A stretch of 64,000 bases of DNA from NCBI RefSeq assembly GCF_026684035.1, contig NZ_CP113361.1:372001-436000 (forward strand), in the 5' to 3' direction. Below the pieces are notes generated by a model that made no database searches, was not told the origin of the DNA, and saw only the letters and a program-made list of their open reading frames with translations. Source of the DNA: Methanogenium organophilum (GTDB lineage: Archaea; Halobacteriota; Methanomicrobia; Methanomicrobiales; Methanomicrobiaceae). A program made the translations under genes and the position numbers. This document shows positions 1 to 64,000 of this stretch, in pieces. Each line of letters starts with the position of its first letter. Within the stretch, counting starts at the first letter, position 1.

Positions 1-1610
1 CCCGCAATAGCGACAATGGCACCACCCCATGCAAGAGTGAAAATAAGAGGCGGAAATGCCGCCCACCCAAAGAATGAGAGGATGAGGACTGTGGCACAGG
101 GCTGGAGCAGAAACCAGGTGCCCTCCGAATAAAGCATCCTTTTTTGTTCACCGAGACGGAGGTGTTCATATGCAGCAATTCCCAGACCGAGGTTGAGATG
201 GGCAATTCCTATCACGAGCGCCAGAATGAGCAGAGACAGGGGATCGTTCAGGGGTTCAATGATCGTAAACGGCATGCTAATGTCGAAGAGTGACGGAAGA
301 TTACCAAAGAAACTGCCCATCAAAAGGCCAAAGAACGTGCCCGCAACACCGCAGGCACAGAGAACGACGGCCAGATCATGGGCGGTGCCCGGCGTACGGC
401 CAACCCCCCGAAGGAGGAATGCAGCAATAAGTAGGAGAAGGAGGCCATACCCGGCATCTCCGAGCATGAGACCAAACGTGAAGACCAATACCGGGGCAAG
501 GAACAGAGTCGGGTCAATTTTGCCGTATGAAGGCATACCGAACATGGCGGTGAGAAACCCGTACGGTGCCAGCCAGCGGGGATGGTCAAAGGCAGACGGG
601 ATGTCACCGGCGGCGGGTTCCGTGGTGCAGAAGGTGAGGCCGCCTGCCGAATGGTTGCAGAGTGCCTGTATTCGCGGCAGGTCACGTTTTTTTGTCCACC
701 CCTGCATGACAACAAGGGACCCGGTTTCACCAAAAAGCGGGGAGGCATCCTCACGTTCCCGCATGACCGACAGTTCCTCTGCCATCGCTTCAAGCGGCGC
801 AAGATGCCTCCGGGCGATATCTTCAAGGGATGCACGAATCTTGTTTTGTTCCTTCCTGAGACGGTCTCTTTCGCTCTGAATTCTCACAATTCCTGCCGAT
901 GCCGTACCCTCCGTTGTCTCCGGGACAAACTCCCGGAATGCCAGTGCCCGAAGCACCCGGTCTGTTTCAGCGACTGCATCAGGGTGCATAATGGTTACGA
1001 CGGTTGCCAAGCGGTCTCCCACGCCGCAGAGGAGAAATGGCACGGCAAGAACCGGTATCTCTTCTCGCAGATGCGCCTCAATATCTGCGCATTCACCTAG
1101 GGAAATTATCCCGGCACGCACCTCCAGAAGGCCCCCCATACCAAGCCTGCCGGGTTCGATGCCAAAAGGAATCAGCAGGCGGAGCATCTCTTCCTCATCA
1201 TCAAGTCGTGCCAGACGTTCAGTGGAGGCAGTATCACGGGCATGCAGGGTAAGTATGACATCTGTTATTTCTGAGAAACTGGCCGCTTCATCAAGAGCTG
1301 ATGCGGCATCACTGACCGGGAATCGATATCTTTCATCTTCCGGGCGGGCAAACAGTTTAAGAAACGGATTTTTCTCCGGGATGTGCACTCTAAGAATCTC
1401 AATAGCCCGTTCAATACGGGATCGGGCCTCTGCAAGATCAGGAACAGCCGACGAACGCCGGCACGGAATAAGGAGAGGAAGAAGCTCTGTCTCATCTGCA
1501 ATCGCACGGAGTTCAACCACTCCGGCCTCGTGCAGGGCGGAGATCATCGTCTCCCGCACGGTGGTGTGCACCCCTACCGTAAGACGTACCATCTCAGCGG
1601 GTCTGATCAT
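1..1610 (-). CDS. ahaI: A-type (V-like) ATP synthase subunit I/a, C-terminus cut by window edge
   Basis: Membrane stator subunit of the archaeal A1AO ATP synthase, forming the ion half-channel beside the rotor ring. About 536 residues are visible and the end lies beyond the left edge. Residues 1 to ~330 are hydrophilic and helix-rich (the peripheral arm). Hydrophobic segments start near residue 355, with the family-typical stretch LVFTFGLMLGDAGYGLLL. The ATG at 1608-1610 lies inside the last codons of ahaH (17-nt overlap), so the two genes are probably translationally coupled. Family knowledge: in methanogens the order is usually H-I-K-E-C-F-A-B-D, so the other subunits should lie to the left of this window. 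Identification is secure; whether the ion is H+ or Na+ cannot be told, because the critical part is missing. Confidence 0.93.
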   Translation of the reverse strand, partial: MIRPAEMVRLTVGVHTTVRETMISALHEAGVVELRAIADETELLPLLIPCRRSSAVPDLAEARSRIERAIEILRVHIPEKNPFLKLFARPEDERYRFPVSDAASALDEAASFSEITDVILTLHARDTASTERLARLDDEEEMLRLLIPFGIEPGRLGMGGLLEVRAGIISLGECADIEAHLREEIPVLAVPFLLCGVGDRLATVVTIMHPDAVAETDRVLRALAFREFVPETTEGTASAGIVRIQSERDRLRKEQNKIRASLEDIARRHLAPLEAMAEELSVMREREDASPLFGETGSLVVMQGWTKKRDLPRIQALCNHSAGGLTFCTTEPAAGDIPSAFDHPRWLAPYGFLTAMFGMPSYGKIDPTLFLAPVLVFTFGLMLGDAGYGLLLLLIAAFLLRGVGRTPGTAHDLAVVLCACGVAGTFFGLLMGSFFGNLPSLFDISMPFTIIEPLNDPLSLLILALVIGIAHLNLGLGIAAYEHLRLGEQKRMLYSEGTWFLLQPCATVLILSFFGWAAFPPLIFTLAWGGAIVAIA

Positions 1611-1956
1611 GGCCGGTCACCTCCCTGACAACATAAGTAATGGCTTCATCAATCCGTTTATCAGTCACATCCCGAATGGCCACAATCTCCTCTTCAGCCG
1701 CCGCACGAATTGATTCCGCTTCCGCCGCCGCCTCCTGTTCCACGGCAGCGATGTGTACTGCTGCTTCAGCCCCGGCTCGCTCTCTGGCAGCTGCTTCTTT
1801 TGTCTGGGCATCGGCATGGGCTTTCCGTATGCGATTATCCGCCTCTGTGCGTGCCCGCTCAATTTCTGCCAGCGCTGCCGCTTCTGCCTCCCGAATACGA
1901 ATGATCTCCTCGAATGGCACACAGACCCCCCGTGTCTTGATATCTCCCGCAGTCAT
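1594..1956 (-). CDS. ahaH: A-type ATP synthase subunit H (peripheral stalk)
   Basis: A 120-residue, strongly charged, Ala/Glu/Arg-rich helical protein, matching the AhaH stalk subunit that forms the coiled-coil stator with subunit E. Residues ~20-95 are one continuous right-handed-type coiled-coil pattern with many AEAAA- and ERA-like runs. It is the first gene of the minus-strand ATP synthase operon and overlaps ahaI by 17 nt. No strong Shine-Dalgarno precedes the ATG at 1956, and a GTG about eleven codons downstream is an alternative start. Function is inferred from position before subunit I and from composition; such coiled coils have little sequence-specific signature. Confidence 0.85.
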   Translation of the reverse strand: MTAGDIKTRGVCVPFEEIIRIREAEAAALAEIERARTEADNRIRKAHADAQTKEAAARERAGAEAAVHIAAVEQEAAAEAESIRAAAEEEIVAIRDVTDKRIDEAITYVVREVTGHDQTR

Positions 1957-2056
1957 TAAGCATTTCGGCCCTACAGAAAGGGAACAGGTGCTTTTTGTAA
2001 GTTAGGTAAGAGATGACATATCATACGAACCAGCCAGAGAGGAAATGACAAATGAG

Positions 2057-2066
2057 TATATTTAAG
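2057..2066 (+). promoter_or_regulatory. TATA-box candidate for tRNA-Glu
   Basis: The AT-rich decamer TATATTTAAG lies 38 nt before the mature tRNA 5' end. This leaves room for a start site about 25 nt downstream plus a short 5' leader, as is usual for archaeal tRNA genes. It is called from sequence resemblance and spacing only. Confidence 0.5.
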
Positions 2067-2103
2067 TAAGAACCATACCTATCTTAGTAGGCACTACAAC
2101 ACT

Positions 2104-2178
2104 GCTGATATAGTGTAGTCCGGCCAATCATGCAGGACTCTCACTCCTGCGACTGGGGTTCGAATCCCCATATCAGCA
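2104..2178 (+). tRNA. tRNA-Glu (anticodon CTC)
   Basis: A 75-nt cloverleaf. The acceptor stem is GCTGATA/TATCAGC with discriminator A. The D-arm contains GTGTAGTCCGGCCAATCA, which is typical of archaeal tRNA-Glu. The anticodon stem CAGGA/TCCTG carries the loop CTCTCAC, giving anticodon CTC, which reads GAG. The T-arm is TGGGG-TTCGAAT-CCCCA. The CCA end is not encoded. No intron is present. Confidence 0.95.
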
Positions 2179-2227
2179 TTTAAGACTGTTTTGTTGTTCT
2201 TTTGATTAATTAGTCGCTTGTCTGTGT

Positions 2228-2626
2228 TTATTTAGCAACACAAGCGCCGACTATGACGCCGCCATCGTGCGGCATTACATGAACATAGAAATTAAAGCAG
2301 GGGTCATCCAATACCTGAGATTTATCAGGAATGCGGTCCGCCATCCCAACGGCGCTGCCATCCGATGATGAGCTGATTTCCACAGACAATGCATTTTCAG
2401 CGGACACTTCTGTCATTTGGATGTTTTCGGCCGGAGCGACAGGAGAAGTCTGTTCATCTAGACCTGTGGTAATTTGAGAGTTCTGGACATTTGCAGGTGT
2501 TGTATTCAGCGTAGGAACTTTTGTGAATATTTCATCAGATCCTTTGTTATCAGTGCATCCTACGCAGAAGATAAACGCGACACTTGCAAAACAAACTATA
2601 GTGATCAAAATCAGCCTTTTCTCCAT
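2228..2626 (-). CDS. Small predicted lipoprotein of unknown function
   Basis: A 132-residue protein with a lipoprotein signal peptide: an MEKR start, a hydrophobic core, then a lipobox-like FCVGC with the Cys at about residue 24. The mature part is low-complexity, Thr/Ser/Ala/Glu-rich to about residue 95, like a linker. It ends in a short, more ordered segment with the pattern YVHVMPHDGGVIVGACVAK. It would sit on the outside of the cell membrane. I recognise no family. It lies alone between tRNA-Glu and the C69 peptidase and faces away from the latter. Confidence 0.7.
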   Translation of the reverse strand: MEKRLILITIVCFASVAFIFCVGCTDNKGSDEIFTKVPTLNTTPANVQNSQITTGLDEQTSPVAPAENIQMTEVSAENALSVEISSSSDGSAVGMADRIPDKSQVLDDPCFNFYVHVMPHDGGVIVGACVAK

Positions 2627-2987
2627 AATTCAGACCCCACACAATTTGTATTGAAAAATTCAAAATGAAATAAAAATATTTGCCCGGCATAGGTATTTGC
2701 CAGATCGGTGAATTATTTTGGCAAAGCAATAATCCCATAAATCGGAATTATGCATGCATCATGCCGGATGTACTGACGATGCACCTAAAGGGTGGACATT
2801 CTGCCGTTACCGATACCATTCTGAATAAAATTCATTTGGAAAAAAGGGCCCCATCTCCACTTCAGGAACATTTCCGACATATGTATGCCAATATCAAATA
2901 TAACGCGAAAATATCAGCAATACTGTCCCAGCACCAAATAAATTATCAATAAACATCATTTTACCCATCTATTCCATATTCTCTACT
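2627..2987. other. Intergenic region, divergent promoters
   Basis: About 360 bp between the minus-strand lipoprotein gene and the plus-strand C69 peptidase gene, so both promoters should be here. The right half is AT-rich (ataaattatcaataaac near 2938-2955). A 90-codon open frame at 2680-2952 has no ribosome binding site and atypical composition, and I do not count it as a gene. Confidence 0.5.
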
Positions 2988-4781
2988 ATGCTGATTCGAT
3001 TAACAAAAAAAATGATGATTTCAGGCATACTCGCTATTTTGCTTGCATGTATGCTGGCATTACCGCCCGTATCCGCATGCACCATCTTTGCCGTCACCCC
3101 CGGCGCCTCAGACGATGGTTCGATGTATGTTGCCCACACGAATGACGGTGTCGGCTTTGACTGGAGAAACTATGATGACATCAGCCTCGTATACGTCCCC
3201 CCTGCAGACTATGCGCCCGGGGAGATGCGTCCCATTGCATTCGATCCCAACAGCGGATCAGATGCGGCCGGAAATAAGGCAGATGGCAGTTCCGAGGCAA
3301 TCCTCGGGTATATCGAGCAGGTTCCTCACACCTATGGCTACTACACCGCATCCTATGGCATGATGAATGAACATCAGCTGTTAAGTGGCGAGTGCACGGA
3401 CTATGCCAAAATCGAGCTTAGTGCCGAGGAGGGAAAGAGAATATTCTATTCATCCGAACTTTCCAACATTGCCCTTGAACGTTGCACAACCGCACGTGGG
3501 GCAATCGAACTGGTCGGTGAACTGATTGAGACATACGGATACTACGGAACAGGAGAGACCCTCATCTTCGCCGATCCAAAGGAAGCGTGGGTCATCGAGA
3601 TGTGTTCCAGTCCGGAAGGCACCGGTGGTCTCTGGGCAGCAGAAAAGATACCGGACGGCGAGGTCTTTGTGGCAGGAAACGAGTTCCGGATTCGTGACAT
3701 CGAACCGGACAACCCTGACATGCTGTATGCAACAGACCTCTTCCGTATCGCAGAAGATAACACCATGTGGTCACCTGCTGACGGGGCACTCGACTGGCTG
3801 GAAGCAACAAGCTATGGTGAATACTCACATCCATATTATTCCCTGATGCGGGTCTGGAGTATCCAGGATCGGCTTGCACCCTCATTTAACCTGAGCCCGT
3901 ATGTGGAGAACTCCTACACGGAAGCGTATCCGTTCACAATCACACCCGATGAAAAGATCAACCTGACAACCGCGTTTTCACTCTACCGGGACCATTATGA
4001 GGGAACGGAATTCGATCTGACAGAAGGCGTTGCCGCAGGGCCCTTTGGCAATCCGTACCGCTATCTCGGCCCTGACGATGCCCACACCGATTTCCAGAAC
4101 GAGTCGTTCATCGAAGTCCGTGCGGGTGCAAATCCACGACCTGTCTCTGCAGTGTTTTGTGCATACAGCTATGTAGCACAGGCACGGGCAGACCTCCCCG
4201 ACCCTGTGGGTGGGGTACTCTGGTTTGGCCCGGCGGTTGCATATGAAACCGTATATGCACCAATATACGCCGGCGCGGAAAATGTTTCAGTTCCCTATGC
4301 TACCGGCGATCGGGAGGTCTACGACCCGGACGCCGCCTACTGGACCTTTGATTTTGTCACCAACTGGGCAATGCTCCGCTATGATGCAATGATTGGAGAT
4401 ATCCAGGCAAAGCAGTCAGAACTGGAATCAGAATCTATTGCAGCGGTCAGGACAACAGACACCAGAGCAGTTGAACTGATTCAGGCAGGAGACGAAGAAG
4501 GGGCACGTCAACTGCTTACCAACGTTACGGTAACACGCGGCGATGAAATCATTGATGAATGGCATGCCCTTACCGGAATGCTTGTCGTAAAATACTCAAA
4601 CGGCCTGATTACCGATCCAAAGACCGAAAATATTGAAGAATCCGGTTACCCGGCATGGTGGTCACAGGAAGCAGACTACCAGTATGGGCCCAGAGTGTAT
4701 GAACTTGACAAACTCCGCGAAACAGACGGCCTGAACTATACCGGCCAATCCATATGGGTCCCAAAGAATGCATCGTTTTAG
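2988..4781 (+). CDS. Secreted C69-family dipeptidase
   Basis: A 597-residue N-terminal-nucleophile hydrolase of peptidase family C69 (PepD-like), which cleaves dipeptides. The signal peptide covers residues 1 to ~30 and ends in PVSA. The next residue is the Cys of CTIFAV, which fits the catalytic N-terminal nucleophile exposed by processing. Other family patterns are HTNDG near residue 51, the YGMMNEHQL segment near 123, and ADPKEAWVIEM near 195. The length is somewhat above that of bacterial PepD. Export implies use of extracellular peptides or cell-surface turnover. It is single-gene, with a clear promoter region upstream. It stops at TAG, showing that TAG is a normal stop in this genome. 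Confidence 0.88.
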   Translation: MLIRLTKKMMISGILAILLACMLALPPVSACTIFAVTPGASDDGSMYVAHTNDGVGFDWRNYDDISLVYVPPADYAPGEMRPIAFDPNSGSDAAGNKADGSSEAILGYIEQVPHTYGYYTASYGMMNEHQLLSGECTDYAKIELSAEEGKRIFYSSELSNIALERCTTARGAIELVGELIETYGYYGTGETLIFADPKEAWVIEMCSSPEGTGGLWAAEKIPDGEVFVAGNEFRIRDIEPDNPDMLYATDLFRIAEDNTMWSPADGALDWLEATSYGEYSHPYYSLMRVWSIQDRLAPSFNLSPYVENSYTEAYPFTITPDEKINLTTAFSLYRDHYEGTEFDLTEGVAAGPFGNPYRYLGPDDAHTDFQNESFIEVRAGANPRPVSAVFCAYSYVAQARADLPDPVGGVLWFGPAVAYETVYAPIYAGAENVSVPYATGDREVYDPDAAYWTFDFVTNWAMLRYDAMIGDIQAKQSELESESIAAVRTTDTRAVELIQAGDEEGARQLLTNVTVTRGDEIIDEWHALTGMLVVKYSNGLITDPKTENIEESGYPAWWSQEADYQYGPRVYELDKLRETDGLNYTGQSIWVPKNASF

Positions 4782-5093
4782 GAGATACTGGGTCTTATCT
4801 GAAACCCGGCATCCCCCCTTCACAGACGAACCTTGGCACATCATGCAGACACAGAATAGGAGGAACATACCCTGCAGAAGAATATCGGGGCGCTGAGAAG
4901 ACAAAGAGAAAATATTAGCTCCAAACACGCAGGTGCAGTGTATGTGGCACAATCCTCCACCAACGGTGGACAGATACCAGCTGTCGGTACATCAACTGAT
5001 ATCCGGCACCGATGTGCCTGAACCGGAATCCACACAAATAAATGGAAACTGCTTAACTCCAACACAAGTCATACTTCTTTTTGGCCCATAAAT
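4782..5093. other. Intergenic region before modA-1
   Basis: About 310 bp without a believable gene. It holds a short C-rich stretch after the peptidase and the promoter of modA-1 near its right end. The motif GCCCATAAATGGC just before the CATATG palindrome may be a second half-site. Confidence 0.4.
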
Positions 5094-5107
5094 GGCACAT
5101 ATGAGCA
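5094..5107. promoter_or_regulatory. CATATG-centred operator candidate upstream of modA-1
   Basis: GGCACATATGAGCA ends one base before the modA-1 start codon. It matches 13 of 14 bases of TGCACATATGAGCA at 29667-29680 and belongs to the same pattern as TGCCCATATGAGTA at 27154-27167. The position over or just downstream of the expected transcription start suggests a repressor site. Confidence 0.5.
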
Positions 5108-5108
5108 T

Positions 5109-5933
5109 ATGAGTAGAAATTATCTCGTGGCTGTGCTCCTTGTTGTAGCGCTTGCCTGCTGTATGGTATGCGGATGCACATCCGATACCACACCTGCAGA
5201 CACCACTCCGGTTGCAGGAGAGACAGAATCAGCAGAATCCCTCGTGGTCTACTGCGGCGCCGGGCTGCGTGAGCCAATGGACGAAATCGCACAGGTCTAC
5301 CAGGAACAGACCGGGACTGAAATCAAGTACACCTACAGTGGATCAGCACAACTGCTCTCCCAGATTGAGCTCCTCCAGGAAGGAGACTGCTACATGCCAG
5401 GTGCAAAGTCGTACATCGACTCTGCTGACGAGAAGGGATTCATCAACTCCAGCGAGAAGACCATCTATCACGTGCTTGCCATCGCCGTCGCACCCGGCAA
5501 CCCGAAGAACATCACCTGTCTTGAAGACCTGACAAAGGACGATGTGCGTGTCGCAATCGGCGAACCGAGCGGCCCTGCCGTTGGAAAATCTGCTAAGAAG
5601 ATGCTGGAAAGTGCAGGATACTGGGAGGACATGCAGGACAACATCGTGGTACAGTCCGGAACAGTCAACGAACTCCTGGTGTACATGAACATGGACCAGG
5701 CAGATGCTGCAATCATCTGGGAAGACCTCCTCGACAACTCAGACCTTGAACAGGTGGACATCCCGATTGATGAAGGGTTCATCAAGGTGATCCCTATCGG
5801 CACACTCTCATTCTCTGAAAATCCTGCAGATGCACAGGCATTCGCTGATTTTGTCTCATCAGACGAGGGGAAGGCAATGTTTGTGAAGCACGGATTTGAA
5901 TGCTACCCCTGTGCAAAGTACGAGAATGCATAA
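5109..5933 (+). CDS. modA: ModA-like molybdate/tungstate-binding lipoprotein, copy 1
   Basis: Extracellular substrate-binding protein of the ABC oxyanion importer, 274 residues. A lipoprotein signal ends at MVCGC (Cys ~22). The mature domain starts with LVVYCGAGLREPMDEIAQ and continues with YTYSGSAQLLSQI, the oxyanion-binding Ser region of ModA/WtpA proteins. The usual GAPADVF loop is replaced by GDCYMPGA, as in a subgroup found in anaerobes. Further matches are SGTVNELLVYMNM and DAAIIWEDLLDN. The transport partners are modB and modC at 7642-9512. A second, very similar copy follows at 6158. Molybdate versus tungstate cannot be decided from sequence. Confidence 0.87.
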   Translation: MSRNYLVAVLLVVALACCMVCGCTSDTTPADTTPVAGETESAESLVVYCGAGLREPMDEIAQVYQEQTGTEIKYTYSGSAQLLSQIELLQEGDCYMPGAKSYIDSADEKGFINSSEKTIYHVLAIAVAPGNPKNITCLEDLTKDDVRVAIGEPSGPAVGKSAKKMLESAGYWEDMQDNIVVQSGTVNELLVYMNMDQADAAIIWEDLLDNSDLEQVDIPIDEGFIKVIPIGTLSFSENPADAQAFADFVSSDEGKAMFVKHGFECYPCAKYENA

Positions 5934-6157
5934 TTCTTTTTTCCCACATTTTTTCTACCACCAGAGGCACTAAACCTGCAGGCGCGGTGCGGCCACCGGT
6001 TCATTATCCACCCAGATTCTACAAAATCACGGAGCGTGCAGATTTTCCCAAAACGGAACAAAGGGAAACATACCAAAAATAATGATATTAATTTAATATT
6101 ATAAACTCAGAGGTAAAACTCATCACATTTTAAAAAAAACGTCCAATTATTACTCAC

Positions 6158-6976
6158 ATGAGTAGAAAATACGGGATCGTATGCGCCATTATCGCGGCGT
6201 TCTGTCTCTGCATGGTTTGCGGATGCACCTCAGATGCAGCACCTGCAACTGATGCAGTACAGATAAGCACTGAAGAAAAATCGCTGATCGTGTACTCCGG
6301 TGCAGGGCTCCGTGACCCAATGGACGAAATTGCACAGGTCTACGAGGAAAAGACCGGCACCGAGATCAAATACACCTACAGCGGTTCAGCACAACTCCTC
6401 TCCCAGATGGAACTGCTCCAGGAAGGGGACTGCTACATGCCAGGTGCACGTGCATATATCGATTCTGCTGCTGAAAAGGGCTATATCAACAACAGCGAGG
6501 ATGTCATCTATCACGTGCTTGCAATCGCCGTTGAACCGGGCAACCCACAGAATATCACCTGCCTGAAAGACCTCACTGAAGACGGGGTAAAGGTCGCTAT
6601 TGGTGAACCCACCGGCAATGCCGTCGGAAAGGCCACCCAGAAGATCTATGAGAAGGCAGGACTCTGGGAAGAACTGCAGGACAACATCGTCGTCCGGTCA
6701 GGCACCGTGAACGAACTCCTGGTATATATGAACATGAAGCAGGCGGATGCCGCTATCATCTGGGAAGACCTCCTCGACAACTCTGACATCGAACACGTGG
6801 ATATCCCACAGGAAGAAGGGTTCATCAAGGTAGTTCCGGTGGGCACCCTGTCATTTTCTGATAAACCCACAGAGGCACAGGCATTTGCTGACTTCGTCGC
6901 ATCTGATGAGGGAAAAGCCATCTTTGTGAAACACGGATTTGAGACATACCCATCTGAGAAGTACGGGGATGCCTGA
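6158..6976 (+). CDS. modA: ModA-like molybdate/tungstate-binding lipoprotein, copy 2
   Basis: A 272-residue tandem paralogue of the preceding protein with the same layout: lipobox MVCGC, then LIVYSGAGLRDPMDEIAQ, the GDCYMPGA loop, RSGTVNELLVYMNM and DAAIIWEDLLDN. It is similar along its whole length, so it arose by recent tandem duplication. Differences sit mainly in the N-terminal linker and in charged surface positions. One ligand-region change is CGAGL to SGAGL. It has its own 224-bp upstream region, AT-rich around 6080-6140, without the CATATG palindrome of copy 1, so the two copies may be regulated differently or bind different oxyanions. Confidence 0.87.
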   Translation: MSRKYGIVCAIIAAFCLCMVCGCTSDAAPATDAVQISTEEKSLIVYSGAGLRDPMDEIAQVYEEKTGTEIKYTYSGSAQLLSQMELLQEGDCYMPGARAYIDSAAEKGYINNSEDVIYHVLAIAVEPGNPQNITCLKDLTEDGVKVAIGEPTGNAVGKATQKIYEKAGLWEELQDNIVVRSGTVNELLVYMNMKQADAAIIWEDLLDNSDIEHVDIPQEEGFIKVVPVGTLSFSDKPTEAQAFADFVASDEGKAIFVKHGFETYPSEKYGDA

Positions 6977-7136
6977 AACATTTCTCCTTTTCAAAATAAC
7001 AGGAATAATCTTGCATGACATCTACAGAACCTGAGAAGCAAATGAGGTTTGCCGGGCATTTCTATACAGAAAAAGACCGCACGAAACCGCCCATTAAGTG
7101 TGAACCATTCAAAATATGAGGTAAGAGGAATATCAT

Positions 7137-7652
7137 ATGACAGATATTATTTTCAAACCAATCGGCATCATCCACTCAGAACACACGGAACATGAGAACA
7201 CCCCGATTCAGGGGATATTTAACCCGTCACGTGGGCAGGTTGAAGTCTTTGAAGAGTTTGCAGAAGGACTGCGTGACATCGAATCGTTTTCCCATCTGAT
7301 CCTCCTGTATCACTTTGACCGTGCTACCGGAAAGAACCTGACACAGAAGCCATTTTTGGACGGAGAGAAGGAGCGTGGCATCTTTGCCATCCGCCACTTC
7401 AACCGCCCGAACCCCATTGGAATCTCTATCGTGCGACTTCTTGATGTGCACGATAACATCCTCGAGATCGAACAGGTGGACATTCTGGACGGAACGCCAC
7501 TTCTCGATATAAAACCCTATGTTTACCAGTTTGACCACCGCGAAGAGGTCGAGAACGGATGGGTAGATAATACCCACATGGATGACATCGGAGCGTGGAA
7601 TGCAACTCCCAAAGGCCTCAGAGATAAGGAAAGGACCAATCGTGAAAAGTGA
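7137..7652 (+). CDS. TrmO/TsaA-like tRNA methyltransferase family protein
   Basis: A 171-residue protein of the TsaA (YaeB/VirR, UPF0066) fold. Some members N6-methylate t6A37 in tRNA using AdoMet. Visible family patterns are PIGIIHSEHTE at residues 6-16, TPIQGIFNPSRGQVEVF, the FSHLILLYHFDRA segment, and the core RHFNRPNPIGISIVRL near residue 90. DGTPLLDIKPYV follows. It lies inside the molybdate/tungstate transport cluster and overlaps the likely modB start, so it is co-transcribed with the transporter. In archaea and anaerobes this family often travels with metal or cofactor genes, so a role other than tRNA modification is possible. Confidence 0.85.
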   Translation: MTDIIFKPIGIIHSEHTEHENTPIQGIFNPSRGQVEVFEEFAEGLRDIESFSHLILLYHFDRATGKNLTQKPFLDGEKERGIFAIRHFNRPNPIGISIVRLLDVHDNILEIEQVDILDGTPLLDIKPYVYQFDHREEVENGWVDNTHMDDIGAWNATPKGLRDKERTNREK

Positions 7653-8439
7653 CCTGCGACGCAACTGGGTGAAGATTGTCACCATTTCAGTGGGCCTTGT
7701 GCTCACTGCATTTATCATCGCTCTGCTGCTTCTGGTGGTAACCCACCCGTCCCCCGCCGCAGTGATTGAATCCCTGATGTCAAAAGAGATCCAGTTTGCC
7801 ATCTACCTCAGTCTTGCCACATCTATTGTATCAACGCTCCTGTGTGTACTGATTGCAGTCCCTGCCGCCTATGCGCTGGCCCGATATGATTTCTGGGGAA
7901 AGAGTTTCGTGAGCACCATTCTCGATCTTCCCCTTGCATTACCGCCACTTGTCGCAGGTGTGGGACTTCTGCTCTTCTTCGGGACAACTTCAATCGGCGA
8001 TTTCCTGGAGTCCATCGGCATCGTCTTTGTCTTCACCCCCCTTGGCATCATCATTGCCCAGTTCTTTGTTAATATGCCATTTATGCTGCGGATCATGCGT
8101 TCCACCTTCACCGATATCTCACCACGATATGAATATGTGGCGTGCACCCTCGGTTGTACGAACCTCCAGGCGATCTGGCGGGTGACCCTTCCGATGGCTG
8201 TGCAGGGATTTCTTGCAGGTGCGGTGATCACCTGGGCAAAGGGTATCGGTGAATTCGGTGCTGCCCTGATGATTGCGGGCGCCACACGGATGAAGACCGA
8301 AACACTACCCATCTCTCTCTTCCTGAACATGTCCTGCGGAGAACTGGAGATGGCCATATCTGCTGCAATCATTCTGATGGTAATATCGGTGGTATCACTC
8401 TATATCTTCGAATACTTCGGAGGATCGGCTAAATTCTGA
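7642..8439 (+). CDS. modB: ModB-like molybdate/tungstate ABC transporter permease
   Basis: Inner-membrane permease of the oxyanion importer. The GTG at 7642 overlaps the end of the TsaA gene and follows AAGGA, giving 265 residues. A longer reading from 7582 adds 20 residues that do not look conserved. About six membrane segments are visible. DLPLALPPLVAGVGLLLFFG precedes the cytoplasmic EAA loop, here the region EYVACTLGCTNLQAIWRVTLP with the conserved Gly and the AWRVTLP-type end. The segment AKGIGEFGAALMIAG is typical of ModB/WtpB. It is followed five bases after its stop by the modC ribosome binding site. Confidence 0.9.
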   Translation: MKSDLRRNWVKIVTISVGLVLTAFIIALLLLVVTHPSPAAVIESLMSKEIQFAIYLSLATSIVSTLLCVLIAVPAAYALARYDFWGKSFVSTILDLPLALPPLVAGVGLLLFFGTTSIGDFLESIGIVFVFTPLGIIIAQFFVNMPFMLRIMRSTFTDISPRYEYVACTLGCTNLQAIWRVTLPMAVQGFLAGAVITWAKGIGEFGAALMIAGATRMKTETLPISLFLNMSCGELEMAISAAIILMVISVVSLYIFEYFGGSAKF

Positions 8440-8453
8440 GCCGGGTGAACATC

Positions 8454-9512
8454 ATGCTGACAATAGAACACATATCAAAAGATTTAGGCGAGTTCATCCT
8501 CGACGATGTCTCTCTCACCGTCGAAGATGGCGAGTACTTTGTCATCATCGGACCTACCGGGGCCGGCAAGACCATCCTTTTGGAGACCATTGCAGGTGTC
8601 TATCCCCCCGATTCCGGCACAGTATCCCTTGATAACCGCGACGTGACCTTTGTACCTCCCCGTGAACGAAACATCACGATGGTATACCAGGACTACATGC
8701 TCTTTCCTCACCTGACTGTTGCAGAGAATATCGGATTCGGCCTGAAGAACCGGAAATGTCCAGTGGATGAAATTGCACGAAAAGTGGCTGAGGTGGCAGA
8801 TATCTTTGGCATTGGTCACCTGCTCCACCGCTACCCGGAAACCCTTTCCGGCGGAGAACAGCAACGTGCAGCCATCTCCCGGGCCATCATCCTTGAACCG
8901 TCTATCCTGCTCTTAGACGAACCCCTGAGTGCACTGGACGGTCAGACACGGGATCGTCTCAGGGTTGAACTAAGACGCCTGCATGCAGCCTATAAGACAA
9001 CAATCATTCATATTACCCACAACTTTGAGGAGGTATTCTCTCTTGCCTCACGGGTGGCAGTGATGCACAATGGTAAGGTAATGCAGGTAGGGACACCGGA
9101 CGAGGTGTTCCGGCATCCGAATTCAGCGTTTATTGCAGAATTCGTCGGTGTGCAAAATATCTTCAGTGGCACCTGCATGAACACAGACGGACTCTCAAAA
9201 GTCACGGTGAACGGGACAGACGGCCCACACCTCATCTGTTCATCGCTGTGCACCAGTTCTCACGATGTCACCGTCACTATTCGTCCGGAAGATATCATGG
9301 TCTCCTGCACCCAGGTTGATTCCACTGCACGAAATTCCTTTGCAGGCGTCATCACGGATGTCTCAGATAACGGATCAATGGTGCGAATCGCCGTTGATAC
9401 CGGCCTGCCCTTCATTGCTGCAGTCACACGACAAGGGTGGCAGTCACTCTGTGCAGAGATCGGGGACAGAGTATATCTTACTGTTATGGCACAGTCCGTA
9501 CATATCTTCTGA
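8454..9512 (+). CDS. modC: ModC-like ABC transporter ATP-binding protein
   Basis: ATPase that drives the ModB permease. I place the start at ATG 8454 because GGGTGA (8443-8448) sits five bases before it; a GTG at 8445 is less likely. Walker A is GPTGAGKT, the Q-loop lies in VYQDYMLFPHLTVAENI, the signature is LSGGEQQR, Walker B is ILLLDEP, and the H-loop is ITHNFEEV. The last ~110 residues form a TOBE-like domain (HDVTVTIRPEDIMV), which in ModC binds oxyanion and can inhibit transport. The full length of ~352 residues is normal for ModC/WtpC. Confidence 0.92.
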   Translation: MLTIEHISKDLGEFILDDVSLTVEDGEYFVIIGPTGAGKTILLETIAGVYPPDSGTVSLDNRDVTFVPPRERNITMVYQDYMLFPHLTVAENIGFGLKNRKCPVDEIARKVAEVADIFGIGHLLHRYPETLSGGEQQRAAISRAIILEPSILLLDEPLSALDGQTRDRLRVELRRLHAAYKTTIIHITHNFEEVFSLASRVAVMHNGKVMQVGTPDEVFRHPNSAFIAEFVGVQNIFSGTCMNTDGLSKVTVNGTDGPHLICSSLCTSSHDVTVTIRPEDIMVSCTQVDSTARNSFAGVITDVSDNGSMVRIAVDTGLPFIAAVTRQGWQSLCAEIGDRVYLTVMAQSVHIF

Positions 9513-9930
9513 CCATCACCACATCCCCCTAATTTTTACCCATATGTCCCATAATTGCGGCACCCCTCTTTGACTGCCTGAAGAAAAGCCCGCACAGGGT
9601 CGGGATACAGACATCACAGATCCCAGTCTGCGCATGAATATCCAGTCACGCATCACTTCTGTCATCCTGCCACAGAAGATTTAAAACTCCCGTGGGCGTA
9701 CCTGGTTCATTAATGGCAAATTCAAATATATCGAATTAAATTCATAATAAAAAAAGAAATTTAAAAATTGTTTTAATTGGATCAATTTTGAAAATAAAAA
9801 TAAATTGAGATATTTTTTAAATTTAAAGCAATATATGAAGAATAATCAGTTTTCCGCGCGATTATAATCAACAAAACCATTAAATCTACGATTAAATGAT
9901 GTATTGATACAACATTATGTCGGAGTAGAC
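9513..9930. other. Intergenic region with AT-rich promoter zone
   Basis: About 420 bp without a gene. CCCATATGTCCC at 9539-9550 resembles the CATATG operator pattern but lies downstream of modC, so its role is unclear. From about 9700 to 9900 the DNA is very AT-rich and probably contains the promoter of the AdoMet-decarboxylase-like gene. Confidence 0.45.
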
Positions 9931-10344
9931 ATGGAACAGGTAGCAGTAGTATCCACATCTGATGAAGGAATCATCAGACAGTTCAGAGAGACGGATGCAT
10001 GGGGTCTTGCGACCGCAGTCGATCTCAAGAAATGTAACCCGGAGACCATCCGGGATGCGGAAAAGATTCGTGAGTTCGTAGCGCAGCTGTGTGAACTCAT
10101 TGATATGAAACGATTTGGTGAAACACAGGTCGTTCATTTCGGTCCAAATGACCGGGTTGCCGGATATTCCATGACCCAGCTGATTGAAACCTCCCTGATA
10201 TCAGGACACTTTGCCAATGAAACAAATGCGGCATACCTCGATATCTTCAGCTGTAAGGAATACCCTCCTGAAGTCATGGCGGAATTCTGTAAAGATTTCT
10301 TTGAAGCCGAGTCCTGCGCAATACAAGTTATTTTCAGAAACTAA
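9931..10344 (+). CDS. S-adenosylmethionine decarboxylase family protein
   Basis: A 137-residue protein starting at ATG 9931, preceded by CGGAG; an upstream TTG reading adds nine residues. The centre resembles prokaryotic AdoMet decarboxylase (SpeD/SpeH), a pyruvoyl enzyme of polyamine synthesis. In LIETSLISGHFANE the Ser after ET aligns with the self-cleaving Ser, and the later Ser, His and Glu also align. AAYLDIFSCKEY supplies the conserved Cys. The His normally following the cleavage Ser is Leu here, and the N-terminal part is unusual (a TDAWGLATAVDLKKC core). Function as a true decarboxylase is therefore likely but not certain. It is monocistronic. Confidence 0.72.
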   Translation: MEQVAVVSTSDEGIIRQFRETDAWGLATAVDLKKCNPETIRDAEKIREFVAQLCELIDMKRFGETQVVHFGPNDRVAGYSMTQLIETSLISGHFANETNAAYLDIFSCKEYPPEVMAEFCKDFFEAESCAIQVIFRN

Positions 10345-10704
10345 GTGTGGGCCAAAACAGCCCGTAATCTCTTTTCTTCCAGAAATCCGGCAATCGCCAC
10401 GGGATCAGATTTTCGGCCCGGCTGAAATTGCGTTTCAGTGACAGTAATTTCACACAGGATAATGAATGCATCCGGGTAAATCCAGGACATTGAAGAATGA
10501 ATATCCTGTAAATCACCTGCAGCCAGTGCAAAAAGAAAGGAGGGGTAAATTGGAAGTCTGGAGCAGACTTAATCATACGGGAGGAACCAAATAGCGGTGA
10601 ATTCCCCTCGCATGCAGAGGTGTTGAATGGGGGTGTCCTCCGCCCCATTTACTACTTGCCTGTATCCCTTCATAAATATCTGCCGGGCGGGGTGAAAGTG
10701 TATT
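10345..10704. other. Intergenic region between convergent genes
   Basis: About 360 bp between the ends of the AdoMet-decarboxylase-like gene and the minus-strand nuclease-fold gene. Open frames here are short, overlapping and without ribosome binding sites. I see no RNA gene or clear hairpin terminator. Confidence 0.4.
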
Positions 10705-12057
10705 TTATACCGCTTTGACCGGATACGATGACACCAGCAGACCATCCGGCTCATACAGATATGCCACGTCACCGTCATTGTTCCAGACGTCCTGCATTCG
10801 TCCCCAGTAGAGAGCGTCCGTTGTTGGTTCACCCGTCCCGGTATATACAGTGACCATCTCACCTGGACTCAGGGAATAGTTTGGGAAGGCATACCGGTTG
10901 CTACCGGTATCATCGGTAAGCACCCATCCTGTCATATCCTGTGACACAGTCCCGGTGCCGGTATTCTGTATGGCCACCCATTCGTCCACCGGGCTGACAC
11001 CGGTGATCACCACATTCCACGACTGCACCGCTTTCGTTGGAATTTCCACGCTGTCAGAAGGAGAGGGAACAGGCTCCGTCGGAACAGCGGAAACCGGTAT
11101 GTCCGGCAGAGCAAGTGTCAGGTTGGAGAGGAATGACTCTACAGCAGAATCCGCCGTATCACTCGTAGAAAACACTGCGTACACCGGGTAATGATCAGAC
11201 ACACCGGTCAGGAGAGGAGGTGCGACTCCAAACAGGTCGTCATACCGGAATATACCCGCAGTCCCGGTATACTCATCATCCAGAGACCGGGTGATGACAA
11301 TCCGGTCATAGGTCCTCACCGTATCACCGGTCGTAGTGTCACAATCATTTCCAATAAGCCAGTGATATACCGGCGCACGCAACGGAGAATCAGATTCCTC
11401 GTCAAAATACGTCCCATCTGCATTGAAGTCCCCCATCACGATCACATCCGGTTCAGATGGATACGTGGTGTTGATCCAGTCCACAACTGCAGGAAGGGCA
11501 TTAATCTCTTCTGTCGCTTCATCGGGATCGGTGTGAATTACCACACAGACTGCACCCACCGGGTCCTCTATTCCAACAAAACGGACAATGAACGGTTCGC
11601 GGTGAAACGGGTCGGACCCCTCCGGCTCCGGATAGGTTCGGGGAGCACCCACCAGTCGCACGGTCTCCATATTATAGAAATAGGCATACTGCTCCTTTGA
11701 TACCGTCCGGCCCAGCCGATCAGAGGCCACATATGCATATTGTGACCCGTCGCTGTTCACCTCATCCAGGAGCGCAGGTAGTGCCGTTCCCGAACTGTCA
11801 CGAATCTCCTGGATTGCGATGAGATCATACGACCGGATAGTCTTTCCCAGCACATCCATCACATCTTCCCGTGCAGCCTTTGTTGTGCCGAATACCTGCA
11901 CATTGAATGCGCCCACAACAAGTCCCTCATCATCCGGAGCGAATATGCCGGATGGAACAACCTGCGAGATCTCATCACTGTAGTTCAAAGCACCAAAGAT
12001 ACCTGCAATGAGCAGGACAAAGATACCCATCTTTTCAAGCCGTGAATGTTTCCCCAT
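10705..12057 (-). CDS. Membrane-anchored endonuclease/exonuclease/phosphatase-fold protein with lamin-tail domain
   Basis: A 450-residue protein. Residues ~10-28 form a signal anchor. Residues ~45-310 are a DNase I-like (EEP) domain: FNVQVFG, IQEIRD (metal-binding Glu), a catalytic IHTDPDEA region, MGDFNADG (Asp-Asn) and GVSDHYPVYAVF (the final Asp-His). All key residues of a metal-dependent phosphodiesterase are present. A Pro/Ser/Thr-rich linker (~320-355) leads to a C-terminal lamin-tail domain with WVAIQNTGTGT, MTGWVLTDDTG and YSLSPGEMVTVYTG. The predicted site is extracellular, so it may degrade external DNA or another phosphodiester. It is single-gene, with the YkgJ-type gene upstream on the same strand. 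Confidence 0.87.
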   Translation of the reverse strand: MGKHSRLEKMGIFVLLIAGIFGALNYSDEISQVVPSGIFAPDDEGLVVGAFNVQVFGTTKAAREDVMDVLGKTIRSYDLIAIQEIRDSSGTALPALLDEVNSDGSQYAYVASDRLGRTVSKEQYAYFYNMETVRLVGAPRTYPEPEGSDPFHREPFIVRFVGIEDPVGAVCVVIHTDPDEATEEINALPAVVDWINTTYPSEPDVIVMGDFNADGTYFDEESDSPLRAPVYHWLIGNDCDTTTGDTVRTYDRIVITRSLDDEYTGTAGIFRYDDLFGVAPPLLTGVSDHYPVYAVFSTSDTADSAVESFLSNLTLALPDIPVSAVPTEPVPSPSDSVEIPTKAVQSWNVVITGVSPVDEWVAIQNTGTGTVSQDMTGWVLTDDTGSNRYAFPNYSLSPGEMVTVYTGTGEPTTDALYWGRMQDVWNNDGDVAYLYEPDGLLVSSYPVKAV

Positions 12058-12119
12058 CTATACATACATCAGGGCGGGAAACAAAAAAATGGTGTGCGTA
12101 AAAAGAGTTTTTTGATCTG

Positions 12120-12899
12120 TCAATACATATCCCGGGAGACAACCGCCTCTTCAAACCGCCCATCAAAAAAGACCATGACACGCACCGGTTCACCCCGACA
12201 GAAATCCCGCATTGCAAGGTCATACGTCCGCCGGACATACCGGAATCCCTCTTTCTCAAAGAGATCAAGGAGTGCCCGGAAGAATGCAATCTGCTGATCG
12301 AGGTACGCCTTTTCGTAGCGGATGGTCTCTTCAGCAATGGATGCCGCGTCCTCAGGTGAGATCGATTCATTGTATTCCCCATGCGTATTCAGACCGGAGA
12401 GATGGCACCAGCGCAGGTCTCCGGATGCATTCTCCTCACGATGCAGCATATACGGGTATACCCGGCAGATCAGTGGACGGTCTGCATAGATACGACACCG
12501 CATGGAATCGTCCAGAAACGTACAGAGATTCCCATCCTGTGTCTTCAGGGCATACCCGGAGACATAGAACCTGCCGTTCTGGTCGCATGCCTCAAAATAC
12601 GGTGCCGGGACCAGCACATCAGGGTGCACCGGCCGGATGCGGCGTACGTCCTCATCCAGTAAGAATACATGGTCATTGACCTCCTTTGTGCAGCAACGCC
12701 CACAGCATGTACAGGAAAAACCCGTATCCCGGACTATTTCCGCATACTCTTCTGCCGGATATTCGTCAAGAAGCGCACGCTCCTCTTCCAGTCCCGTAAG
12801 CCGTTTCTGAAGCACTGCTTTTGAGATACTCTCACCTGTTGATATGTTTCTCCCGGGAATACTTGCACCTTTCTTTGCTGACCAGACATCACCAATCAC
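12120..12899 (-). CDS. YkgJ-type cysteine cluster protein
   Basis: A 259-residue protein with the CxCCGxCC cluster FSCTCCGRCCTKE near residue 63, then a CTFLDDSMRCRIYADRPLICRVYPY segment whose cysteines complete the zinc/iron-binding pattern of the YkgJ (UPF0153, CxxCxxCC) family. A helical C-terminal half (residues ~165-240) is charged. The molecular function of the family is unknown; a metal-cluster role is assumed. It lies 62 bp upstream of the nuclease-fold gene on the same strand and divergent from the DNA methyltransferase, with which it shares a 50-bp promoter region. Confidence 0.82.
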   Translation of the reverse strand: MIGDVWSAKKGASIPGRNISTGESISKAVLQKRLTGLEEERALLDEYPAEEYAEIVRDTGFSCTCCGRCCTKEVNDHVFLLDEDVRRIRPVHPDVLVPAPYFEACDQNGRFYVSGYALKTQDGNLCTFLDDSMRCRIYADRPLICRVYPYMLHREENASGDLRWCHLSGLNTHGEYNESISPEDAASIAEETIRYEKAYLDQQIAFFRALLDLFEKEGFRYVRRTYDLAMRDFCRGEPVRVMVFFDGRFEEAVVSRDMY

Positions 12900-12951
12900 G
12901 CCTCATAAATCTGATGAGCGGGAAATATACCAGTGAGTAACAGGGGTGTGC

Positions 12952-13788
12952 ATGAATATACCGTCATCCATTGAAACCGACCGGATTTACCGGATGGACT
13001 GCCTTGAAGGCATGAAACTGATGCAAGCAGGCACTGTGGACGTTATTGTCACCTCGCCCCCCTATAATATCGGCAAACCATATGCAACCCACGATGACAC
13101 CATGCCCTATGAAGAATACCTTGCGTGGATGCACCGGGTTGCACATGAATCACGCCGCATCCTCCGCGATGACGGCTCATTTTTCCTCAATATCGGCGGA
13201 AAACCACGAGAACCATGGGTGCCCTATGACGTCATGCAGGAATTTCGTGAAGATTACGTTCTCCAGAATGTGATCCACTGGGTGAAGTCCGTCTCCATCG
13301 CAAAAGAAGATGCAGGCAATTATGATGCTATCAGAGATGACATCTCCGTCGGGCATTATCAACCGGTCAACTCAGACCGATACCTCAGCCAGTGCCACGA
13401 GCATATTTTTCATTTCACCCCGAAAGGCACCACAAAACTGGATAAACTTGCAGTCGGGGTGAAGTATCAGGACAAGACTAATATCGGCCGCTGGAAACAG
13501 GCAACACAAGACCTGCGGGACCGCGGGAATGTCTGGTTTATCCCGTACAAAACCATCCGTTCATCGCGGCCTCACCCCACCAGTTTCCCGGAGAAACTGC
13601 CGGAGATGTGTATACGCCTGCACGGCCATACCACCAGTAGTGTTGTCTGTGACCCCTTCATGGGTATCGGGAATACCGCCCTTGCGTGCACTACCCTCGG
13701 TGTGCACTACATTGGATTTGAGATAGACAATGACTACTGCGACTGTGCAGAGGAACGGATAAGAAGGCGGACACAATCAGGATTATAA
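12952..13788 (+). CDS. Solitary DNA methyltransferase (N4-cytosine/N6-adenine, beta-type order)
   Basis: A 278-residue site-specific DNA methyltransferase. The catalytic motif IV is [11 protein letters not shown] at about residues 33-43, near the N-terminus. The AdoMet-binding motif I is [13 protein letters not shown] near residue 233, at the C-terminus. This order, with the SPPY catalytic variant, suggests the beta class of N4/N6 amino-methyltransferases. ATG 12952 follows AGGGGTG; a GTG six bases upstream is also possible. No restriction endonuclease is next to it; the neighbours are a YkgJ protein and, one base after the stop, a GntP-like permease. It probably acts in self-marking or regulation. 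The target sequence cannot be read from the protein. Confidence 0.88.
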
Positions 13789-13789
13789 T

Positions 13790-15025
13790 ATGGGCCCCGT
13801 CATCGCACTTCTCATCGCCATAGCGGCAATCGCGATTGTGGCCACCCGCCATGCTATCCCGCCGTTTCTCACTCTTACCGGTGGAGCCCTTCTCTTTGCC
13901 CTGCTAACCGGGATGGGTGAATCGGCGGTGACGGCATTTACAGGCGGTGCGGGAGTACTCTTTGCACTCCTGGGAATACCTGTCTACTGTGGATCCGTCA
14001 TCGCGAAATTCCTGAAACAGGACGGGGGTGCAGAACGTATTGTGGAAGATATCGGGCAGGTTGCCCACCGTCCGGTTTCTGCTGCAGGTCTCGCCGGATA
14101 CCTTCTCTCAATTCCGATGATGTGCTGCATCACCCCGTTTATTGTCCTCACGCCGGTACTCGCAGGCATCCGCAGAAAATTGCACTGCACCACATCACTC
14201 TACTATGCAGCAGCATGCGGTTCCGTCATTTCATTTGTTTTTCTCTACCCGCTTCCCGTCACCTATGCAATAACAAATAGTCTGAAACAGGGAGATTTCA
14301 ACGCAGGCAGTTACCTGCAGGCGGCACTCCCTCTCTCACTCTTTGCACTCATCATCATGGTGTACCTCGCCGGACGGTACCATGCATGCAGTACCGGCAG
14401 TCAGGAGGGCGAAGAAATAGCTCCGGGTAGTCGCAGGCAGGCGTGGATACCCGTCATTCTGCCGGTCGCCTGTCTTGCGGCGGGCCATCTGGTCGCACCA
14501 CTTTCCATTCTCGCAAACATCAACATCGCCCTATTAACCGGCCTTTGTGGAGCAATTCTGGTCTCGCCCGCAGCATCCCGCATTCCTGCACTTGAATCGG
14601 GCACAAAACATGCGGGGATCATTATCTTTGATCTCTGCGGTGCAGGCGGTCTCGGGGCAGTGATCGCCGCGGAAGGGGGCATCGCCGCCGCCCTCCCGTC
14701 ACTCACCACCATCCTCCCTGCAATCCTGATTCCCTTTGTCATTGCAGCACTCTTCCAGGCAGCACAGGGATCAAGGGTGGTATCGGCAGTCATAACCGCA
14801 TCTCTTCTTGCAGGAACAGAGATCACCTCAGCAGTTGCCGCGGTACCCCTTATCCTGATGACTGCCGCCGGATGCATGATGTTCAGTTTCTTCACCGACC
14901 CCTTCTTCTGGCTCATACGCCGGACCACAGGCGATAGTGTGCAGGACGTCTTCATGCGATACACTGTGCCGCTCTTATGTGCAGGAACACTAATCGCAGC
15001 AATTACATACACCGTATTCGGCTGA
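13790..15025 (+). CDS. GntP-like permease
   Basis: A 411-residue integral membrane protein with about eleven hydrophobic segments and the layout of the GntP/ion-transporter family (gluconate and related carboxylate:H+ symporters). Examples are an N-terminal MGPVIALLIAIAAIAI, PIYCGSV-like GIPVYCGSVIAKF, a conserved ISFVFLYPLPVTYAITN segment and a C-terminal FFTDPFFWLIRR. The substrate is unknown; the family covers sugar acids and other organic acids. It starts one base after the DNA methyltransferase stop, so it is co-transcribed, although a functional link is not obvious. It ends seven bases from the convergent kinase gene. Confidence 0.75.
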   Translation: MGPVIALLIAIAAIAIVATRHAIPPFLTLTGGALLFALLTGMGESAVTAFTGGAGVLFALLGIPVYCGSVIAKFLKQDGGAERIVEDIGQVAHRPVSAAGLAGYLLSIPMMCCITPFIVLTPVLAGIRRKLHCTTSLYYAAACGSVISFVFLYPLPVTYAITNSLKQGDFNAGSYLQAALPLSLFALIIMVYLAGRYHACSTGSQEGEEIAPGSRRQAWIPVILPVACLAAGHLVAPLSILANINIALLTGLCGAILVSPAASRIPALESGTKHAGIIIFDLCGAGGLGAVIAAEGGIAAALPSLTTILPAILIPFVIAALFQAAQGSRVVSAVITASLLAGTEITSAVAAVPLILMTAAGCMMFSFFTDPFFWLIRRTTGDSVQDVFMRYTVPLLCAGTLIAAITYTVFG

Positions 15026-15032
15026 AATACAC

Positions 15033-16667
15033 TCATAATTCGGGCTGGACGGATACGAACAAAAATATTTCCTCACGGATATCACCCGCACGCAGCATAA
15101 CCCGTCCCTTCTGGAACCCCTTACTACCCATATTGCCGGTATTGAGAGTGACATGCACCACCCCGTCTCCCTCAACCGGCACCGTTGTATTTGCAATCTC
15201 AATCCAGGGTACATCAGCAGCCACATGAATCAGAAGCGGACCGTCCCCGGCAACACTCACCGGCAGACGGCAGGGAATGGTGATATTCCGGGCCAGATTA
15301 TGCATCGTAACATGGGGTTCGGGGAGCAGGATTGCAGGAGCAGACGGTGTTTCGGGGGTATCTTCCGGTCCTCTTCCGCCGTCATTACCGGATCCGGAAT
15401 TAGTATCCTCACCACCATAGAGACCAGAGGCAGTATCATGTGCTTCAGTGGGGGGAGGCACATCATAAACCGGGGATGGGGACGAGATAGCGGAAGATTG
15501 ACACAACTCATCATGAGATGGAATGTCCATACATCCTGTGGCATCTTCTTTCACTTCAATACTCACGTTCCCGATGCGGGAAGGTACTTCCACGGGAAAG
15601 AGATCTGCATCGCCCCGCCCACACCACGGGCACACCCCAAGATGGCCGCCAAACCAGTGGTTGGTGTTCACCCTGCAATGTTTCATTGCCATAATCTCCG
15701 AGAGCAGGCAGTCCTTCCACTCTCCGGCAGACGGACGGAGCTTAGGTTCTCTGATTCCATCAACAAAGCATCGCGAAAACAGATTGCGAACTGACGGAGG
15801 GAGAATATGGTAATCCGGTGCAAATGATGGGGGGTAAATAGTATCGTTCGGTGAAGCGAAGGCAAAGACACCATTTTGTATTTTCTGTTCAATCCCCGGA
15901 AAAGCAGAAACACCATCACCGCCCGCCTGAAACGGGTGCACACCTCCCATGAGAAGTTTAAATACCATCACAGCAAGCCCAAAGAGATCACTGTGATAGC
16001 GGTCACGACGGACCTCTGAAAAATTGATCCCCTGAAGTTCGGGTGGCAAATATTCCCCGGTTCCTACAGCAGACGGGAAAACACGTCCCGACGTGGCATC
16101 ACGGATCTGGAACGAATCACAGTCAATAACAGCAACTGCTGCAGTGCGGGCGATCAGAATATTTCTACCGGAAAAGTCAGCCACACAGTGACCGTGCCGG
16201 TGGATATCATCGGTTACGGTTGCAATATTATAGGCGGCCGTAAGAAGATACCGCCACGAGAAGGCGCCGCCATACTCTTGGATGCGATCCTGCGGATCAT
16301 AATAGGAGTGAGCTTCCCGAAAAAGGTCAGTATCAACAAGAGGCATCGTATATCCAATAAAATTCCTGCTACCCAAAGGAGAATCAAAGAGGAGAGAAAC
16401 CGGCCATGCCAGCACAACAGACCCATGTTTTTCCCTGCAGTCAATGAGACCCGCATCAGGCGGATTTGTCACCATTGCTGTAACCTTCTGAAAAAGAGTC
16501 GCAGTTAACCGGTTTTCATAAAATATCTTGGCACAATAACCGGGGCTCTCGTCAATAGAAAATATCTCACCCTCACCGCCGGCTTTTAACGGCCCTGACA
16601 GGTTAATAGCTGTCCCTGAAACATCATACACAACACGTTTATCCAGTATATTCACCACTCCCTTCAT
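15033..16667 (-). CDS. TerY-P triad protein kinase with C-terminal zinc-ribbon and Ig-like region
   Basis: A 544-residue Ser/Thr kinase-like protein. The glycine loop is KAGGEGEIF (residues ~28-36), the ATP-binding Lys is in YCAKIF, the catalytic loop is HCVADFSGRNIL, the metal-binding motif is DCDSF instead of DFG, and GTGEYLPPEL replaces APE. The kinase domain ends near residue 315. A Cys/His segment with VCPWCGRGD (residues ~340-365) looks like a zinc ribbon. A low-complexity linker follows, then a beta-rich domain (~450-544) with WIEIANTTVP and KGRVMLRAGDIREEI. The ATG at 16667 overlaps the phosphatase gene by 29 nt; a GTG four codons later is also possible. It is the last gene of the vWA-phosphatase-kinase operon, the known TerY-P signalling triad. 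Confidence 0.85.
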   Translation of the reverse strand: MKGVVNILDKRVVYDVSGTAINLSGPLKAGGEGEIFSIDESPGYCAKIFYENRLTATLFQKVTAMVTNPPDAGLIDCREKHGSVVLAWPVSLLFDSPLGSRNFIGYTMPLVDTDLFREAHSYYDPQDRIQEYGGAFSWRYLLTAAYNIATVTDDIHRHGHCVADFSGRNILIARTAAVAVIDCDSFQIRDATSGRVFPSAVGTGEYLPPELQGINFSEVRRDRYHSDLFGLAVMVFKLLMGGVHPFQAGGDGVSAFPGIEQKIQNGVFAFASPNDTIYPPSFAPDYHILPPSVRNLFSRCFVDGIREPKLRPSAGEWKDCLLSEIMAMKHCRVNTNHWFGGHLGVCPWCGRGDADLFPVEVPSRIGNVSIEVKEDATGCMDIPSHDELCQSSAISSPSPVYDVPPPTEAHDTASGLYGGEDTNSGSGNDGGRGPEDTPETPSAPAILLPEPHVTMHNLARNITIPCRLPVSVAGDGPLLIHVAADVPWIEIANTTVPVEGDGVVHVTLNTGNMGSKGFQKGRVMLRAGDIREEIFLFVSVQPEL

Positions 16668-17475
16668 TTGTTGTTACAACAACCAGAGTCTTATCATCTT
16701 CTGAAAAGGATATGAACTTATCTGATACCAAAAGGTTAGCAATAGCACGGTCCCCTTCCGGAGTACCTGCAAGCGGTTCAATTGCCGAAAAAAACGGCAG
16801 GAAGAATGGTTCATGGGGATGATAGCCATCCGGTTTTTTTTCCAGAAAAAGCCGTTCACATCCATCAGTGAAAATTGCACACGCCGTAACACACGACAAA
16901 TCGGATGAGATTACACAGGCATCCTCATACCCTTCATCGGTAAGCGGCACGACTTCATTTACATACCTGCGTTCCTGCGGGGCCGAAAGGAGAATTTGCT
17001 CACCCCCCTGCAGACAGACAACCGCCCCATCCCCGATCCGTGCCGTGGTAACCTGATTCCCGTTCCAGAGGAGCACAATCAGGGTGCAGGCAAACGACCG
17101 GGATGAAATATTACAGGCAGACGCATATCTGAAAACCGCATTATGGGCAGCTCTGCAGGCGCCACGCACCATCGCGTGATTTGGCTCATGCTCTGCATCG
17201 CACCCTTCCCCGTCCGGCCCAGGTATAAAAAATACCGAAAGGGCTTCGATGGCGGCTGACACAGCAACCATTGCACCCCTCCTGCCATGCGGTGCACTTC
17301 CCAGCCCGTCTGCGACAGCAACCGCTGCGCCCGCCACGCCAAAGACTGCACCTTCCCATATATCCTCACAGAGCCTACCCTCAGACTGATGAGACAACCC
17401 GGCAACCGCAGCACCGGAGATCCGGTACCGGCATCCGACAGGGGGTGGAACAGACATCCCAAACCACACATTCAA
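16639..17475 (-). CDS. PP2C-type protein phosphatase of TerY-P triad
   Basis: A 278-residue metal-dependent phosphatase. Visible PP2C motifs are the ED near residue 36 (LCEDIWEG), VADGLGSAPHGRRGA (metal-binding Asp-Gly), ARIGDGAVVCL, IFTDGCERLF and SEDDKTLVVV near the end, covering all the acidic metal ligands. It would reverse phosphorylation made by the kinase encoded immediately downstream, whose start lies inside this gene. A start at the second Met, 17457, is equally reasonable. It begins eight bases after the vWA gene stop. Confidence 0.87.
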   Translation of the reverse strand: MNVWFGMSVPPPVGCRYRISGAAVAGLSHQSEGRLCEDIWEGAVFGVAGAAVAVADGLGSAPHGRRGAMVAVSAAIEALSVFFIPGPDGEGCDAEHEPNHAMVRGACRAAHNAVFRYASACNISSRSFACTLIVLLWNGNQVTTARIGDGAVVCLQGGEQILLSAPQERRYVNEVVPLTDEGYEDACVISSDLSCVTACAIFTDGCERLFLEKKPDGYHPHEPFFLPFFSAIEPLAGTPEGDRAIANLLVSDKFISFSEDDKTLVVVTTNEGSGEYTG

Positions 17476-17482
17476 AAAAAAA

Positions 17483-18184
17483 TCAAAACAGGGGAAGCTC
17501 GCCCCATCCTCCGGGACCGAAGAAGTCTTCCAGTATAACCTGGTCCCCAGTCACAGATGTGGAAACCTTCGCCTGACTTCGGGAAAGCCAGACAAACATA
17601 TCGGAGAATCGATTCTCCCTGAGCCGCACAGGATCTCGTCCGGGAGGAGAGATGGCAGCAAGGATCTTCATATCAGCAGGCTCCGCACCCACAGGGAAGA
17701 AGAAAAATTCACCATTCTCCTCGCCAGTCCGGATGGCACCAGTAACTTCTTCCCAGAGAGCGTCCCCCCCGTACATATCCGTCGGTTCCCCGTCCGTAAC
17801 CAGAAAGATCCACGGCCGGTATGAATCGATTCCTGCAGTCCGGTACTGCTCTTTTCGCTCCTTTATCAACGTAATGGCACACAGTATCGCCTCTCCCATA
17901 GGGGTTAATCCGGCAGCGGAGATCTCCGGAGGAGTAAACGCATCGACAAGAGAGAACGGATGTGCCACCTCGACCGTTTCACCAAATGTAACAACCGCGA
18001 TTTCAACACGTTTTCGGGCTAGAACATCAGAACCCAACTCTTCCTTAAAGGCCCGCAGCCCATCTTTCATCTCCTCTATTTTGCCATGAATAGACATCGA
18101 ACCTGATGTATCAAGCAGCAGCACGATAGGACAATGGGGCTCCCCGGGATATGCAATCTCTACCAAATCCTCTAATCTGCTCAT
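17483..18184 (-). CDS. TerY-like von Willebrand factor A domain protein
   Basis: A 233-residue cytoplasmic vWA protein. The metal-ion-dependent adhesion site is complete: DTSGSM at residues ~25-30, the Thr in GLTPMGEAI, and the Asp in VTDGEPTDMYGG. The rest follows TerY proteins, including the end region RLRENRFSDMFVWLSRSQAKVS. It is the first gene of a three-gene minus-strand operon with a PP2C phosphatase and a kinase. This trio is described as the TerY-P triad in studies of tellurite/stress (Ter) gene neighbourhoods. No TerC, TerD or other Ter genes are seen nearby. Confidence 0.88.
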   Translation of the reverse strand: MSRLEDLVEIAYPGEPHCPIVLLLDTSGSMSIHGKIEEMKDGLRAFKEELGSDVLARKRVEIAVVTFGETVEVAHPFSLVDAFTPPEISAAGLTPMGEAILCAITLIKERKEQYRTAGIDSYRPWIFLVTDGEPTDMYGGDALWEEVTGAIRTGEENGEFFFFPVGAEPADMKILAAISPPGRDPVRLRENRFSDMFVWLSRSQAKVSTSVTGDQVILEDFFGPGGWGELPLF

Positions 18185-18349
18185 ATGTATTCACAAATAC
18201 CATACCGGACAAACATCCAGTAACTGAATATTTGGCTGTGCCCCCTATAAAATACGCTGTCATCTCATCACATCATCATTTCAGTAAAAATTCCCCCGCA
18301 CCACAACATATAATATATATCTACCCCCATTCAGGAACAGGAGATATAT

Positions 18350-18826
18350 ATGAGAAACACTGGCAGTATGGGTGGCTGCCGGATAGCTCTTGCGATACTG
18401 AGTATCGTCGCATTCTGTGTCGGGGTGGGAACAGCAGATATAGGTACCCTTCCCAATACATTTGGATATGCAAATGCCGGGGTTGCATGTGCAGATATCG
18501 GAGATTATGAGGGAGCAGTTGTGTATTATGACAAAGCGCTCCAACTCTATCCGGATATTGCTGAAATACACTATAACAAAGGGGTCGCTTTGGAACATCT
18601 GGGATTGCGGCAGGAGGCAATATCAGAATATGAAGCTGCCATTGAACTCGACCCAAATCTCATTCAGGCGCAGGCCAATCTGTTTCTTCTGACAGCAGAC
18701 TTCATCAACCCACTCACTATTGCAATCATAATCCTCGGAGGATGTATTCTGATTCTCATCCATCACCGGCACCGGAAAAAAGAAGAAATGGAGAAACGGG
18801 TGATGCAGGGGATCATACACGAATAA
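18350..18826 (+). CDS. TPR protein with N- and C-terminal membrane segments
   Basis: A 158-residue protein with a signal peptide or anchor at residues ~8-30 and about two and a half TPR repeats at ~38-118 (YANAGVACADIGDYEGAVVYY, then HYNKGVALEHLGLRQEAISEY). A second hydrophobic segment follows at ~125-143, then a short basic tail (HHRHRKKEEMEKR). The TPRs would face outside, anchored by the C-terminal helix. GGAGATAT precedes the start. It is divergent from the TerY-P operon across a 165-bp AT-rich region, so some co-regulation is possible. Confidence 0.8.
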   Translation: MRNTGSMGGCRIALAILSIVAFCVGVGTADIGTLPNTFGYANAGVACADIGDYEGAVVYYDKALQLYPDIAEIHYNKGVALEHLGLRQEAISEYEAAIELDPNLIQAQANLFLLTADFINPLTIAIIILGGCILILIHHRHRKKEEMEKRVMQGIIHE

Positions 18827-19009
18827 CAATTACCCGCACAGAGGAGATGTGCCTACAATTTTTTTGATCTTTCGAGAGCAGTTCACCTGCATCCCCAACA
18901 TAAATACCTGTTCACGAACCTCCACCCACCCCTCTCAAGGATTCCTGCACACAAGAACAGGTACCATCAGTTGCTATACTTTATGCATTCAATAAGAAAA
19001 TGTCCTATA

Positions 19010-20833
19010 TCACGAAAGAGGCTGGATATTAAATTCACATCCCAGTTTTCCGTGATACACGGTAGGAAGACTAAACACCATCACTTCTTTCACGCTTCCA
19101 TTGATATCAATTAACCGTTCTTTCATCGGAGGTGCTGCCTCACCTTTTGAGTATACATGAGCCACCCTTTCGCGGACTAACTCCAGAACTTCAGGGTGAA
19201 CGAATTTACTGATAGGTAAATTAACCACATTCTCATCAACAGACACACCTAGAAACTCCCTGAGACGGGGATTTGCATACACTATTTTCTCACCCACATG
19301 AATCCCTATCATACTGGGTGAATGATCCAGCAGACTTTCATACCGGGTTTCAGCCAGTTGCATAGACTGTAACATGTAATTGTTCTGTATCATAACAGCA
19401 GCCTGATTAACCATTGTTTCGATAAGAGGCAAAGAACGTAGCGGGTAATTTTTCCCGGAAAATAAAAGGCAGGTGCCTATAATATTCATTCCGGCGATAA
19501 TACCCATTGAAAGGCAGGTCTGCTTTTGCAGCAACTCACTAATGATTCCTCCCAGCTCATCATCTATTCCATCACAGAAGAGAACAGCACACCCATCAGG
19601 AAATCGCTCCAGAGTCGGTGTGGATATGGAATGAACAATCTCCACCGGGCATGGAAAGCGCATTCCTTTTGCATTATTCAGAGTGACTACCGCCTGCCTG
19701 TCATGCCAGTTTCTTCCGTCTGAAACAGCCCTGAGATGGTAAAATCCATCATGAATGATAAAATACAGCATTAGTGAAGACGGAGCAATCTTTCTGATGC
19801 TCATTGCAGCATAAGAACAGATGTCTTCATGTGCGGAAAGCATCACAAGCCCGCTCGAGAAATCAGAGAGCGCAGTAAGTTCTTCCACAATTTCACATTT
19901 TGCTTTTTGAATCTTCACCTGCTCTGTGATATCCCGTCCAACAGACTGGTAGCCAATAAGATCACCAGAATCACCAAATATTGCCCGGTTTGTCCAATAA
20001 TGCCATGCCTCTTCCCCATCCGGCATAATCACCGGATTTTCAAATGATATTGCCGGATTATCGGGCGTTAATCTGGCCAACTGAGTAGTGACAATTTTTT
20101 GATACTTTGCCGGTATGGAAGGAGCAAAGACCGTCCCCAGTACCTCCAGACGATCGAGACCAAATGCCCTGCAGTATGCATCATTTACAAAGGAAATAGT
20201 CCTGTCAGGACTGTACCGAATAATAAATTCAGCCTGATCTTCAACAACCGCCCGATAGAGCGCCTCTTTCAATCTCAGGCGTGCCTGACATTCACGTTTC
20301 ACGGTGACATCCTCAAATATCAGGGTCGTTGCCCTGCCACCGTCCGGAAGAACGGTACCGATACATTTGGCCCTGAATATCTGCGAACCGCCCTCATCCT
20401 TCACAGTGATCTCTTTTTCAAATATCTCGCCGGGGATAGGAGAAGAAACCTTCTCCATAATATCCTCATCGATTAGAGAGAACGAAAGCTCGGAGAGTTT
20501 TTTACCGGCAATCTCATCCAGTTGCCATCCCTCTATTCCAAGAAACCGGCAATTTGCAAAATCAATAACTCCTGAAGCGCTGATTACAAGAATAGCATCG
20601 GAGGTTAGACTAAGCATCTCCGATAGAGGGACACGGTCTGAAATAAAGTACAACTTTGCTGTACAAACCTTCTTCACCTCCACCTCACCGGCAATCTGAA
20701 GCACATCCAGATATTTTGCCACAGAATTCCGGTTTATCCCAATTTTACGAGATATTTCAGTGATACTCAGCCCCCGTCGATTCTGTCTGAGTATCTGCTT
20801 TATGCGATCAAGTTCCGGAGAATATCTATGCAT
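19010..20833 (-). CDS. HTH-PAS-PAS-GAF-PAS sensory regulator without kinase domain
   Basis: A 607-residue cytoplasmic protein, starting at 20833 (MHRYSPELDRIKQ). An upstream start would add 20 unrelated residues. Residues 1-65 are a winged helix-turn-helix (SITEISRKIGINRNSVAKYL). PAS domains lie at about 70-185, 190-315 (ending GRDITEQ) and 490-607, and a GAF-like domain at 320-480. There is no histidine kinase or receiver. This fits the archaeal class of one-component regulators in which PAS/GAF domains sense a ligand or redox state and the HTH binds DNA. A similar design, with a related HTH, is encoded at 47389-49029. The target genes are unknown. Confidence 0.82.
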   Translation of the reverse strand: MHRYSPELDRIKQILRQNRRGLSITEISRKIGINRNSVAKYLDVLQIAGEVEVKKVCTAKLYFISDRVPLSEMLSLTSDAILVISASGVIDFANCRFLGIEGWQLDEIAGKKLSELSFSLIDEDIMEKVSSPIPGEIFEKEITVKDEGGSQIFRAKCIGTVLPDGGRATTLIFEDVTVKRECQARLRLKEALYRAVVEDQAEFIIRYSPDRTISFVNDAYCRAFGLDRLEVLGTVFAPSIPAKYQKIVTTQLARLTPDNPAISFENPVIMPDGEEAWHYWTNRAIFGDSGDLIGYQSVGRDITEQVKIQKAKCEIVEELTALSDFSSGLVMLSAHEDICSYAAMSIRKIAPSSLMLYFIIHDGFYHLRAVSDGRNWHDRQAVVTLNNAKGMRFPCPVEIVHSISTPTLERFPDGCAVLFCDGIDDELGGIISELLQKQTCLSMGIIAGMNIIGTCLLFSGKNYPLRSLPLIETMVNQAAVMIQNNYMLQSMQLAETRYESLLDHSPSMIGIHVGEKIVYANPRLREFLGVSVDENVVNLPISKFVHPEVLELVRERVAHVYSKGEAAPPMKERLIDINGSVKEVMVFSLPTVYHGKLGCEFNIQPLS

Positions 20834-21009
20834 GGCACCATTATGCCTCAAAAAACACTTCAATATACATACAAATAAACATATGCCATGCACTCAATTC
20901 AAGACAAATATCAGATTAGAGTGTGAAAATGTCGGATGGGAAATAGGAATCTGTTTTTTTATATCATGGAAAATGCACAGCATCCGACTCAGAAAGATAG
21001 CCTCGCGAA

Positions 21010-21864
21010 TCATCCCAACTCAAATGAAGTGACACCAAATATCTCATGCATCGGAAGCACCGGCACATTCGCGGAGTACATTCTTGCAGTTTCAAAAACC
21101 TCTGTCATATCCCGTTTTCGCGCCATTCCCACCGCGGCAGCGTTTGGTTCAGGAGTATCAAAGAAGAATACCTCACCTACCACTGATTCAGTGAGCCCTT
21201 CAAGGAGACTCTCTGCAATATCAGGTGTATCAGCAAATATCGGGCCAATTTTATTTCCTTCATACGAGCGGCGAATTACTCCGTACCCACCAATGGATTC
21301 ATCCGGGTGAAGATATGCAAGTGCTAGTGTGGTATCCGGTGAAATCCATTTCTCAATAAAACGGGAGCGCTCTGCAGGAAAATGCTCACGGTCATACGCG
21401 GCCAGCATACTCAGTGGCAATTCCCCTACAGGGACCAGATCCGGCTGCCCTCGTCCGCCTGCGATACCCTGCCACCGAATATTCCGGTATGCATAGATGA
21501 GCCCTGCGTTCTTTGCATATTTGTCCTGCATCTCATAGACACCGTCGCCACCAAAATTCCTCTCACCTGCATGGTTCATCCCATGGTTCCAGAGCTTCCA
21601 CCCGGTTCCATGACCGCGGTTATCTTCACGGATAATGTAGAACCCCCCAAAAGAGAATATCGAATCATAATTGGTTACCACCAGTGTACCCACGATCTCC
21701 CCGCCAGTCTCCGCGACAAACCATCCATCCGGGTCTACCGCATAATGGCATTCCCCGTCATGGATGCCGGGATTCCAGCCCTCCTGACGTGCCCATTCAA
21801 TAAACACCGGAACTTCATCTTTTGTAGCAATGCGTATCAACAGTTCATCTGAGTCTTGTTCCAT
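21010..21864 (-). CDS. Two-domain GNAT family N-acetyltransferase
   Basis: A 284-residue protein. The N-terminal GNAT domain is at residues ~8-140: WFVAETGGEIVGTLVV forms the core strands, and REDNRGHGTGWKLWNHG is the acetyl-CoA-binding loop, with RGHGTG matching the Q/RxxGxG pattern. The C-terminal ~130 residues (YGVIRRSYEGNKIGPIFADT) match the YitH-type second domain common in this subfamily. The substrate is unknown. It is monocistronic. Confidence 0.83.
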   Translation of the reverse strand: MEQDSDELLIRIATKDEVPVFIEWARQEGWNPGIHDGECHYAVDPDGWFVAETGGEIVGTLVVTNYDSIFSFGGFYIIREDNRGHGTGWKLWNHGMNHAGERNFGGDGVYEMQDKYAKNAGLIYAYRNIRWQGIAGGRGQPDLVPVGELPLSMLAAYDREHFPAERSRFIEKWISPDTTLALAYLHPDESIGGYGVIRRSYEGNKIGPIFADTPDIAESLLEGLTESVVGEVFFFDTPEPNAAAVGMARKRDMTEVFETARMYSANVPVLPMHEIFGVTSFELG

Positions 21865-22127
21865 CCTATTCTTCTCCCACGGACAGTATCACGGCCTCTC
21901 TCTTATTCCATACACCGGAAGATCTTATGCATTTCGCAGTGCTGGAGAAAGACCGGTACACCTGAAAAAGTGGGAAGCACCAGCCATTTTATCCTTTTGA
22001 AATGGCACGGGATTCCACCTGACGTACAACCACCGTTCTATCACCTTCACATCACACGGCACCCTCAACGCCGCCAGCCCACTCAGATGACGTGAATTTC
22101 TTCATCTCAGAAGTCTGATTCATGTGA

Positions 22128-22454
22128 ATGAAAGGCTGCAGACCGGGAGATGTCATACTGGCACCATTTAGTCTGGGAAACAGTACATATCCACGACCGC
22201 TCGTGATTCTCTCGGTTACCGGGGAAGGAACCCTTCTGGTATGCCCCTTTACATCGAAGCGCCCGATAGACAAGCCTGCCATTGCGTGCGCAATCCATGA
22301 TTTCCATGCAGGTGGCCTTGACCTTTTCGAAGACAGCTATATTCTGATTCATGAACAAAGGACCATCACCGAACGGTCCGTCCGCCATAAGAAGGGAACC
22401 CTTGAACCGGATTATTTCAGGACACTTCTCGAGAGTGCCCATTCACTGTGGTAG
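22128..22454 (+). CDS. Solo PemK/MazF-fold protein
   Basis: A 108-residue protein with the start GDVILAPFSLGNSTYPRPLVILS, the beta-strand pattern of PemK/MazF-like (CcdB-fold) proteins, where GDVI and the P-R/K-P-x-V-I motif are typical. LLVCPFTSKRP follows. Family members are mRNA endonuclease toxins, but many stand-alone archaeal copies have other or unknown roles. No antitoxin-like small gene lies next to it; the upstream ~260 bp show none that I can support. It stops at TAG. Confidence 0.72.
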   Translation: MKGCRPGDVILAPFSLGNSTYPRPLVILSVTGEGTLLVCPFTSKRPIDKPAIACAIHDFHAGGLDLFEDSYILIHEQRTITERSVRHKKGTLEPDYFRTLLESAHSLW

Positions 22455-22636
22455 CCTTCAGGAAACGATATACTATAAAGAAATCCAAATGAGAAGATGA
22501 ACCGCGACATACTATGAACCCTCCACCCTCACTTCGGTTTCGGCGTTGGCACAGATGTTGAAATTGTCAGCATAATAATAATGATAATAATATAGGAAAT
22601 CTTCCCGGAATCAATCAACATCCATGATGTATCTAT

Positions 22637-23170
22637 TCACTTTCCGCCCCTACATTCTGGAAAGAGCGCCTCATACATGACATACGGCGCCTCCTCCATA
22701 CCAAGCATGCGATATGCTCCGCGGGCAGCCAGATTCTCATGTTCCACATACAGGCGAAGCCCCACGACATCCGGCTGCCTGCGTGCTTCAGCATCAATCC
22801 ATGCATACATCTCAGAGAAAACCCCTTTCCTTCGGCATTCCGGAATAATATATACACTCTGAATCCACCAGATCTGCCCGTTTCTCCAGTCACTCCATTC
22901 GAGAGTAATCATGCACTGGCCGATAATTGCCCCTTCATGTTCAGCCACCAGGTACCATCCTTTTGCCGGGTCTTCAAGGACAGACATCGCACCTTTCCGG
23001 GCTGTATCAGAATCAAGCACATGCCCTTCCGTCTCAAACGCCATCTCACCGTTTCGTGCAGCAATAATATCACCATCCAAAGGCACAGCGATTCTGATAT
23101 GCAGGCGTTTTTCCCCGGAACCGTCTCCTCTACGCATCATAATTCCTGAATTTATTTCATCCTTTATCAA
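22637..23170 (-). CDS. GNAT family N-acetyltransferase
   Basis: A 177-residue single-domain acetyltransferase. Core: GWYLVAEHEGAIIGQCMITLE. Acetyl-CoA site: IQSVYIIPECRRKGVFSEMY, with RRKGVF as the degenerate RxxGxG/A pattern. GLRLYVEHENLAARGAYRMLGM then gives the C-terminal substrate side. The first 10-20 residues are probably not conserved, and starts at the MM near residue 11 are possible. The substrate is unknown; the pattern is closest to general small-molecule or amino-acid acetyltransferases. Confidence 0.85.
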   Translation of the reverse strand: MIKDEINSGIMMRRGDGSGEKRLHIRIAVPLDGDIIAARNGEMAFETEGHVLDSDTARKGAMSVLEDPAKGWYLVAEHEGAIIGQCMITLEWSDWRNGQIWWIQSVYIIPECRRKGVFSEMYAWIDAEARRQPDVVGLRLYVEHENLAARGAYRMLGMEEAPYVMYEALFPECRGGK

Positions 23171-23249
23171 AGAGTATTCCGAAAAATCCCCGGAAACGCG
23201 AGAAAAATATCCCCTCTATGGGATACACATCTGCGTTATGAAAGAGACA

Positions 23250-23290
23250 GAGAAAAAAAGAATGAACGAGTGATTCCGCCGTACGCGGAA
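23250..23290 (-). terminator. Hairpin plus T-run after the 23301-24002 gene
   Basis: Reading the minus strand, TTCCGC-(5 nt)-GCGGAA (23274-23290) follows the stop codon by ten bases. It is followed about 10-17 nt later by a CTTTTTTTCT tract. The T-run fits archaeal termination and the hairpin may help. Confidence 0.45.
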
Positions 23291-23300
23291 ACGGTTCCCT

Positions 23301-24002
23301 TCACCCAAATATGCCGAATAGTCCCCGTTTGGCTTTCTCCGCAGCTGCCAGCTCTTCAAAGCGTGCCTGTTCCAGTTCCATCACCTGCACCTGCTCACGG
23401 AGAATTGCTGCTGTCTCGGGATCACAGCCGCACCCGTCAATAAGACGGTTCATCTCTTCTATACGAACACGGTTCTGGATCACATGCTGCATGATTGCAT
23501 CCGCCGATGCCTGATCGCCCCCGAACAAAAAGACCATAAACGCATTCTGTGAACGCATCTGTGCTTCATATTGGACTGCGTTTTGGACAGAACCATTGAT
23601 CTCTTCAGCAAGCCGGACAAGATCAGGCGAACTCGCACCGGTGAGCGGGGCCGCTGCACGGAATGCATACACTGCCATCCCGGTAACATTCACCGGAGGT
23701 ACGGCACCATTTGTCTCTGCCTGATACACCTGGTTTCGGCTGGTAACCATTTCCCTCAGACTGGTCGCATTGCATGCTTCATCCGGCCCGCATTCCAGAA
23801 CACGTGCCGTTGTCTGTTCCCGTATCGAGACCTGTTCCTGCAGGCTGACATTCTTCTGGCCTGAAGACTCACCTGCGTATCCAACACCCAAACCCGGATC
23901 GGAACCAGCGCCCGCCCCTTCCTGTGCGAAGACTGGCATACAGATAGTGAGAAAAATAAATACTGCTACAATGACCCAGCGGGTCTGCCTGACATATTTC
24001 AT
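23301..24002 (-). CDS. Exported protein of unknown function
   Basis: A 233-residue protein with a signal peptide (MKYVRQTRWVIVAVFIFL, ending PVFAQ). I choose ATG 24002, which is preceded by GAGGAGGT; a longer reading adds 31 residues without a signal-like start. The mature part begins with a Gly-rich linker. It then has helical segments with REQ/QEQ patterns, a CGPDEACNATSLREM segment and a CGCDPETAAILREQ segment (four Cys in total), and a charged C-terminal coiled coil ending KRGLFGIFG. I recognise no family. It is probably extracellular, and it is divergent from the AOR operon. Confidence 0.7.
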   Translation of the reverse strand: MKYVRQTRWVIVAVFIFLTICMPVFAQEGAGAGSDPGLGVGYAGESSGQKNVSLQEQVSIREQTTARVLECGPDEACNATSLREMVTSRNQVYQAETNGAVPPVNVTGMAVYAFRAAAPLTGASSPDLVRLAEEINGSVQNAVQYEAQMRSQNAFMVFLFGGDQASADAIMQHVIQNRVRIEEMNRLIDGCGCDPETAAILREQVQVMELEQARFEELAAAEKAKRGLFGIFG

Positions 24003-24205
24003 AATATTATCATACCTCCTCTTTCTTCTTCTGTCATTCTGTCCTATGAAGAAGAAGACTGACACCATCATATTTCCGTCTCCATATTTATGCATTCCCT
24101 GATAAAATGAGCGCTCAGAAGTGTCTTAATACTCCCATCCTGACGGAAGAAACACGGGAATACCTATATTGCCAACCCCGGAGAATACACCGTTCGTGAG
24201 TAACC

Positions 24206-26008
24206 ATGGATGGATACACCAATAGTATCGCCTGGGTGGATTTAGGAACGGGGACGATCTCCATTCAGGCAACAGATGCTGAGATGAAACGGGAGTTCAT
24301 TGGGGGCAGGGGATTTGGCGCACGCATAATCTCGGAAAATATGGACCCTCATACCGAACCGCTGGACCCTGCAAACAGGATCTGTTTCATGACAGGCCCA
24401 ACCACGGGTACCGGCATCCCACTTGGAAACCGGTATGAAGTTTCCACAAAGTCCCCGCTGAACGGGACGTTGATGTCAGCGAATAGCGGGGGTGTGTTTG
24501 GCTGGAAGATGAAGAAAGCAGGATTTGATGGTGTTGTTATTTCGGGGAAAGCACCGAAACCATCGTATCTGTATCTGGAGAACGGAACCGTTGAACTTCG
24601 TGACGCAGCAGACTACTGGGGGAAAACGACCCATGAAACCACAGACGCACTGCAAAAAGATCTCGGAGATCCCAAGGCACGGGTGCTCTGCATCGGTCCT
24701 GCCGGAGAGAATCAGGACTTGCTTGCCTGTGTGATCAACGACCGGGATCGTGCGGCAGGAAGAGGGGGCGCCGGGGCGGTGATGGGATCGAAAAATCTGA
24801 AGGCGATTGTCGCAACCGGAGAGATGCCAATCACCGTAGCAGACACGGAACGTCTGGATGCCGTAAAAGAGAGGATTCGTACAAAAATTCAGGAAAACGG
24901 CATCTGTGATGCACTGCACCTCTATGGCACATCGGTTCTGGTCAACATCATCCACGAAAACGGTATCCTTCCGTCACGAAACTTCCAGCGCTGCAACTTC
25001 CCGAATCCGGACGATGTATCCGGAGAACGGATGAGGGACACTATTCTCCGGAAAGAGAAGGGCTGTTATGCATGTATCGTCAAGTGCAGCCGTGTCTGTG
25101 AAGTGGAGGGGGAAATGCACGAAGGGCCGGAGTATGAAGGTGTCTGGGGATTTGGGCCGGATCTGGGGATTAGCGACCTGCCGCTTATCACCCAAGCCAA
25201 CTGGCTGTGCAACAAACTTGGCCTTGATAATATCGGGACTGCAGGTGCAATCGCGTGCGCCATGGAGATGAAAGAAAAGGGATACCTCAGCGAAGGGCCA
25301 ACATTCGGTGATGGGTCGACCCTTCTGGATCTCATCGACCAGATTGGTCACCGGAGGGGATTTGGCGCCGAACTTGCTGACGGTTCATTCCGATTTGCAG
25401 TCAGCCATGACCACCCGGAACTTTCGATGAGCGTAAAGATGCAGGACCTGCCGGCATACGATCCAAGGGGCCTACAGGGGCACGGGCTTGCGTATGCCAC
25501 GAGTGTCCGGGGCGGTGATCATGTCTACGGGTATCTGATCTCACAGGAAGTGTTTGGTGCTCCTCAAAAACTGGACCCGTACATAAGCACAGGAAAGGCA
25601 CTCTGGGTAAAAACATACCAGGACCTGACCGCAGCAATTGACGCAGCAGGCCTCTGCCTTTTCACCTCATTTGCCCTGATCGCTGATGATTACGCTGACA
25701 TTCTTTCTGCAACAACAGGTATGAATATCAATGCAGAAGGGCTTTTGAAAGTGGGTGAACGCATCTGGAATGTCCAGAAACTCTTTAACCTTAAAGTTGG
25801 ATACACAAAAGAAGACGACACACTCCCGGACCGCCTCCTGACAGAACCCCTGCAGGACGGTGCGCCGAAAGGGCGGGTATGGGAACGCCAGCCCCTGCTG
25901 GACGAATATTATGCAGAACGTGGGTGGGACAACGAAGGAGTGCCGACACCCAAAAAACTCAGAGAGCTTGGCCTTGCCAAGCCACGGGCAATACATGCTT
26001 ACACCTGA
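24206..26008 (+). CDS. aor: Tungsten-type aldehyde ferredoxin oxidoreductase
   Basis: A 600-residue AOR-family enzyme that oxidises aldehydes to acids with ferredoxin, using a bis-pterin tungsten (or molybdenum) cofactor and one 4Fe-4S cluster. N-terminal domain: GGRGFGARIISENMDP and GPTTGTGIPLGNRYEVSTKSP, with the pterin-binding RGGAGAVMGSKNLKAI. Cluster ligands: CYACIVKCSRVC (CxxCxxxC) near residue 290, with the fourth Cys near residue 490 in AGLCLFTSF. The pterin-side DLPAYDPRGLQGHGL matches family motif DxxxxDPRG. It is the first gene of an operon with an E1-like enzyme and a ubiquitin-like carrier that likely serve its cofactor. Confidence 0.93.
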   Translation: MDGYTNSIAWVDLGTGTISIQATDAEMKREFIGGRGFGARIISENMDPHTEPLDPANRICFMTGPTTGTGIPLGNRYEVSTKSPLNGTLMSANSGGVFGWKMKKAGFDGVVISGKAPKPSYLYLENGTVELRDAADYWGKTTHETTDALQKDLGDPKARVLCIGPAGENQDLLACVINDRDRAAGRGGAGAVMGSKNLKAIVATGEMPITVADTERLDAVKERIRTKIQENGICDALHLYGTSVLVNIIHENGILPSRNFQRCNFPNPDDVSGERMRDTILRKEKGCYACIVKCSRVCEVEGEMHEGPEYEGVWGFGPDLGISDLPLITQANWLCNKLGLDNIGTAGAIACAMEMKEKGYLSEGPTFGDGSTLLDLIDQIGHRRGFGAELADGSFRFAVSHDHPELSMSVKMQDLPAYDPRGLQGHGLAYATSVRGGDHVYGYLISQEVFGAPQKLDPYISTGKALWVKTYQDLTAAIDAAGLCLFTSFALIADDYADILSATTGMNINAEGLLKVGERIWNVQKLFNLKVGYTKEDDTLPDRLLTEPLQDGAPKGRVWERQPLLDEYYAERGWDNEGVPTPKKLRELGLAKPRAIHAYT

Positions 26009-26729
26009 AGAAAAAGAGCAGTTTATCCGCCAGATTCCCATTCTGGAAGAGAAAGGACAGGAAATACTCAAAGGTTCCAAAGTACTTGTAGCCGGAGCAG
26101 GAGGACTCGGAACAACAATTGCCCTCCACTGTGCATTTGCCGGATTCGGTACGATCCGTATCGCAGACTGCGACACGATTGAACGTTCAAACCTCAACCG
26201 CCAGACACTGTACCGGCCAAAAGATATCGGGAAAATAAAAGCTCTTGTGGCAGAAGACAGAATCAGAGGAATCACCCCGTATCTCAAAACAGAAGCAGTA
26301 AACGCAGTCATCACCGAAGAAAATGCTATGCAGCTGACAGACGGCATGGATGTCATTATTGATGCAATGGATAACTATGATACACGGTATATCCTTGCAG
26401 ATGCAGCCGAAGACTGTGGCATACCATTCATTCATGGTGCCATTGACGGATTCTACGGGCAGGTTGCAACTATTGTGCCGGGCTGTTCAGCATGTCTGCG
26501 CTGCATCGTCCCCCATCCACCTCCGAGAGAAAAAGTCCCCGCACTCTCTGCCACAACCGGAGTTATCGGAAGCATACAGGTAACAGAAGCGATCAAGTGT
26601 ATCTTAGGGAAAGGGACGCTTCTTACCGACAGAATCCTGATGTGGGATGGCCTTCAGGGCGAGACGGCCCTGATACATGTCAGTCCCCTAAAAGACTGTC
26701 CACACTGCGGATCTCAGGGCAGAGGGTGA
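25995..26729 (+). CDS. E1-like (ThiF/MoeB/HesA) adenylyltransferase
   Basis: A 244-residue enzyme that activates the C-terminal glycine of a ubiquitin-like sulfur carrier. The start at 25995 overlaps the AOR gene by 14 nt. ATP site: LVAGAGGLGTTIALHCAFAG, IADCDTIERSNLNRQTLY (the Arg finger and Asp). The later segment is IDAMDNYDTRYILAD. Zinc ligands: CSACLRC, and CPHCG at the end. A HGAIDGFYGQVATIVPG core follows the MoeB/ThiF pattern. Its partner is the MoaD-like protein encoded 15 bp downstream. The placement with AOR suggests the pair supplies sulfur for the tungstopterin cofactor. Confidence 0.9.
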   Translation: MLTPEEKEQFIRQIPILEEKGQEILKGSKVLVAGAGGLGTTIALHCAFAGFGTIRIADCDTIERSNLNRQTLYRPKDIGKIKALVAEDRIRGITPYLKTEAVNAVITEENAMQLTDGMDVIIDAMDNYDTRYILADAAEDCGIPFIHGAIDGFYGQVATIVPGCSACLRCIVPHPPPREKVPALSATTGVIGSIQVTEAIKCILGKGTLLTDRILMWDGLQGETALIHVSPLKDCPHCGSQGRG

Positions 26730-26743
26730 AACGGAGCAGAAAG

Positions 26744-27022
26744 ATGAAGGTGACGGTAAAGACATTTGCAACACTGCGTCAGTTTATCGACAAGGAATCA
26801 CGGGTAGACGTTGAACCCGGCACCACGACGGGGAAACTCCTGGAGATGCTTGTGGCAGCACACCCCGGCCTCAGAAACGAACTTTTTGATGAGACGGGTG
26901 AACTTCATAAATATGTGAACATCCTGAAGAACGGCAGGAATATTCATTTTATTGAGGGACTTGAAACCGTTCTTGAAGAAGATGATCTGATCGCCATCTT
27001 TCCCCCGTCAGGCGGTGGATAA
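26744..27022 (+). CDS. MoaD/ThiS-like ubiquitin-fold sulfur carrier
   Basis: A 92-residue beta-grasp protein: MKVTVKTFATLRQFID at the start, KYVNILKNGRNIHF in the middle, and EDDLIAIFPPSGGG at the C-terminus. The terminal Gly-Gly is the site activated by the E1 enzyme and turned into a thiocarboxylate. It therefore probably acts as the pterin dithiolene sulfur donor for the AOR cofactor. It is the last gene of the AOR operon, after a 14-bp gap. Preceded by GGAGCAGAAAG. Confidence 0.88.
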   Translation: MKVTVKTFATLRQFIDKESRVDVEPGTTTGKLLEMLVAAHPGLRNELFDETGELHKYVNILKNGRNIHFIEGLETVLEEDDLIAIFPPSGGG

Positions 27023-27133
27023 TCCCCAAACAGAGAACACCATCCTTTTGCCACCCTCCGTTTATTCCAGAGGAATTGTGGCGAATGGAAAAAAACTGCG
27101 AATCTGGAACACGGAAAAATCCCATTTTTTGCA

Positions 27134-27167
27134 TGTCCATATGCACAGATATATGCCCATATGAGTA
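27134..27167. promoter_or_regulatory. Two CATATG-type operator candidates upstream of the NifX gene
   Basis: TGTCCATATGCACA (27134-27147) and TGCCCATATGAGTA (27154-27167) are spaced 20 bp centre to centre, about two helical turns, and end 26 bp before the NifX-family start codon. They share the core of the sites at 5094 and 29667. Confidence 0.5.
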
Positions 27168-27193
27168 ATATTCATGTGTGGAGAGTATCCGCT

Positions 27194-27532
27194 ATGAAAG
27201 TATGTATCACATCAAAAGGAGATTCACCAGAATCTGCCGCAGAAAACCGCTTTGGAAGGACACCCTACTTTGTTGTCTATAACGATGAGACCGGAGAGGT
27301 CATTGAGACCATCAACAACGCAAGTGCAAATGACGCAAGCGGTGTCGGACCGAAGGTCGTCCAGATGCTTGTATCAAAGGGCGTCAACGTGGTTGTCACC
27401 GGACAGGTCGGCGGCAATGCCAACAAGGGACTTGAAGTGGCAGGCATCCCCACCTATGCATTTGGTGAGGCAAAGACAGTTGCAGATGCATATACTGCAT
27501 ACAAAGCAGGCACGCTGAAGCGTATCGTCTGA
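27194..27532 (+). CDS. NifX/NifB-type dinitrogenase cofactor-binding-domain protein
   Basis: A 112-residue single-domain protein: MKVCITSKGDSPES, RFGRTPYFVVYNDETGE, then KGVNVVVTGQVGGNANKGLEVAGI. This is the FeMo-cofactor-binding fold found in NifX, NafY and many archaeal stand-alone proteins. These small forms occur with MinD-ferredoxin ATPases in anaerobes and are thought to carry metal clusters; nitrogenase genes are not present here. I use ATG 27194; an upstream start at 27161 lies inside the operator sites. It is the first gene of a run through DUF134. Confidence 0.88.
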   Translation: MKVCITSKGDSPESAAENRFGRTPYFVVYNDETGEVIETINNASANDASGVGPKVVQMLVSKGVNVVVTGQVGGNANKGLEVAGIPTYAFGEAKTVADAYTAYKAGTLKRIV

Positions 27533-27559
27533 AAGGAGTGAAAATTCATTACCTCTGGT

Positions 27560-28411
27560 ATGAACATCGTTGTTGCCAGCGGAAAAGGCGGCACCGGGAA
27601 GACTATGGTCTCTGTGAACCTCGCATGGACCATCGCCCAGTCGGAGGAGATCACCCTCATTGACTGTGACGCAGAAGAACCGAATGTCCACCTCTTCTAT
27701 CCAGAAGACGAAAACGACGGTCCGGTGACGGTGAAGGTGCCGGAAGTGGACAGTGAAACGTGTACCCTCTGTGGTGCATGTGGGGAATTCTGCCGGTATG
27801 GAGCAATCTCAGTTCTCACAGACACCGTGATGTTTCAACCCCATCTCTGCCATTCATGCGGAGGATGCATGTTGTCCTGCCCGGTGGACGCGATAACAGA
27901 GGTGCCACGCAGGATTGGAATGATCACTCGCAGTCGGCCTTCATCCACACTCACCGTCATTTCAGGGATTCTGGACGAAGGAGAGATCGCTGCACCTGCT
28001 GTCATCAAGGCTGCAAAGGAAGCAGGAGAATGGGAAGGGGTCTCCGTCCTTGACGGTCCGCCCGGCAGTGCCTGCCCGGTCATTGAGACGATGGAAAGCG
28101 CAGATGTCTGCATCCTTGTCACCGAATCAACGCCCTCGGGGCTTGCTGATCTTAAGCGGGCCGCACGTCTCGCAGAAGCTCTGGGTGTCCCCGCAGGAGT
28201 TGTCATCAACCGGAGCGACGGCGAAGACGCCCCGACACTCGAATTCTGTGCAGAGGAAGGACTCCCGGTTCTCTTAACCATACCCTTTGACCGCGAAATA
28301 GCAGCAATACAAAACAGGGGTGCCATACTCTGCTCTGAGAAAGGAGAGTGGAGAGAGGCATTTTTCAAATTGTACGAGAATGCGCTTGCAATTGCAGGGG
28401 GCATACCATGA
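27560..28411 (+). CDS. MinD/Mrp-type P-loop ATPase with ferredoxin insert, copy 1
   Basis: A 283-residue ATPase with deviant Walker A GKGGTGKTMVSVNLA at residues ~8-22. An inserted ferredoxin domain carries two 4Fe-4S sets, CTLCGACGEFC and CHSCGGCMLSCP (residues ~70-115). GPPGSACPVIETM is the switch region. Family knowledge: paired MinD-ferredoxin ATPases sit next to NifX-like and DUF134/DUF5320 genes in many anaerobes and probably assemble or transfer metal clusters. The stop overlaps the start of the second copy (ATGA). Confidence 0.9.
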   Translation: MNIVVASGKGGTGKTMVSVNLAWTIAQSEEITLIDCDAEEPNVHLFYPEDENDGPVTVKVPEVDSETCTLCGACGEFCRYGAISVLTDTVMFQPHLCHSCGGCMLSCPVDAITEVPRRIGMITRSRPSSTLTVISGILDEGEIAAPAVIKAAKEAGEWEGVSVLDGPPGSACPVIETMESADVCILVTESTPSGLADLKRAARLAEALGVPAGVVINRSDGEDAPTLEFCAEEGLPVLLTIPFDREIAAIQNRGAILCSEKGEWREAFFKLYENALAIAGGIP

Positions 28412-29283
28412 AGACCATTGCAGTAATGAGCGGAAAAGGCGGTACCGGAAAGACTATGGTCGCCGCCGGTTTTTCGGTCTTTTCAGATGAAAAACTGCTT
28501 CTCGCGGACTGTGATGTCGATGCGGCAAATCTCAGCCTGCTCCTTGAGACGACAGACACCCAGTGCCGTCCATACATGGGGCTGGAGTGTGCGGTCATTG
28601 ATAAGAAACGGTGTGTTGGATGCGGGATCTGTGAAGTATACTGCCGGTTCAATGCAATCGGTCAGGGAGATGACGGAATATATCACGTCAACCCCCTGAA
28701 ATGTGAAGGATGTGGCGTATGCTCCATTGTCTGCAGAGAAGATGCAATTGAGATCATCGAACGCCAGAGCGGCGAGGTCTGCCATTCAGAGAGTCCTTAT
28801 GGGCATCTCTTCCACGCAGAACTCTTCCCCGGCTCCGGCACCAGCGGACGGCTGGTCTTCGAGGTTAAACAGGACGCACTGGGCGACAATACCCATGCAC
28901 CGGCATTTCTGATAGACGGCCCACCGGGAATTGGCTGCCCGGTGATCTCTGCCATCAGCGGTGTCGATGCCGTTGTCCTCGTGACAGAACCCGGCATCTC
29001 TGCCCTGCATGACCTCAGGCGCCTCGTCACCATCTGCAGACAGTTTGGCGTGCAGATGTTTTTGGTGCTCAACAAGGCCGATCTTGATGAAGAACGGGCG
29101 GAGGATGTCAGGAAATACTGTGCCGGCGAAGGCATCGAGATCCTCGGTACCATCCCCTTCGACCCGACCGTTATCGAAGCCGCCCGGCGTGGCAAGTCTG
29201 TCGCAGGGATGGAGACTCCTGCTGCAGTGAGCCTGAAAGAGGCGTGGAAGAGACTCACTGATGCGATGGAGATCTCACAATGA
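28408..29283 (+). CDS. MinD/Mrp-type P-loop ATPase with ferredoxin insert, copy 2
   Basis: A 291-residue paralogue of the preceding protein: GKGGTGKTMVAAGF, ferredoxin cysteines CVGCGICEVYC and CEGCGVCSIVC, and DGPPGIGCPVISAISG. The ATG at 28408 overlaps the copy 1 stop by four bases, so the two subunits are probably made in equal amounts and form a heterodimer. It ends in an ATGA overlap with the DUF134 gene. Divergence between the copies is substantial, so the duplication is old. Confidence 0.9.
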   Translation: MKTIAVMSGKGGTGKTMVAAGFSVFSDEKLLLADCDVDAANLSLLLETTDTQCRPYMGLECAVIDKKRCVGCGICEVYCRFNAIGQGDDGIYHVNPLKCEGCGVCSIVCREDAIEIIERQSGEVCHSESPYGHLFHAELFPGSGTSGRLVFEVKQDALGDNTHAPAFLIDGPPGIGCPVISAISGVDAVVLVTEPGISALHDLRRLVTICRQFGVQMFLVLNKADLDEERAEDVRKYCAGEGIEILGTIPFDPTVIEAARRGKSVAGMETPAAVSLKEAWKRLTDAMEISQ

Positions 29284-29663
29284 ATTATGGCGCCGGCAAA
29301 GGAAATCGTCGGCGTGGCCGGCCCCGGCGCGCCAGGATGATAGAGAATGAAGGTCTATGGCGCTGCTATGCCCCCTGCTGCGGCAGGGATGAGCGCACGC
29401 GTGAGGTAGTCTCTCTCCTCCCGGAGGAACTGGAAGCCTTCAGGCTGGTCGACAGCGAAGGGCTCGACCAGGAATCCGCTGCGGAACGGATGAACGTTTC
29501 ACGGCGCACTCTCTGGCGCGATGTTCATACCGCCCGCAGGAAAGTGGCTGATGCCCTCTCAGAAGGAAAGGTCATTGTCATCTCAGATTGTGGACAGAAC
29601 GACCAGGAGACATGTCACCTCTTGGATACACAGGATGAAACCCTGCCGCAACCGGAAGAATAA
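29280..29663 (+). CDS. DUF134 family HTH DNA-binding protein
   Basis: A 127-residue basic protein. It has an Arg/Gly-rich start, a Cys pair in CYAPCCGRDERTRE, and a helix-turn-helix of sigma-like type, LDQESAAERMNVSRRTLWRDVHTARRKVADAL. This is the DUF134 arrangement (acidic LLPEELEAFRLVD before the HTH). It is translated with the MinD ATPases (ATGA overlap). Position makes it the best candidate to bind the CATATG palindromes found directly after its stop codon, before the NifX gene and before modA-1; that is inference. Confidence 0.87.
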   Translation: MNYGAGKGNRRRGRPRRARMIENEGLWRCYAPCCGRDERTREVVSLLPEELEAFRLVDSEGLDQESAAERMNVSRRTLWRDVHTARRKVADALSEGKVIVISDCGQNDQETCHLLDTQDETLPQPEE

Positions 29664-29666
29664 ATA

Positions 29667-29720
29667 TGCACATATGAGCAATAATAGTCTGTCGAACCGG
29701 AATATTGCACATATGTGCAA
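29667..29720. promoter_or_regulatory. Pair of CATATG palindromes upstream of the DUF5320 gene
   Basis: TGCACATATGAGCA at 29667-29680 and the perfect 16-bp palindrome TTGCACATATGTGCAA at 29705-29720 are separated by 38-39 bp centre to centre. They lie between the DUF134 stop and the DUF5320 start (29751). An AATAAATAT sequence follows each or precedes it, possibly TATA elements. Confidence 0.6.
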
Positions 29721-29750
29721 TAAATATCCAGTTTAACAGGAGCTCTATAA

Positions 29751-29984
29751 ATGCCAGGATTTGACGGAACCGGACCCACCGGACGTGGGGCACGGACAGG
29801 CCGCAGCTTGGGGCGTTGCCCCCCTGCGGAAACAGTAGCACCGGAAGAAGGAGCGGCAGCCGAATCACAGGAGAATGTATTTCCTACACCAGCCTTCCCG
29901 TTGGGAAGAGGTGGAGGATTTGGGATGGGTCGGGGCAGAGGAGCCAGAGGCCGTGGCATGGGCCGTGGCTTCTGGCGCAGATAA
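29751..29984 (+). CDS. DUF5320 family small Gly/Arg-rich protein
   Basis: A 77-residue protein with the family start MPGFDGTGPTGRGARTGR, a Cys in LGRCPP, a short variable middle, and a C-terminal run of GRGRG/RGRGMGRG ending in FWRR. Proteins of this family accompany NifX-like and MinD-ferredoxin genes; the single Cys and Gly-rich tail suggest metal or nucleic-acid contact, but the role is unknown. It has its own promoter region with two palindromes, so it is probably regulated separately from the upstream operon. Confidence 0.85.
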   Translation: MPGFDGTGPTGRGARTGRSLGRCPPAETVAPEEGAAAESQENVFPTPAFPLGRGGGFGMGRGRGARGRGMGRGFWRR

Positions 29985-30282
29985 TCGGTTTAATGCACCA
30001 GGGAAGAGCCCAGCCTCTTCCGAATACCGATTATTGCAGAAATAATTCTGCATCCCCTCTATTCTTTTGAACCAGTTTTCTCAGTCCCGGTTTTAACAGG
30101 ACGTATTTAAAACACCATCCGCTAATTCAAACGGATCTGATGACATAAAGACAGAACAGCCGTTTTTCCGCTATTGCATAAACCCCAGTCGCCGGTACCT
30201 CCGAGTCATCCGGAGTATCTGCACAGACAGGGAGATACATCCCACACCATTAACAGGAAACACGTACCAGATACGTATATCA

Positions 30283-31116
30283 ATGAAACCACATGACCAG
30301 CAGATATTATTTATTGCCGTAATTTGTATTTTCGCGGGCATCATTGCCTGTCTCATCATCAACTCTTCCATGGCACAGGCAGCTACGGCACAACCCGGTG
30401 CAACAGAGACACACGACACACTCTATCAGGTATCCACCATCAACGCCCTCCTCCAGAGTGTCTATGATGGCACAACCCCCATATCAGAAGTCAGAAAACA
30501 TGGTGACACTGCCATCGGAACGATTGACGGACTTGACGGAGAGCTGATAGCAGTTGATGGTGACTATTATGTGATCCGTTCCGATGGCGTGGCATATCCG
30601 CTCGAAGATACGACAACAACACCGTTTGTCACCGCCACATTCTTTGAACCGGATATTACCACCCATGCCGAACACACCGCAAATATCAGCCAGTTTGAAG
30701 AACAACTCGAAGGAGGGCTCCCGTCTGCAAATATGGTCTACGCCATTCGTATTGTTGGCCCGTTTGATTATGTTAAGACACGAAGTATCCCGAAGCAGTC
30801 CCGCCCATATCCAAAACTTGCTGAAGCGGTAAAAGAACAGAACGTCTTTGAATTCTATAATGTCAGCGGAACCATTGTTGGATTCTGGTCACCGGAATTT
30901 ATTAATGGCCTCAATGTGCCGGGATACCATATCCACTTCATCACCGATGACCGCAACGCAGGCGGACATGTGCTTGACCTTCGGATGACTGGCAGGGACA
31001 TTGAAGTCGATATTACCCCCGACCTGTATGTCGTCCTTCCTACAGAGGGAGACTTCTATCATGTCAACCTCACCGAAGACCTGAGTTCAGCATTGGAATC
31101 TGTTGAGAAGAACTAA
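30283..31116 (+). CDS. Exported or membrane-anchored acetolactate decarboxylase
   Basis: A 277-residue protein. Residues ~7-28 form a signal anchor, followed by a short linker. From residue ~48 the sequence matches alpha-acetolactate decarboxylase (acetolactate to acetoin and CO2): VSTINALLQSVYDGTTPISEV, KHGDTAIGTIDGLDGELI and TATFFEPD. The zinc site is HIHFITDDRNAGGHVLDL, with three His. The catalytic Arg/Glu region lies near residues 70-90 and 245-255. The cytosolic enzyme is the textbook form, so export is notable, although some bacterial enzymes are secreted. It is single-gene. About 298 bp upstream hold only the DUF5320 3' flank and a promoter region. Confidence 0.88.
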   Translation: MKPHDQQILFIAVICIFAGIIACLIINSSMAQAATAQPGATETHDTLYQVSTINALLQSVYDGTTPISEVRKHGDTAIGTIDGLDGELIAVDGDYYVIRSDGVAYPLEDTTTTPFVTATFFEPDITTHAEHTANISQFEEQLEGGLPSANMVYAIRIVGPFDYVKTRSIPKQSRPYPKLAEAVKEQNVFEFYNVSGTIVGFWSPEFINGLNVPGYHIHFITDDRNAGGHVLDLRMTGRDIEVDITPDLYVVLPTEGDFYHVNLTEDLSSALESVEKN

Positions 31117-31387
31117 ACCTCTTTTTCAGGTCACCATCCGAATCGCCTAAACGTGCAAAATATTGAATACCGCATGTGTTCATCGATTTCCACAGTAAAA
31201 GAATACCCTTTTCTTACGCACTCAAATCAAAAACGACCGTATTCTGCCAGCAAAACCACCGGAACATGCTGGCGTCCGGACACGGTATACCGGCTGAGAA
31301 AAATGGTCCGCAGTATTCAAAAAAAAGACGTTCACATGCATGGAACTATCGAAAGAAGCGGTACCGCAGGCTCAGGGAGGGGGAAAA

Positions 31388-32227
31388 TTATTCTTCCATT
31401 TTGTTCGGCACCACATGCCCCGGAGGCGGAGGTGATATGCCCTGCCGGATAAGCTCACCCCATGCCCTCCGTGTCACCTCAGATCTGAACTCAAACTCTG
31501 AACGGAGATCATTGACATACCCCCTGGCACGGATTCTCCGGTAAAAGGGAAAGTCCTGCATAAGAACCGTATACGGCCTTGTGGAGGAGATATATACATA
31601 TTTGGAGGTGATGAGAGCATCTTTGAGAATATCCATCGCCAAATCGGCATCTGAGCGGGGATCAATGAAAATGTCAATTGTCACCATCATTTCAGTTTTT
31701 CCAGCGTTCTGACTTGCTGTAGCTTCCTGAAAGATGGCATAATTCGGGATGGAGACAACCGAATCGTCCGGTGTTACAACGCGGGTTGCCCGCAGGCCTA
31801 TATCAGTGACCTCACCGTAGGTGCCACTCACCTCTATCTTGTCACCAATCTGGTAGGGTCGTTCAAACGCGATGACAATACCCCCGATGATATCAGCAAA
31901 GATATCCTTGAGTCCAAAACCAATTGCAGCGCCAAACAGACCGGAAAACAGGGCAAGTTCGGGGAGTCCGGGATCAAAAATGGTCAGGATAATGAAATAC
32001 ACCGCTGAGACATAGACGATAATCTTCAGAAGAGGAATAACCATCGTGACTGTTATGCGGTATCTTCCGGCACTCTCAGATATCCTGCGTAACAGGAAAT
32101 CAGCGATTTTTACGATGAGATACGCACCAACCAGTATCAGAACGATGGTAATTATCTCGCCCATCTCAGGGATAGCCGATGCAATCTGTGAGGCATCGGT
32201 GCTGAGTGTTTCATTCAGAACCGCCAT
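31388..32227 (-). CDS. MscS-family mechanosensitive channel
   Basis: A 279-residue channel that opens on membrane tension. Three hydrophobic segments (~25-50, 65-90, 95-125) lead into the pore helix and gate GLFGAAIGFGLKDIFADIIGG. The beta domain follows (IAFERPYQIGDKIEVSGTYGEVTDIGLRAT), with VSIPNYAIF, then the C-terminal alpha/beta domain. The length is that of E. coli MscS. Its ATG directly follows the TAG stop of the upstream ATPase-like gene (TAGATG), so the two are translated together. Confidence 0.92.
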   Translation of the reverse strand: MAVLNETLSTDASQIASAIPEMGEIITIVLILVGAYLIVKIADFLLRRISESAGRYRITVTMVIPLLKIIVYVSAVYFIILTIFDPGLPELALFSGLFGAAIGFGLKDIFADIIGGIVIAFERPYQIGDKIEVSGTYGEVTDIGLRATRVVTPDDSVVSIPNYAIFQEATASQNAGKTEMMVTIDIFIDPRSDADLAMDILKDALITSKYVYISSTRPYTVLMQDFPFYRRIRARGYVNDLRSEFEFRSEVTRRAWGELIRQGISPPPPGHVVPNKMEE

Positions 32228-33262
32228 CTACCACACCATCCTGATACGTTTCAGATACCCTTTCACACAACCAAGTGCCTCGGGTTTGATCCCGAAATAT
32301 CCCTTCTTCTCAAACACAAGCCCCTGATGTGTCAACCGAAAGAGCGTTTGTTTCAGGTTAATCTCGGGCCCTGCGATCTCTGCCAGATCAACGATACTAA
32401 CCGACTCCATGGAAAGGATGATAGTGAGCAGGAATGATTCATTGATATCAAGACTGATTGCACAGGGAAGTTCCGGAATTTCTGCCACACGCAGAGTATT
32501 CCCGTCGAGAGAACCATCCCATATACGCTCGGCCACCCCATAATTGCCATCTGCTATCCGGATAATCTTATCAAATGCAATATCTTCTGCATCTTCCGGA
32601 TGTACTCCGGTTCTTTTACCCGACTCTCCGTTTCCCCCAAAAAGATGCGGTAGTGAAATGGAATATTGTTTTTCGCAAAAAGGGAGTTTCACTATCCGGG
32701 CAGAATCTGTGGAGAGCAAATCATTCCCGGAAGGTTCTCCCGCAACAAATTCTATTTCATCCGTATATCGCGACAGCATGAGTTTTTTCAGGGTTTTACT
32801 ATCAATTTCAGGAATAACAATAACAACCGGAAAGAATGTTTCAATATGCCGGGTGGCTTTGAGATATGACCAGGTAAAACTGTTCCACTGTGTGATAAAA
32901 AGACGCTCCGATGTTGAGAGATGATCAAGAAAGGCATCCACCATCGCAAACCCGCCAATTTTCCTCGTTGCAAGAAAATGGCAGTGATCCATCACCACAA
33001 TATCCTTGTGCCCGGTGATCTGCGTCAGAAAATCTCTGCCTTTCACGACTGAAAAAAAGGGAAGATGAATCACACGGTCAGAATACCGCCGCAGGAGCCC
33101 TTTCATCAGGACATCCTGACCGGCAAACGGATCTGCAATGACAGCGATATGAGCTGGTCGTTCATTTTCAAATGCATCAACGACAGCTGTGATCCGGTTC
33201 CATTCATCTTCATGGAGAATCGGATGAGAGAGATCAGCTGCAAAGTCCGGTTCACTGCCCAT
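32228..33262 (-). CDS. AAA/STAND-like ATPase with degenerate P-loop and C-terminal winged helix, coupled to MscS
   Basis: A 344-residue protein of no named family. Residues ~38-60 occupy the P-loop position (IAVIADPFAGQDVLMKGLL), but the GxxxxGKS/T pattern is degraded: no Lys follows the Gly. KDIVVMDHCHFL near residue 86 is a Walker B-like strand with Asp. A Cys-poor middle region and a winged-helix-like C-terminus (SLDINESFLLTIILSMESVSIVDLAEIAG, then LFRLTHQGLVFEKKGYFGI) follow. The architecture is like archaeal ATPase/wHTH proteins. Its stop touches the MscS start, so a function connected to the channel is likely. Confidence 0.6.
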   Translation of the reverse strand: MGSEPDFAADLSHPILHEDEWNRITAVVDAFENERPAHIAVIADPFAGQDVLMKGLLRRYSDRVIHLPFFSVVKGRDFLTQITGHKDIVVMDHCHFLATRKIGGFAMVDAFLDHLSTSERLFITQWNSFTWSYLKATRHIETFFPVVIVIPEIDSKTLKKLMLSRYTDEIEFVAGEPSGNDLLSTDSARIVKLPFCEKQYSISLPHLFGGNGESGKRTGVHPEDAEDIAFDKIIRIADGNYGVAERIWDGSLDGNTLRVAEIPELPCAISLDINESFLLTIILSMESVSIVDLAEIAGPEINLKQTLFRLTHQGLVFEKKGYFGIKPEALGCVKGYLKRIRMVW

Positions 33263-33304
33263 ATATCAGATAACGATAGCGAAGATTATATTCTTATGGT
33301 ATTA

Positions 33305-33988
33305 TTATTCCTCCACATGAGTCAGCCACGCCCGGAGACCACATGGATCATCGGTCACCCATCCGTCTGCACACGACGATCTGGCCCGCCGGTAGGCATC
33401 CGGAGCATTAAGGGTCCAGACGATCACAGAGAGTCCCTGCTGATGTGCCTCGCGAACCATCTCTGATGAGACCCTGTCGGTACGCGGGAGGATGGCATCC
33501 GCTCCCGCATCGCGGACGGGAGAAAAAGGATCACTGCAATCGGTAGAACAGATAAGCCCTGCCTTCACAGAGGGAAGCAGACGCTTTACTTTTCGGACGC
33601 TCTCCGGATGGAAGGAGACAATCCAGAGAGATACGGGATCATAATTACCAAGTATTGCACAGACAGCCTCTTCCGACCCCGGCTCTTTAATCTCGGTTAC
33701 GATACCACAGGACGGCAGACAGAGGTCACATACCTCCTGCAATGTCGGAACCGGGTGGCCGTCCCCCGCATCAAACTCCCGCAGTTTCAGCAGAGTCATG
33801 CTATCCACCGGCCCGCTGCCGTCTGTCGTGCGGTCAAGGGTGGCATCGTGCAGAACCACCGGGACGCCATCCTTCGTCAGATGTATATCAATCTCCACAA
33901 AATCAGCGCATTTCATCCCTTCTTTCAGAGCGGTGATGGTGTTCTCCGGAAAAACGGCACATGCCCCCCGGTGTCCGATGATAAACAT
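33305..33988 (-). CDS. Glycerophosphodiester phosphodiesterase
   Basis: A 227-residue GDPD of TIM-barrel type that hydrolyses glycerophosphodiesters, including those from lipid turnover. Motifs: GHRGACAVFPENT (catalytic His-Arg and Glu-Asn), FVEIDIHLTKDGVPVVLHD (metal-binding Glu-Asp and the second catalytic His), IVTEIKEPG (Glu, Lys) and SFHPESVRKVK. The C-terminal VWTLNAPDAYRRA and WVTDDP complete the barrel. No signal peptide, so it is cytoplasmic. It lies 42 bp downstream of the ATPase-MscS pair's start, in the same direction. Confidence 0.93.
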   Translation of the reverse strand: MFIIGHRGACAVFPENTITALKEGMKCADFVEIDIHLTKDGVPVVLHDATLDRTTDGSGPVDSMTLLKLREFDAGDGHPVPTLQEVCDLCLPSCGIVTEIKEPGSEEAVCAILGNYDPVSLWIVSFHPESVRKVKRLLPSVKAGLICSTDCSDPFSPVRDAGADAILPRTDRVSSEMVREAHQQGLSVIVWTLNAPDAYRRARSSCADGWVTDDPCGLRAWLTHVEE

Positions 33989-34312
33989 ATCATTCCCTCT
34001 GTGTTTTCAGGCAATATGAACCAAACGCCTGAAAATCGATTGGTAATCGCGGACAGATGATAAGAGAGAAAAAATGCGGGCATCATGTCGGGGACTGATT
34101 GTAGAGAACCGGAGAAAAAAGCGGCCAGACAGCGACAGTACATCCGGTAACCTCCGGAAGAATGTATTTCTGAAAACCAGAGAAAGCCTTCGGCTCATCA
34201 CCGGGGGGGGTTACAAATACGTTCCACACAAGCCGGTAACGCCTCTGCCGTGTTCGCCTGATGATATCCGCGATATCAGTGTCCCGGATACCAGAACGGC
34301 AAAAAAAGAAGA
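33989..34312. other. Intergenic region
   Basis: About 320 bp without a convincing gene; an 80-codon plus-strand frame lacks a ribosome binding site. A run of eight or more Gs near 34202-34210 is the only conspicuous local feature. Confidence 0.4.
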
Positions 34313-34573
34313 TTAGTATCTTCTGTATTCGGTACGCGGCCTCTGAGGACGTGCTTCATCAATTCTAAGAGTGCGGCCTTCAAATTCGGTCTCATTAAGA
34401 GCTTCCATTGCCTTCTCCGCCTCTTCTACATTGCCCATCTCGACGAACCCAAATCCTTTGCGCTCAATGACACGGACGTCCTTTACATCGCCAAAATCTT
34501 CGAATAATTCTCTCAGCTGAGCTTCGGTAACTGAATACGTAAGATTGCCAACGTACAATTTGCTGCTTTCCAT
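34313..34573 (-). CDS. Single-RRM RNA-binding protein
   Basis: An 86-residue RNA recognition motif: RNP2 is KLYVGNLTY near the N-terminus and RNP1 is RKGFGFVEM near residue 42, with the aromatic residues that stack RNA bases. The C-terminal 15 residues are Arg/Tyr-rich (RPQRPRTEYRRY). This resembles cyanobacterial Rbp-type and plant chloroplast RRM proteins. RRM proteins are rare in archaea but recur in Methanomicrobia, with probable roles in RNA folding or cold response. It is monocistronic; a TTATAT element lies about 20-25 bp before the start. Confidence 0.93.
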   Translation of the reverse strand: MESSKLYVGNLTYSVTEAQLRELFEDFGDVKDVRVIERKGFGFVEMGNVEEAEKAMEALNETEFEGRTLRIDEARPQRPRTEYRRY

Positions 34574-34953
34574 TTAAGTACTCCAATCTGAGATATAACC
34601 CAGATAGTATCTAACCTATTGGCTCTCATCTATTATATTATGTCGTGCCATAACCCGGTCCGACAATTTCGCAGGAAAAAGATACCGTGTGTGAATACTG
34701 ACAATGAGACGATGTATCTCACGGCATACCAATCATCAAAACCAACAGGGGTAATCAATACACACCATACTTCATTGATATTCACTCCAAAAATGATGTA
34801 ATACCGGCAATACCAATCGGAGATCGCTGCGGCATCATTATAGATCCCGCCCTCACTCTGATGAAAATTGAATCCGGTGCACATCAGGATTCTAAACCCC
34901 ATTCCAATAATAGATAAATATGATGAGCCCCACAGAGAGGCATGGTGAAAACG
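34574..34953. other. Intergenic region with divergent promoters
   Basis: About 380 bp between the RRM gene and the small two-repeat protein gene. An AATAATAGATAAATATGATG stretch near 34908-34927 is a likely TATA region for the latter. A 185-codon minus-strand frame crosses this stretch and the small gene; I read it as non-coding. Confidence 0.45.
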
Positions 34954-35145
34954 ATGATCTGTATGGGATATGCAAACCTCTCTGCCGGCGACATTGAGAA
35001 GGTAAAAACCATTGAAAAAGAGATGAACATAACTCTGCTCGCCTATGAAGTTCCAACCTACTCGAATCTGAAAGATGATGACCTGAAAAAGATCAAAGAC
35101 CTTGAGAAAGATCTGGGTCTTTCCCTGGTTGCATACGAAGTGTAA
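34954..35145 (+). CDS. Small protein of two tandem repeats
   Basis: A 63-residue protein. ATG 34954 is chosen because GGTGA (34944-34948) sits five bases before it. It consists of two copies of a ~28-residue unit: LSAGDIEKVKTIEKEMNITL-LAYEVP, then LKDDDLKKIKDLEKDLGLSL-VAYEV. Each is an acidic/basic helix followed by a beta strand L-x-A-Y-E-V. No family is recognised. The ordered pattern and strong ribosome binding site support a real gene. It is isolated. Confidence 0.75.
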   Translation: MICMGYANLSAGDIEKVKTIEKEMNITLLAYEVPTYSNLKDDDLKKIKDLEKDLGLSLVAYEV

Positions 35146-35595
35146 CCATAACGATTTACCAAAACGACTTTTTTTGATAATTCGGCCCATTCACTGAGAT
35201 GATTATTCTCACAATCATGCGAACTGCCCGGAATACTTAGCGGCGCTGATATAACACAATAGAAAAAGCAATGATGCCATAACCAGGCAGTACTGAATTC
35301 CTTTCCGGCATCCGCACGCGACACATTTGGGCATCGAGAGATGCAATATCCATACCGGGCACTACCGATTACCGTTCAGGTAGTCAGGAAACTGCGATGA
35401 AACCGCATGCGTATGAAAATAGTCCTTCACAACCCACTTTCGGCGATTCCCATTCAGCAGTAATTCATGTTGTCCAAATCGTTATGCTTATGCCGCCCCT
35501 CCAACAATCCATCAGTTACCTGTATCCAATGTTAACAGCAATTGGTGTCTCACACTCAATCCCATGCAGAATACCTACACAAAGGGACTTGATTC
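35146..35595. other. Intergenic region
   Basis: About 450 bp without a supported gene. Open frames are short and have poor starts. No RNA gene, repeat or hairpin stood out. Confidence 0.4.
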
Positions 35596-36255
35596 ATGCC
35601 AGATACTAAGAAAAAATTCGAAAAAAAAGGTTCACGCGGTATGGATGAGATTGCAAAAACCCTCTTTGCACCAATATATCCGGTCATTGCAGAAAACCTC
35701 ATCCAGAAATTCGGGATTACCACAGGCACCTGCGTTGACCTTGGCAGCGGACCGGCATCACTTTCCATTGCTGTCGCACGCCAGTCATACCTTACTGTTA
35801 TCGCACTCGACTACTCTCGCGACATGCACGAGGCAGCAGAACGCAATATCAATGAAGCAGGGCTTTCTGAGCGGATTCGTCTCCTCTGCGGCGATGTACA
35901 TGCCATACCACTTGATGATGACTCTGCCGACCTAATCATCAGCAGGGGCTCCATGTTCTTCTGGGACGACATCCACACCGCCTTCCGGGAAATTTACCGC
36001 ATCTTAAAACCCGGCGGGAAAACCTATATTGGCGGCGGATTTGGTAACAAAGACCTGCGGGATGAGATCGCAACAGCCATGATTAAAAAGAACCCGGATT
36101 GGGAGGAGTTTAACCGGAAGAACATCTCACCGGAGAATGTGGAACGGTTCCGCACAATGCTCGATGAAATCGGTGTGCCGGATTATGAGATCATTCTCGG
36201 AGATGAAGGATTCTGGATTGTAATCTCAAAGAAAGAACCCGGAGCTCTCCTATGA
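35596..36255 (+). CDS. Class I SAM-dependent methyltransferase
   Basis: A 219-residue Rossmann-fold methyltransferase. AdoMet site: CVDLGSGPASLSIAVA (motif I) near residue 46, ALDYSRDM (motif II acidic residue), RLLCGDVHAIPLDDDSADLIISRG (motifs III-IV), then FREIYRILKPGGKTYIGGGF (motif post-IV). The substrate is unknown. Its stop codon overlaps an ATG (CTATGA) that opens a decayed radical-SAM fragment. A methyltransferase plus radical-SAM protein pair was probably the original arrangement. Confidence 0.88.
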   Translation: MPDTKKKFEKKGSRGMDEIAKTLFAPIYPVIAENLIQKFGITTGTCVDLGSGPASLSIAVARQSYLTVIALDYSRDMHEAAERNINEAGLSERIRLLCGDVHAIPLDDDSADLIISRGSMFFWDDIHTAFREIYRILKPGGKTYIGGGFGNKDLRDEIATAMIKKNPDWEEFNRKNISPENVERFRTMLDEIGVPDYEIILGDEGFWIVISKKEPGALL

Positions 36256-36600
36256 AATACCAGATTTGCGAGTACGGGTGGCTGCCATATCTCCGGACAT
36301 TCCACTCCAGGTGATGCGGTTTGTGCCATTCGGAGAAGCGGCACCCGACCCTGAACCGACCATTGCCTCATCAGAGAATATATCCAATCATCTCATAAGG
36401 TGCTGCATCATGTCTATCTCTTCAACTCACCCGGACAGGCAATATATTCAATGTCCCTGGAGGATGGGATTTCGGCAGTCCCCGCTGGATACTGGGATTC
36501 ATGCATATCGCAAACACCATCCATTCAGAGATATTCTCATTTGATCCGGAACAGGAAGAATGGGAATTCTACCGGAAAATTCTATGGTATCACGTCGGGT
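36252..36600 (+). pseudogene. Decayed C-terminal fragment of a radical-SAM protein
   Basis: Broken coding sequence downstream of the methyltransferase. In one frame DIPLQVMRFVPFGEAAPDPEP (36302-36364) resembles the late barrel region of radical-SAM activase-type proteins. About 40 bp later the homology continues in another frame with LHHVYLFNSPG (36403-36435), and a third frame carries FMHIANTIHSEIFSFDPEQ. The region also starts with a 20-codon frame, 36252-36314, that overlaps the methyltransferase stop. The N-terminal part with the CxxxCxxC cluster is absent. The assignment rests on pattern memory and is moderate; the intact minus-strand radical-SAM gene at 59558 is only distantly similar. 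Confidence 0.42.
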
Positions 36601-36916
36601 GAGATTTTGCAGAACCGTGATTTTCCCAACCGACTGTTGGGAAATTCCTACCTTTCCCCCATCATTTTTTATTTCTGCCAAAAAGAACTGCGGAAAAACG
36701 GATTCAACGGATGCCAAATACCATAAAAATTACCAATTAAACCCTATAATGCCATTTTTTTAAAAAACACAGTGAAATTCATCTTTCTTTGAAGAGTGAG
36801 ATACAGAAATACCAACCGGAACTGCAAAGAAAATAAAACGATTGATTATGGCCCATTTCAGCACAGAATAACGAATTTTATAGCAGATATCCCCATTCAA
36901 CACGCATTAACCCCGC

Positions 36917-36930
36917 ATACATATAAATAG
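36917..36930 (+). promoter_or_regulatory. TATA-box candidate for the 36955-38995 operon
   Basis: ATACATATAAATAG lies about 30 bp before the ATG at 36955. With archaeal spacing the transcript would start at or a few bases before the start codon, giving a leaderless or near-leaderless first gene. No ribosome binding site is seen before this ATG, which agrees. Confidence 0.55.
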
Positions 36931-36954
36931 AATTGTCCCTTCATCCGTCACCAT

Positions 36955-37407
36955 ATGGAAGGAATTGAGTTAGCGATACAGACACGGTCATTCCCCAGCC
37001 ACGGGCGGGCACGTGTCCATGAATCGATACTGCCTTTTCTGGAGGTTAAGGAAGGAGACGCAATTGAGGTAGAAAAACTGCCTCTGACAGAGGATGAAAA
37101 ACCAAAAAAGATCACCGTCAGCATCTACGCAGATACCATGGTGGAAAAAGGCAGAATCCGGATGAGTCCCGAAGATATTGCCAAAATTGCTGCTGCAGAA
37201 GGTGAGACGGTAAACGTGCGGAGAAAAGTGCCCTTCACGGAAACTCTCGGAAAAAAGGCATCCGAGACGGGGAAAGCCGTCCAAGAAGGGGCGGGCCATA
37301 TGGGGGAAACAATCCAAAAGGGTGCAAAAGACGTTGGTGCAAAGATCATGCCACATAAAGAAACAACGGAACACGAACCTGAGCCTGAACAAAAAGCCGG
37401 GGAGTGA
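36955..37407 (+). CDS. Cdc48-N/double-psi-barrel-like protein with amphipathic helical tail
   Basis: A 150-residue protein, the first gene of a six-gene operon. Residues ~1-95 (RARVHESILPFLEVKEGDAI, then KGRIRMSPEDIAKIAAAEGE) follow the pattern of the double-psi beta-barrel in the N-domain of Cdc48/VAT ATPases, or of related AbrB-like barrels. Residues ~100-135 form a repeating amphipathic helix (KKASETGKAVQEGAG, GETIQKGAKDVGAKI) of the apolipoprotein/LEA type, followed by an acidic tail. No ATPase domain is attached. Function is unknown; the barrel might be a substrate- or protein-binding adapter. Confidence 0.72.
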   Translation: MEGIELAIQTRSFPSHGRARVHESILPFLEVKEGDAIEVEKLPLTEDEKPKKITVSIYADTMVEKGRIRMSPEDIAKIAAAEGETVNVRRKVPFTETLGKKASETGKAVQEGAGHMGETIQKGAKDVGAKIMPHKETTEHEPEPEQKAGE

Positions 37408-37413
37408 ACAGCA

Positions 37414-37815
37414 ATGGCCACAGGATCCCTTGTTCTTGAATGGTGGACATGGTTTCAGTCTTTGTTATGGGTCATTCTCATCTTTATTGGTCTCATCATT
37501 CTCTATTACATCATCAAGGAGATACACGACGCCAAAGTGACACCCCGACTTGCAGAGATTGAACTGGAGAAAGAAAAACTACAGTTGATGAAACTCGATT
37601 ATGCCCACAGGGGTCAGCCGTTTTTCCGCGTCACCCCCGAAAAAATCGAAGAGATCAACACCCTTGACCAGGAAAATATCAGACTTGAGGCCGACATCTT
37701 CGCGAAACAGAGCGCAGTTGATCGCAGAATTCAGCGGCTCGAAAATTCGGTAAAGAGCACAAAACTGGATCATATGGTCGAGAAAATAAAGGAAGAGGAA
37801 CGTAAAATCCGGTGA
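37414..37815 (+). CDS. Membrane-anchored coiled-coil protein
   Basis: A 133-residue protein with one N-terminal membrane helix (WFQSLLWVILIFIGLIILYYII, residues ~12-34; last residues basic). A long cytoplasmic coiled coil follows at about 40-130 (KVTPRLAEIELEKEKLQLMK, then ENIRLEADIFAKQSAVDRRI). The anchor is like those of stator or scaffold proteins. It starts seven bases after the preceding stop and its own stop overlaps the next gene's ribosome binding site. No family recognised. Confidence 0.75.
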   Translation: MATGSLVLEWWTWFQSLLWVILIFIGLIILYYIIKEIHDAKVTPRLAEIELEKEKLQLMKLDYAHRGQPFFRVTPEKIEEINTLDQENIRLEADIFAKQSAVDRRIQRLENSVKSTKLDHMVEKIKEEERKIR

Positions 37816-37820
37816 TGAAT

Positions 37821-38126
37821 ATGTATGAAACAAATGTACCCAAAACACAACGGAAATCTTCATTTACCCACTCACTCTCATCTGTGCCGCACACAATAGA
37901 CAATACGCTGCCATCCATGGATAAGCGGCTTGGTCAATACTTTGATGCCCATATGACATCAATTATTTCTGAATGGGGGCTTGTCGCACGCTTTACCCTT
38001 GAAGACCTTGAACACCGCCTTGATGTAGTCAGCACAGAGATCAGTATCCTTGAAAAGGAGAAGGGTGCACTGGAAGGACGGGCATCTGCCCTTGATCTGG
38101 CCCTGCGTGAGTTGGAGGAGAAATGA
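37821..38126 (+). CDS. Small coiled-coil protein with DxxxxxxxxEWxL motif, paralogue A
   Basis: A 101-residue soluble protein. The ATG at 37821 has GGTGA at 37811-37815, itself overlapping the previous stop. A variable N-terminus leads to MDKRLGQYFDAHMTSIISEW-GL (about residues 34-55), then LEDLEHRLDVVSTEISILEK and EKGALEGRASALDLALREL, a coiled coil to the end. The motif F-D-x(8)-E-W-G-L recurs in the next two genes. Overlap with the next gene (stop and start share ATGA) indicates coupled translation. Confidence 0.72.
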   Translation: MYETNVPKTQRKSSFTHSLSSVPHTIDNTLPSMDKRLGQYFDAHMTSIISEWGLVARFTLEDLEHRLDVVSTEISILEKEKGALEGRASALDLALRELEEK

Positions 38127-38350
38127 TGGCAGGATTTGACGATTACATGAATTCCTACCTCGACCGCAGAATGAAGCACATCATTGATGAGTGGAATCTG
38201 GGCACGATGCGGGATTTCGGAGATTATCATATCCGTTTGCAGTCAGTCGAATCGGAAATAACAAAAATGAGGCGATTCACCGAGATTGCCGGCTCAAAGC
38301 TTACAAATATGGAAGAGAGGGCTGAGAAAGTCAGGGAGGAGAAGCAATGA
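38123..38350 (+). CDS. Small coiled-coil protein with DxxxxxxxxEWxL motif, paralogue B
   Basis: A 75-residue protein: FDDYMNSYLDRRMKHIIDEW-NL, then a short RDFGDYHIRLQSVESEITKM coiled coil to the end. It is the shortest member and almost entirely the shared domain. GGAGGAGAA precedes the ATG at 38123, which overlaps the previous stop. Its own stop overlaps the next ATG. It probably forms helical bundles or mixed coiled coils with the neighbouring proteins. Confidence 0.72.
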   Translation: MMAGFDDYMNSYLDRRMKHIIDEWNLGTMRDFGDYHIRLQSVESEITKMRRFTEIAGSKLTNMEERAEKVREEKQ

Positions 38351-38688
38351 CGACAGGTGAAATTCTCCTGATAATCATCGTTATCGCACTCATCGCATTC
38401 ATCCTCTATTACTACCTCAAAGGGTCATCCGGCCATGTGTCAATACGCCGGCCGATGGAAAGCCGGGTGGATGAGTATCTGGACCGCCACTTTGAACAGA
38501 TGGTTGACGAATGGTCATTGATGGATAAATACCAGGTATGGACCTTCCGGGAAAACAATGATCCGGCACTCGCCGAAGAAGAAAAACGGATGAATACACT
38601 CAAAGAATTCCGGCACGAGATGACGGATACCCTTGCAGGTCTGGAGGAACGCCTGAATGTTCTGGAAGCAGAAATCAACAGAGAGTAA
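38347..38688 (+). CDS. Membrane-anchored coiled-coil protein with DxxxxxxxEWxL motif, paralogue C
   Basis: A 113-residue protein with an N-terminal membrane helix (GEILLIIIVIALIAFILYYYL, about residues 3-23). It then has the shared domain SRVDEYLDRHFEQMVDEWSL (about residues 38-58) and a C-terminal coiled coil (MNTLKEFRHEMTDTLAGLEE). It combines the anchor type of the second gene with the domain of paralogues A and B, so the three may assemble at the membrane. Confidence 0.74.
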   Translation: MTTGEILLIIIVIALIAFILYYYLKGSSGHVSIRRPMESRVDEYLDRHFEQMVDEWSLMDKYQVWTFRENNDPALAEEEKRMNTLKEFRHEMTDTLAGLEERLNVLEAEINRE

Positions 38689-38743
38689 CAGGGGTCGGGG
38701 ACCTGACCTGTTTTACTCACAGTTGAAAGGAAACATTCCATTG

Positions 38744-38995
38744 GTGAAAAAACAGGGGGAACCTCCGGAGAAAGACCCATCCTCTTTTTCAAAATACTAC
38801 TGCGACCTCTGTAATGAGACCTTTTTTCTTACCAGATTACGCCAGTGCACGCTCTGCGGCAGATGGGCTTGTACTTCCTGCTGGACACAGGATTACTATG
38901 TCTGCAACTCCTGTCTTGGCATCTACAAACTTCATCTTCAGCCGTTTGTGCATTCAGATGTTGCCAATTCAGATACAACCGAAAACAATGAATAA
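38744..38995 (+). CDS. Small treble-clef/RING-like zinc protein
   Basis: An 83-residue protein from GTG 38744, or up to 112 residues if translated from an ATG at 38657 inside the previous gene; AAAGGAAA at 38726-38733 favours the short form. Zinc ligands: YYCDLCNETFF, then QCTLCGRWACTSCW, then YYVCNSCLGIY. These are four CxxC-type pairs, spaced like FYVE/RING/B-box-type cross-brace zinc fingers. The N-terminal linker is charged. It is the last gene of the coiled-coil operon. Function is unknown; it may be a protein- or lipid-binding adaptor. Confidence 0.7.
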   Translation: MKKQGEPPEKDPSSFSKYYCDLCNETFFLTRLRQCTLCGRWACTSCWTQDYYVCNSCLGIYKLHLQPFVHSDVANSDTTENNE

Positions 38996-39150
38996 TGAAT
39001 TGATAAACACGAAATTCCCTTCTTTTGCATAATTACCGATGGGAATGCCGTCATATTATCATGGCATGGGCTACCCTCCCAAAAAGATATCCCGTCGTCC
39101 CCAAAAAAGGACAATATTCATTCAAAACGCGAATAGTCCCGTACTCAGTC

Positions 39151-39168
39151 CCGACCAGTACTGGTCGG
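39151..39168. repeat. 18-bp perfect palindrome between convergent genes
   Basis: CCGACCAGTACTGGTCGG lies 26 bp beyond the end of the minus-strand TPR gene and 156 bp beyond the zinc-protein gene. It is either a shared hairpin terminator or a protein-binding site. No long T-run follows on either strand. Confidence 0.6.
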
Positions 39169-39193
39169 AATAATGCATCCGGAGAATTACGAT

Positions 39194-39592
39194 CTATTCC
39201 CTCCCAAACGAAAGTGCAACAGCCTTTTCGATAAGCTTGTTCCCCTCTTCGGTTCTTCCGAGCCGGTTCAGCATCTCCCCTTTGTAATACCAGGCCTTCG
39301 AATGGTATGGATCGGCCTCGATTGCCTGCGAATACTGCTCAAGGGCATTTTCATCCAGACCCAGCTTTTCACTGCAGTGCCCCATCAGGCAAAAAGCGGA
39401 GGAAAAATTCGGCGTGAGACGGACAGCTTCGTTCAGGAGTTCAAGTGTCCGTTCATACTCTCCCTCATTGAAAAATTCATTTGCCTTACGGTAGAAATTA
39501 ATCGATTCTGGGCGTATCCGAATCTGTTCTTTAGGTATAATCTGTTTCACCCCCCTCAACCAGACAGGTAATTCCATGTCACGGCGAGACAC
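39194..39592 (-). CDS. TPR repeat protein
   Basis: A 132-residue soluble protein with about three TPR units from residue ~29 (YRKANEFFNEGEYERTLELL, CLMGHCSEKLGLDENALEQY, WYYKGEMLNRLGRTEEGNKL). It has a short N-terminal segment before them. TPRs serve as protein-binding scaffolds; the partner is unknown. It is convergent with the coiled-coil operon and lies downstream, in the same direction, of the hybrid sensor kinase at 39802. Confidence 0.82.
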   Translation of the reverse strand: MSRRDMELPVWLRGVKQIIPKEQIRIRPESINFYRKANEFFNEGEYERTLELLNEAVRLTPNFSSAFCLMGHCSEKLGLDENALEQYSQAIEADPYHSKAWYYKGEMLNRLGRTEEGNKLIEKAVALSFGRE

Positions 39593-39801
39593 CGTTTCGT
39601 TTTCATAGTATGGAAAATATAATTAAGCGCTGCAACTCTGCATGGCAACAAAAAATGCAACACTGCATTTCTGATTTACCGATTAAAGGGATTTGATATC
39701 ATTTCGATATCAAACCAAAATTCAATTCCGTCTCACTCTCCGGGACAGAAGTGCTTCCGAACAAACACAAGAACAGCACCCGAACGTCATCAGATTCAGA
39801 T

Positions 39802-41499
39802 TTATACCGACAGAAGATTAAACCGTATAGCAGCGCCCTCTTCAGGCACTCCAGGCACCCGATCCTCCGCCTGAATCGAGCCACCATATTCTTCTACAAG
39901 TTTGTGGGTAATGAAAAGCCCCAGCCCTTTCCCGCTTCTTCTGCTGCGTCCCTTACAAAATCGATCAAAGATCAGAGATTTCATCTCATCCGGAATTCCC
40001 GGGCCATTATCGGCAACACAGACAAAAACATCCTGACCGACACGCTCCACAGCAATGGTGATCTCCGGATGAGGAGCAGCAAATTTAGCGCTGTTTCCTA
40101 TTAAGTTCATGAATATCTGTCCAATCAGATCATCGGCGAGTACAACCTCATCGGTGCCGGAATAGGTAAATCTAACATTTTCATAGCGTTCCATCTCCAT
40201 ACGGATGACATCATCCAGACGAACTGGTTGGAGCGCAGTCGTTCGTTCCCGCATCATCCTGATGGTGGAGACATTCGCAATAATATCTATGCTCTGATTC
40301 ACTGAAGAGAGAGAATTTTCTGCATACGTCTTCTCCTTTCCCTCCAGTTCCTCTGAGAGAATCTCCAGATAACCCAGTGCCGCAGCATTGGCATTGTTGA
40401 TGTCATGCGTCATAATGTCAAGGTAGAGATTTGTCTCCTCGTTTGCTATCTCAAGCCGTTTGAGTAGTAGCACCTTCTCTACCACAGTCCCAATTTCAGA
40501 ACAAACGGTTGAGAGGAAGGATTTCTCATCCCCCAAAGTCGGATGTTTTTTCCCATTGAGAAGGGTAATAACCCCAATCACCCCTCCATTACTCACCATC
40601 GGAAGAATCGCACAGTTTTCTATCTCCGGTCTCTGAATGATCACGCCACCCAGATCGTCGCCATCGCTATCAGATGAGAGAAACAGAGGGTCGCCACGAG
40701 TCAATGCAGCACGGATATGTTGATTTCTAAAATCAATTGGCCCGGATGTCTCGATAATTGCCCGGTCCTCCAGAGTAATTCCATAGGTATACCGAAGGTC
40801 TGCTGAATCTCTGTCATCATCCTTCCGTAAGAATATCCCCCCCATCCGGTATCCCAGCAGATTTACCGTCTTTTCAAGGAGCAAAGAGATGGTCGCATCC
40901 GGATCATCTGCATGATTCCCAATACTTATGATCTGATTGAGGGTATTGAGATTCTCATTCGAATGATGCAGACTTTTCTGTGCACGCTGGAGTTCGTTGT
41001 GCTGCATGATGGCTGCTTCATATGCTGAAAGGAGAAAGTCAAACACCTTCATGTGGTCGGCCGGGAGATGATATTTCTCACCATCATGAGAGAACGGGAT
41101 GGATTTCAAATTATTATCTGTATTCGAGCGCCTCTTGGGAGCGGACAAAATGGTATTAACACGACCAATAAGATACTCTTCCGGATAGGGCTTGGTGATG
41201 AAATTGTCTGCCCCTGCCTGAAGAGCACGCGCTACATCCCTGGTATCATATAGAGCGGTAAGAAGGATACATGGAATATCCCGTAATCCGGGATCATTTT
41301 TCAGAGTGCTGCAGAGCTCATAACCGTCCATTACCGGCATAATAACATCACTGATGATCAAAGACGGATTTCTTACCCTGACCAATTCAAGAGCTCTTTT
41401 TCCGTCTTTGGCTATCACTGCCTCATATCCATGCTTCTTTAACATATCCCTCAGGACTTCGGCCTGAGTGCGGCTGTCTTCGACGATTAAGACATACAT
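39802..41499 (-). CDS. REC-GAF-histidine kinase
   Basis: A 565-residue cytoplasmic two-component protein. Receiver, residues 1-120, with the phospho-acceptor Asp in LIISDVIMPVMDGYEL and the Lys in FITKPYPEE. GAF domain, about 190-350. A coiled linker leads to the H-box LDIMTHDINNANAAALGYLE (His near 380), typical of archaeal kinases. The HATPase at ~455-565 shows DNGPGIPDEM and GKGLGLFITHKL. A phosphorelay input (REC) at the N-terminus suggests it takes signals from another kinase. No partner response regulator is adjacent. Confidence 0.9.
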   Translation of the reverse strand: MYVLIVEDSRTQAEVLRDMLKKHGYEAVIAKDGKRALELVRVRNPSLIISDVIMPVMDGYELCSTLKNDPGLRDIPCILLTALYDTRDVARALQAGADNFITKPYPEEYLIGRVNTILSAPKRRSNTDNNLKSIPFSHDGEKYHLPADHMKVFDFLLSAYEAAIMQHNELQRAQKSLHHSNENLNTLNQIISIGNHADDPDATISLLLEKTVNLLGYRMGGIFLRKDDDRDSADLRYTYGITLEDRAIIETSGPIDFRNQHIRAALTRGDPLFLSSDSDGDDLGGVIIQRPEIENCAILPMVSNGGVIGVITLLNGKKHPTLGDEKSFLSTVCSEIGTVVEKVLLLKRLEIANEETNLYLDIMTHDINNANAAALGYLEILSEELEGKEKTYAENSLSSVNQSIDIIANVSTIRMMRERTTALQPVRLDDVIRMEMERYENVRFTYSGTDEVVLADDLIGQIFMNLIGNSAKFAAPHPEITIAVERVGQDVFVCVADNGPGIPDEMKSLIFDRFCKGRSRRSGKGLGLFITHKLVEEYGGSIQAEDRVPGVPEEGAAIRFNLLSV

Positions 41500-41766
41500 C
41501 TGTGCATCACATTTTTTCGCGTAAAAAACCAGAAATCTGGTAGATCATTTGAATATGCCGATATAAGTCAATTATGTATTCTGCATCGCAACTGAAATCC
41601 CATTTACTGCCAACATGAACAAATAAAACGTATTTAATGTCATTTATCGAAATATAAAGTCATATCAACTGAATTATCGGCAGAAAGGAAAAGGGCACAA
41701 CAGAGAGGCTGAAGATCTGTTTTCACAGACCGTTTTGCGTCCGCCACCGGGTGATGGCACCCGTTC

Positions 41767-42477
41767 TCACCCGGCATATACACAGAGCAGTTCGCAATTT
41801 CTGCAGTGCTGAACCGACTTCTTCTCTGTCGTATCAGAATTCTCTGATCTCACAGCTGCCTTATCTGCATCCATACGGGACAGACACCGTTTGCGGCTGA
41901 AACGACCTCCGGGAAAGGCATCCTGCGGGCAGTGAGTCTGGCACGGCCTGCTGCATCCGGTGCATGGCGACAGGCATTCGGGAACACATTTTATCCCCAC
42001 TTCAAGATCAGCCCATAATGCCCGAAACCGTATTCTCGAACCAAAACCAGGCACAATGACCAGATTATTTTTCCCAAATACGCCCAGACCGGCAAGCACC
42101 GCCGCATCTTTCAGATAGATCCCGCCTTCGGTGACATCGTATGGTATGTCGTGCGCAACCCTTCCGTGTTCGTCACCAAGCCACCGTGAGAGAGCAGTAG
42201 TAATTCCATAGAGAATTCTGTCACCTGGCGTACTTCTCCCCTCCTCCCACCAGTCCATTTCCGGGCAGGCTGGATCGTGATAGAGTCCAAGCACAATGAC
42301 TGTACCTGAATTGCGGGCAAGTCCCTGCGGCCCGGCGCTCCGAACAGAGGGACAGTCTGCGAGCAGAGATACCGGAACATAACCTGCTACGCTTGCACCG
42401 AGAGTGAGAGCTTTTGCAAGGACGGCATTCATAATCCATTGATCAGGATCTCCCTCAGCTCCCCCTTCCCGTATCAT
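41767..42477 (-). CDS. 4Fe-4S protein related to epoxyqueuosine reductase
   Basis: A 236-residue protein, starting at ATG 42477; a longer reading adds 46 unrelated residues. The middle part (DDYPYDVTEGGIYLKDAAVL-type segment and AGLGVFGKNNLVIVPGFGSRIRF) resembles the QueG (epoxyqueuosine reductase) core. A ferredoxin motif CTGCSRPCQTHCP follows near residue 180 (CxxCxxxCxxxCP). A second set near the end, HCRNCELLC, lacks a final CP. It probably acts as a redox or corrinoid-dependent reductase; methanogens have several such proteins besides QueG, so substrate is open. Confidence 0.75.
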   Translation of the reverse strand: MIREGGAEGDPDQWIMNAVLAKALTLGASVAGYVPVSLLADCPSVRSAGPQGLARNSGTVIVLGLYHDPACPEMDWWEEGRSTPGDRILYGITTALSRWLGDEHGRVAHDIPYDVTEGGIYLKDAAVLAGLGVFGKNNLVIVPGFGSRIRFRALWADLEVGIKCVPECLSPCTGCSRPCQTHCPQDAFPGGRFSRKRCLSRMDADKAAVRSENSDTTEKKSVQHCRNCELLCVYAG

Positions 42478-42698
42478 ATGATTCCCTCCATTGAACTCAA
42501 TATGCAAAAAGTATGTATGGTACTGAAAAGTGCTATAGGAGCGCCGGACCACAGTTCTCGGAATGAACGTCCGGGAGATTCCTGCGATATAATCAGGAAT
42601 CAAATCGATTTGCACCGGACCTCATACCAGAGTAATATAAAAAACAGACCTGCCTGATGCCAATCGCGATTTAAAGGGGGGATAATCGGATCTAACGA

Positions 42699-42920
42699 TT
42701 AATCAGACCCGCCAAGGTCTTCAAAAAATTTCATTCCTGCCGGTGCGTGTTGCCCTACTTCTGCATAGAAGTATTTCACATATTCCGGGTCTGAGTCCTC
42801 AATTGACTGCTGTATTGTGCGTACAAGCCAGCTGGGAAGAATATCCTTTTCATCCAGCGAATTCATAACCACAACAACTGCTTCATCAACATCAGTCTTA
42901 TTTCTCCATCGGTATCCCAT
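42699..42920 (-). CDS. Small protein of unknown function
   Basis: A 73-residue acidic protein (MGYRWRNKTDVDEAVVVVMN at the start, EYVKYFYAEVGQHAP near residue 46). AGGTGATGTGTC just before the ATG is a strong ribosome binding site, which makes this a likely real gene. It is rich in aromatic and acidic residues, with no membrane segment and no cysteines. No family recognised; it may be a regulator or a component of the RadC-like/4Fe-4S neighbourhood. Confidence 0.65.
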   Translation of the reverse strand: MGYRWRNKTDVDEAVVVVMNSLDEKDILPSWLVRTIQQSIEDSDPEYVKYFYAEVGQHAPAGMKFFEDLGGSD

Positions 42921-43051
42921 GACACATCACCTGATATCCTGAGGGGGTATAATGTGATGGCTCTATAAATAGGTAGCGGCGGAGCGGAAGAAAATGGAGG
43001 CAGAAGAAATGAACGGGTATTTATCCGTGATTGTCCGGCGGTCAGAACCGT

Positions 43052-43660
43052 CTAGGCCTGAAGCACGGTATTGCCAGTATCTCTCCGGATAGATCTTCGA
43101 TATGTCAGGTTCAGTGCTGTTGCAACCCGTTCGCAGAGAATGTCAGACAGGATTCTTTCGATGCCTGAAACGCTACCCTTTGCATACCTGAATTGGTTGG
43201 TCCGGAAGCGGAAATTATCAATCTCCGCCTGAAAATCCGGGTCATCTTCAATCGAAGTAAAAGCCTCCGCTATGACCCGCGGGGCGGGCCATCCCACTCC
43301 ACCGGGTTTCATGGAGTAAATACCGAATCTCCCGACAACACGGATTTCCGCTAATGCGAAAAAGGAAGCCTCTTCCAGATCCCGCTTGGTAAAGGAACGG
43401 CCTGACGGATGATTATGCGTCAGAATGCATCCCTGAATCTGCTCTTTCATCTCAACCGGGATCACAGTAAAAAATCCCACTCCGGTATCGACAGCATGCA
43501 GGGTCAGAATATGTATGCCCTCCATGGAGAAAATGCCTGTTATTTCCGCATCTGTCAGGTTCCGGATGGTGCGTTCAAACTGGAGAACCGGAAGAGGAAC
43601 AGAAAAAACAGTATCAGTATTCACGTGCTCCTCCAACGAATCACCGTCAGGCAGGTGCAC
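43052..43660 (-). CDS. RadC/JAB1-type metalloprotease-fold protein
   Basis: A 202-residue protein with a JAMM/MPN+ motif CILTHNHPSGRSFTKRDLEE around residues 75-97: two His in HNHP, Ser, and the metal-binding Asp. This is the RadC pattern. The upstream strand TIRNLTDAEITGIFSMEGIHIL and a Glu before it complete the JAB fold. The C-terminal ~100 residues are unrelated to canonical RadC and lack its N-terminal helix-hairpin-helix. RadC-like proteins are often linked to mobile elements; archaeal copies are of unknown role. The start is a GTG. It stops at TAG. Confidence 0.78.
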   Translation of the reverse strand: MHLPDGDSLEEHVNTDTVFSVPLPVLQFERTIRNLTDAEITGIFSMEGIHILTLHAVDTGVGFFTVIPVEMKEQIQGCILTHNHPSGRSFTKRDLEEASFFALAEIRVVGRFGIYSMKPGGVGWPAPRVIAEAFTSIEDDPDFQAEIDNFRFRTNQFRYAKGSVSGIERILSDILCERVATALNLTYRRSIRRDTGNTVLQA

Positions 43661-44131
43661 TGCACAGGCATGTCTTTTCCGCGAATAATTCCTTTTGCCG
43701 AAATGAATGCTGCCATCATATCACACCACATACCCATACCGGGCTATTCGGCAATACTATCAGGCTCATGATATACAATGTTTGCGAGGACGCCAATGGT
43801 GTACAATTATGCACATCCCACACAACAAAAACGGAATCTAGAGCCAAACTGCTGTGGATCTTCCGGTTTCCGGGCCAGATTAAGAATTCACAGATTATAC
43901 GGGCACCAGACATATCACCATACGGGATTTTTCCGGAATATGGCCCCGAAAGAACAGATTGTCGTATTCAATAACGGATATCTAATCTTTACAGGAGTAT
44001 CCAGCACACCTGTCTCCTGAGCACTCATCTGGTTGTCTTCGAAAAACGTCATTTTTGGGCAAAAAGTGATTCCATATGAGAAAAATCAAACGTTTCTTTC
44101 CATCAAGGGGACCCGAAATCCCCGGATTTCC
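43661..44131. other. Intergenic region with hairpin
   Basis: About 470 bp without a supported gene. AGGGGACCCGAAATCCCCG near 44107-44125 forms a stable hairpin just after the stop of the minus-strand REC-PAS gene, possibly its terminator. Plus-strand frames here lie antisense to the REC-PAS gene. Confidence 0.4.
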
Positions 44132-45040
44132 TTAATCGGAATTACCCTTCTGATCACCGGCAATAATCTGAATGGGAGAGTTCTCCGTAAGGGAACGGCA
44201 GTATTGTCCAATTCTCTTCAATTTCTCATCTGCACGCTTTCTTTGGGTAATATCCCGGGATACACCCAGTATTCCGGATATCATACCTTGTCCATCCCGC
44301 AGACAACGGACGGAATTTTCCACCCAGATCGTCGATCCGTCTTTACAATACTCTTCCGTCTCAAAGATTATTTCCCGGGTGGGGTCAGCAGTACCGGTCG
44401 CCTCAAGTGCCAGTTCCTCTTGAAACCGTTTTATTACCAGTTCACAGGACGCGGGTGTCATTTTCTCTTCAAGAGTCTGGGCGAGATCCTCTACAACCGT
44501 AAACCCACGCATCCTTTCGCCAGCAGGATTGACATATGTCAGTTTGAACTCCATATCAAACATCCAGATATTGTCTGCAACATTATCCGCGATGAAACGA
44601 TATCGCTCCTCACTACGCCGCAAATCCTCCAGTGCACGCCTGCGGGAGACCGCATATTCTATTTTATTAACGAGTTCAGCAAACTGTGCCCGGGGAACAC
44701 CACCTTTTTGAATGTAGAAATCAGCACCATTGTTGATCGCTTCAATAACCACCTCCTCACGGCTTTTGCCGGTGAAAATCAAAAAAGGAATTTCATTTCC
44801 CTCTGCCCTGATATGTTTCAGAAATTCAATCCCATTCATCTCCGGCATCTCATAGTCGGATACAATGGCATCAAATGCATTTTCTGCAAGTATCCGGATT
44901 GCCTCCGGTGCGCTGGATGCAATAGTTACGGCGAAGTTTCCATAATGCTCCAGATACCGCTTGCTCAGTCCAAGAAGAGCAGGTTCATCATCCACATATA
45001 GGAGTGAAATTGTCTCTGACTGAGCACCTGCAGATGTCAT
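44132..45040 (-). CDS. REC-PAS protein without kinase domain
   Basis: A 302-residue protein. Receiver, residues ~10-130, with the acceptor Asp in AIVSDYEMPEMNGIEFL and the Lys in FYIQKGG. A PAS domain with PAC extension follows at ~145-275 (VGVSRDITQRKRADEKL-like end). It closes with a short tail resembling the beginning of a second PAS (SLTENSPIQIIA) and then stops. The REC-linker is close to that of the kinase at 52498, which continues into HisKA-like and HATPase parts. This is therefore either a stand-alone receiver-sensor or a shortened kinase. Confidence 0.8.
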   Translation of the reverse strand: MTSAGAQSETISLLYVDDEPALLGLSKRYLEHYGNFAVTIASSAPEAIRILAENAFDAIVSDYEMPEMNGIEFLKHIRAEGNEIPFLIFTGKSREEVVIEAINNGADFYIQKGGVPRAQFAELVNKIEYAVSRRRALEDLRRSEERYRFIADNVADNIWMFDMEFKLTYVNPAGERMRGFTVVEDLAQTLEEKMTPASCELVIKRFQEELALEATGTADPTREIIFETEEYCKDGSTIWVENSVRCLRDGQGMISGILGVSRDITQRKRADEKLKRIGQYCRSLTENSPIQIIAGDQKGNSD

Positions 45041-45353
45041 ACCATATCTATTTTCAGTATAGTCAATAATTGTTTAGTATTTATCATCGGGATGCACCGT
45101 CCACACAGTGGTTTTTTAATTCATGCATAAATACACAAGAATACCTCTATTCCCAGTGCAGACCCCATCTAAAATATTCGTGTCATCATTTGGTGATGCA
45201 CAGAGAAGAAGGTCCGATTGTCGGCTCATAATATTACTACCATACTAGAAAGGGCTATTCTGTGTGATATGCTCCGGCCTTCCCGCTGCCAGTGAACCAT
45301 TGTTTACAATGAATAGCATTTTGAGGACCAAACTGTGACTTCTATGCACCCGT

Positions 45354-45581
45354 TTGAAAAGATTAATACAATTTATTCCGCAATCTGACAAAACCTGCGG
45401 GGATATAACAGAAGTCTCAGAGGAAAATCCGGATATCACCGTACAAAGCAGCGCTTCCGCTGAAACGATGATTCTGATACGTGATGAACTTACAGAAAAC
45501 GAGAACATCACTGTAGCACTGCTCGTCCTTGAAGACCGGGCTGACACGGAAACCATGCCCAGCCTCAATGCAGAAGTCTGA
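45354..45581 (+). CDS. Doubtful small open frame
   Basis: 75 codons from a TTG without ribosome binding site. Codons 25-75 have coding-like composition (DITVQSSASAETMILIRDEL, then ENITVALLVLEDRAD). It may be the surviving part of an older gene. The remaining sequence between 45041 and 45759 (about 720 bp) shows no other supported gene. Confidence 0.25.
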   Translation: MKRLIQFIPQSDKTCGDITEVSEENPDITVQSSASAETMILIRDELTENENITVALLVLEDRADTETMPSLNAEV

Positions 45582-45759
45582 CATCGACAAGCGTGACGCA
45601 CGGGATCATCTCGGATCTGAAGAAAGGATTTCCGGCCGGAACGAAATGGAATTATTCTTTTCCATCCCATTTATCCTCATCTATATTGCGACAATACACG
45701 CAATATAATCGGAAAACGGGTCGGAAAATAGAACTGCCCGCTGAAGTTCACAGTCACTG

Positions 45760-46968
45760 TCAGTCAGTTATCCGGAAGAGTTTGTCTCCGGCCCGTACCT
45801 GAACCGGAATTTTAATCCCGCAATTCTCCCCTTTCCCGACCGAAGGAACAGACTCGTGATGGACTTGGATTTCCTCGATAACACTGTAGTGTGCAGGGGT
45901 TTTTTTGCCGTAGATTAAGATTTTATCGCCGACGTTCACCTCATCCGCACGAATGGCGAATTCTGCCACATGAATTTTAGAATAATAATTCACCACCTCA
46001 CCGCAGTAGCACTTTGTCGCTTTCGTTGCAGGCCCGCTGCTGATCCAGTCGGTGTCGAGACCTTTGTAAAAGCCCTCGGAAAAACCCCGGTTGTAGGTTT
46101 TTGAAAGGTCTTCTTTGAGCGCAGCACCAAGTTTTTGAGTGAACTCTCCGGATTCTATTGCGTCCAGGGCTGTTCTGTAACAGGAAACAGTCGTCTTTAC
46201 ATATTCGGGAGGCCGGATTCTCCCTTCAATCTTAAACGAACGAATGCCTGCTTCGATGAGTTCAGGCAGGAGCTCAATCGAGCACAGGTCCTTTGGACTG
46301 AGGACATAATTCCGGCCCAGAATATACGCATTGTCTTCGTCCTCCACATCGGTAATTTTATAGAGCCGCCGGCACGGCTGGATGCACTGCCCCCGGTTTG
46401 CAGATTTGTTAAATGTCTCCTCCGAGAGGAAACACCGCCCGGATTCACTCACGCACATAGCACCGTGGACAAAGGTCTCTATCTCACAGTGCAATCCATC
46501 GTGGATTGCCTGCCTGCTGATCACAGCAATATCCGCGAGAGAACATTCCCGGGCAAGGATGATACGGGATGCACCCATTTCTGCATAAAACCGGAATGCC
46601 TGATAATTTGCGACACTGGCCTGGGTGGAGAGATGAACCGGAATGCCTGCCTTTTTTGCAAGAGAAAAAACAGCCATGTCCCAGCAGATGATGGCGTCCA
46701 CCCCGGCACTGTTTGCAGCCGATACAACCCGTTCCACTTTGTCCAGTTCATGGTTGTAATATATGGTATTGAGAGTCAGGTACCCCCTGACCAAGTGCTC
46801 CTTTAGATAGTGCATCACGCGGGGCAGTTCATTCAGCTCAAAATTGCCAGCGTTATCCCGCATATTCATATGTTTTATGCCGAAATATACAGCATCCGCT
46901 CCGTTCTCCACTGCAGTTTTCAGGCAGGACCAGTTACCGGCAGGCGCCAGCAGTTCCATTTTATTCAT
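45760..46968 (-). CDS. Peptidase U32 family protein
   Basis: A 402-residue protein of the U32 family (MNKMELLAPAGNWSCLKTAV at the start, ADAVYFGIKHMNMRD). The family motif E-x-F-x-H-G-A-M-C-x-x-x-S-G-R-C is present as ETFVHGAMCVSESGRCFLSEE near residue 160. Further Cys occur in NRGQCIQPCRR, giving 4Fe-4S ligands. Members act in RNA hydroxylation (RlhA), ubiquinone hydroxylation (UbiU) and other hydroxylations rather than proteolysis. The substrate is unknown here. ATG 46968 fits the family start; a second ATG nine bases later is possible. The first ~20 codons occur again as a remnant at 55414-55474. Confidence 0.88.
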   Translation of the reverse strand: MNKMELLAPAGNWSCLKTAVENGADAVYFGIKHMNMRDNAGNFELNELPRVMHYLKEHLVRGYLTLNTIYYNHELDKVERVVSAANSAGVDAIICWDMAVFSLAKKAGIPVHLSTQASVANYQAFRFYAEMGASRIILARECSLADIAVISRQAIHDGLHCEIETFVHGAMCVSESGRCFLSEETFNKSANRGQCIQPCRRLYKITDVEDEDNAYILGRNYVLSPKDLCSIELLPELIEAGIRSFKIEGRIRPPEYVKTTVSCYRTALDAIESGEFTQKLGAALKEDLSKTYNRGFSEGFYKGLDTDWISSGPATKATKCYCGEVVNYYSKIHVAEFAIRADEVNVGDKILIYGKKTPAHYSVIEEIQVHHESVPSVGKGENCGIKIPVQVRAGDKLFRITD

Positions 46969-47388
46969 ACCTTTGTTCACACACACCTGGAAAGATAATT
47001 GTCTGTATATTCGCTCAGAGGGATTTGAGAATATGTCTCCCCCCGGCCCTCTTTCGCCTCCGCGGGGAACCGTTCTGATTCTGTACCGGAATCCACCCGG
47101 CGAGCCGGATTCTCATTCTGAACTCTCTGCAATGGTGATGACCGGTGGTTTCAGATATCCACGCAACCCCCGGCTTCATGCACCATTATATTCCCACACT
47201 GGGTTATTCCACATGCATAATCAATGCTGTCCATCCGGCCGGATGATTCCTTAAAACCGGGATCCACCCGCGTAGCATTCCTACGGTCTGAGAACACCGG
47301 ATTGCCGGGAATTCGTCCCCACGTTGCAGAAGAATTTGCCTTGTAACACCGGAAACCCCCCTCCGGACACCAAAAAAAAGATAGATGA
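46969..47388. other. Intergenic region
   Basis: About 420 bp between the HTH-GAF regulator end and the U32 gene start, containing the U32 promoter. Open frames in this stretch are short with atypical composition, and none is supported. Confidence 0.4.
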
Positions 47389-49029
47389 TCAATCACCATT
47401 CTCAGACCGGGACTCCAGTGCCCGGGCAAGTCGCGCCCGCTCGAGGGCAACTCCCAGCTGGAGGCCAATCGAGGAGATATTGACCAGACTTGTTTCCAGA
47501 TAATGTTTCACATCCCTGCTGCCCATATTTAGCAGGCCGACAACACGACCACCGGTTTTTATTGGTAGAATGAGCAGCGTGCTCAGTCCGTTTGCCCTCA
47601 TCGCCGGGTCAAGCATAGCATACTCCGTCATCTCTGAGGTGATGTAGATGAGATTTCTCTCCGTGAACGCCCGTTCAAAGAGACCGTCAAACATCCCGGA
47701 GATACACATATTCCTGAGATTCTCCGGCATGTTCCTGTGCACCCTCGCTGTCATCTCGTCCTTATCATCCTTCAGATAGACACAGCCCATCTCGAAACCC
47801 AGTGAAACCATTGCGGATTCAATGGATTTTTCCAGAATTGAGGACTCATCCCTCGTGTCATTCAGGATGGTGGAGATCCGGTTCATGGCAAGGAGTGTAT
47901 TGACATACTCTGCACGTTCCCTGTCCAGCCGCTGCATCTTCAGGGCGCCTGAGATCTCGTCAGCCACGATCTCCACATTTTCTATCTCAGTGGTGCTCAC
48001 ATCAGACTCAAGAACCAGTAATATTGCCCCGACTGCATTCTCCTCCTCAATGATAGGGAGTGCGACAGCACATTTCACCGGAGCCGTGCCCGTCCCCGCA
48101 GCCAGAAGACCAAGGACACGATCGCCTTCACCAGCTGAGACGCTCTCAAGCGTTGTCATACAGCGGGTTATGAAGGGCAAAATTCCGGTCTTCATCTCGT
48201 CCGTAACAGCAAACGTACTGTATGCCGTACGCATGTCGGAGAGGAAGACTGCACAGTGAGCATACGGCAACAGCTTCTCTCTGACACCCGTCATCGCCTC
48301 TTTCAGGAGGTGCATCTCGTCCTTTGCATTGCCAGCGGCCCGGATGATATACAGCAGGGCTTCCAGATGCCTGCGGCTCTGTTTTCTGACGGACAAATCT
48401 TCCCCGACGATGACAGTACATCCCGTCTGCACCCCCGAGGGGTGCGGGAAGAAAGAGAACTGATATGGTCGGTATATACCGGCCTTCTCCATCAGATCCA
48501 GTTCAATGGAATGGAAAGACCCTGTCTTTGTCCCCCTCATCACCCCCGCGATCTTCACCGTGTTATCGGGACGGATGATCTCGCCAAGAGTTACGGTATC
48601 AGGAAAACGCGAGAGGAACAGATTATTTTTGAAGATAATCCGCAGATTATCATCCACAGACAGCACAATCAGCTCAGGATGATTCAGCTTATCTTTCAGT
48701 TGTGTTTCCCGCAAGGCAACATCATTCAGCTCGAATGCCATGGAGGCCAGCATATGGACTTCGCGGGTCAGTGAATCAGCGTCAGACGTGAATCCCGTAT
48801 CCTGTTCCGGCTCAGGAGAGTGCTTCAGCATCCACAGTTTATTCCGTCCAATGTGACGGAAATCAAGAATCTCCTTTGCATGGAGCATTCCCAGATATTT
48901 GAGGACTGTTGCCCTGCTCTTCCCGATGCCCATTGAGATCTTGTCGAGCATGCATTCTTCGGGCGGATGGGACTGAATATATGAAATGATCAGTTTTTCC
49001 GTGTCTGAGAGACCAGCTATTGGTGCCAT
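47389..49029 (-). CDS. HTH-PAS-GAF-GAF one-component regulator
   Basis: A 546-residue protein. Residues 1-68 form a winged HTH (TEKLIISYIQSHPPEECMLD, SMGIGKSRATVLKYLGML). A PAS-like domain lies at ~110-215. A GAF domain at ~225-370 (VKCAVALPIIEEENAVGAIL) and a second GAF at ~385-535 (LILPIKTGGRVVGLLNMG) follow. No kinase. It faces away from the DUF169 operon across a 225-bp region carrying a perfect inverted repeat. It most likely binds there and senses a small molecule or redox signal through its GAFs. Confidence 0.82.
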   Translation of the reverse strand: MAPIAGLSDTEKLIISYIQSHPPEECMLDKISMGIGKSRATVLKYLGMLHAKEILDFRHIGRNKLWMLKHSPEPEQDTGFTSDADSLTREVHMLASMAFELNDVALRETQLKDKLNHPELIVLSVDDNLRIIFKNNLFLSRFPDTVTLGEIIRPDNTVKIAGVMRGTKTGSFHSIELDLMEKAGIYRPYQFSFFPHPSGVQTGCTVIVGEDLSVRKQSRRHLEALLYIIRAAGNAKDEMHLLKEAMTGVREKLLPYAHCAVFLSDMRTAYSTFAVTDEMKTGILPFITRCMTTLESVSAGEGDRVLGLLAAGTGTAPVKCAVALPIIEEENAVGAILLVLESDVSTTEIENVEIVADEISGALKMQRLDRERAEYVNTLLAMNRISTILNDTRDESSILEKSIESAMVSLGFEMGCVYLKDDKDEMTARVHRNMPENLRNMCISGMFDGLFERAFTERNLIYITSEMTEYAMLDPAMRANGLSTLLILPIKTGGRVVGLLNMGSRDVKHYLETSLVNISSIGLQLGVALERARLARALESRSENGD

Positions 49030-49045
49030 ACGAATCTATACTATA

Positions 49046-49079
49046 TAGTCTAACGCCCGCTCATCATATTAGTCTAACG
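49046..49079. promoter_or_regulatory. Direct repeat TAGTCTAACG in the regulator promoter
   Basis: TAGTCTAACG occurs at 49046-49055 and again at 49070-49079, 24 bp apart, just upstream of the HTH-GAF gene start. The first copy adjoins CTATACTATATAG. Possibly an autoregulatory site. Confidence 0.45.
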
Positions 49080-49170
49080 GATCTTCCAGCTTAATTAGAA
49101 TATGAACATTTTTCTGAGAATCTACTGATATCCAATAGAATCCGGAAATCAGACAAAAGTATAAATACAA

Positions 49171-49193
49171 TTATACTATATTGTATAGTATAA
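49171..49193. promoter_or_regulatory. 10-bp perfect inverted repeat before the DUF169 operon
   Basis: TTATACTATA-TTG-TATAGTATAA, 62 bp before the DUF169 start. Its half-site core TATACTATA also appears in the regulator's own promoter at 49037-49045. The divergent regulator at 47389 is the natural candidate to bind both. Confidence 0.6.
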
Positions 49194-49254
49194 CATCGAA
49201 GTATATTTGCCATATTACAACGGCATTGCGCTTTGACAGATGTGAGGAAGAATC

Positions 49255-49935
49255 ATGACATACGAGACCAACGCAAAGGAACTCAAAGAACTTCTGGGAC
49301 TGAAGGGCAGCCCGGTTGCCGTCAAACTTGTACACTCCGGGGATGAAATTCCTGCAGGATATGAGAAGGTTCCGGAGAAGAGTCGTCATTGCCAGTTTGT
49401 ACAGGATGCTCGCCTGAATGGAATGAAAGGCTATGCAACTCAGGATGACCACATGTGCAAAGGCGGTGCCGGCGTCATGGGTATTGAGACACTCCCCGAA
49501 CAGGTGGCCAATGGAAGCACCTACCATAAGCTCGGCAACTTCAAAACAGCAGAAGGGGCGCTCGATACGGTAAGCGCCATTCCAAAAAGCACAGAGAGCC
49601 ACTATGCATCCCTTTACTCTCCGCTGGAAACTGCAGAATTTGAACCTGATGTTATAGTTATCGTTGCCACACCACGTCAGGCGCTGAGGCTCAGTCAGGC
49701 ATACCTCCATGAAAAAGGCGGCAGAATATCCAGCGATTATTCCGGCATTCAGTCGCTCTGTGGCGATGCCGTTGTTGCCGTGAAAGAGCGGGGCGTACCA
49801 AACATGACACTGGGCTGCAACGGCTCACGGAAGTTTTCCGGAATTGCAGAGGATGAAGTCATCCTCGGAATTCCGCCCAAAAATCTTCCCGCCATCGTTG
49901 AGGCGCTGAAAGTATTCAAAGAAAAGTGGGGATAA
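49255..49935 (+). CDS. DUF169 family protein
   Basis: A 226-residue DUF169 protein: ELKELLGLKGSPVAVKLVHS at the start, PEKSRHCQFVQDARLNGMKG with the conserved Cys, DHMCKGGAGVMGIE with a second Cys, then VIVIVATPRQALRLSQAYLH and LCGDAVVAVKERGVPNMTLG. The molecular function is unknown; in methanogens these proteins are linked to sulfur or metal-related genes. It is the first gene of a three-gene operon with a TusA/DsrE-type protein and a membrane protein. GTGAGGAAGAATC precedes the ATG. Confidence 0.88.
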   Translation: MTYETNAKELKELLGLKGSPVAVKLVHSGDEIPAGYEKVPEKSRHCQFVQDARLNGMKGYATQDDHMCKGGAGVMGIETLPEQVANGSTYHKLGNFKTAEGALDTVSAIPKSTESHYASLYSPLETAEFEPDVIVIVATPRQALRLSQAYLHEKGGRISSDYSGIQSLCGDAVVAVKERGVPNMTLGCNGSRKFSGIAEDEVILGIPPKNLPAIVEALKVFKEKWG

Positions 49936-49940
49936 ACACC

Positions 49941-50780
49941 ATGGTAAAGACCATCAATGCGCAGGGGATCCGTTCCCCCAATGCGGCCATCCTCGCAGAC
50001 AATGTCATCAAAAATCTGGATGACACGAATGAGGAAGTCCGCTTCATTCTCAGTCCGGGTGCGGAAGAGGGGATGGAGAATGTCGCCCATAAACACGGAT
50101 ATACACTTGAAGTCACGAAATCCGGCAACCTGATTGAGGCCGGGATGATACCATCAGGAAAGACAATGAAAGAAATTAACGTCACCGGGGACGTCTGCCC
50201 GGGCCCGGTTATCACCGTCGGCAACATCATCGCAAACCTTACCGTCGGGGAGAGAATTAAGGTGATAGCCGCCAGCCAGGAGACACTGGACGACATCACC
50301 ATGGCGATACAATCCTCCGGGTCCGGAGTTATCGGGCAGGGCACCGAAGGTGAACTCCATTACCTGATCGCCGAGAAGGCCGAAAAACAGGAGGCCGCCT
50401 CCTCAGCCGTCGTGAGCAGAGACCGTGTGGTAATTGCACAGAGCAACGGTATTGGCAACGCAGAGCGGGCATATGCGACGTTCCTCTTCTCACAGGTCGC
50501 CCTGAGCATGGGCAAAGAGGTCACGATATTCCTCCTCATGGATGGTGCGGGCATTGGAAAGAAAGGAAACGCCAAAGGCGTGAAGCATCCCGAATTTGAG
50601 CGCCTGGACCATCTCATGGAAGATGTCATCAAAGCAGGCGCAACGGTCTATGTCTGTGAGCTGAGTGCAAAATTCCGGGGTATCGGTGCGGACGATCTGG
50701 TAGAAGGGGTCCGGCTTGCAGGCGCAGCAACCTACCTTGAACTTCTGAGCAACCCGGCAAACGCCGTTGTGAATTTCTGA
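49941..50780 (+). CDS. TusA-TusA-DsrE fusion protein
   Basis: A 279-residue sulfur-relay-type protein with two TusA-like domains and one DsrE-like domain. The first TusA-like domain (residues ~1-70) has INAQGIRSPNAAILADN, where the catalytic Cys of CPxP is lost. The second (~72-145) keeps INVTGDVCPGPVITVGN with the active Cys. The DsrE-like domain (~160-279) has RVVIAQSNGIGNAERAYATF and TVYVCELSAKFRGI, with the Cys near the C-terminus. Combination with DUF169 suggests handling of persulfide sulfur. ATG 49941 is preceded by GTGGGG. It is co-transcribed with DUF169. Confidence 0.88.
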   Translation: MVKTINAQGIRSPNAAILADNVIKNLDDTNEEVRFILSPGAEEGMENVAHKHGYTLEVTKSGNLIEAGMIPSGKTMKEINVTGDVCPGPVITVGNIIANLTVGERIKVIAASQETLDDITMAIQSSGSGVIGQGTEGELHYLIAEKAEKQEAASSAVVSRDRVVIAQSNGIGNAERAYATFLFSQVALSMGKEVTIFLLMDGAGIGKKGNAKGVKHPEFERLDHLMEDVIKAGATVYVCELSAKFRGIGADDLVEGVRLAGAATYLELLSNPANAVVNF

Positions 50781-50791
50781 GGTGAAAAAAT

Positions 50792-51121
50792 ATGGAGATA
50801 ACATACCAGGTAATCGCTCTTGCGGTTCTGTTCAGCGGTATTGCGAGCGGATTTATCACATTCAGGATGCTGGGGATGAAACTTGCACCCCATTTCGGAG
50901 CACTCATTCTGGCGCTGCTGGTCACCTTCGGTGCCATACTGACCGGAAATATTCTGGTTGCCTATACCGCGGCACTGCTCCAGATCGTGGCCACTGTCAC
51001 GGCATACACCCAGATGTGGGCGACACTGAAGTACAGTTTCCAGACATCACCGGGATACGGCCCTCACCTTGCACTGGTGACACTGCTGCCAGTGCTGGCG
51101 GTGGCAGGAATACTACTATAA
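50792..51121 (+). CDS. Small four-helix membrane protein
   Basis: A 109-residue membrane protein with about four hydrophobic segments (QVIALAVLFSGIASGFITF, FGALILALLVTFGAILTGNI, LLQIVATVTAYTQMW and LALVTLLPVLAVAGILL). GAGGTGA before the ATG is a strong ribosome binding site. It follows the TusA-DsrE gene by eleven bases and completes the operon. Unknown family; it might be a transport or anchoring partner for the sulfur-relay proteins. Confidence 0.75.
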   Translation: MEITYQVIALAVLFSGIASGFITFRMLGMKLAPHFGALILALLVTFGAILTGNILVAYTAALLQIVATVTAYTQMWATLKYSFQTSPGYGPHLALVTLLPVLAVAGILL

Positions 51122-51221
51122 TTGCTTGCCAAACTAAAACCAACCCCCGAAACACACCACCCATTTTTCCCCTACCTCTATCAAACCAAATGACAAGAAT
51201 GGCACACCCGCCGGGGGGGCT

Positions 51222-52403
51222 CTAACAGTTCACGCCGCCTTCCACTGGCCGCTTCCTGCTCCTGACCACCAGGAGCCAGAACGGTATCAGGGCTGCGAGG
51301 GAGAGGAAGGCGGAGATAATAAAGATCGCATCGACGCCCCACCACACCAGAACCACACCGAATATCAGGGGCGGGATGGTGATCCCCAGGCTGGCCACCG
51401 TATTAAAGGCCCCCATGGCGACACCCTGTCCGGTCGCCCGTCCATCGATTGCCACCACTGCCGTTGCCGCAGCGATGGCCATCGCATTCCCAATACCGAT
51501 GCAGAGTGCTATGATAGTGACACCAAAGACATCCCTGACGAACGCAAGAGCGAACGTGGCAACCGCCACCAGCACCGTTCCCCCCACGACAAACCAGAAT
51601 TTTTTGTGCCGGTCGACCAGTCGGCCAAAATATCCGAGGCTCATCCCCATCGACACCACCTCGACTGCGATGATCAGTCCAATGACCGTGGTCGAGAATT
51701 TGTCCTCGTTTGCGGCAAGAACCGGGAGGAAGACCATAAAGGCCGCATACGGAAAGCAGTTGATGAAGCGATAGAAAAGTGCGGGCTACATATGCCGGTG
51801 GCAAAATGCCTTCCAGATACAGGGAGGAGTGCGGGACTGCGGCTTTGACTCGGGGAGATAGCGGATACAGAGCAGACACGGGATGACAGACAGCCCGGAC
51901 ATCAGCATGAAGACCGCATCCAGCCCAGAGAGATGGTAGAGGGCACCACCGATCAGCGGGCCCGCCCCCATCCCGAGATAGAACGCATTGGAGAGTTTTC
52001 CCTGGTACATTCCTTCCATACCGGGTGGTGTGATATCACCGACATATGCCATCGCAACGGGGCCGATCATGGCAGAGGCAATCCCGTGGATAAACCGAAT
52101 GACAAAGAGAACACCCACCGAGGCAGCGACAATATACGAGAGTGACACCACAGCATAGATGGCAAGCCCTGCCGTAATCAGCCATTTTCTGCCATATTTG
52201 TCGGAATAATTCGCGATGAGCGGCGTGAAGATGATGCGGGAGAGACCGTAGCCTGCAAAGAGTGCACCAACCCAGAACGGGCTGGCCCCGAAATTTTCAA
52301 CAAAAATTGGTAGCAGGGGAATGACGATCCCAAGCCCCAACATGCCAAGAAATACCGCCACGAGGAGGATGTACATTGGCCCCCGCACCAAACCCTCAGC
52401 CAT
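51222..52403 (-). pseudogene. MFS transporter with in-frame TAG
   Basis: Reads as one 12-helix major facilitator transporter of about 393 residues, interrupted by an in-frame TAG at 51786-51788 after 205 codons. The first half carries the motif YSDKYGRKWLITAG (MFS motif A, residues ~65-78) and ends near ...FCHRHM. After TAG the same frame continues immediately with PALFYRFINCFPYAAFMVFL, which is a typical seventh helix, and runs 187 residues to the stop, with GYFGRLVDRHKKFWFVVGG as the second motif A. So it is a nonsense mutation, or a site where TAG is read as an amino acid. Substrate unknown. Confidence 0.8.
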
Positions 52404-52497
52404 AACAAATCACTTTTTATTTTTGGTGCATGAAGGTTTTGATGTAAAACCAGCGGGAGAGATCCCCTCACCTCCCCACAGGCCCGTCATATCTCAC

Positions 52498-54318
52498 TCA
52501 GGATTCGTCCATGAACCGGTATCCACCATCCGGAACCACGATCTCAAAGCGGGTGCCGGTGCCTTCTTCCCCGGTCTCAGTAATGGCAATCCCGGAGAGG
52601 GAGAGAATCTCCCGGACAAGGAAGAGCCCGAAACCGGTATTTTTCCCAAATCCCCACTCGAAAATACGTTCCTTTTCATCGGGAGCGATCCCAACCCCAT
52701 TGTCTTCCCACACCACGACCAGATCCATGCCGGACTGGTGATAGGATACCCGGATTTCCGTTACACGCTGGCCGTGTCGGACTGAATTGTCAAGGAGGGA
52801 GAAAAACACCTTCTCAAGCATCGGATCTGCAAATACCACAACACCTTCCACGTCATCAGTCAGGGTGACTGTTGCAGGCACATAATCACGTGGCATGATG
52901 GTGGCAAGACCAATCCACTGTGGGTCATGGGCACCGATATCCTCATATATTCGGGTAAATTCGATCTGCGATTCGATATTTATGATGGCAGAATCAGTCC
53001 CCTCGAGGCAACGGAGCAGCTCCGGGTTCCCGGTGTTCATCTTCGCGACTTCCATAAATCCACTGGCAATCGAGAGATTGTTGAGAATATCATGCCGGGT
53101 CATGCGGGAAAGGAGACCCAGTTGTCTGTTTGCATGACGGAGAGCTTCCTCCTCTTTCCTTCGTTCGGTGATATCAACGGCCATCCCACGGAATCCAGCA
53201 GGTATCCCGTCAGTACCGGCAATAGAGGGGCGGATCTCGAGGAACATATCATGCCCATCCCAATGGCGGGCGGGAACTTCAAATGGTACGAGAGGACCCT
53301 CCAGATTAATGCAGCGCATCAGAGCCTGCTTCGCAACAGCGAACTTCTCCTCAGGGACCAGACATAATACCGATTTCCCGATGACTGCTTCCGCCGGATA
53401 CCCCATAACGGTCAAAATCTGGGGACTTACGTACCGGAAATTTCCCTGCATGTCGATCTCCCAGATCATGTCGGGTGAGGTTTCCACGATTGCCCGGAAC
53501 CTCTCCTCGCTTTCGCTGAGAGCCTCCTGTGCCTTTTTCCGTTCGCTGATATCCCGTATAACACCAACCACTCCGACCGGACGTTTCCCGGGTCCGAAGA
53601 TCAGCGAGATTACCATCTCGGTCCAGACCGTTGAACCATCTGATTTATAGAATTCCAGCTCTTGGAGATGGAAATCATCGATCGGCCCCCCGCTCTGCAT
53701 CTTGCGGATTCCTGCATCGCGTTGCTTCATGAGTTTCTGATAGGATTCGGAGGTCATGACACCTTCGATGGATTCATTGAGGGCCTCTTCAGGCGTCACC
53801 CCCCGAAGCGCGGTGACCGACGGAGAGATATAGGTGAGGCGCATATCCATGTCAGCGATCATGATCACATCACGCACATGTTCTGCAAGCAGACGGTACC
53901 GCCGCTCGCTCTCAAAGAGCGACATCTCCGCACGCCGTCGTTGCACCGCCTGACTGACCTTATGGGCAAGTTCCGCAAACATTGCCTTTGGCTGACCTCC
54001 TTTCTGGAGATAAAAATCAACACCATTGTTGATTGCCTCGATCACCACCTCCTCACGGCCCTTTCCGGTGAAGAGGATGAACGGTACGTTACTCCCTGAC
54101 TCTCTTACCTTTTGCAAAAATTCGATGCCATCCATGCCAGGCATCTGGTAATCGGAGATGATGACATCATACTGCTTCGTAGAAATACAGGTGAGAGCCT
54201 CCGTGGCTGAAGTGAGGGTATCAACGGAAAAATTATTTACTTTTTCAAGGAATGTTTTGCCAATCTCAAGGAGGACGGGTTCGTCATCGACATAAAGTAC
54301 ACGTATGAAGTCGTGCAT
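52498..54318 (-). CDS. REC-PAS-PAS-histidine kinase
   Basis: A 606-residue cytoplasmic sensor kinase. The start at 54318 has AGGGTG directly before it; an earlier start would add 44 residues of poor composition. Receiver 1-125 with the Asp in VIISDYQMPGMDGIEF and the Lys in YLQKGGQ. Two PAS domains at ~140-265 and ~275-395, with the PAC end VAVDITERRKEEEAL. H-box LSRMTRHDILNNLSIASGF near 410. HATPase ~500-605 with VVWEDNGVGIAPDEK and GFGLFLVREIL. Closely related in its receiver and linker to the protein at 44132. No response regulator is adjacent. Confidence 0.9.
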   Translation of the reverse strand: MHDFIRVLYVDDEPVLLEIGKTFLEKVNNFSVDTLTSATEALTCISTKQYDVIISDYQMPGMDGIEFLQKVRESGSNVPFILFTGKGREEVVIEAINNGVDFYLQKGGQPKAMFAELAHKVSQAVQRRRAEMSLFESERRYRLLAEHVRDVIMIADMDMRLTYISPSVTALRGVTPEEALNESIEGVMTSESYQKLMKQRDAGIRKMQSGGPIDDFHLQELEFYKSDGSTVWTEMVISLIFGPGKRPVGVVGVIRDISERKKAQEALSESEERFRAIVETSPDMIWEIDMQGNFRYVSPQILTVMGYPAEAVIGKSVLCLVPEEKFAVAKQALMRCINLEGPLVPFEVPARHWDGHDMFLEIRPSIAGTDGIPAGFRGMAVDITERRKEEEALRHANRQLGLLSRMTRHDILNNLSIASGFMEVAKMNTGNPELLRCLEGTDSAIINIESQIEFTRIYEDIGAHDPQWIGLATIMPRDYVPATVTLTDDVEGVVVFADPMLEKVFFSLLDNSVRHGQRVTEIRVSYHQSGMDLVVVWEDNGVGIAPDEKERIFEWGFGKNTGFGLFLVREILSLSGIAITETGEEGTGTRFEIVVPDGGYRFMDES

Positions 54319-54831
54319 CACCCTCCCCCCCGGCTCTCCCGCCATGGTACATCTGGTACTATAACCGTACATCTGGGTCTGGAAGTATGAATGATAATTC
54401 TGTGAGGGACCATGTTTGTCCTGCCTTGCCGGATATTCCCCACCATGCACGATAGTGAGAGAACTCCAACTGATTTACTGTACCTATTTGTAGAGAGACC
54501 TGTCATGAGGGAGCGAGCTGAGAGAGGCAGTACCTTCCCCAGAATGGACAGGTACGAAATCGCAGATCATTTCCTCCCTGACGTTAGCGAATACGTTGGT
54601 TCATATTACTTATGAGAATTTCTATCATCCCCCATTTCCACAAGGATATGCTCCCGAGCGGATCACGAATTCATGACGATCGTTCTGGTCCAATAAATTA
54701 CTTCCGGCGGGGAGGGGCATTATAGAAATTCACTGCAGATATTTGATATTATCCATAAAGATACCAAAATACAGCCCATTCTGATTTCGTCCGTACTGCC
54801 TGTTTATTAAAACAGGGTTAATAAGGAAAAA
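54319..54831. other. Intergenic region
   Basis: About 510 bp upstream of the sensor kinase and beyond the 3' end of the truncated permease copy. It contains the kinase promoter. No convincing gene; a small plus-strand frame near 54412 is not supported. Confidence 0.4.
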
Positions 54832-55417
54832 TCAGTAGGGATAGAACACAAAAAAGAGCAGGCAGAGAAGAAACAGCCCCCATCCTGCAGGATGGACATC
54901 CCCGGCCCGCCCTTTCATCACCTTGAAGACAGGGAAGAGCACAAATCCGGCACACAGCCCAACACCCAGATTCCCGGTGAAGATCATCATCACGATGACG
55001 GCAAATGCGGGAATGAGTTCGGTGTAATCGTGATAATCAATCTTTGCAAGCGGGCTGAGCATCAGCATCCCTACCGCGATGAGTGCCGGCCCGGTCGCGG
55101 CAGCAGGAATGGCGGCGAAGAGCGGAGAGAAGAAGAGCCCGAGTGAGAAGAGGCCCGCCACTGTAAGCGCCACCAGACCGGTCCGCCCTCCGGCAGCCGT
55201 CCCGGCACCGGATTCCAAAAATACCCCTGCTGTTGTCGTTCCGAAGAGAGCCCCTGCGATGGTGGCAAGTGAATCCGCTGCAAAGGTCTTCTCGATCTCC
55301 GGCAGGTCACCATTCGCATCGGTTAGTCCTGCCTGTGTGGCAACCCCCAGTGCCCCGCTCATCGTAAAGAACAGGTCCATCGTAAACATTGTCAGGAGAA
55401 CAGAGAACATCCCCCAC
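54828..55417. repeat. Direct repeat copy 1 (partial NCS2 gene)
   Basis: Left member of a direct repeat of about 590 bp with near-identity to 56472-57058. Its ends are abrupt: ATCAGTAGGGATAG on the left, and CATCCCCCA on the right, where the two copies diverge. Protein reading differs by four residues over ~190. Confidence 0.85.
54832..55417 (-). pseudogene. Truncated NCS2 permease, C-terminal part only
   Basis: Codes for the last ~190 of the 434 residues of the permease encoded at 56476-57780, with four substitutions (for example TIAGA for TIVGA, LFSLG for LFAIG). The N-terminal ~240 residues, including the first half of the membrane domain, are missing. An internal ATG at 55410 could start translation but would give an incomplete transporter. 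Immediately upstream is the first part of a U32 gene in another frame. The intact copy is strong evidence that this is a non-functional duplicate. Confidence 0.85.
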
Positions 55418-55474
55418 GGCCGTTTTTAAGCAGGACCAGTCACCGGCAGGTGCCAGCAGTTCAGTTTTTTCCAT
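55414..55474 (-). pseudogene. Remnant of a second U32 gene start fused to the permease fragment
   Basis: The minus strand from ATG 55474 reads MEKTELLAPAGDWSCLKTAV, nearly the same as the U32 protein start encoded at 46968 (differences in the first residues and Asn/Asp). After ~20 codons it joins the permease fragment in a different frame and soon stops. DNA similarity is clear to CAGCAGTTC... of the intact U32 gene. So this is a deletion or recombination junction. Confidence 0.75.
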
Positions 55475-55820
55475 GGATGGTATCATCTAGAATTATGACT
55501 CCATTAGGATCTATTATATAACGAATAACAGATTTCACTTCTTCCCAAAGAGATTTGAATCAAAAATCTTTTTAGATAAAAACCTCGTTATTTTGTCATG
55601 ACCGATTGAATAATCAAGTCATTTTGAAAGTCATTTTGCTGTTGTTTGCGAAAATGATGCAATTGGATACTCGGTAAAGAATTCGAATAAGTTTTTATCC
55701 ATATATCTTTCCTTTCGTATTTTGATACACTTAGAATAAATTAATTATTGAGATTTGTCAATTGCTGTTTGCCTAGCATAGATTTTTTTTTCATAACAAC
55801 TATTAGGGGGACGAAGGCAT

Positions 55821-56300
55821 ATGGAAAACAAAGAAGTAACCGATCAAGCATATAACCAAACTATCGAAATGATCCGGGAGTATGCTGAGAAGTACCCGGA
55901 CGACGAATTTGTAACGGCTAACCAGCATATTCTTGGGGGTGTTACCGAAACTTGGAGCTGCGGTGGTCCCATAGAGATGTCAGGATTCCTCTGGTGGGCG
56001 TATAGTGCTCAGGTTATCTGTGACATTTCACAGATGAAGGGTTTCATTTTCTCCGCAACAGGAGGACCTGACACCTGTGTGTCCGCCTTCGCGGGTCCGC
56101 TCTTTGGAAAATTCGCTGTTGACCCGAGGACTATAAAAGATGGGAAGTATAGGTTCTCTTTAACTATGGGTGGTACAGGAGCAGGCTCCGTGACTCTCTC
56201 CTTATATGAGATGAATAAGAAGTACCTTGGAACCTTGAGCGGGGTAATTGCAGGGGCAGGGATGTGTAATATTTCCGGTACGGGGAAGATCACTCACTAA
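55821..56300 (+). CDS. Orphan protein, AT-rich surroundings
   Basis: A 159-residue protein with a strong ribosome binding site (TTAGGGGGACGAAGGCAT before ATG 55821). The N-terminal ~35 residues are charged and helical (QAYNQTIEMIREYAEKYPDD). The rest is Gly/Ser/Thr-rich with beta-strand patterns and several Cys (TETWSCGGPIEMSG, GPDTCVSAFAGPLFG, GTLSGVIAGAGMCNISGTG), suggestive of a small beta-barrel. No signal peptide. I do not recognise the family; a distant similarity to VapA-type barrels is possible but unproven. It lies between the two copies of the permease repeat, in DNA more AT-rich than its neighbours, as expected for acquired DNA. Confidence 0.7.
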   Translation: MENKEVTDQAYNQTIEMIREYAEKYPDDEFVTANQHILGGVTETWSCGGPIEMSGFLWWAYSAQVICDISQMKGFIFSATGGPDTCVSAFAGPLFGKFAVDPRTIKDGKYRFSLTMGGTGAGSVTLSLYEMNKKYLGTLSGVIAGAGMCNISGTGKITH

Positions 56301-56306
56301 CTCATA

Positions 56307-56331
56307 TGCCCCGCTAGCCAAAGGCGGGGCA
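56307..56331 (+). terminator. Strong hairpin after the orphan gene
   Basis: TGCCCCGC-(9 nt)-GCGGGGCA, six bases after the orphan stop. An eight-base-pair GC stem of bacterial intrinsic-terminator type, but without a T-run after it. Confidence 0.55.
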
Positions 56332-56471
56332 TTGATCCAAACTGAGATTTCGAAATTGATGGAATGTGTTACGGCCCTTTATAGTATTTTTAGCTCAGGA
56401 CCAGCAGGAAATCGAATCAATTTCTGAAATACACGCTGTATCAGAAAAAAGAGAGAACATTTTTTTTAATC

Positions 56472-57058
56472 AGGATCAGTAGGGATAGAACACAAAAAAG
56501 AGCAGGCAGAGAAGGAACAGCCCCCAGCCTGCAGGATGGACATCCCCGGCTCGCCCTTTCATCACCTTGAAGACAGGGAAGAGCACAAATCCGGCACACA
56601 GGCCGACACCCAGATTCCCGGTGAAGATCATCATCACGATGACGGCAAATGCGGGAATGAGTTCGGTGTAATCGTGATAATCAATCTTTGCAAGCGGGCT
56701 GAGCATCAGCATCCCGACCGCGATGAGTGCCGGCCCGGTCGCGGCAGCAGGAATGGCGGCGAAGAGCGGAGAAAAGAAGAGCCCGATTGCGAAAAGACCC
56801 GCCACCGTAAGCGCCACCAGACCGGTCCGCCCTCCGGCAGCCGTTCCGGCACCTGATTCCAAAAATACCCCTGCTGTTGTCGTCCCGAAGAGAGCACCTA
56901 CGATGGTGGCAAGTGAATCCGCTGCAAAGGTCTTCTCGATCTCCGGCAGGTCACCATTCGCATCGGTTAGTCCTGCCTGTGTGGCAACCCCCAGTGCCCC
57001 GCTCATCGTAAAGAACAGGTCCATCGTAAACATTGTCAGGAGAACAGAGACCATCCCC
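56472..57058. repeat. Direct repeat copy 2 (within the NCS2 gene)
   Basis: Right member of the direct repeat, near-identical to 54828-55417. The copies lie 1644 bp apart start to start and enclose the orphan gene. Homologous recombination between them would delete the orphan gene and leave one copy. Confidence 0.85.
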
Positions 57059-57780
57059 CAGGACAGGACACCAACGATATCAAGCTGCAACAGAACGGGG
57101 GCGGGATTTGGAGGCAGCGAAACGATTGCATCCGGCAGCGGCGCAATCCCGGTGAAAAACGCGGCTGCGGCAGTTGCAAGAATCCCTATCAGGATGGCAC
57201 CCCGCACCCCGCGTACCATGAGAATACTGATTAGAAGAAATCCGCCGATGGCGAGAAGAATAGAAGGAGAAGTGAGCGCTCCGGCCTTCAGGAGAGTCCC
57301 ACCTTCCCCACCCACCACAATGCCGGATGTGGTCAGCCCGACATAGCTGATAAACAGCCCGACACCCACCACAAAACTGTATTTCAGGTTCTTCGGCACA
57401 GCCTGCGCCAGAATGGTGCGCCCGCCGGTGACCGTCAGCAGGAACAAAAGAACGCCTGAAATAAAGACCGCACCCAATGCGGTCTGCCAGGAGTAGCCAA
57501 GCACTCCCACAACCGTATACGCGACAAAGGTATTCGTCCCCATATAGGGTGCTACGGCAAAGGGGCGGTTTGCATAGAGGCCCATAAATGTACACCCAAA
57601 GACTGCGGACAGGATCGTTGCAACCATCGACGGCCCGAACGGCATCCCTGCAGCCTGGAGGATCGCAGGATTGACGACGATGATATATGCCATTGTCATA
57701 AACGTCGCAGCACCGGCCATTACTTCAGTGCGTGCATTGGTCCCGTATTCATCAAATTTAAAATATTCTGCCATTCCCAT
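56476..57780 (-). CDS. NCS2 family permease (AzgA/PurP-like purine transporter)
   Basis: A 434-residue nucleobase:cation symporter with the layout of the AzgA-like NCS2 branch: MAEYFKFDEYGTNARTEVMA at the start, AGAATFMTMAYIIVVNPAIL, ANRPFAVAPYMGTNTFVAYT, and TMDLFFTMSGALGVATQAGL, where these transporters typically have FDT/MDL and Glu for substrate contact. ESGAGTAAGGRTGLVALTVA is the second signature. The substrate is likely hypoxanthine, guanine, adenine or related. GGGA lies before ATG 57780. The C-terminal 190 residues are duplicated at 54832-55417. Confidence 0.9.
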   Translation of the reverse strand: MGMAEYFKFDEYGTNARTEVMAGAATFMTMAYIIVVNPAILQAAGMPFGPSMVATILSAVFGCTFMGLYANRPFAVAPYMGTNTFVAYTVVGVLGYSWQTALGAVFISGVLLFLLTVTGGRTILAQAVPKNLKYSFVVGVGLFISYVGLTTSGIVVGGEGGTLLKAGALTSPSILLAIGGFLLISILMVRGVRGAILIGILATAAAAFFTGIAPLPDAIVSLPPNPAPVLLQLDIVGVLSWGMVSVLLTMFTMDLFFTMSGALGVATQAGLTDANGDLPEIEKTFAADSLATIVGALFGTTTAGVFLESGAGTAAGGRTGLVALTVAGLFAIGLFFSPLFAAIPAAATGPALIAVGMLMLSPLAKIDYHDYTELIPAFAVIVMMIFTGNLGVGLCAGFVLFPVFKVMKGRAGDVHPAGWGLFLLCLLFFVFYPY

Positions 57781-58155
57781 GTATGTTTCCCGTGCCTGGA
57801 GCGTCTGTCGGAATCAGAAGATATTTGTTCGTATTTAGTTGAGTAAGGACAAAATTATTGGAACATTGCACAAGTGAACCTGGTATTATCAGCCAGCAGA
57901 ATAATCTCGGGAAAAACACGAAATATCCGATAGAAATCCATACAACCACAAATCTGATACTATTTAAAATCTCAAAATCCTTGCATCCGCACGCTGTTGA
58001 TGACCATCTGCACCATTGTGTAACAAATGCACGCAAATATTCTGGAAATTTTATCTATGCAGGACAGGACATCCACCCCACGTCAAAAAAATGACAGAGA
58101 AACGTCTCAGTTATACAACCCTATCGCCAGATTATCGTCATCACACTATTTGCCC
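57781..58155. other. Intergenic region
   Basis: About 375 bp, moderately AT-rich, upstream of the NCS2 gene and beyond the small membrane protein gene. It holds the NCS2 promoter (around 57800-57850). Short overlapping frames are not supported. Confidence 0.4.
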
Positions 58156-58368
58156 TCACGGACTTCTCCCTCCTTTTCCGGATTCCAGCAGGGAAAGAAA
58201 TTTCTGATAGGTAGTTATGGTGCGAAAATACGATTTGGCAAGAATGAATCCACAGATCAGAACAAATATCAAAAGGTCACAAAATTCGAGCACAATGAAG
58301 GTGAGAATCCCAAAAATGAACAGTATGACATCTATCACTGTGCATTTCCGGATGAGAGTAGAAACCAT
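58156..58368 (-). CDS. Small two-helix membrane protein, paralogue 1
   Basis: A 70-residue membrane protein with two hydrophobic segments (VIDVILFIFGILTFIVLEF, then LLIFVLICGFILAKSYF). It resembles the protein at 60682-60954: LIRKCTVIDVILFIFG versus LLRHCTIPDLFLFIFG, and GFILAKSYF versus IFILGKAYL. It ends in a short charged tail. Unknown function; the pairing supports both being real genes. Start ATG 58368 with TATAAAT directly upstream. Confidence 0.6.
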   Translation of the reverse strand: MVSTLIRKCTVIDVILFIFGILTFIVLEFCDLLIFVLICGFILAKSYFRTITTYQKFLSLLESGKGGRSP

Positions 58369-58533
58369 ATTTATACCGGATACCTATTCCGAAAAACACA
58401 GATAAAATAATCATGTATCAGAAACGGGCTTCGTTTTACATAGGAACTTTAAGAATAGTCTCCTGTTCTCAGGGAGGGAACCATTTGCAGGCAGGAAAAT
58501 TCAGGAGTTCACTAACGCTATAAAAAACGGGAT

Positions 58534-59400
58534 CTAATATCCCGAGAACACATCATACTCTATCTCCGTCACTCTCAGCCTGACATAGGAGAAATCCCCA
58601 TCGGGAAGATTCCATTCCGCCGCAATTTGCATCGGGACTCGAAACCCACCGATCTCCTGATAATCATCATAATATCCGGTCCACGTATCCTGGAAAAACC
58701 GGTCGCCAACGGTCCGGTATCGCTCATCTGTTGTGACCAACGTTATCCGTCCCGCTTCATCAAAGGAGAACTCAACGGTTGCCGTATTTTCTCCATCCGC
58801 AATGATAGCCCTGGCACGGGAGGAATCAACGGGCTCCCATGTGATATGCTCCTCATTCAGGAACGTAGTGGGAAACCATGGCATCTCGCCGATATACCGG
58901 TGCAGGCTTGAGACATCGATCTCCGGGCCCATGGCATCTGCAACAGGTACCGTTGAAAGGAGTTTCACGAGCATATTTCCCTGGTTTCCAACATATTTAT
59001 CCCTGACATCTATCCAGAACAGGGAATTAGCCCGAATCTTCGCATGCCAGATAAAGCCGGGAACACCTGCAGAGAAGTATTGTTCAGCTTCAAGCGGCAT
59101 CCATTTCCCGCCAGGTTCTGTTCTGAACTCACCGGTCTCCTTCATCCTCACGAAGCGGACAGGCTCTCTTCCCTCAGGTATCGCATACCCCAGATATCGC
59201 CGGACGGGTTCCGGGAGTGACTCAATCTTCTCTGCGGGGATTGGTTTTGGTACCGACTGCTCTGCACCGCGTGAGAGACCGGAGATCTCATCCTCCACAC
59301 TCCTCTGAAACGAACTTCCGGAAACGAGAATACATACAACAGATCCAATGACGATGATGCCGAAAATCAAGAGCACTATCATATACTGCGACATTCCCAA
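58534..59400 (-). CDS. DUF6544-like membrane-anchored protein
   Basis: A 288-residue protein with an N-terminal membrane helix (residues ~5-28). Then come the patterns EKIESLPEPVRRYLGYAIPE, PVRFVRMKETGEFRTEPGGK and WMPLEAEQYFSAGVPGFIWH, typical of the DUF6544 (DUF6920) family of unknown function. VEFSFDEAGRITLVTTDERY and the GGFRVPMQIAAEWNL region form the C-terminal beta-rich part. It probably faces outside, anchored by the N-terminus. Single-gene. Confidence 0.78.
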   Translation of the reverse strand: MGMSQYMIVLLIFGIIVIGSVVCILVSGSSFQRSVEDEISGLSRGAEQSVPKPIPAEKIESLPEPVRRYLGYAIPEGREPVRFVRMKETGEFRTEPGGKWMPLEAEQYFSAGVPGFIWHAKIRANSLFWIDVRDKYVGNQGNMLVKLLSTVPVADAMGPEIDVSSLHRYIGEMPWFPTTFLNEEHITWEPVDSSRARAIIADGENTATVEFSFDEAGRITLVTTDERYRTVGDRFFQDTWTGYYDDYQEIGGFRVPMQIAAEWNLPDGDFSYVRLRVTEIEYDVFSGY

Positions 59401-59557
59401 ACCCTCTCTCTACACCTTTCTTCTACAGGCCGGTGATGGACATTTATCCGGAAGTTATATAATCTGATTGATGGGAGGGTATTCTACTGACTGCCTGTCC
59501 TTCCCCGTCACTCTCCTCTTCTCTGAGATAACAGGGGATGAAACAGTGAACATTTCG

Positions 59558-60583
59558 CTATCGTCCCCGCCACGGCTCCCGCAGGGTTGCAGGACAGCGT
59601 TCACGAAGCGGGCAGGCGCCGCAATCACGCGGATGGGTGGGACACCCCGTTACCGCTGCATAGGCGGCAGTGAGTGCAGCGGCATCGTCTCCCCCATATG
59701 TACTCCTCAACCGGGCCGCCTCGGTGGCCACCTCGTCCGGGACCGCCTCCGGATAATAGCCGCTCCACGCCACGTCGGTGAGCCCCGCATCCCGGCAGAC
59801 CTCACAGAGTCGCTCCATCTCATCGCGGGACGGGCCGGGATGATAGTAGAGGACATTATTGGGCCGAAATCCGATGAGGCGGTAGGGCACGGTCTCATCC
59901 AGCGATGCAATGAACCCCGCGATGGACGCGATCTCGCCGTCTGTCATGCCGGGAATGACCACTGTTCTCATCACACGGATCTTTTCACGCCCCTCCCGCA
60001 CCAGGTACGCGGCATTCCGGAGCACCGGTGCGACGGGAGCACCCGTGAGGGCACGGTGAACCCCGTCGGAGAAGGCCTTCACCTCGAGGGTAGTGACATC
60101 ACAGAGACGGACAATCTCTGCCATCGCGTCCTCTGTTGCAAACCCACCTGTCGAAAGACCAATCCCGCATCCAAGCCCCTGCCGCTTCATTTCACGCGCC
60201 ACCTCCTGTAAGTAGGGCAGATGGATGATGGGGTCGCCCCCGGTGAAACTGATCGTGTGGATGGATGGCCCCGCAAAGGCAGCAATCCGCTCTTTCGCCT
60301 CCGCCACCAGGTGCGCCGGCGGCACGTAGCCGGCATAGTACCAGCCGGGGTCGGGATACTGGGAGATGCGGTAGGCGTTGCAGTGCAGGCAGCGGTAGCA
60401 GCACCCGGTGAGTGTCACAATATAACTTCCCAGTGTTGCAGAACACATCGTCGCCGCCACCTCCGCCCTGCCCACCCGGCAGACCCCCTGTTCTCCCTGC
60501 AGGCGGTCAACGCCGCAATGCCACTCGCAGAGCCGGCATTCACGATATCCTTCCATACCCTTCGATGGCATGCACAGCATCAT
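59558..60583 (-). CDS. Radical-SAM enzyme (activase-like) with extra cysteine clusters
   Basis: A 341-residue radical-SAM enzyme. The 4Fe-4S site is CCYRCLHC near residue 62 (a CxxxCxxC reading), preceded by ECRLCEWHCGVDRLQGEQGVCRV at ~15-37 (more Cys). Barrel motifs are SFTGGDPIIHLPYLQEVA (GGEP-type), TTLEVKAFSDG and RTVVIPGMTDGEI. The C-terminus has more Cys in CPTHPRDCGACPLRERC (auxiliary cluster). It resembles pyruvate-formate-lyase-activating type and AmmeMemoRadiSam-type proteins. Target unknown. High GC relative to neighbours. Divergent from nothing close; monocistronic. Confidence 0.87.
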   Translation of the reverse strand: MMLCMPSKGMEGYRECRLCEWHCGVDRLQGEQGVCRVGRAEVAATMCSATLGSYIVTLTGCCYRCLHCNAYRISQYPDPGWYYAGYVPPAHLVAEAKERIAAFAGPSIHTISFTGGDPIIHLPYLQEVAREMKRQGLGCGIGLSTGGFATEDAMAEIVRLCDVTTLEVKAFSDGVHRALTGAPVAPVLRNAAYLVREGREKIRVMRTVVIPGMTDGEIASIAGFIASLDETVPYRLIGFRPNNVLYYHPGPSRDEMERLCEVCRDAGLTDVAWSGYYPEAVPDEVATEAARLRSTYGGDDAAALTAAYAAVTGCPTHPRDCGACPLRERCPATLREPWRGR

Positions 60584-60681
60584 GAAGGTATGGGAGAGGT
60601 GAATCGGGGTGCATTAAGACAGAACAGGGGGGACGGTGGTAGTCCCCTGCGCGGGAGCGTTTTCCAGATCAGGCACCCAGG

Positions 60682-60954
60682 TCAGTCATACAGCCCGGTG
60701 GCAATGCCGTCATCATCGTCATCCCAGTCATCCCCGTCATCCCCGTCATCCCCGGCGCCGGGAGGGCCATGCAGGGCACAGACCGAAAAAACCCCACGAC
60801 TCCTGAGGTATGCCTTCCCCAGGATAAATATGCAGATCAAAAAGAGAAACCAGAGGACCGTGGTACCGGCGAACAGGAGCACGAGGAGACCAAAGATGAA
60901 TAAGAAGAGATCGGGAATCGTGCAGTGCCGCAGGAGGTGGGATGTCATCGACAT
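60682..60954 (-). CDS. Small two-helix membrane protein with Asp-rich tail, paralogue 2
   Basis: A 90-residue protein, start ATG 60954 (MSMTSHLLRHC). Two hydrophobic segments (LFLFIFGLLVLLFAGTTVLW and FLFLICIFILGKAYL), then a low-complexity tail rich in Asp (GDDGDDGDDWDDDDDG). The tail is written by tandem repeats of the DNA unit CATCCCCGT near 60724-60755, which may change in number. It is the paralogue of 58156-58368, which lacks the tail. Asp-rich tails could bind metal ions. Confidence 0.6.
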   Translation of the reverse strand: MSMTSHLLRHCTIPDLFLFIFGLLVLLFAGTTVLWFLFLICIFILGKAYLRSRGVFSVCALHGPPGAGDDGDDGDDWDDDDDGIATGLYD

Positions 60955-61051
60955 GGGTTTTTCTGGCCCTTGCATGATAACAGTATGGGTGCAAACAGAC
61001 GACCGGCCAGTCGTGCAGGGAGGAGAATCCCTCCCCTGAATTATTTCTGCC

Positions 61052-61342
61052 TCAGAGACAGAACCGGCGTACGAGAGCTGCCACTTTTTTATCTGTCCCG
61101 TCAGCACGCCCCAACCAGACAGTACCACCGTTCTTGTCGATCATACCATCAAGAACCTGTGCAGCCCCGGGGAGCGTAAGCGGTGGCGCATCACACCCAC
61201 ACTCACAACAGCCCAGAATACTGAATACCTTGCAAATCTCCGGGACATCGAGATTGTTCTCTTCCAGAAGACTGACCTGTGAGAACAGGTCAGTAGGTGT
61301 ACCGTCAGCAACAACCATTTTGTTCAGGATAATCTGACCATA
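61052..61342 (-). pseudogene. C-terminal fragment of a CbiO-type ATPase
   Basis: The reading frame from 61342 to 61052 begins YGQIILNKMVVADGTPTDLF and continues SQVSLLEENNLDVPEICKVF. This matches the part following the H-loop in cobalt/nickel transporter ATPases (ADGTPxEVF... LLEENNLDxPEI). Homology begins before the first Met, so the N-terminal ~200 residues with Walker motifs are missing. A Cys-rich segment (LGCCECGCDAPP) follows. It lies opposite and just upstream of the intact cbiMNQO operon, as expected after an inversion or partial duplication. Confidence 0.62.
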
Positions 61343-61451
61343 TTACAATCAGGCAGATCCTTTCCGCATCTATCATTTTGACTGCATAACCGGTGCCGTA
61401 TCAAGACACAAAAATAACTAAAAATAAATAGACTTAATGCCAAATTATTTT

Positions 61452-61469
61452 ACTCAATATTATTTGAGT
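61452..61469. promoter_or_regulatory. Inverted repeat ACTCAA-N6-TTGAGT upstream of cbiM
   Basis: A 6-bp perfect inverted repeat with a 6-bp spacer, 31 bp before the cbiM start, in an AT-rich promoter. This is a candidate metal-regulator site. It does not match the known NikR consensus. Confidence 0.45.
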
Positions 61470-61499
61470 TATCTAAGATATTGTTGGAGTAATTGACAT

Positions 61500-62198
61500 A
61501 TGCATATAATGGAAGGTTTTCTGCCCAGTCCGTGGTGGCAGATATGGTGGATTCTGGCACTTCCGTGCCTGATATACGGTTTATACAAACTAAAGAAAAT
61601 TATGGAGGAAAACCGTGAAGTGCTCCCGCTTCTCGGCGTTGCAGGCGGATTTATTTTCGTTCTGTCCGCTCTGAAACTCCCCTCAGTAACAGGGAGTTGT
61701 TCCCACCCGACAGGGACAGCACTGTCAGCAATCACCTTTGGCCCGTGGATTTCTGCGGTGCTGGGCTGTATTGTTCTCCTGTTCCAGTCCCTGTTTCTGG
61801 CACATGGCGGTCTGACCACCCTTGGTGCAAACATGTTTTCCATGGCTATTGTTGGACCATTCATTGGCTACTATGTCTACAAGGGTCTCGATAAGCTGAA
61901 TGTAAATTTCTTTATCAATGTCTTCATCGCAGCATTCCTCTGTGATCTGGTTACCTACTGTGTAACCGCACTTGAACTGGCACTGGCATTTCCGGCAACA
62001 TCAGGAGGGCTCATTCCATCTTTTGCAGCGTTCCTTGGCGTCTTTGCCGTTACACAGATCCCCCTTGCGATCATTGAAGGTCTGGTCTTTGTCGTCATCT
62101 TCAAGTACATCGTCATCCTGAAGCCGGAACTTCTGGTAAAACTGAAAGTGCTGACTGCAGAAAAAATGGAGAAAGTAAAAGGAGGACTGGAAGAATGA
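61500..62198 (+). CDS. cbiM: CbiM-type cobalt/nickel transporter component
   Basis: A 232-residue integral membrane S-component of the ECF-type Co2+/Ni2+ importer. The N-terminal MHIMEGFLPSPWW has the metal-binding Met-His pattern after processing of the initiator Met (His2 in MHIMEG). Family motifs: SVTGSCSHPTGTALSAITFG, FLAHGGLTTLGANMFSMAI, LPATSGGL-like AFPATSGGLIPSF. About seven membrane segments. First gene of cbiMNQO; ATGA overlap with cbiN. Confidence 0.95.
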   Translation: MHIMEGFLPSPWWQIWWILALPCLIYGLYKLKKIMEENREVLPLLGVAGGFIFVLSALKLPSVTGSCSHPTGTALSAITFGPWISAVLGCIVLLFQSLFLAHGGLTTLGANMFSMAIVGPFIGYYVYKGLDKLNVNFFINVFIAAFLCDLVTYCVTALELALAFPATSGGLIPSFAAFLGVFAVTQIPLAIIEGLVFVVIFKYIVILKPELLVKLKVLTAEKMEKVKGGLEE

Positions 62199-62506
62199 AA
62201 TATCTCTTTGAAATAATTACCGTGATTGCGCTTATCCTCTTTACCGGGGTTTTCCTCTATACCGACACCATCGTTCAGGCATCAGGGGAAGAAGGCTGGG
62301 GAGGAACTGACGGTGTCGGTTCCGAGATGGTTGAAGAACTCGGCTATGAGCCATGGATTGACAATTCAGACTATACCTTCACCCCTCCGTCAGGCGAAAT
62401 CGAATCCTGCCTGTTTGCTCTTCAGGCGGTATTCGGCGGTCTCCTGATTGGATGGATATTCGGGTCATGGGCCACAGAAAGAAGGATCAAAAAGAACCCA
62501 AATTAA
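62195..62506 (+). CDS. cbiN: CbiN-type cobalt transporter component
   Basis: A 103-residue two-helix membrane protein (ITVIALILFTGVFLYTDTI and the C-terminal LFALQAVFGGLLIGWIFG) with a loop between them that in CbiN assists metal loading of CbiM. Acidic residues and WGGTDGVGSEMVEELGYEPW are typical. Presence of CbiN with CbiM suggests cobalt rather than nickel (family knowledge). The ATG overlaps the cbiM stop. Confidence 0.93.
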   Translation: MKYLFEIITVIALILFTGVFLYTDTIVQASGEEGWGGTDGVGSEMVEELGYEPWIDNSDYTFTPPSGEIESCLFALQAVFGGLLIGWIFGSWATERRIKKNPN

Positions 62507-62524
62507 TTTTTTTACGATACGTCG

Positions 62525-63328
62525 ATGAATTACGAATTATTTGAAAATATCGCCCAGACCAGCGGACTCAGGGATGTACATCCGGCGGTAAAGCTGATAT
62601 TAGGACTGGGTTGTATCCTTATCTCCGTTTCCTCGAACAGTTTTCTCACACCAGTTATTATCGCAGTTTCTATCAGTCTCATAACAATTGTTCTGGGGAA
62701 AATTCATCTGATGTTTTATCTCAGGCTGCTTTTCATCCCCCTTGGATTTGCACTCCTGAGTGTGCTGGTGATAGTATTCATCAGAAACAGTGGAGATGTC
62801 CTCTTTTCGGCATCCGTCTTCGGATGGCTGACTCTGACCATTACTACAGGGAGTGTCAATGAAGGGATGCTCATACTATCACGAATTTTCGGTGGGATGT
62901 GTTCCCTTTTTTTTATATCCCTCTCTACACCTGTTACTGAGATATTCTCACTCGCAAAAAAATGCCGTTTGCCGGACTGTTTTATTGAGCTGGCCATGCT
63001 CATCTACCGGTATATCTTCATTCTCTTTGAACAGGCGGAGATGATTTACCAGGCGCAGGTAATGCGTCTGGGGTACATGAAACGAAAAGGTTCTGTTGAA
63101 TCATTTGGATGTATGGCCGGTTCACTTTTCATCCATTCATGGGAATCGGGAGAAAAACTCCTTGGGGCAATGGACTGCAGATGCTATAACGGAAAATACG
63201 CATTGCTTGGGGAACAGGGTGTGTTCTTTGGCCCCGCTCTTTTCCTGACGATACTCTTTCTGGCATCCCTTTTCAGAATTATGATCCTCTCCTGTAATAT
63301 ACAACTCTTTGGTGGTCTGATCACGTGA
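62525..63328 (+). CDS. cbiQ: CbiQ-type transmembrane component
   Basis: A 267-residue ECF transporter T-component with about five hydrophobic segments. It carries the conserved cytoplasmic Ala-Arg-Gly type motif region AQVMRLGYMKRKG (positions ~175-187) and the second coupling segment MDCRCYNGKY. The N-terminus is DVHPAVKLILGLGCI. It links the CbiM/N part to the CbiO ATPase. The stop overlaps the GTG start of cbiO. Confidence 0.93.
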   Translation: MNYELFENIAQTSGLRDVHPAVKLILGLGCILISVSSNSFLTPVIIAVSISLITIVLGKIHLMFYLRLLFIPLGFALLSVLVIVFIRNSGDVLFSASVFGWLTLTITTGSVNEGMLILSRIFGGMCSLFFISLSTPVTEIFSLAKKCRLPDCFIELAMLIYRYIFILFEQAEMIYQAQVMRLGYMKRKGSVESFGCMAGSLFIHSWESGEKLLGAMDCRCYNGKYALLGEQGVFFGPALFLTILFLASLFRIMILSCNIQLFGGLIT

Positions 63329-64000
63329 ACTGTATCCTTGAACTAACCGATCTCGAATATCATTATCCAAACGGACCAAAGGCGCTGGAAAGTGTCAGTC
63401 TGCGTCTGATGCAGGGTGAGAAAATCGCTCTTGTCGGGCCAAACGGGGCAGGGAAATCAACTCTGCTCCTCATGCTGAACGGAATGCTCAGACCGGATTC
63501 CGGGACCGTCCGTTTTCGGGGAGAACCGATCTCATACTCGCGCAAAGCGCTGATGAACCTGAGAAAACAGGTTGGGTTCGTATTCCAGAATCCGGATCAC
63601 CAGATCATCGCCCCTACCGTATTCCAGGACGTGGCATTCGGGCCGGTAAATCTGGACTACACCGAAGAGGAGACGAAAACGTCAGTGGACGAAGCCCTCA
63701 TGTATGTAGGCCTTACAGAATTCGGGAGGCGTCCACCCCACAATCTCTCCGGCGGGGAGAAGAAAAAAGTGGCCATGGCGGGCGTGCTTGCGATGAACCC
63801 TGATGTGCTGGTATTCGATGAACCCACCAGCGCTCTTGACCCGGACAGTGCCCGGAGCATTATGGAGCTACTGGATGAACTCCATCATGCAGGAAAGAGC
63901 ATCATCATCTCAACCCATGATGTAGAACTCGCCTATACGTGGGCCGACCGGATCGTCCTCATGGATCAGGGGAAGATAATTCTCTGCAGCAAACCAACAG
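63325..64000 (+). CDS. cbiO: CbiO-type ATPase, cut by window edge
   Basis: ATP-binding protein of the cobalt/nickel importer; 225 residues visible, C-terminus beyond the right edge. Walker A GPNGAGKST, Q-loop FQNPDHQIIAPTVFQDVAFG (CbiO-typical PDHQ), signature NLSGGEKKKVAMAGVLA, Walker B VLVFDEPTSALD, and H-loop ISTHDVELAY. The start is GTG 63325 overlapping the cbiQ stop (the last base pairs shared), so translation is coupled. Confidence 0.95.
   Translation, partial: MNCILELTDLEYHYPNGPKALESVSLRLMQGEKIALVGPNGAGKSTLLLMLNGMLRPDSGTVRFRGEPISYSRKALMNLRKQVGFVFQNPDHQIIAPTVFQDVAFGPVNLDYTEEETKTSVDEALMYVGLTEFGRRPPHNLSGGEKKKVAMAGVLAMNPDVLVFDEPTSALDPDSARSIMELLDELHHAGKSIIISTHDVELAYTWADRIVLMDQGKIILCSKPT

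Follow-up and report, generated by a model that had tools for sequence, protein, structure and literature searches.

Cdc48-N and FYVE modules are familiar above all from membrane traffic and quality control in eukaryotes. The described systems that come closest to the locus analyzed here are the N domain of Cdc48/p97/VAT (Pfam PF02359), the binuclear treble-clef zinc family Prok-RING_2 (PF14445), the ESCRT-III-like membrane stress proteins PspA/Vipp1, and the phasins and perilipins. Prokaryotic RING fingers, the family to which one of the products belongs, were reportedly treated in a 2011 paper by Burroughs, Iyer and Aravind.

We analyzed a six-gene operon (genes A to F, 36955–38995, forward strand) in the window, i.e., a 64,000-nucleotide stretch of the Methanogenium organophilum genome. 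Its first product is predicted to form the same double-psi barrel as the Cdc48/p97/VAT N domain (about 86 residues, 1.4–1.9 Å), but A is free-standing, lacks AAA+ domains, falls below the Pfam cut-off, and is fused to an amphipathic helix and sometimes to a TrkA-C domain. F belongs fully to Prok-RING_2, whose model is silent on the other five genes; in cysteine spacing and predicted fold it is closer to FYVE domains than to classical RING fingers. Any likeness to PspA/Vipp1 would at most be functional, as a membrane-associated helical assembly, with DUF308 neighbors of the operon and, in one case, an M48-protease neighbor providing a similar context. Unlike PspA/Vipp1, the operon appears to use permanent transmembrane anchors, and genomes that carry it may or may not encode PspA; the PspA domain (PF04012) matched none of the six genes and nothing in the window's genome. 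Phasins and perilipins are alike in the helix, turn, and coiled-coil layout of C and in the amphipathic helix of A, but the matches of A and C to them are weak and an inclusion pathway is not consistently nearby.

None of the six products has a functional annotation, and the only full family match is that of F, whose family name gives a fold. An earlier note on this DNA, made from sequence alone, did not recognize the set from any described system. This no longer holds for F, which belongs to an already catalogued family (Prok-RING_2, 5e-25), whereas the operon as a system still fits no known kind tested. The literature searched contained no description of it, although an earlier mention is possible in the 2011 RING-finger paper.

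Gene organization and distribution

All six open reading frames, described earlier as short genes on one strand with overlapping stop and start codons, were found again at the coordinates given in Table 1. Genes A and B are separated by 6 nt, the B-C, C-D, and D-E junctions each overlap by 4 nt, and F begins 32 nt inside E. The 4-nt C-D overlap recurs in 40 of 48 related loci; at the E-F junction, an overlap of 32 nt is seen more often than any other (13 of 50 loci, using the most-upstream starts). The operon transcript is predicted to be near-leaderless, as the earlier note had proposed, which fits the TATA-like element ATATAAATA upstream of the gene A ATG. Methanogenium loci L031–L034 keep this element at an unchanged distance, and in other genera it is slightly shifted.

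Table 1. Coordinates and predicted properties of the operon features in the window.
Feature	Positions	Strand	Description
TATA-like promoter element ATATAAATA	36921–36929	+	Centered 30 nt 5' of the gene A start codon
Gene A	36955–37407	+	150 aa; predicted barrel at residues 1–93, then C-terminal amphipathic helix
Gene B	37414–37815	+	N-terminal transmembrane helix (residues ~16–34), then predicted cytoplasmic coiled coil
Gene C	37812–38126	+	Soluble motif protein (FDAHMTSIISEWGL) with coiled coil; probable start 37815 or 37821
Gene D	38123–38350	+	75 aa; minimal soluble motif protein (LDRRMKHIIDEWNL) with coiled coil
Gene E	38347–38688	+	N-terminal transmembrane helix (residues ~6–24), motif LDRHFEQMVDEWSL, coiled coil
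Gene F	38657–38995	+	Binuclear cross-brace zinc protein, Pfam Prok-RING_2

When 84,980 genomes were scanned for conserved peptide patterns, which remote relatives may escape, 72 operon loci were recovered, all titled Methanomicrobiales or Euryarchaeota (Methanogenium, Methanolinea, Methanoregula, Methanospirillum, and relatives). Sixty of these carry the complete ABCDEF set in order on one strand, with gene B kept in every complete locus. Among the remainder, contig ends truncate eight loci and F is missing from six (L090, L097, L102, L106, L107, and L108); two loci fall into both groups, being F-less and cut at the contig start. The A-B-C-D-E-F order on a single strand is likewise present in 21 of 21 longer loci, and the flanking genes differ between genera, being common only to close groups. 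In the window's class (199 genomes), F occurs in 76 genomes (PF14445 above cut-off), E in 75, and A with strong scores in almost the same genomes. Presence of A, E, and F is nearly all-or-none, and the mismatches that were checked reflect contig ends (G184, G194) or, in G071, two lone A genes. A sample of the phylum yielded no relatives of E outside the Methanomicrobiales; other families belonging to this phylum gave PF14445 matches that were weak, came mostly from short or unrelated frames, and were rejected.

This strict co-occurrence and fixed order make it well supported, at the level of sequence, that the six genes form a conserved unit across the Methanomicrobiales, as previously suggested. 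Homologues do not occur scattered, the rare exceptions being solitary A genes in a single genome and copies of five genes that lack F, and comparison with known families identified no family operon to which the genes belong. The lone A copies indicate that A is able to exist without the other five genes, and the absence of F from second copies that F is not always needed. A fixed order across several major methanogen genera means that the six-gene unit must be useful.

The five-gene ABCDE copies lie at 2517–4282 in L106, 467–2233 in L107/L134, 711–2477 in L108, and 968–2929 in L102/L139. A calcineurin-like phosphoesterase or other membrane genes lie 3' of the second, F-less copies, and genomes G108 and G066 each have, at another site, a copy that includes F.

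Paralogous motif proteins and membrane anchors

C, D, and E share a motif, D-x8-E-W-x-L, with identical spacing in all three. The motif had earlier been given as D-x(7/8)-E-W-x-L; its sharing by three proteins holds, but the spacing is always 8. Searches with phmmer connect the three proteins mutually, both within and across loci, at E-values of about 1e-2 to 1e-9. The strict motif is present in 43 of 48 orthologues of C, 37 of 48 of D, and 40 of 50 of E; random proteins of 104 residues and matching composition contain it in 0.045% of cases. The phmmer links and this difference in frequency argue that the motif is not a chance match. At genome positions 317801 and 1046760, two extra MxxxIxEW sites gave no family match and were dismissed as chance occurrences.

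A tree of the region shared by C, D, and E resolves three groups with one change each and supports of 99/98, 92/84, and 97/92, from a short alignment (77 columns) in which long branches meet. Gene C orthologues form a single clade (99/98), and those of D and E likewise form one clade each across genera. By these sequence criteria, namely the phmmer links and the three-clade tree, C, D, and E are paralogues, as the earlier note had held, and of ancient origin. Since their clades span genera, the duplications would be older than the genera and the copies would have stayed side by side since. Their staying together suggests that C, D, and E have distinct fixed roles, for example as subunits of a hetero-oligomer, and the three clades likewise point to three non-interchangeable roles.

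Hydropathy analysis agrees with the previous assignment of a single N-terminal membrane helix to two of the products: a hydrophobic helix occurs once, at the N-terminus, in both B and E, with Kyte-Doolittle maxima of 2.8 and 3.0, respectively. In both proteins positive residues follow the helix, and in E they occur solely after it, from which a cytoplasmic location of the coiled coils is expected; for E, the distribution suggests an N-out/C-in topology. When profiles were compared with solved structures, C and E matched coiled coils, and B and D gave weak helical matches only.

The barrel protein A and the zinc protein F

Both domain assignments made earlier, a Cdc48-N-like barrel with an amphipathic helix for A and a cross-brace zinc protein for F, agree with the comparisons below. 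The window's A matches Pfam CDC48_N at 5e-5, as do 36 of 50 orthologues (best 3.5e-9), but its score of 23.8 bits is below the curated cut-off of 35.1 bits, and orthologues with tabulated scores reach at most 33.3. The AlphaFold model of A has a pLDDT of about 90 over most of the barrel and superimposes on the p97 N domain with a VIA-align Z of about 15–16 and an rmsd of 1.4–1.9 Å over 85–88 residues. On these models, A is well supported as a Cdc48/p97-N-type double-psi barrel, with its fold settled and its exact ancestry less so. Some orthologues pass the cut-off of Molydop_binding, another double-psi barrel family; we rejected this identity, as it reflects the common barrel, and Cdc48 N domains lead the structure comparison. 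No AAA match was found in the 150 residues of A. The C-terminal helix is the low-confidence part of the AlphaFold model, and in some orthologues this region matches the Apolipoprotein, Senescence, and Perilipin families. Lipid-binding amphipathic helices are known to match these families.

F matches Prok-RING_2 with 87.8 bits against a cut-off of 22.4, covering positions 1–55 of 56. Its eight zinc-binding cysteines (CX2C-X11-CX2C-X4-CX2C-X7-CX2C) are all invariant in 25 orthologues. The AlphaFold model is closest to FYVE domains (endofin, Z 6.0; RUFY, 5.5; Vps27, 5.4; also Hrs and EEA1), with overall Z values of 4–6, below a Z of 8, and Foldseek E-values of 0.05–0.2; the Pfam FYVE match (0.002) is below cut-off. 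The predicted fold is suggestive of FYVE, more closely than of a classical RING. The FYVE PI3P-binding motif R(R/K)HHCR is not present in F, which has LRQCTLCGR at that place.

Genomic neighborhood

Within 5 kb, the operon is accompanied by a gene for a DUF308/HdeD-like membrane protein in 9 of 23 genomes (0.94 expected, P = 1e-7) or, counted by genus, in 6 of 14 (0.92 expected, P = 9e-5); because the family was chosen after the neighbors had been seen, these P-values are optimistic. The association is missing from the window's own genus. HdeD is an acid-resistance protein of Escherichia coli that belongs to the DUF308 family. In several genera the DUF308/HdeD-like gene adjoins the operon, e.g., at 6294–6869 in L042 and 3540–4223 in L048.

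Other neighbors are single cases. In L090, a gene for an M48/HtpX-type membrane protease lies directly 3' of the DE pair. L134 contains a PspA-type gene and, as judged by eye, an M48-like ORF and a cardiolipin-synthase-like ORF about 4–10 kb from the five-gene copy. In a Methanoregula-group genome in which B to F were not found, a lone A lies 190 nt downstream of a gene for a Cdc48-type AAA+ ATPase (L127, 52–3186); a second lone A is at 1623–2318 in L128. The window's own copy of the operon has no DUF308, M48, PspA-type, cardiolipin-synthase-like, or Cdc48 gene as neighbor.

Proposed function and alternative explanations

From the unit, its gene order, the paralogy, and the domain identities, all drawn from sequence or structure prediction, we infer an assembly, its topology, and a function. 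In the preferred reading, to which we assign a probability of roughly 0.4, the six products would build a hetero-oligomeric scaffold of coiled coils, tethered to the membrane and serving membrane stress or quality control, to which A and F would be attached at the periphery as adaptors. The scaffold would sit at the cytoplasmic side of the cell membrane, anchored by B and E, whose short N-termini would lie outside and whose coiled coils would be cytoplasmic. Through motif helix and coiled coil, C, D, and E would co-assemble as a bundle of fixed composition. A would rest on the membrane by its amphipathic helix, with its barrel binding partner peptides and, in some genera, its TrkA-C domain adding ligand sensing; F would act as a FYVE-like zinc adaptor rather than as a ubiquitin ligase. 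The task of the assembly would be the upkeep of the membrane or of membrane-protein integrity during stress, and care of the cell membrane under stress is in our assessment the most likely job of the operon.

This scaffold is consistent with the retention of gene order in the 60 complete and 21 longer loci despite changing flanks, with A, E, and F being nearly always present or absent together in the class, and with the three C/D/E clades and the single anchors in B and E. It also draws on the barrel of A with its lipid-family helix matches, a FYVE-like F in a genome with no E2 match, the DUF308/HdeD-like neighbors, and the single cases of the M48/HtpX-type protease and the Cdc48 gene. Against it count the coiled-coil similarity of the operon proteins, which is generic, the loss of F from second copies, the lone A genes, the lack of correlation between PspA and the operon, and the missing DUF308 association in the window's own genus. 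More specifically, and more tentatively, it is possible that the operon encodes an order-specific membrane-organizing machine that combines a stand-alone Cdc48-N barrel, a FYVE-like zinc domain, and a three-paralogue coiled-coil scaffold and works independently of ubiquitin and phosphoinositides. A membrane scaffold of this kind would be an archaeal counterpart of bacterial membrane-stress systems. It would place Cdc48-N and FYVE-like domains in membrane biology without ubiquitin or PI3P, and would bear on pre-eukaryotic uses of both domains. The six genes are a small, self-contained set suited to reconstitution.

If A instead served Cdc48-dependent quality control, its free N domain would act at the membrane, where it would recruit clients or cofactors of Cdc48 or compete for them, and F would be a substrate receptor feeding a Cdc48/proteasome pathway. 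The closeness of A to the p97 barrel (Z about 16), two Cdc48 genes in the genome, and the lone A 3' of a Cdc48 gene in the Methanoregula-group genome point this way. Such an adaptor is nevertheless unlikely: the A model corresponds to the barrel half of the N domain only, N domains are parts of Cdc48 and not its usual cofactors, and just one other AAA-type ATPase match (L045) turned up in the whole set of operon loci read. Still less probable is the coat of a hydrophobic inclusion or a specialized membrane patch, in which a perilipin/apolipoprotein-like A and phasin-like C and D would be organized by the anchored proteins. A has matches to Perilipin, Senescence, and Apolipoprotein, and C matches Phasin more often than any other family (17 of 24 members, sub-threshold, best 6.5e-4), but wherever a curated cut-off allows comparison the matches fall below it (window's C, 14.7 bits against 28.8 for Phasin). 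Amphipathic and coiled-coil sequences readily match such families, and genes for polymer or lipid synthesis are not consistently linked.

We consider it quite improbable that the operon regulates an ion channel or transporter, the scaffold gating a nearby transporter via TrkA-C. TrkA_C does end A in 10 of 50 orthologues, including those of Methanospirillum and some other lineages, with a match of up to 4e-12 in another, and channel-like and sodium-symporter-like genes lie close to some copies. However, the window's A and most orthologues lack TrkA-C, and the transporters vary from locus to locus. The least likely alternative, to which we attach very little weight, is a conjugation module in which F would act as a RING-type E3 with an archaeal ubiquitin-like protein. 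Membership of F in Prok-RING_2 would fit, but its predicted fold is nearest FYVE, and the other five genes gave no match to E1, E2, Ubl, or JAB protease. Moreover, the complete genome has no E2 match (PF00179) at E-values up to 1, which makes a ubiquitin-ligase role of F unlikely.

Other candidates and observations

Three further candidates were rejected. Replacement of PspA was set aside because 7 of 15 genomes with PspA above cut-off carry the operon or F, approximately the overall rate, so PspA and the operon are not mutually exclusive. For a viral origin, E had no relative in viral contigs, and PHROG yielded one weak match of unknown function, to D. As to an anti-phage defense system, none of the six products matched PADLOC models at E-values up to 0.01.

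Two small genes elsewhere in the window were also recorded. On the reverse strand, 34313–34573 encodes, as judged by eye, a small RRM-type RNA-binding protein; such proteins are better known from cyanobacteria and eukaryotes. On the forward strand, 34942–35145 encodes a 67-residue protein whose two halves resemble each other and both end in L(L/V)AYEV.
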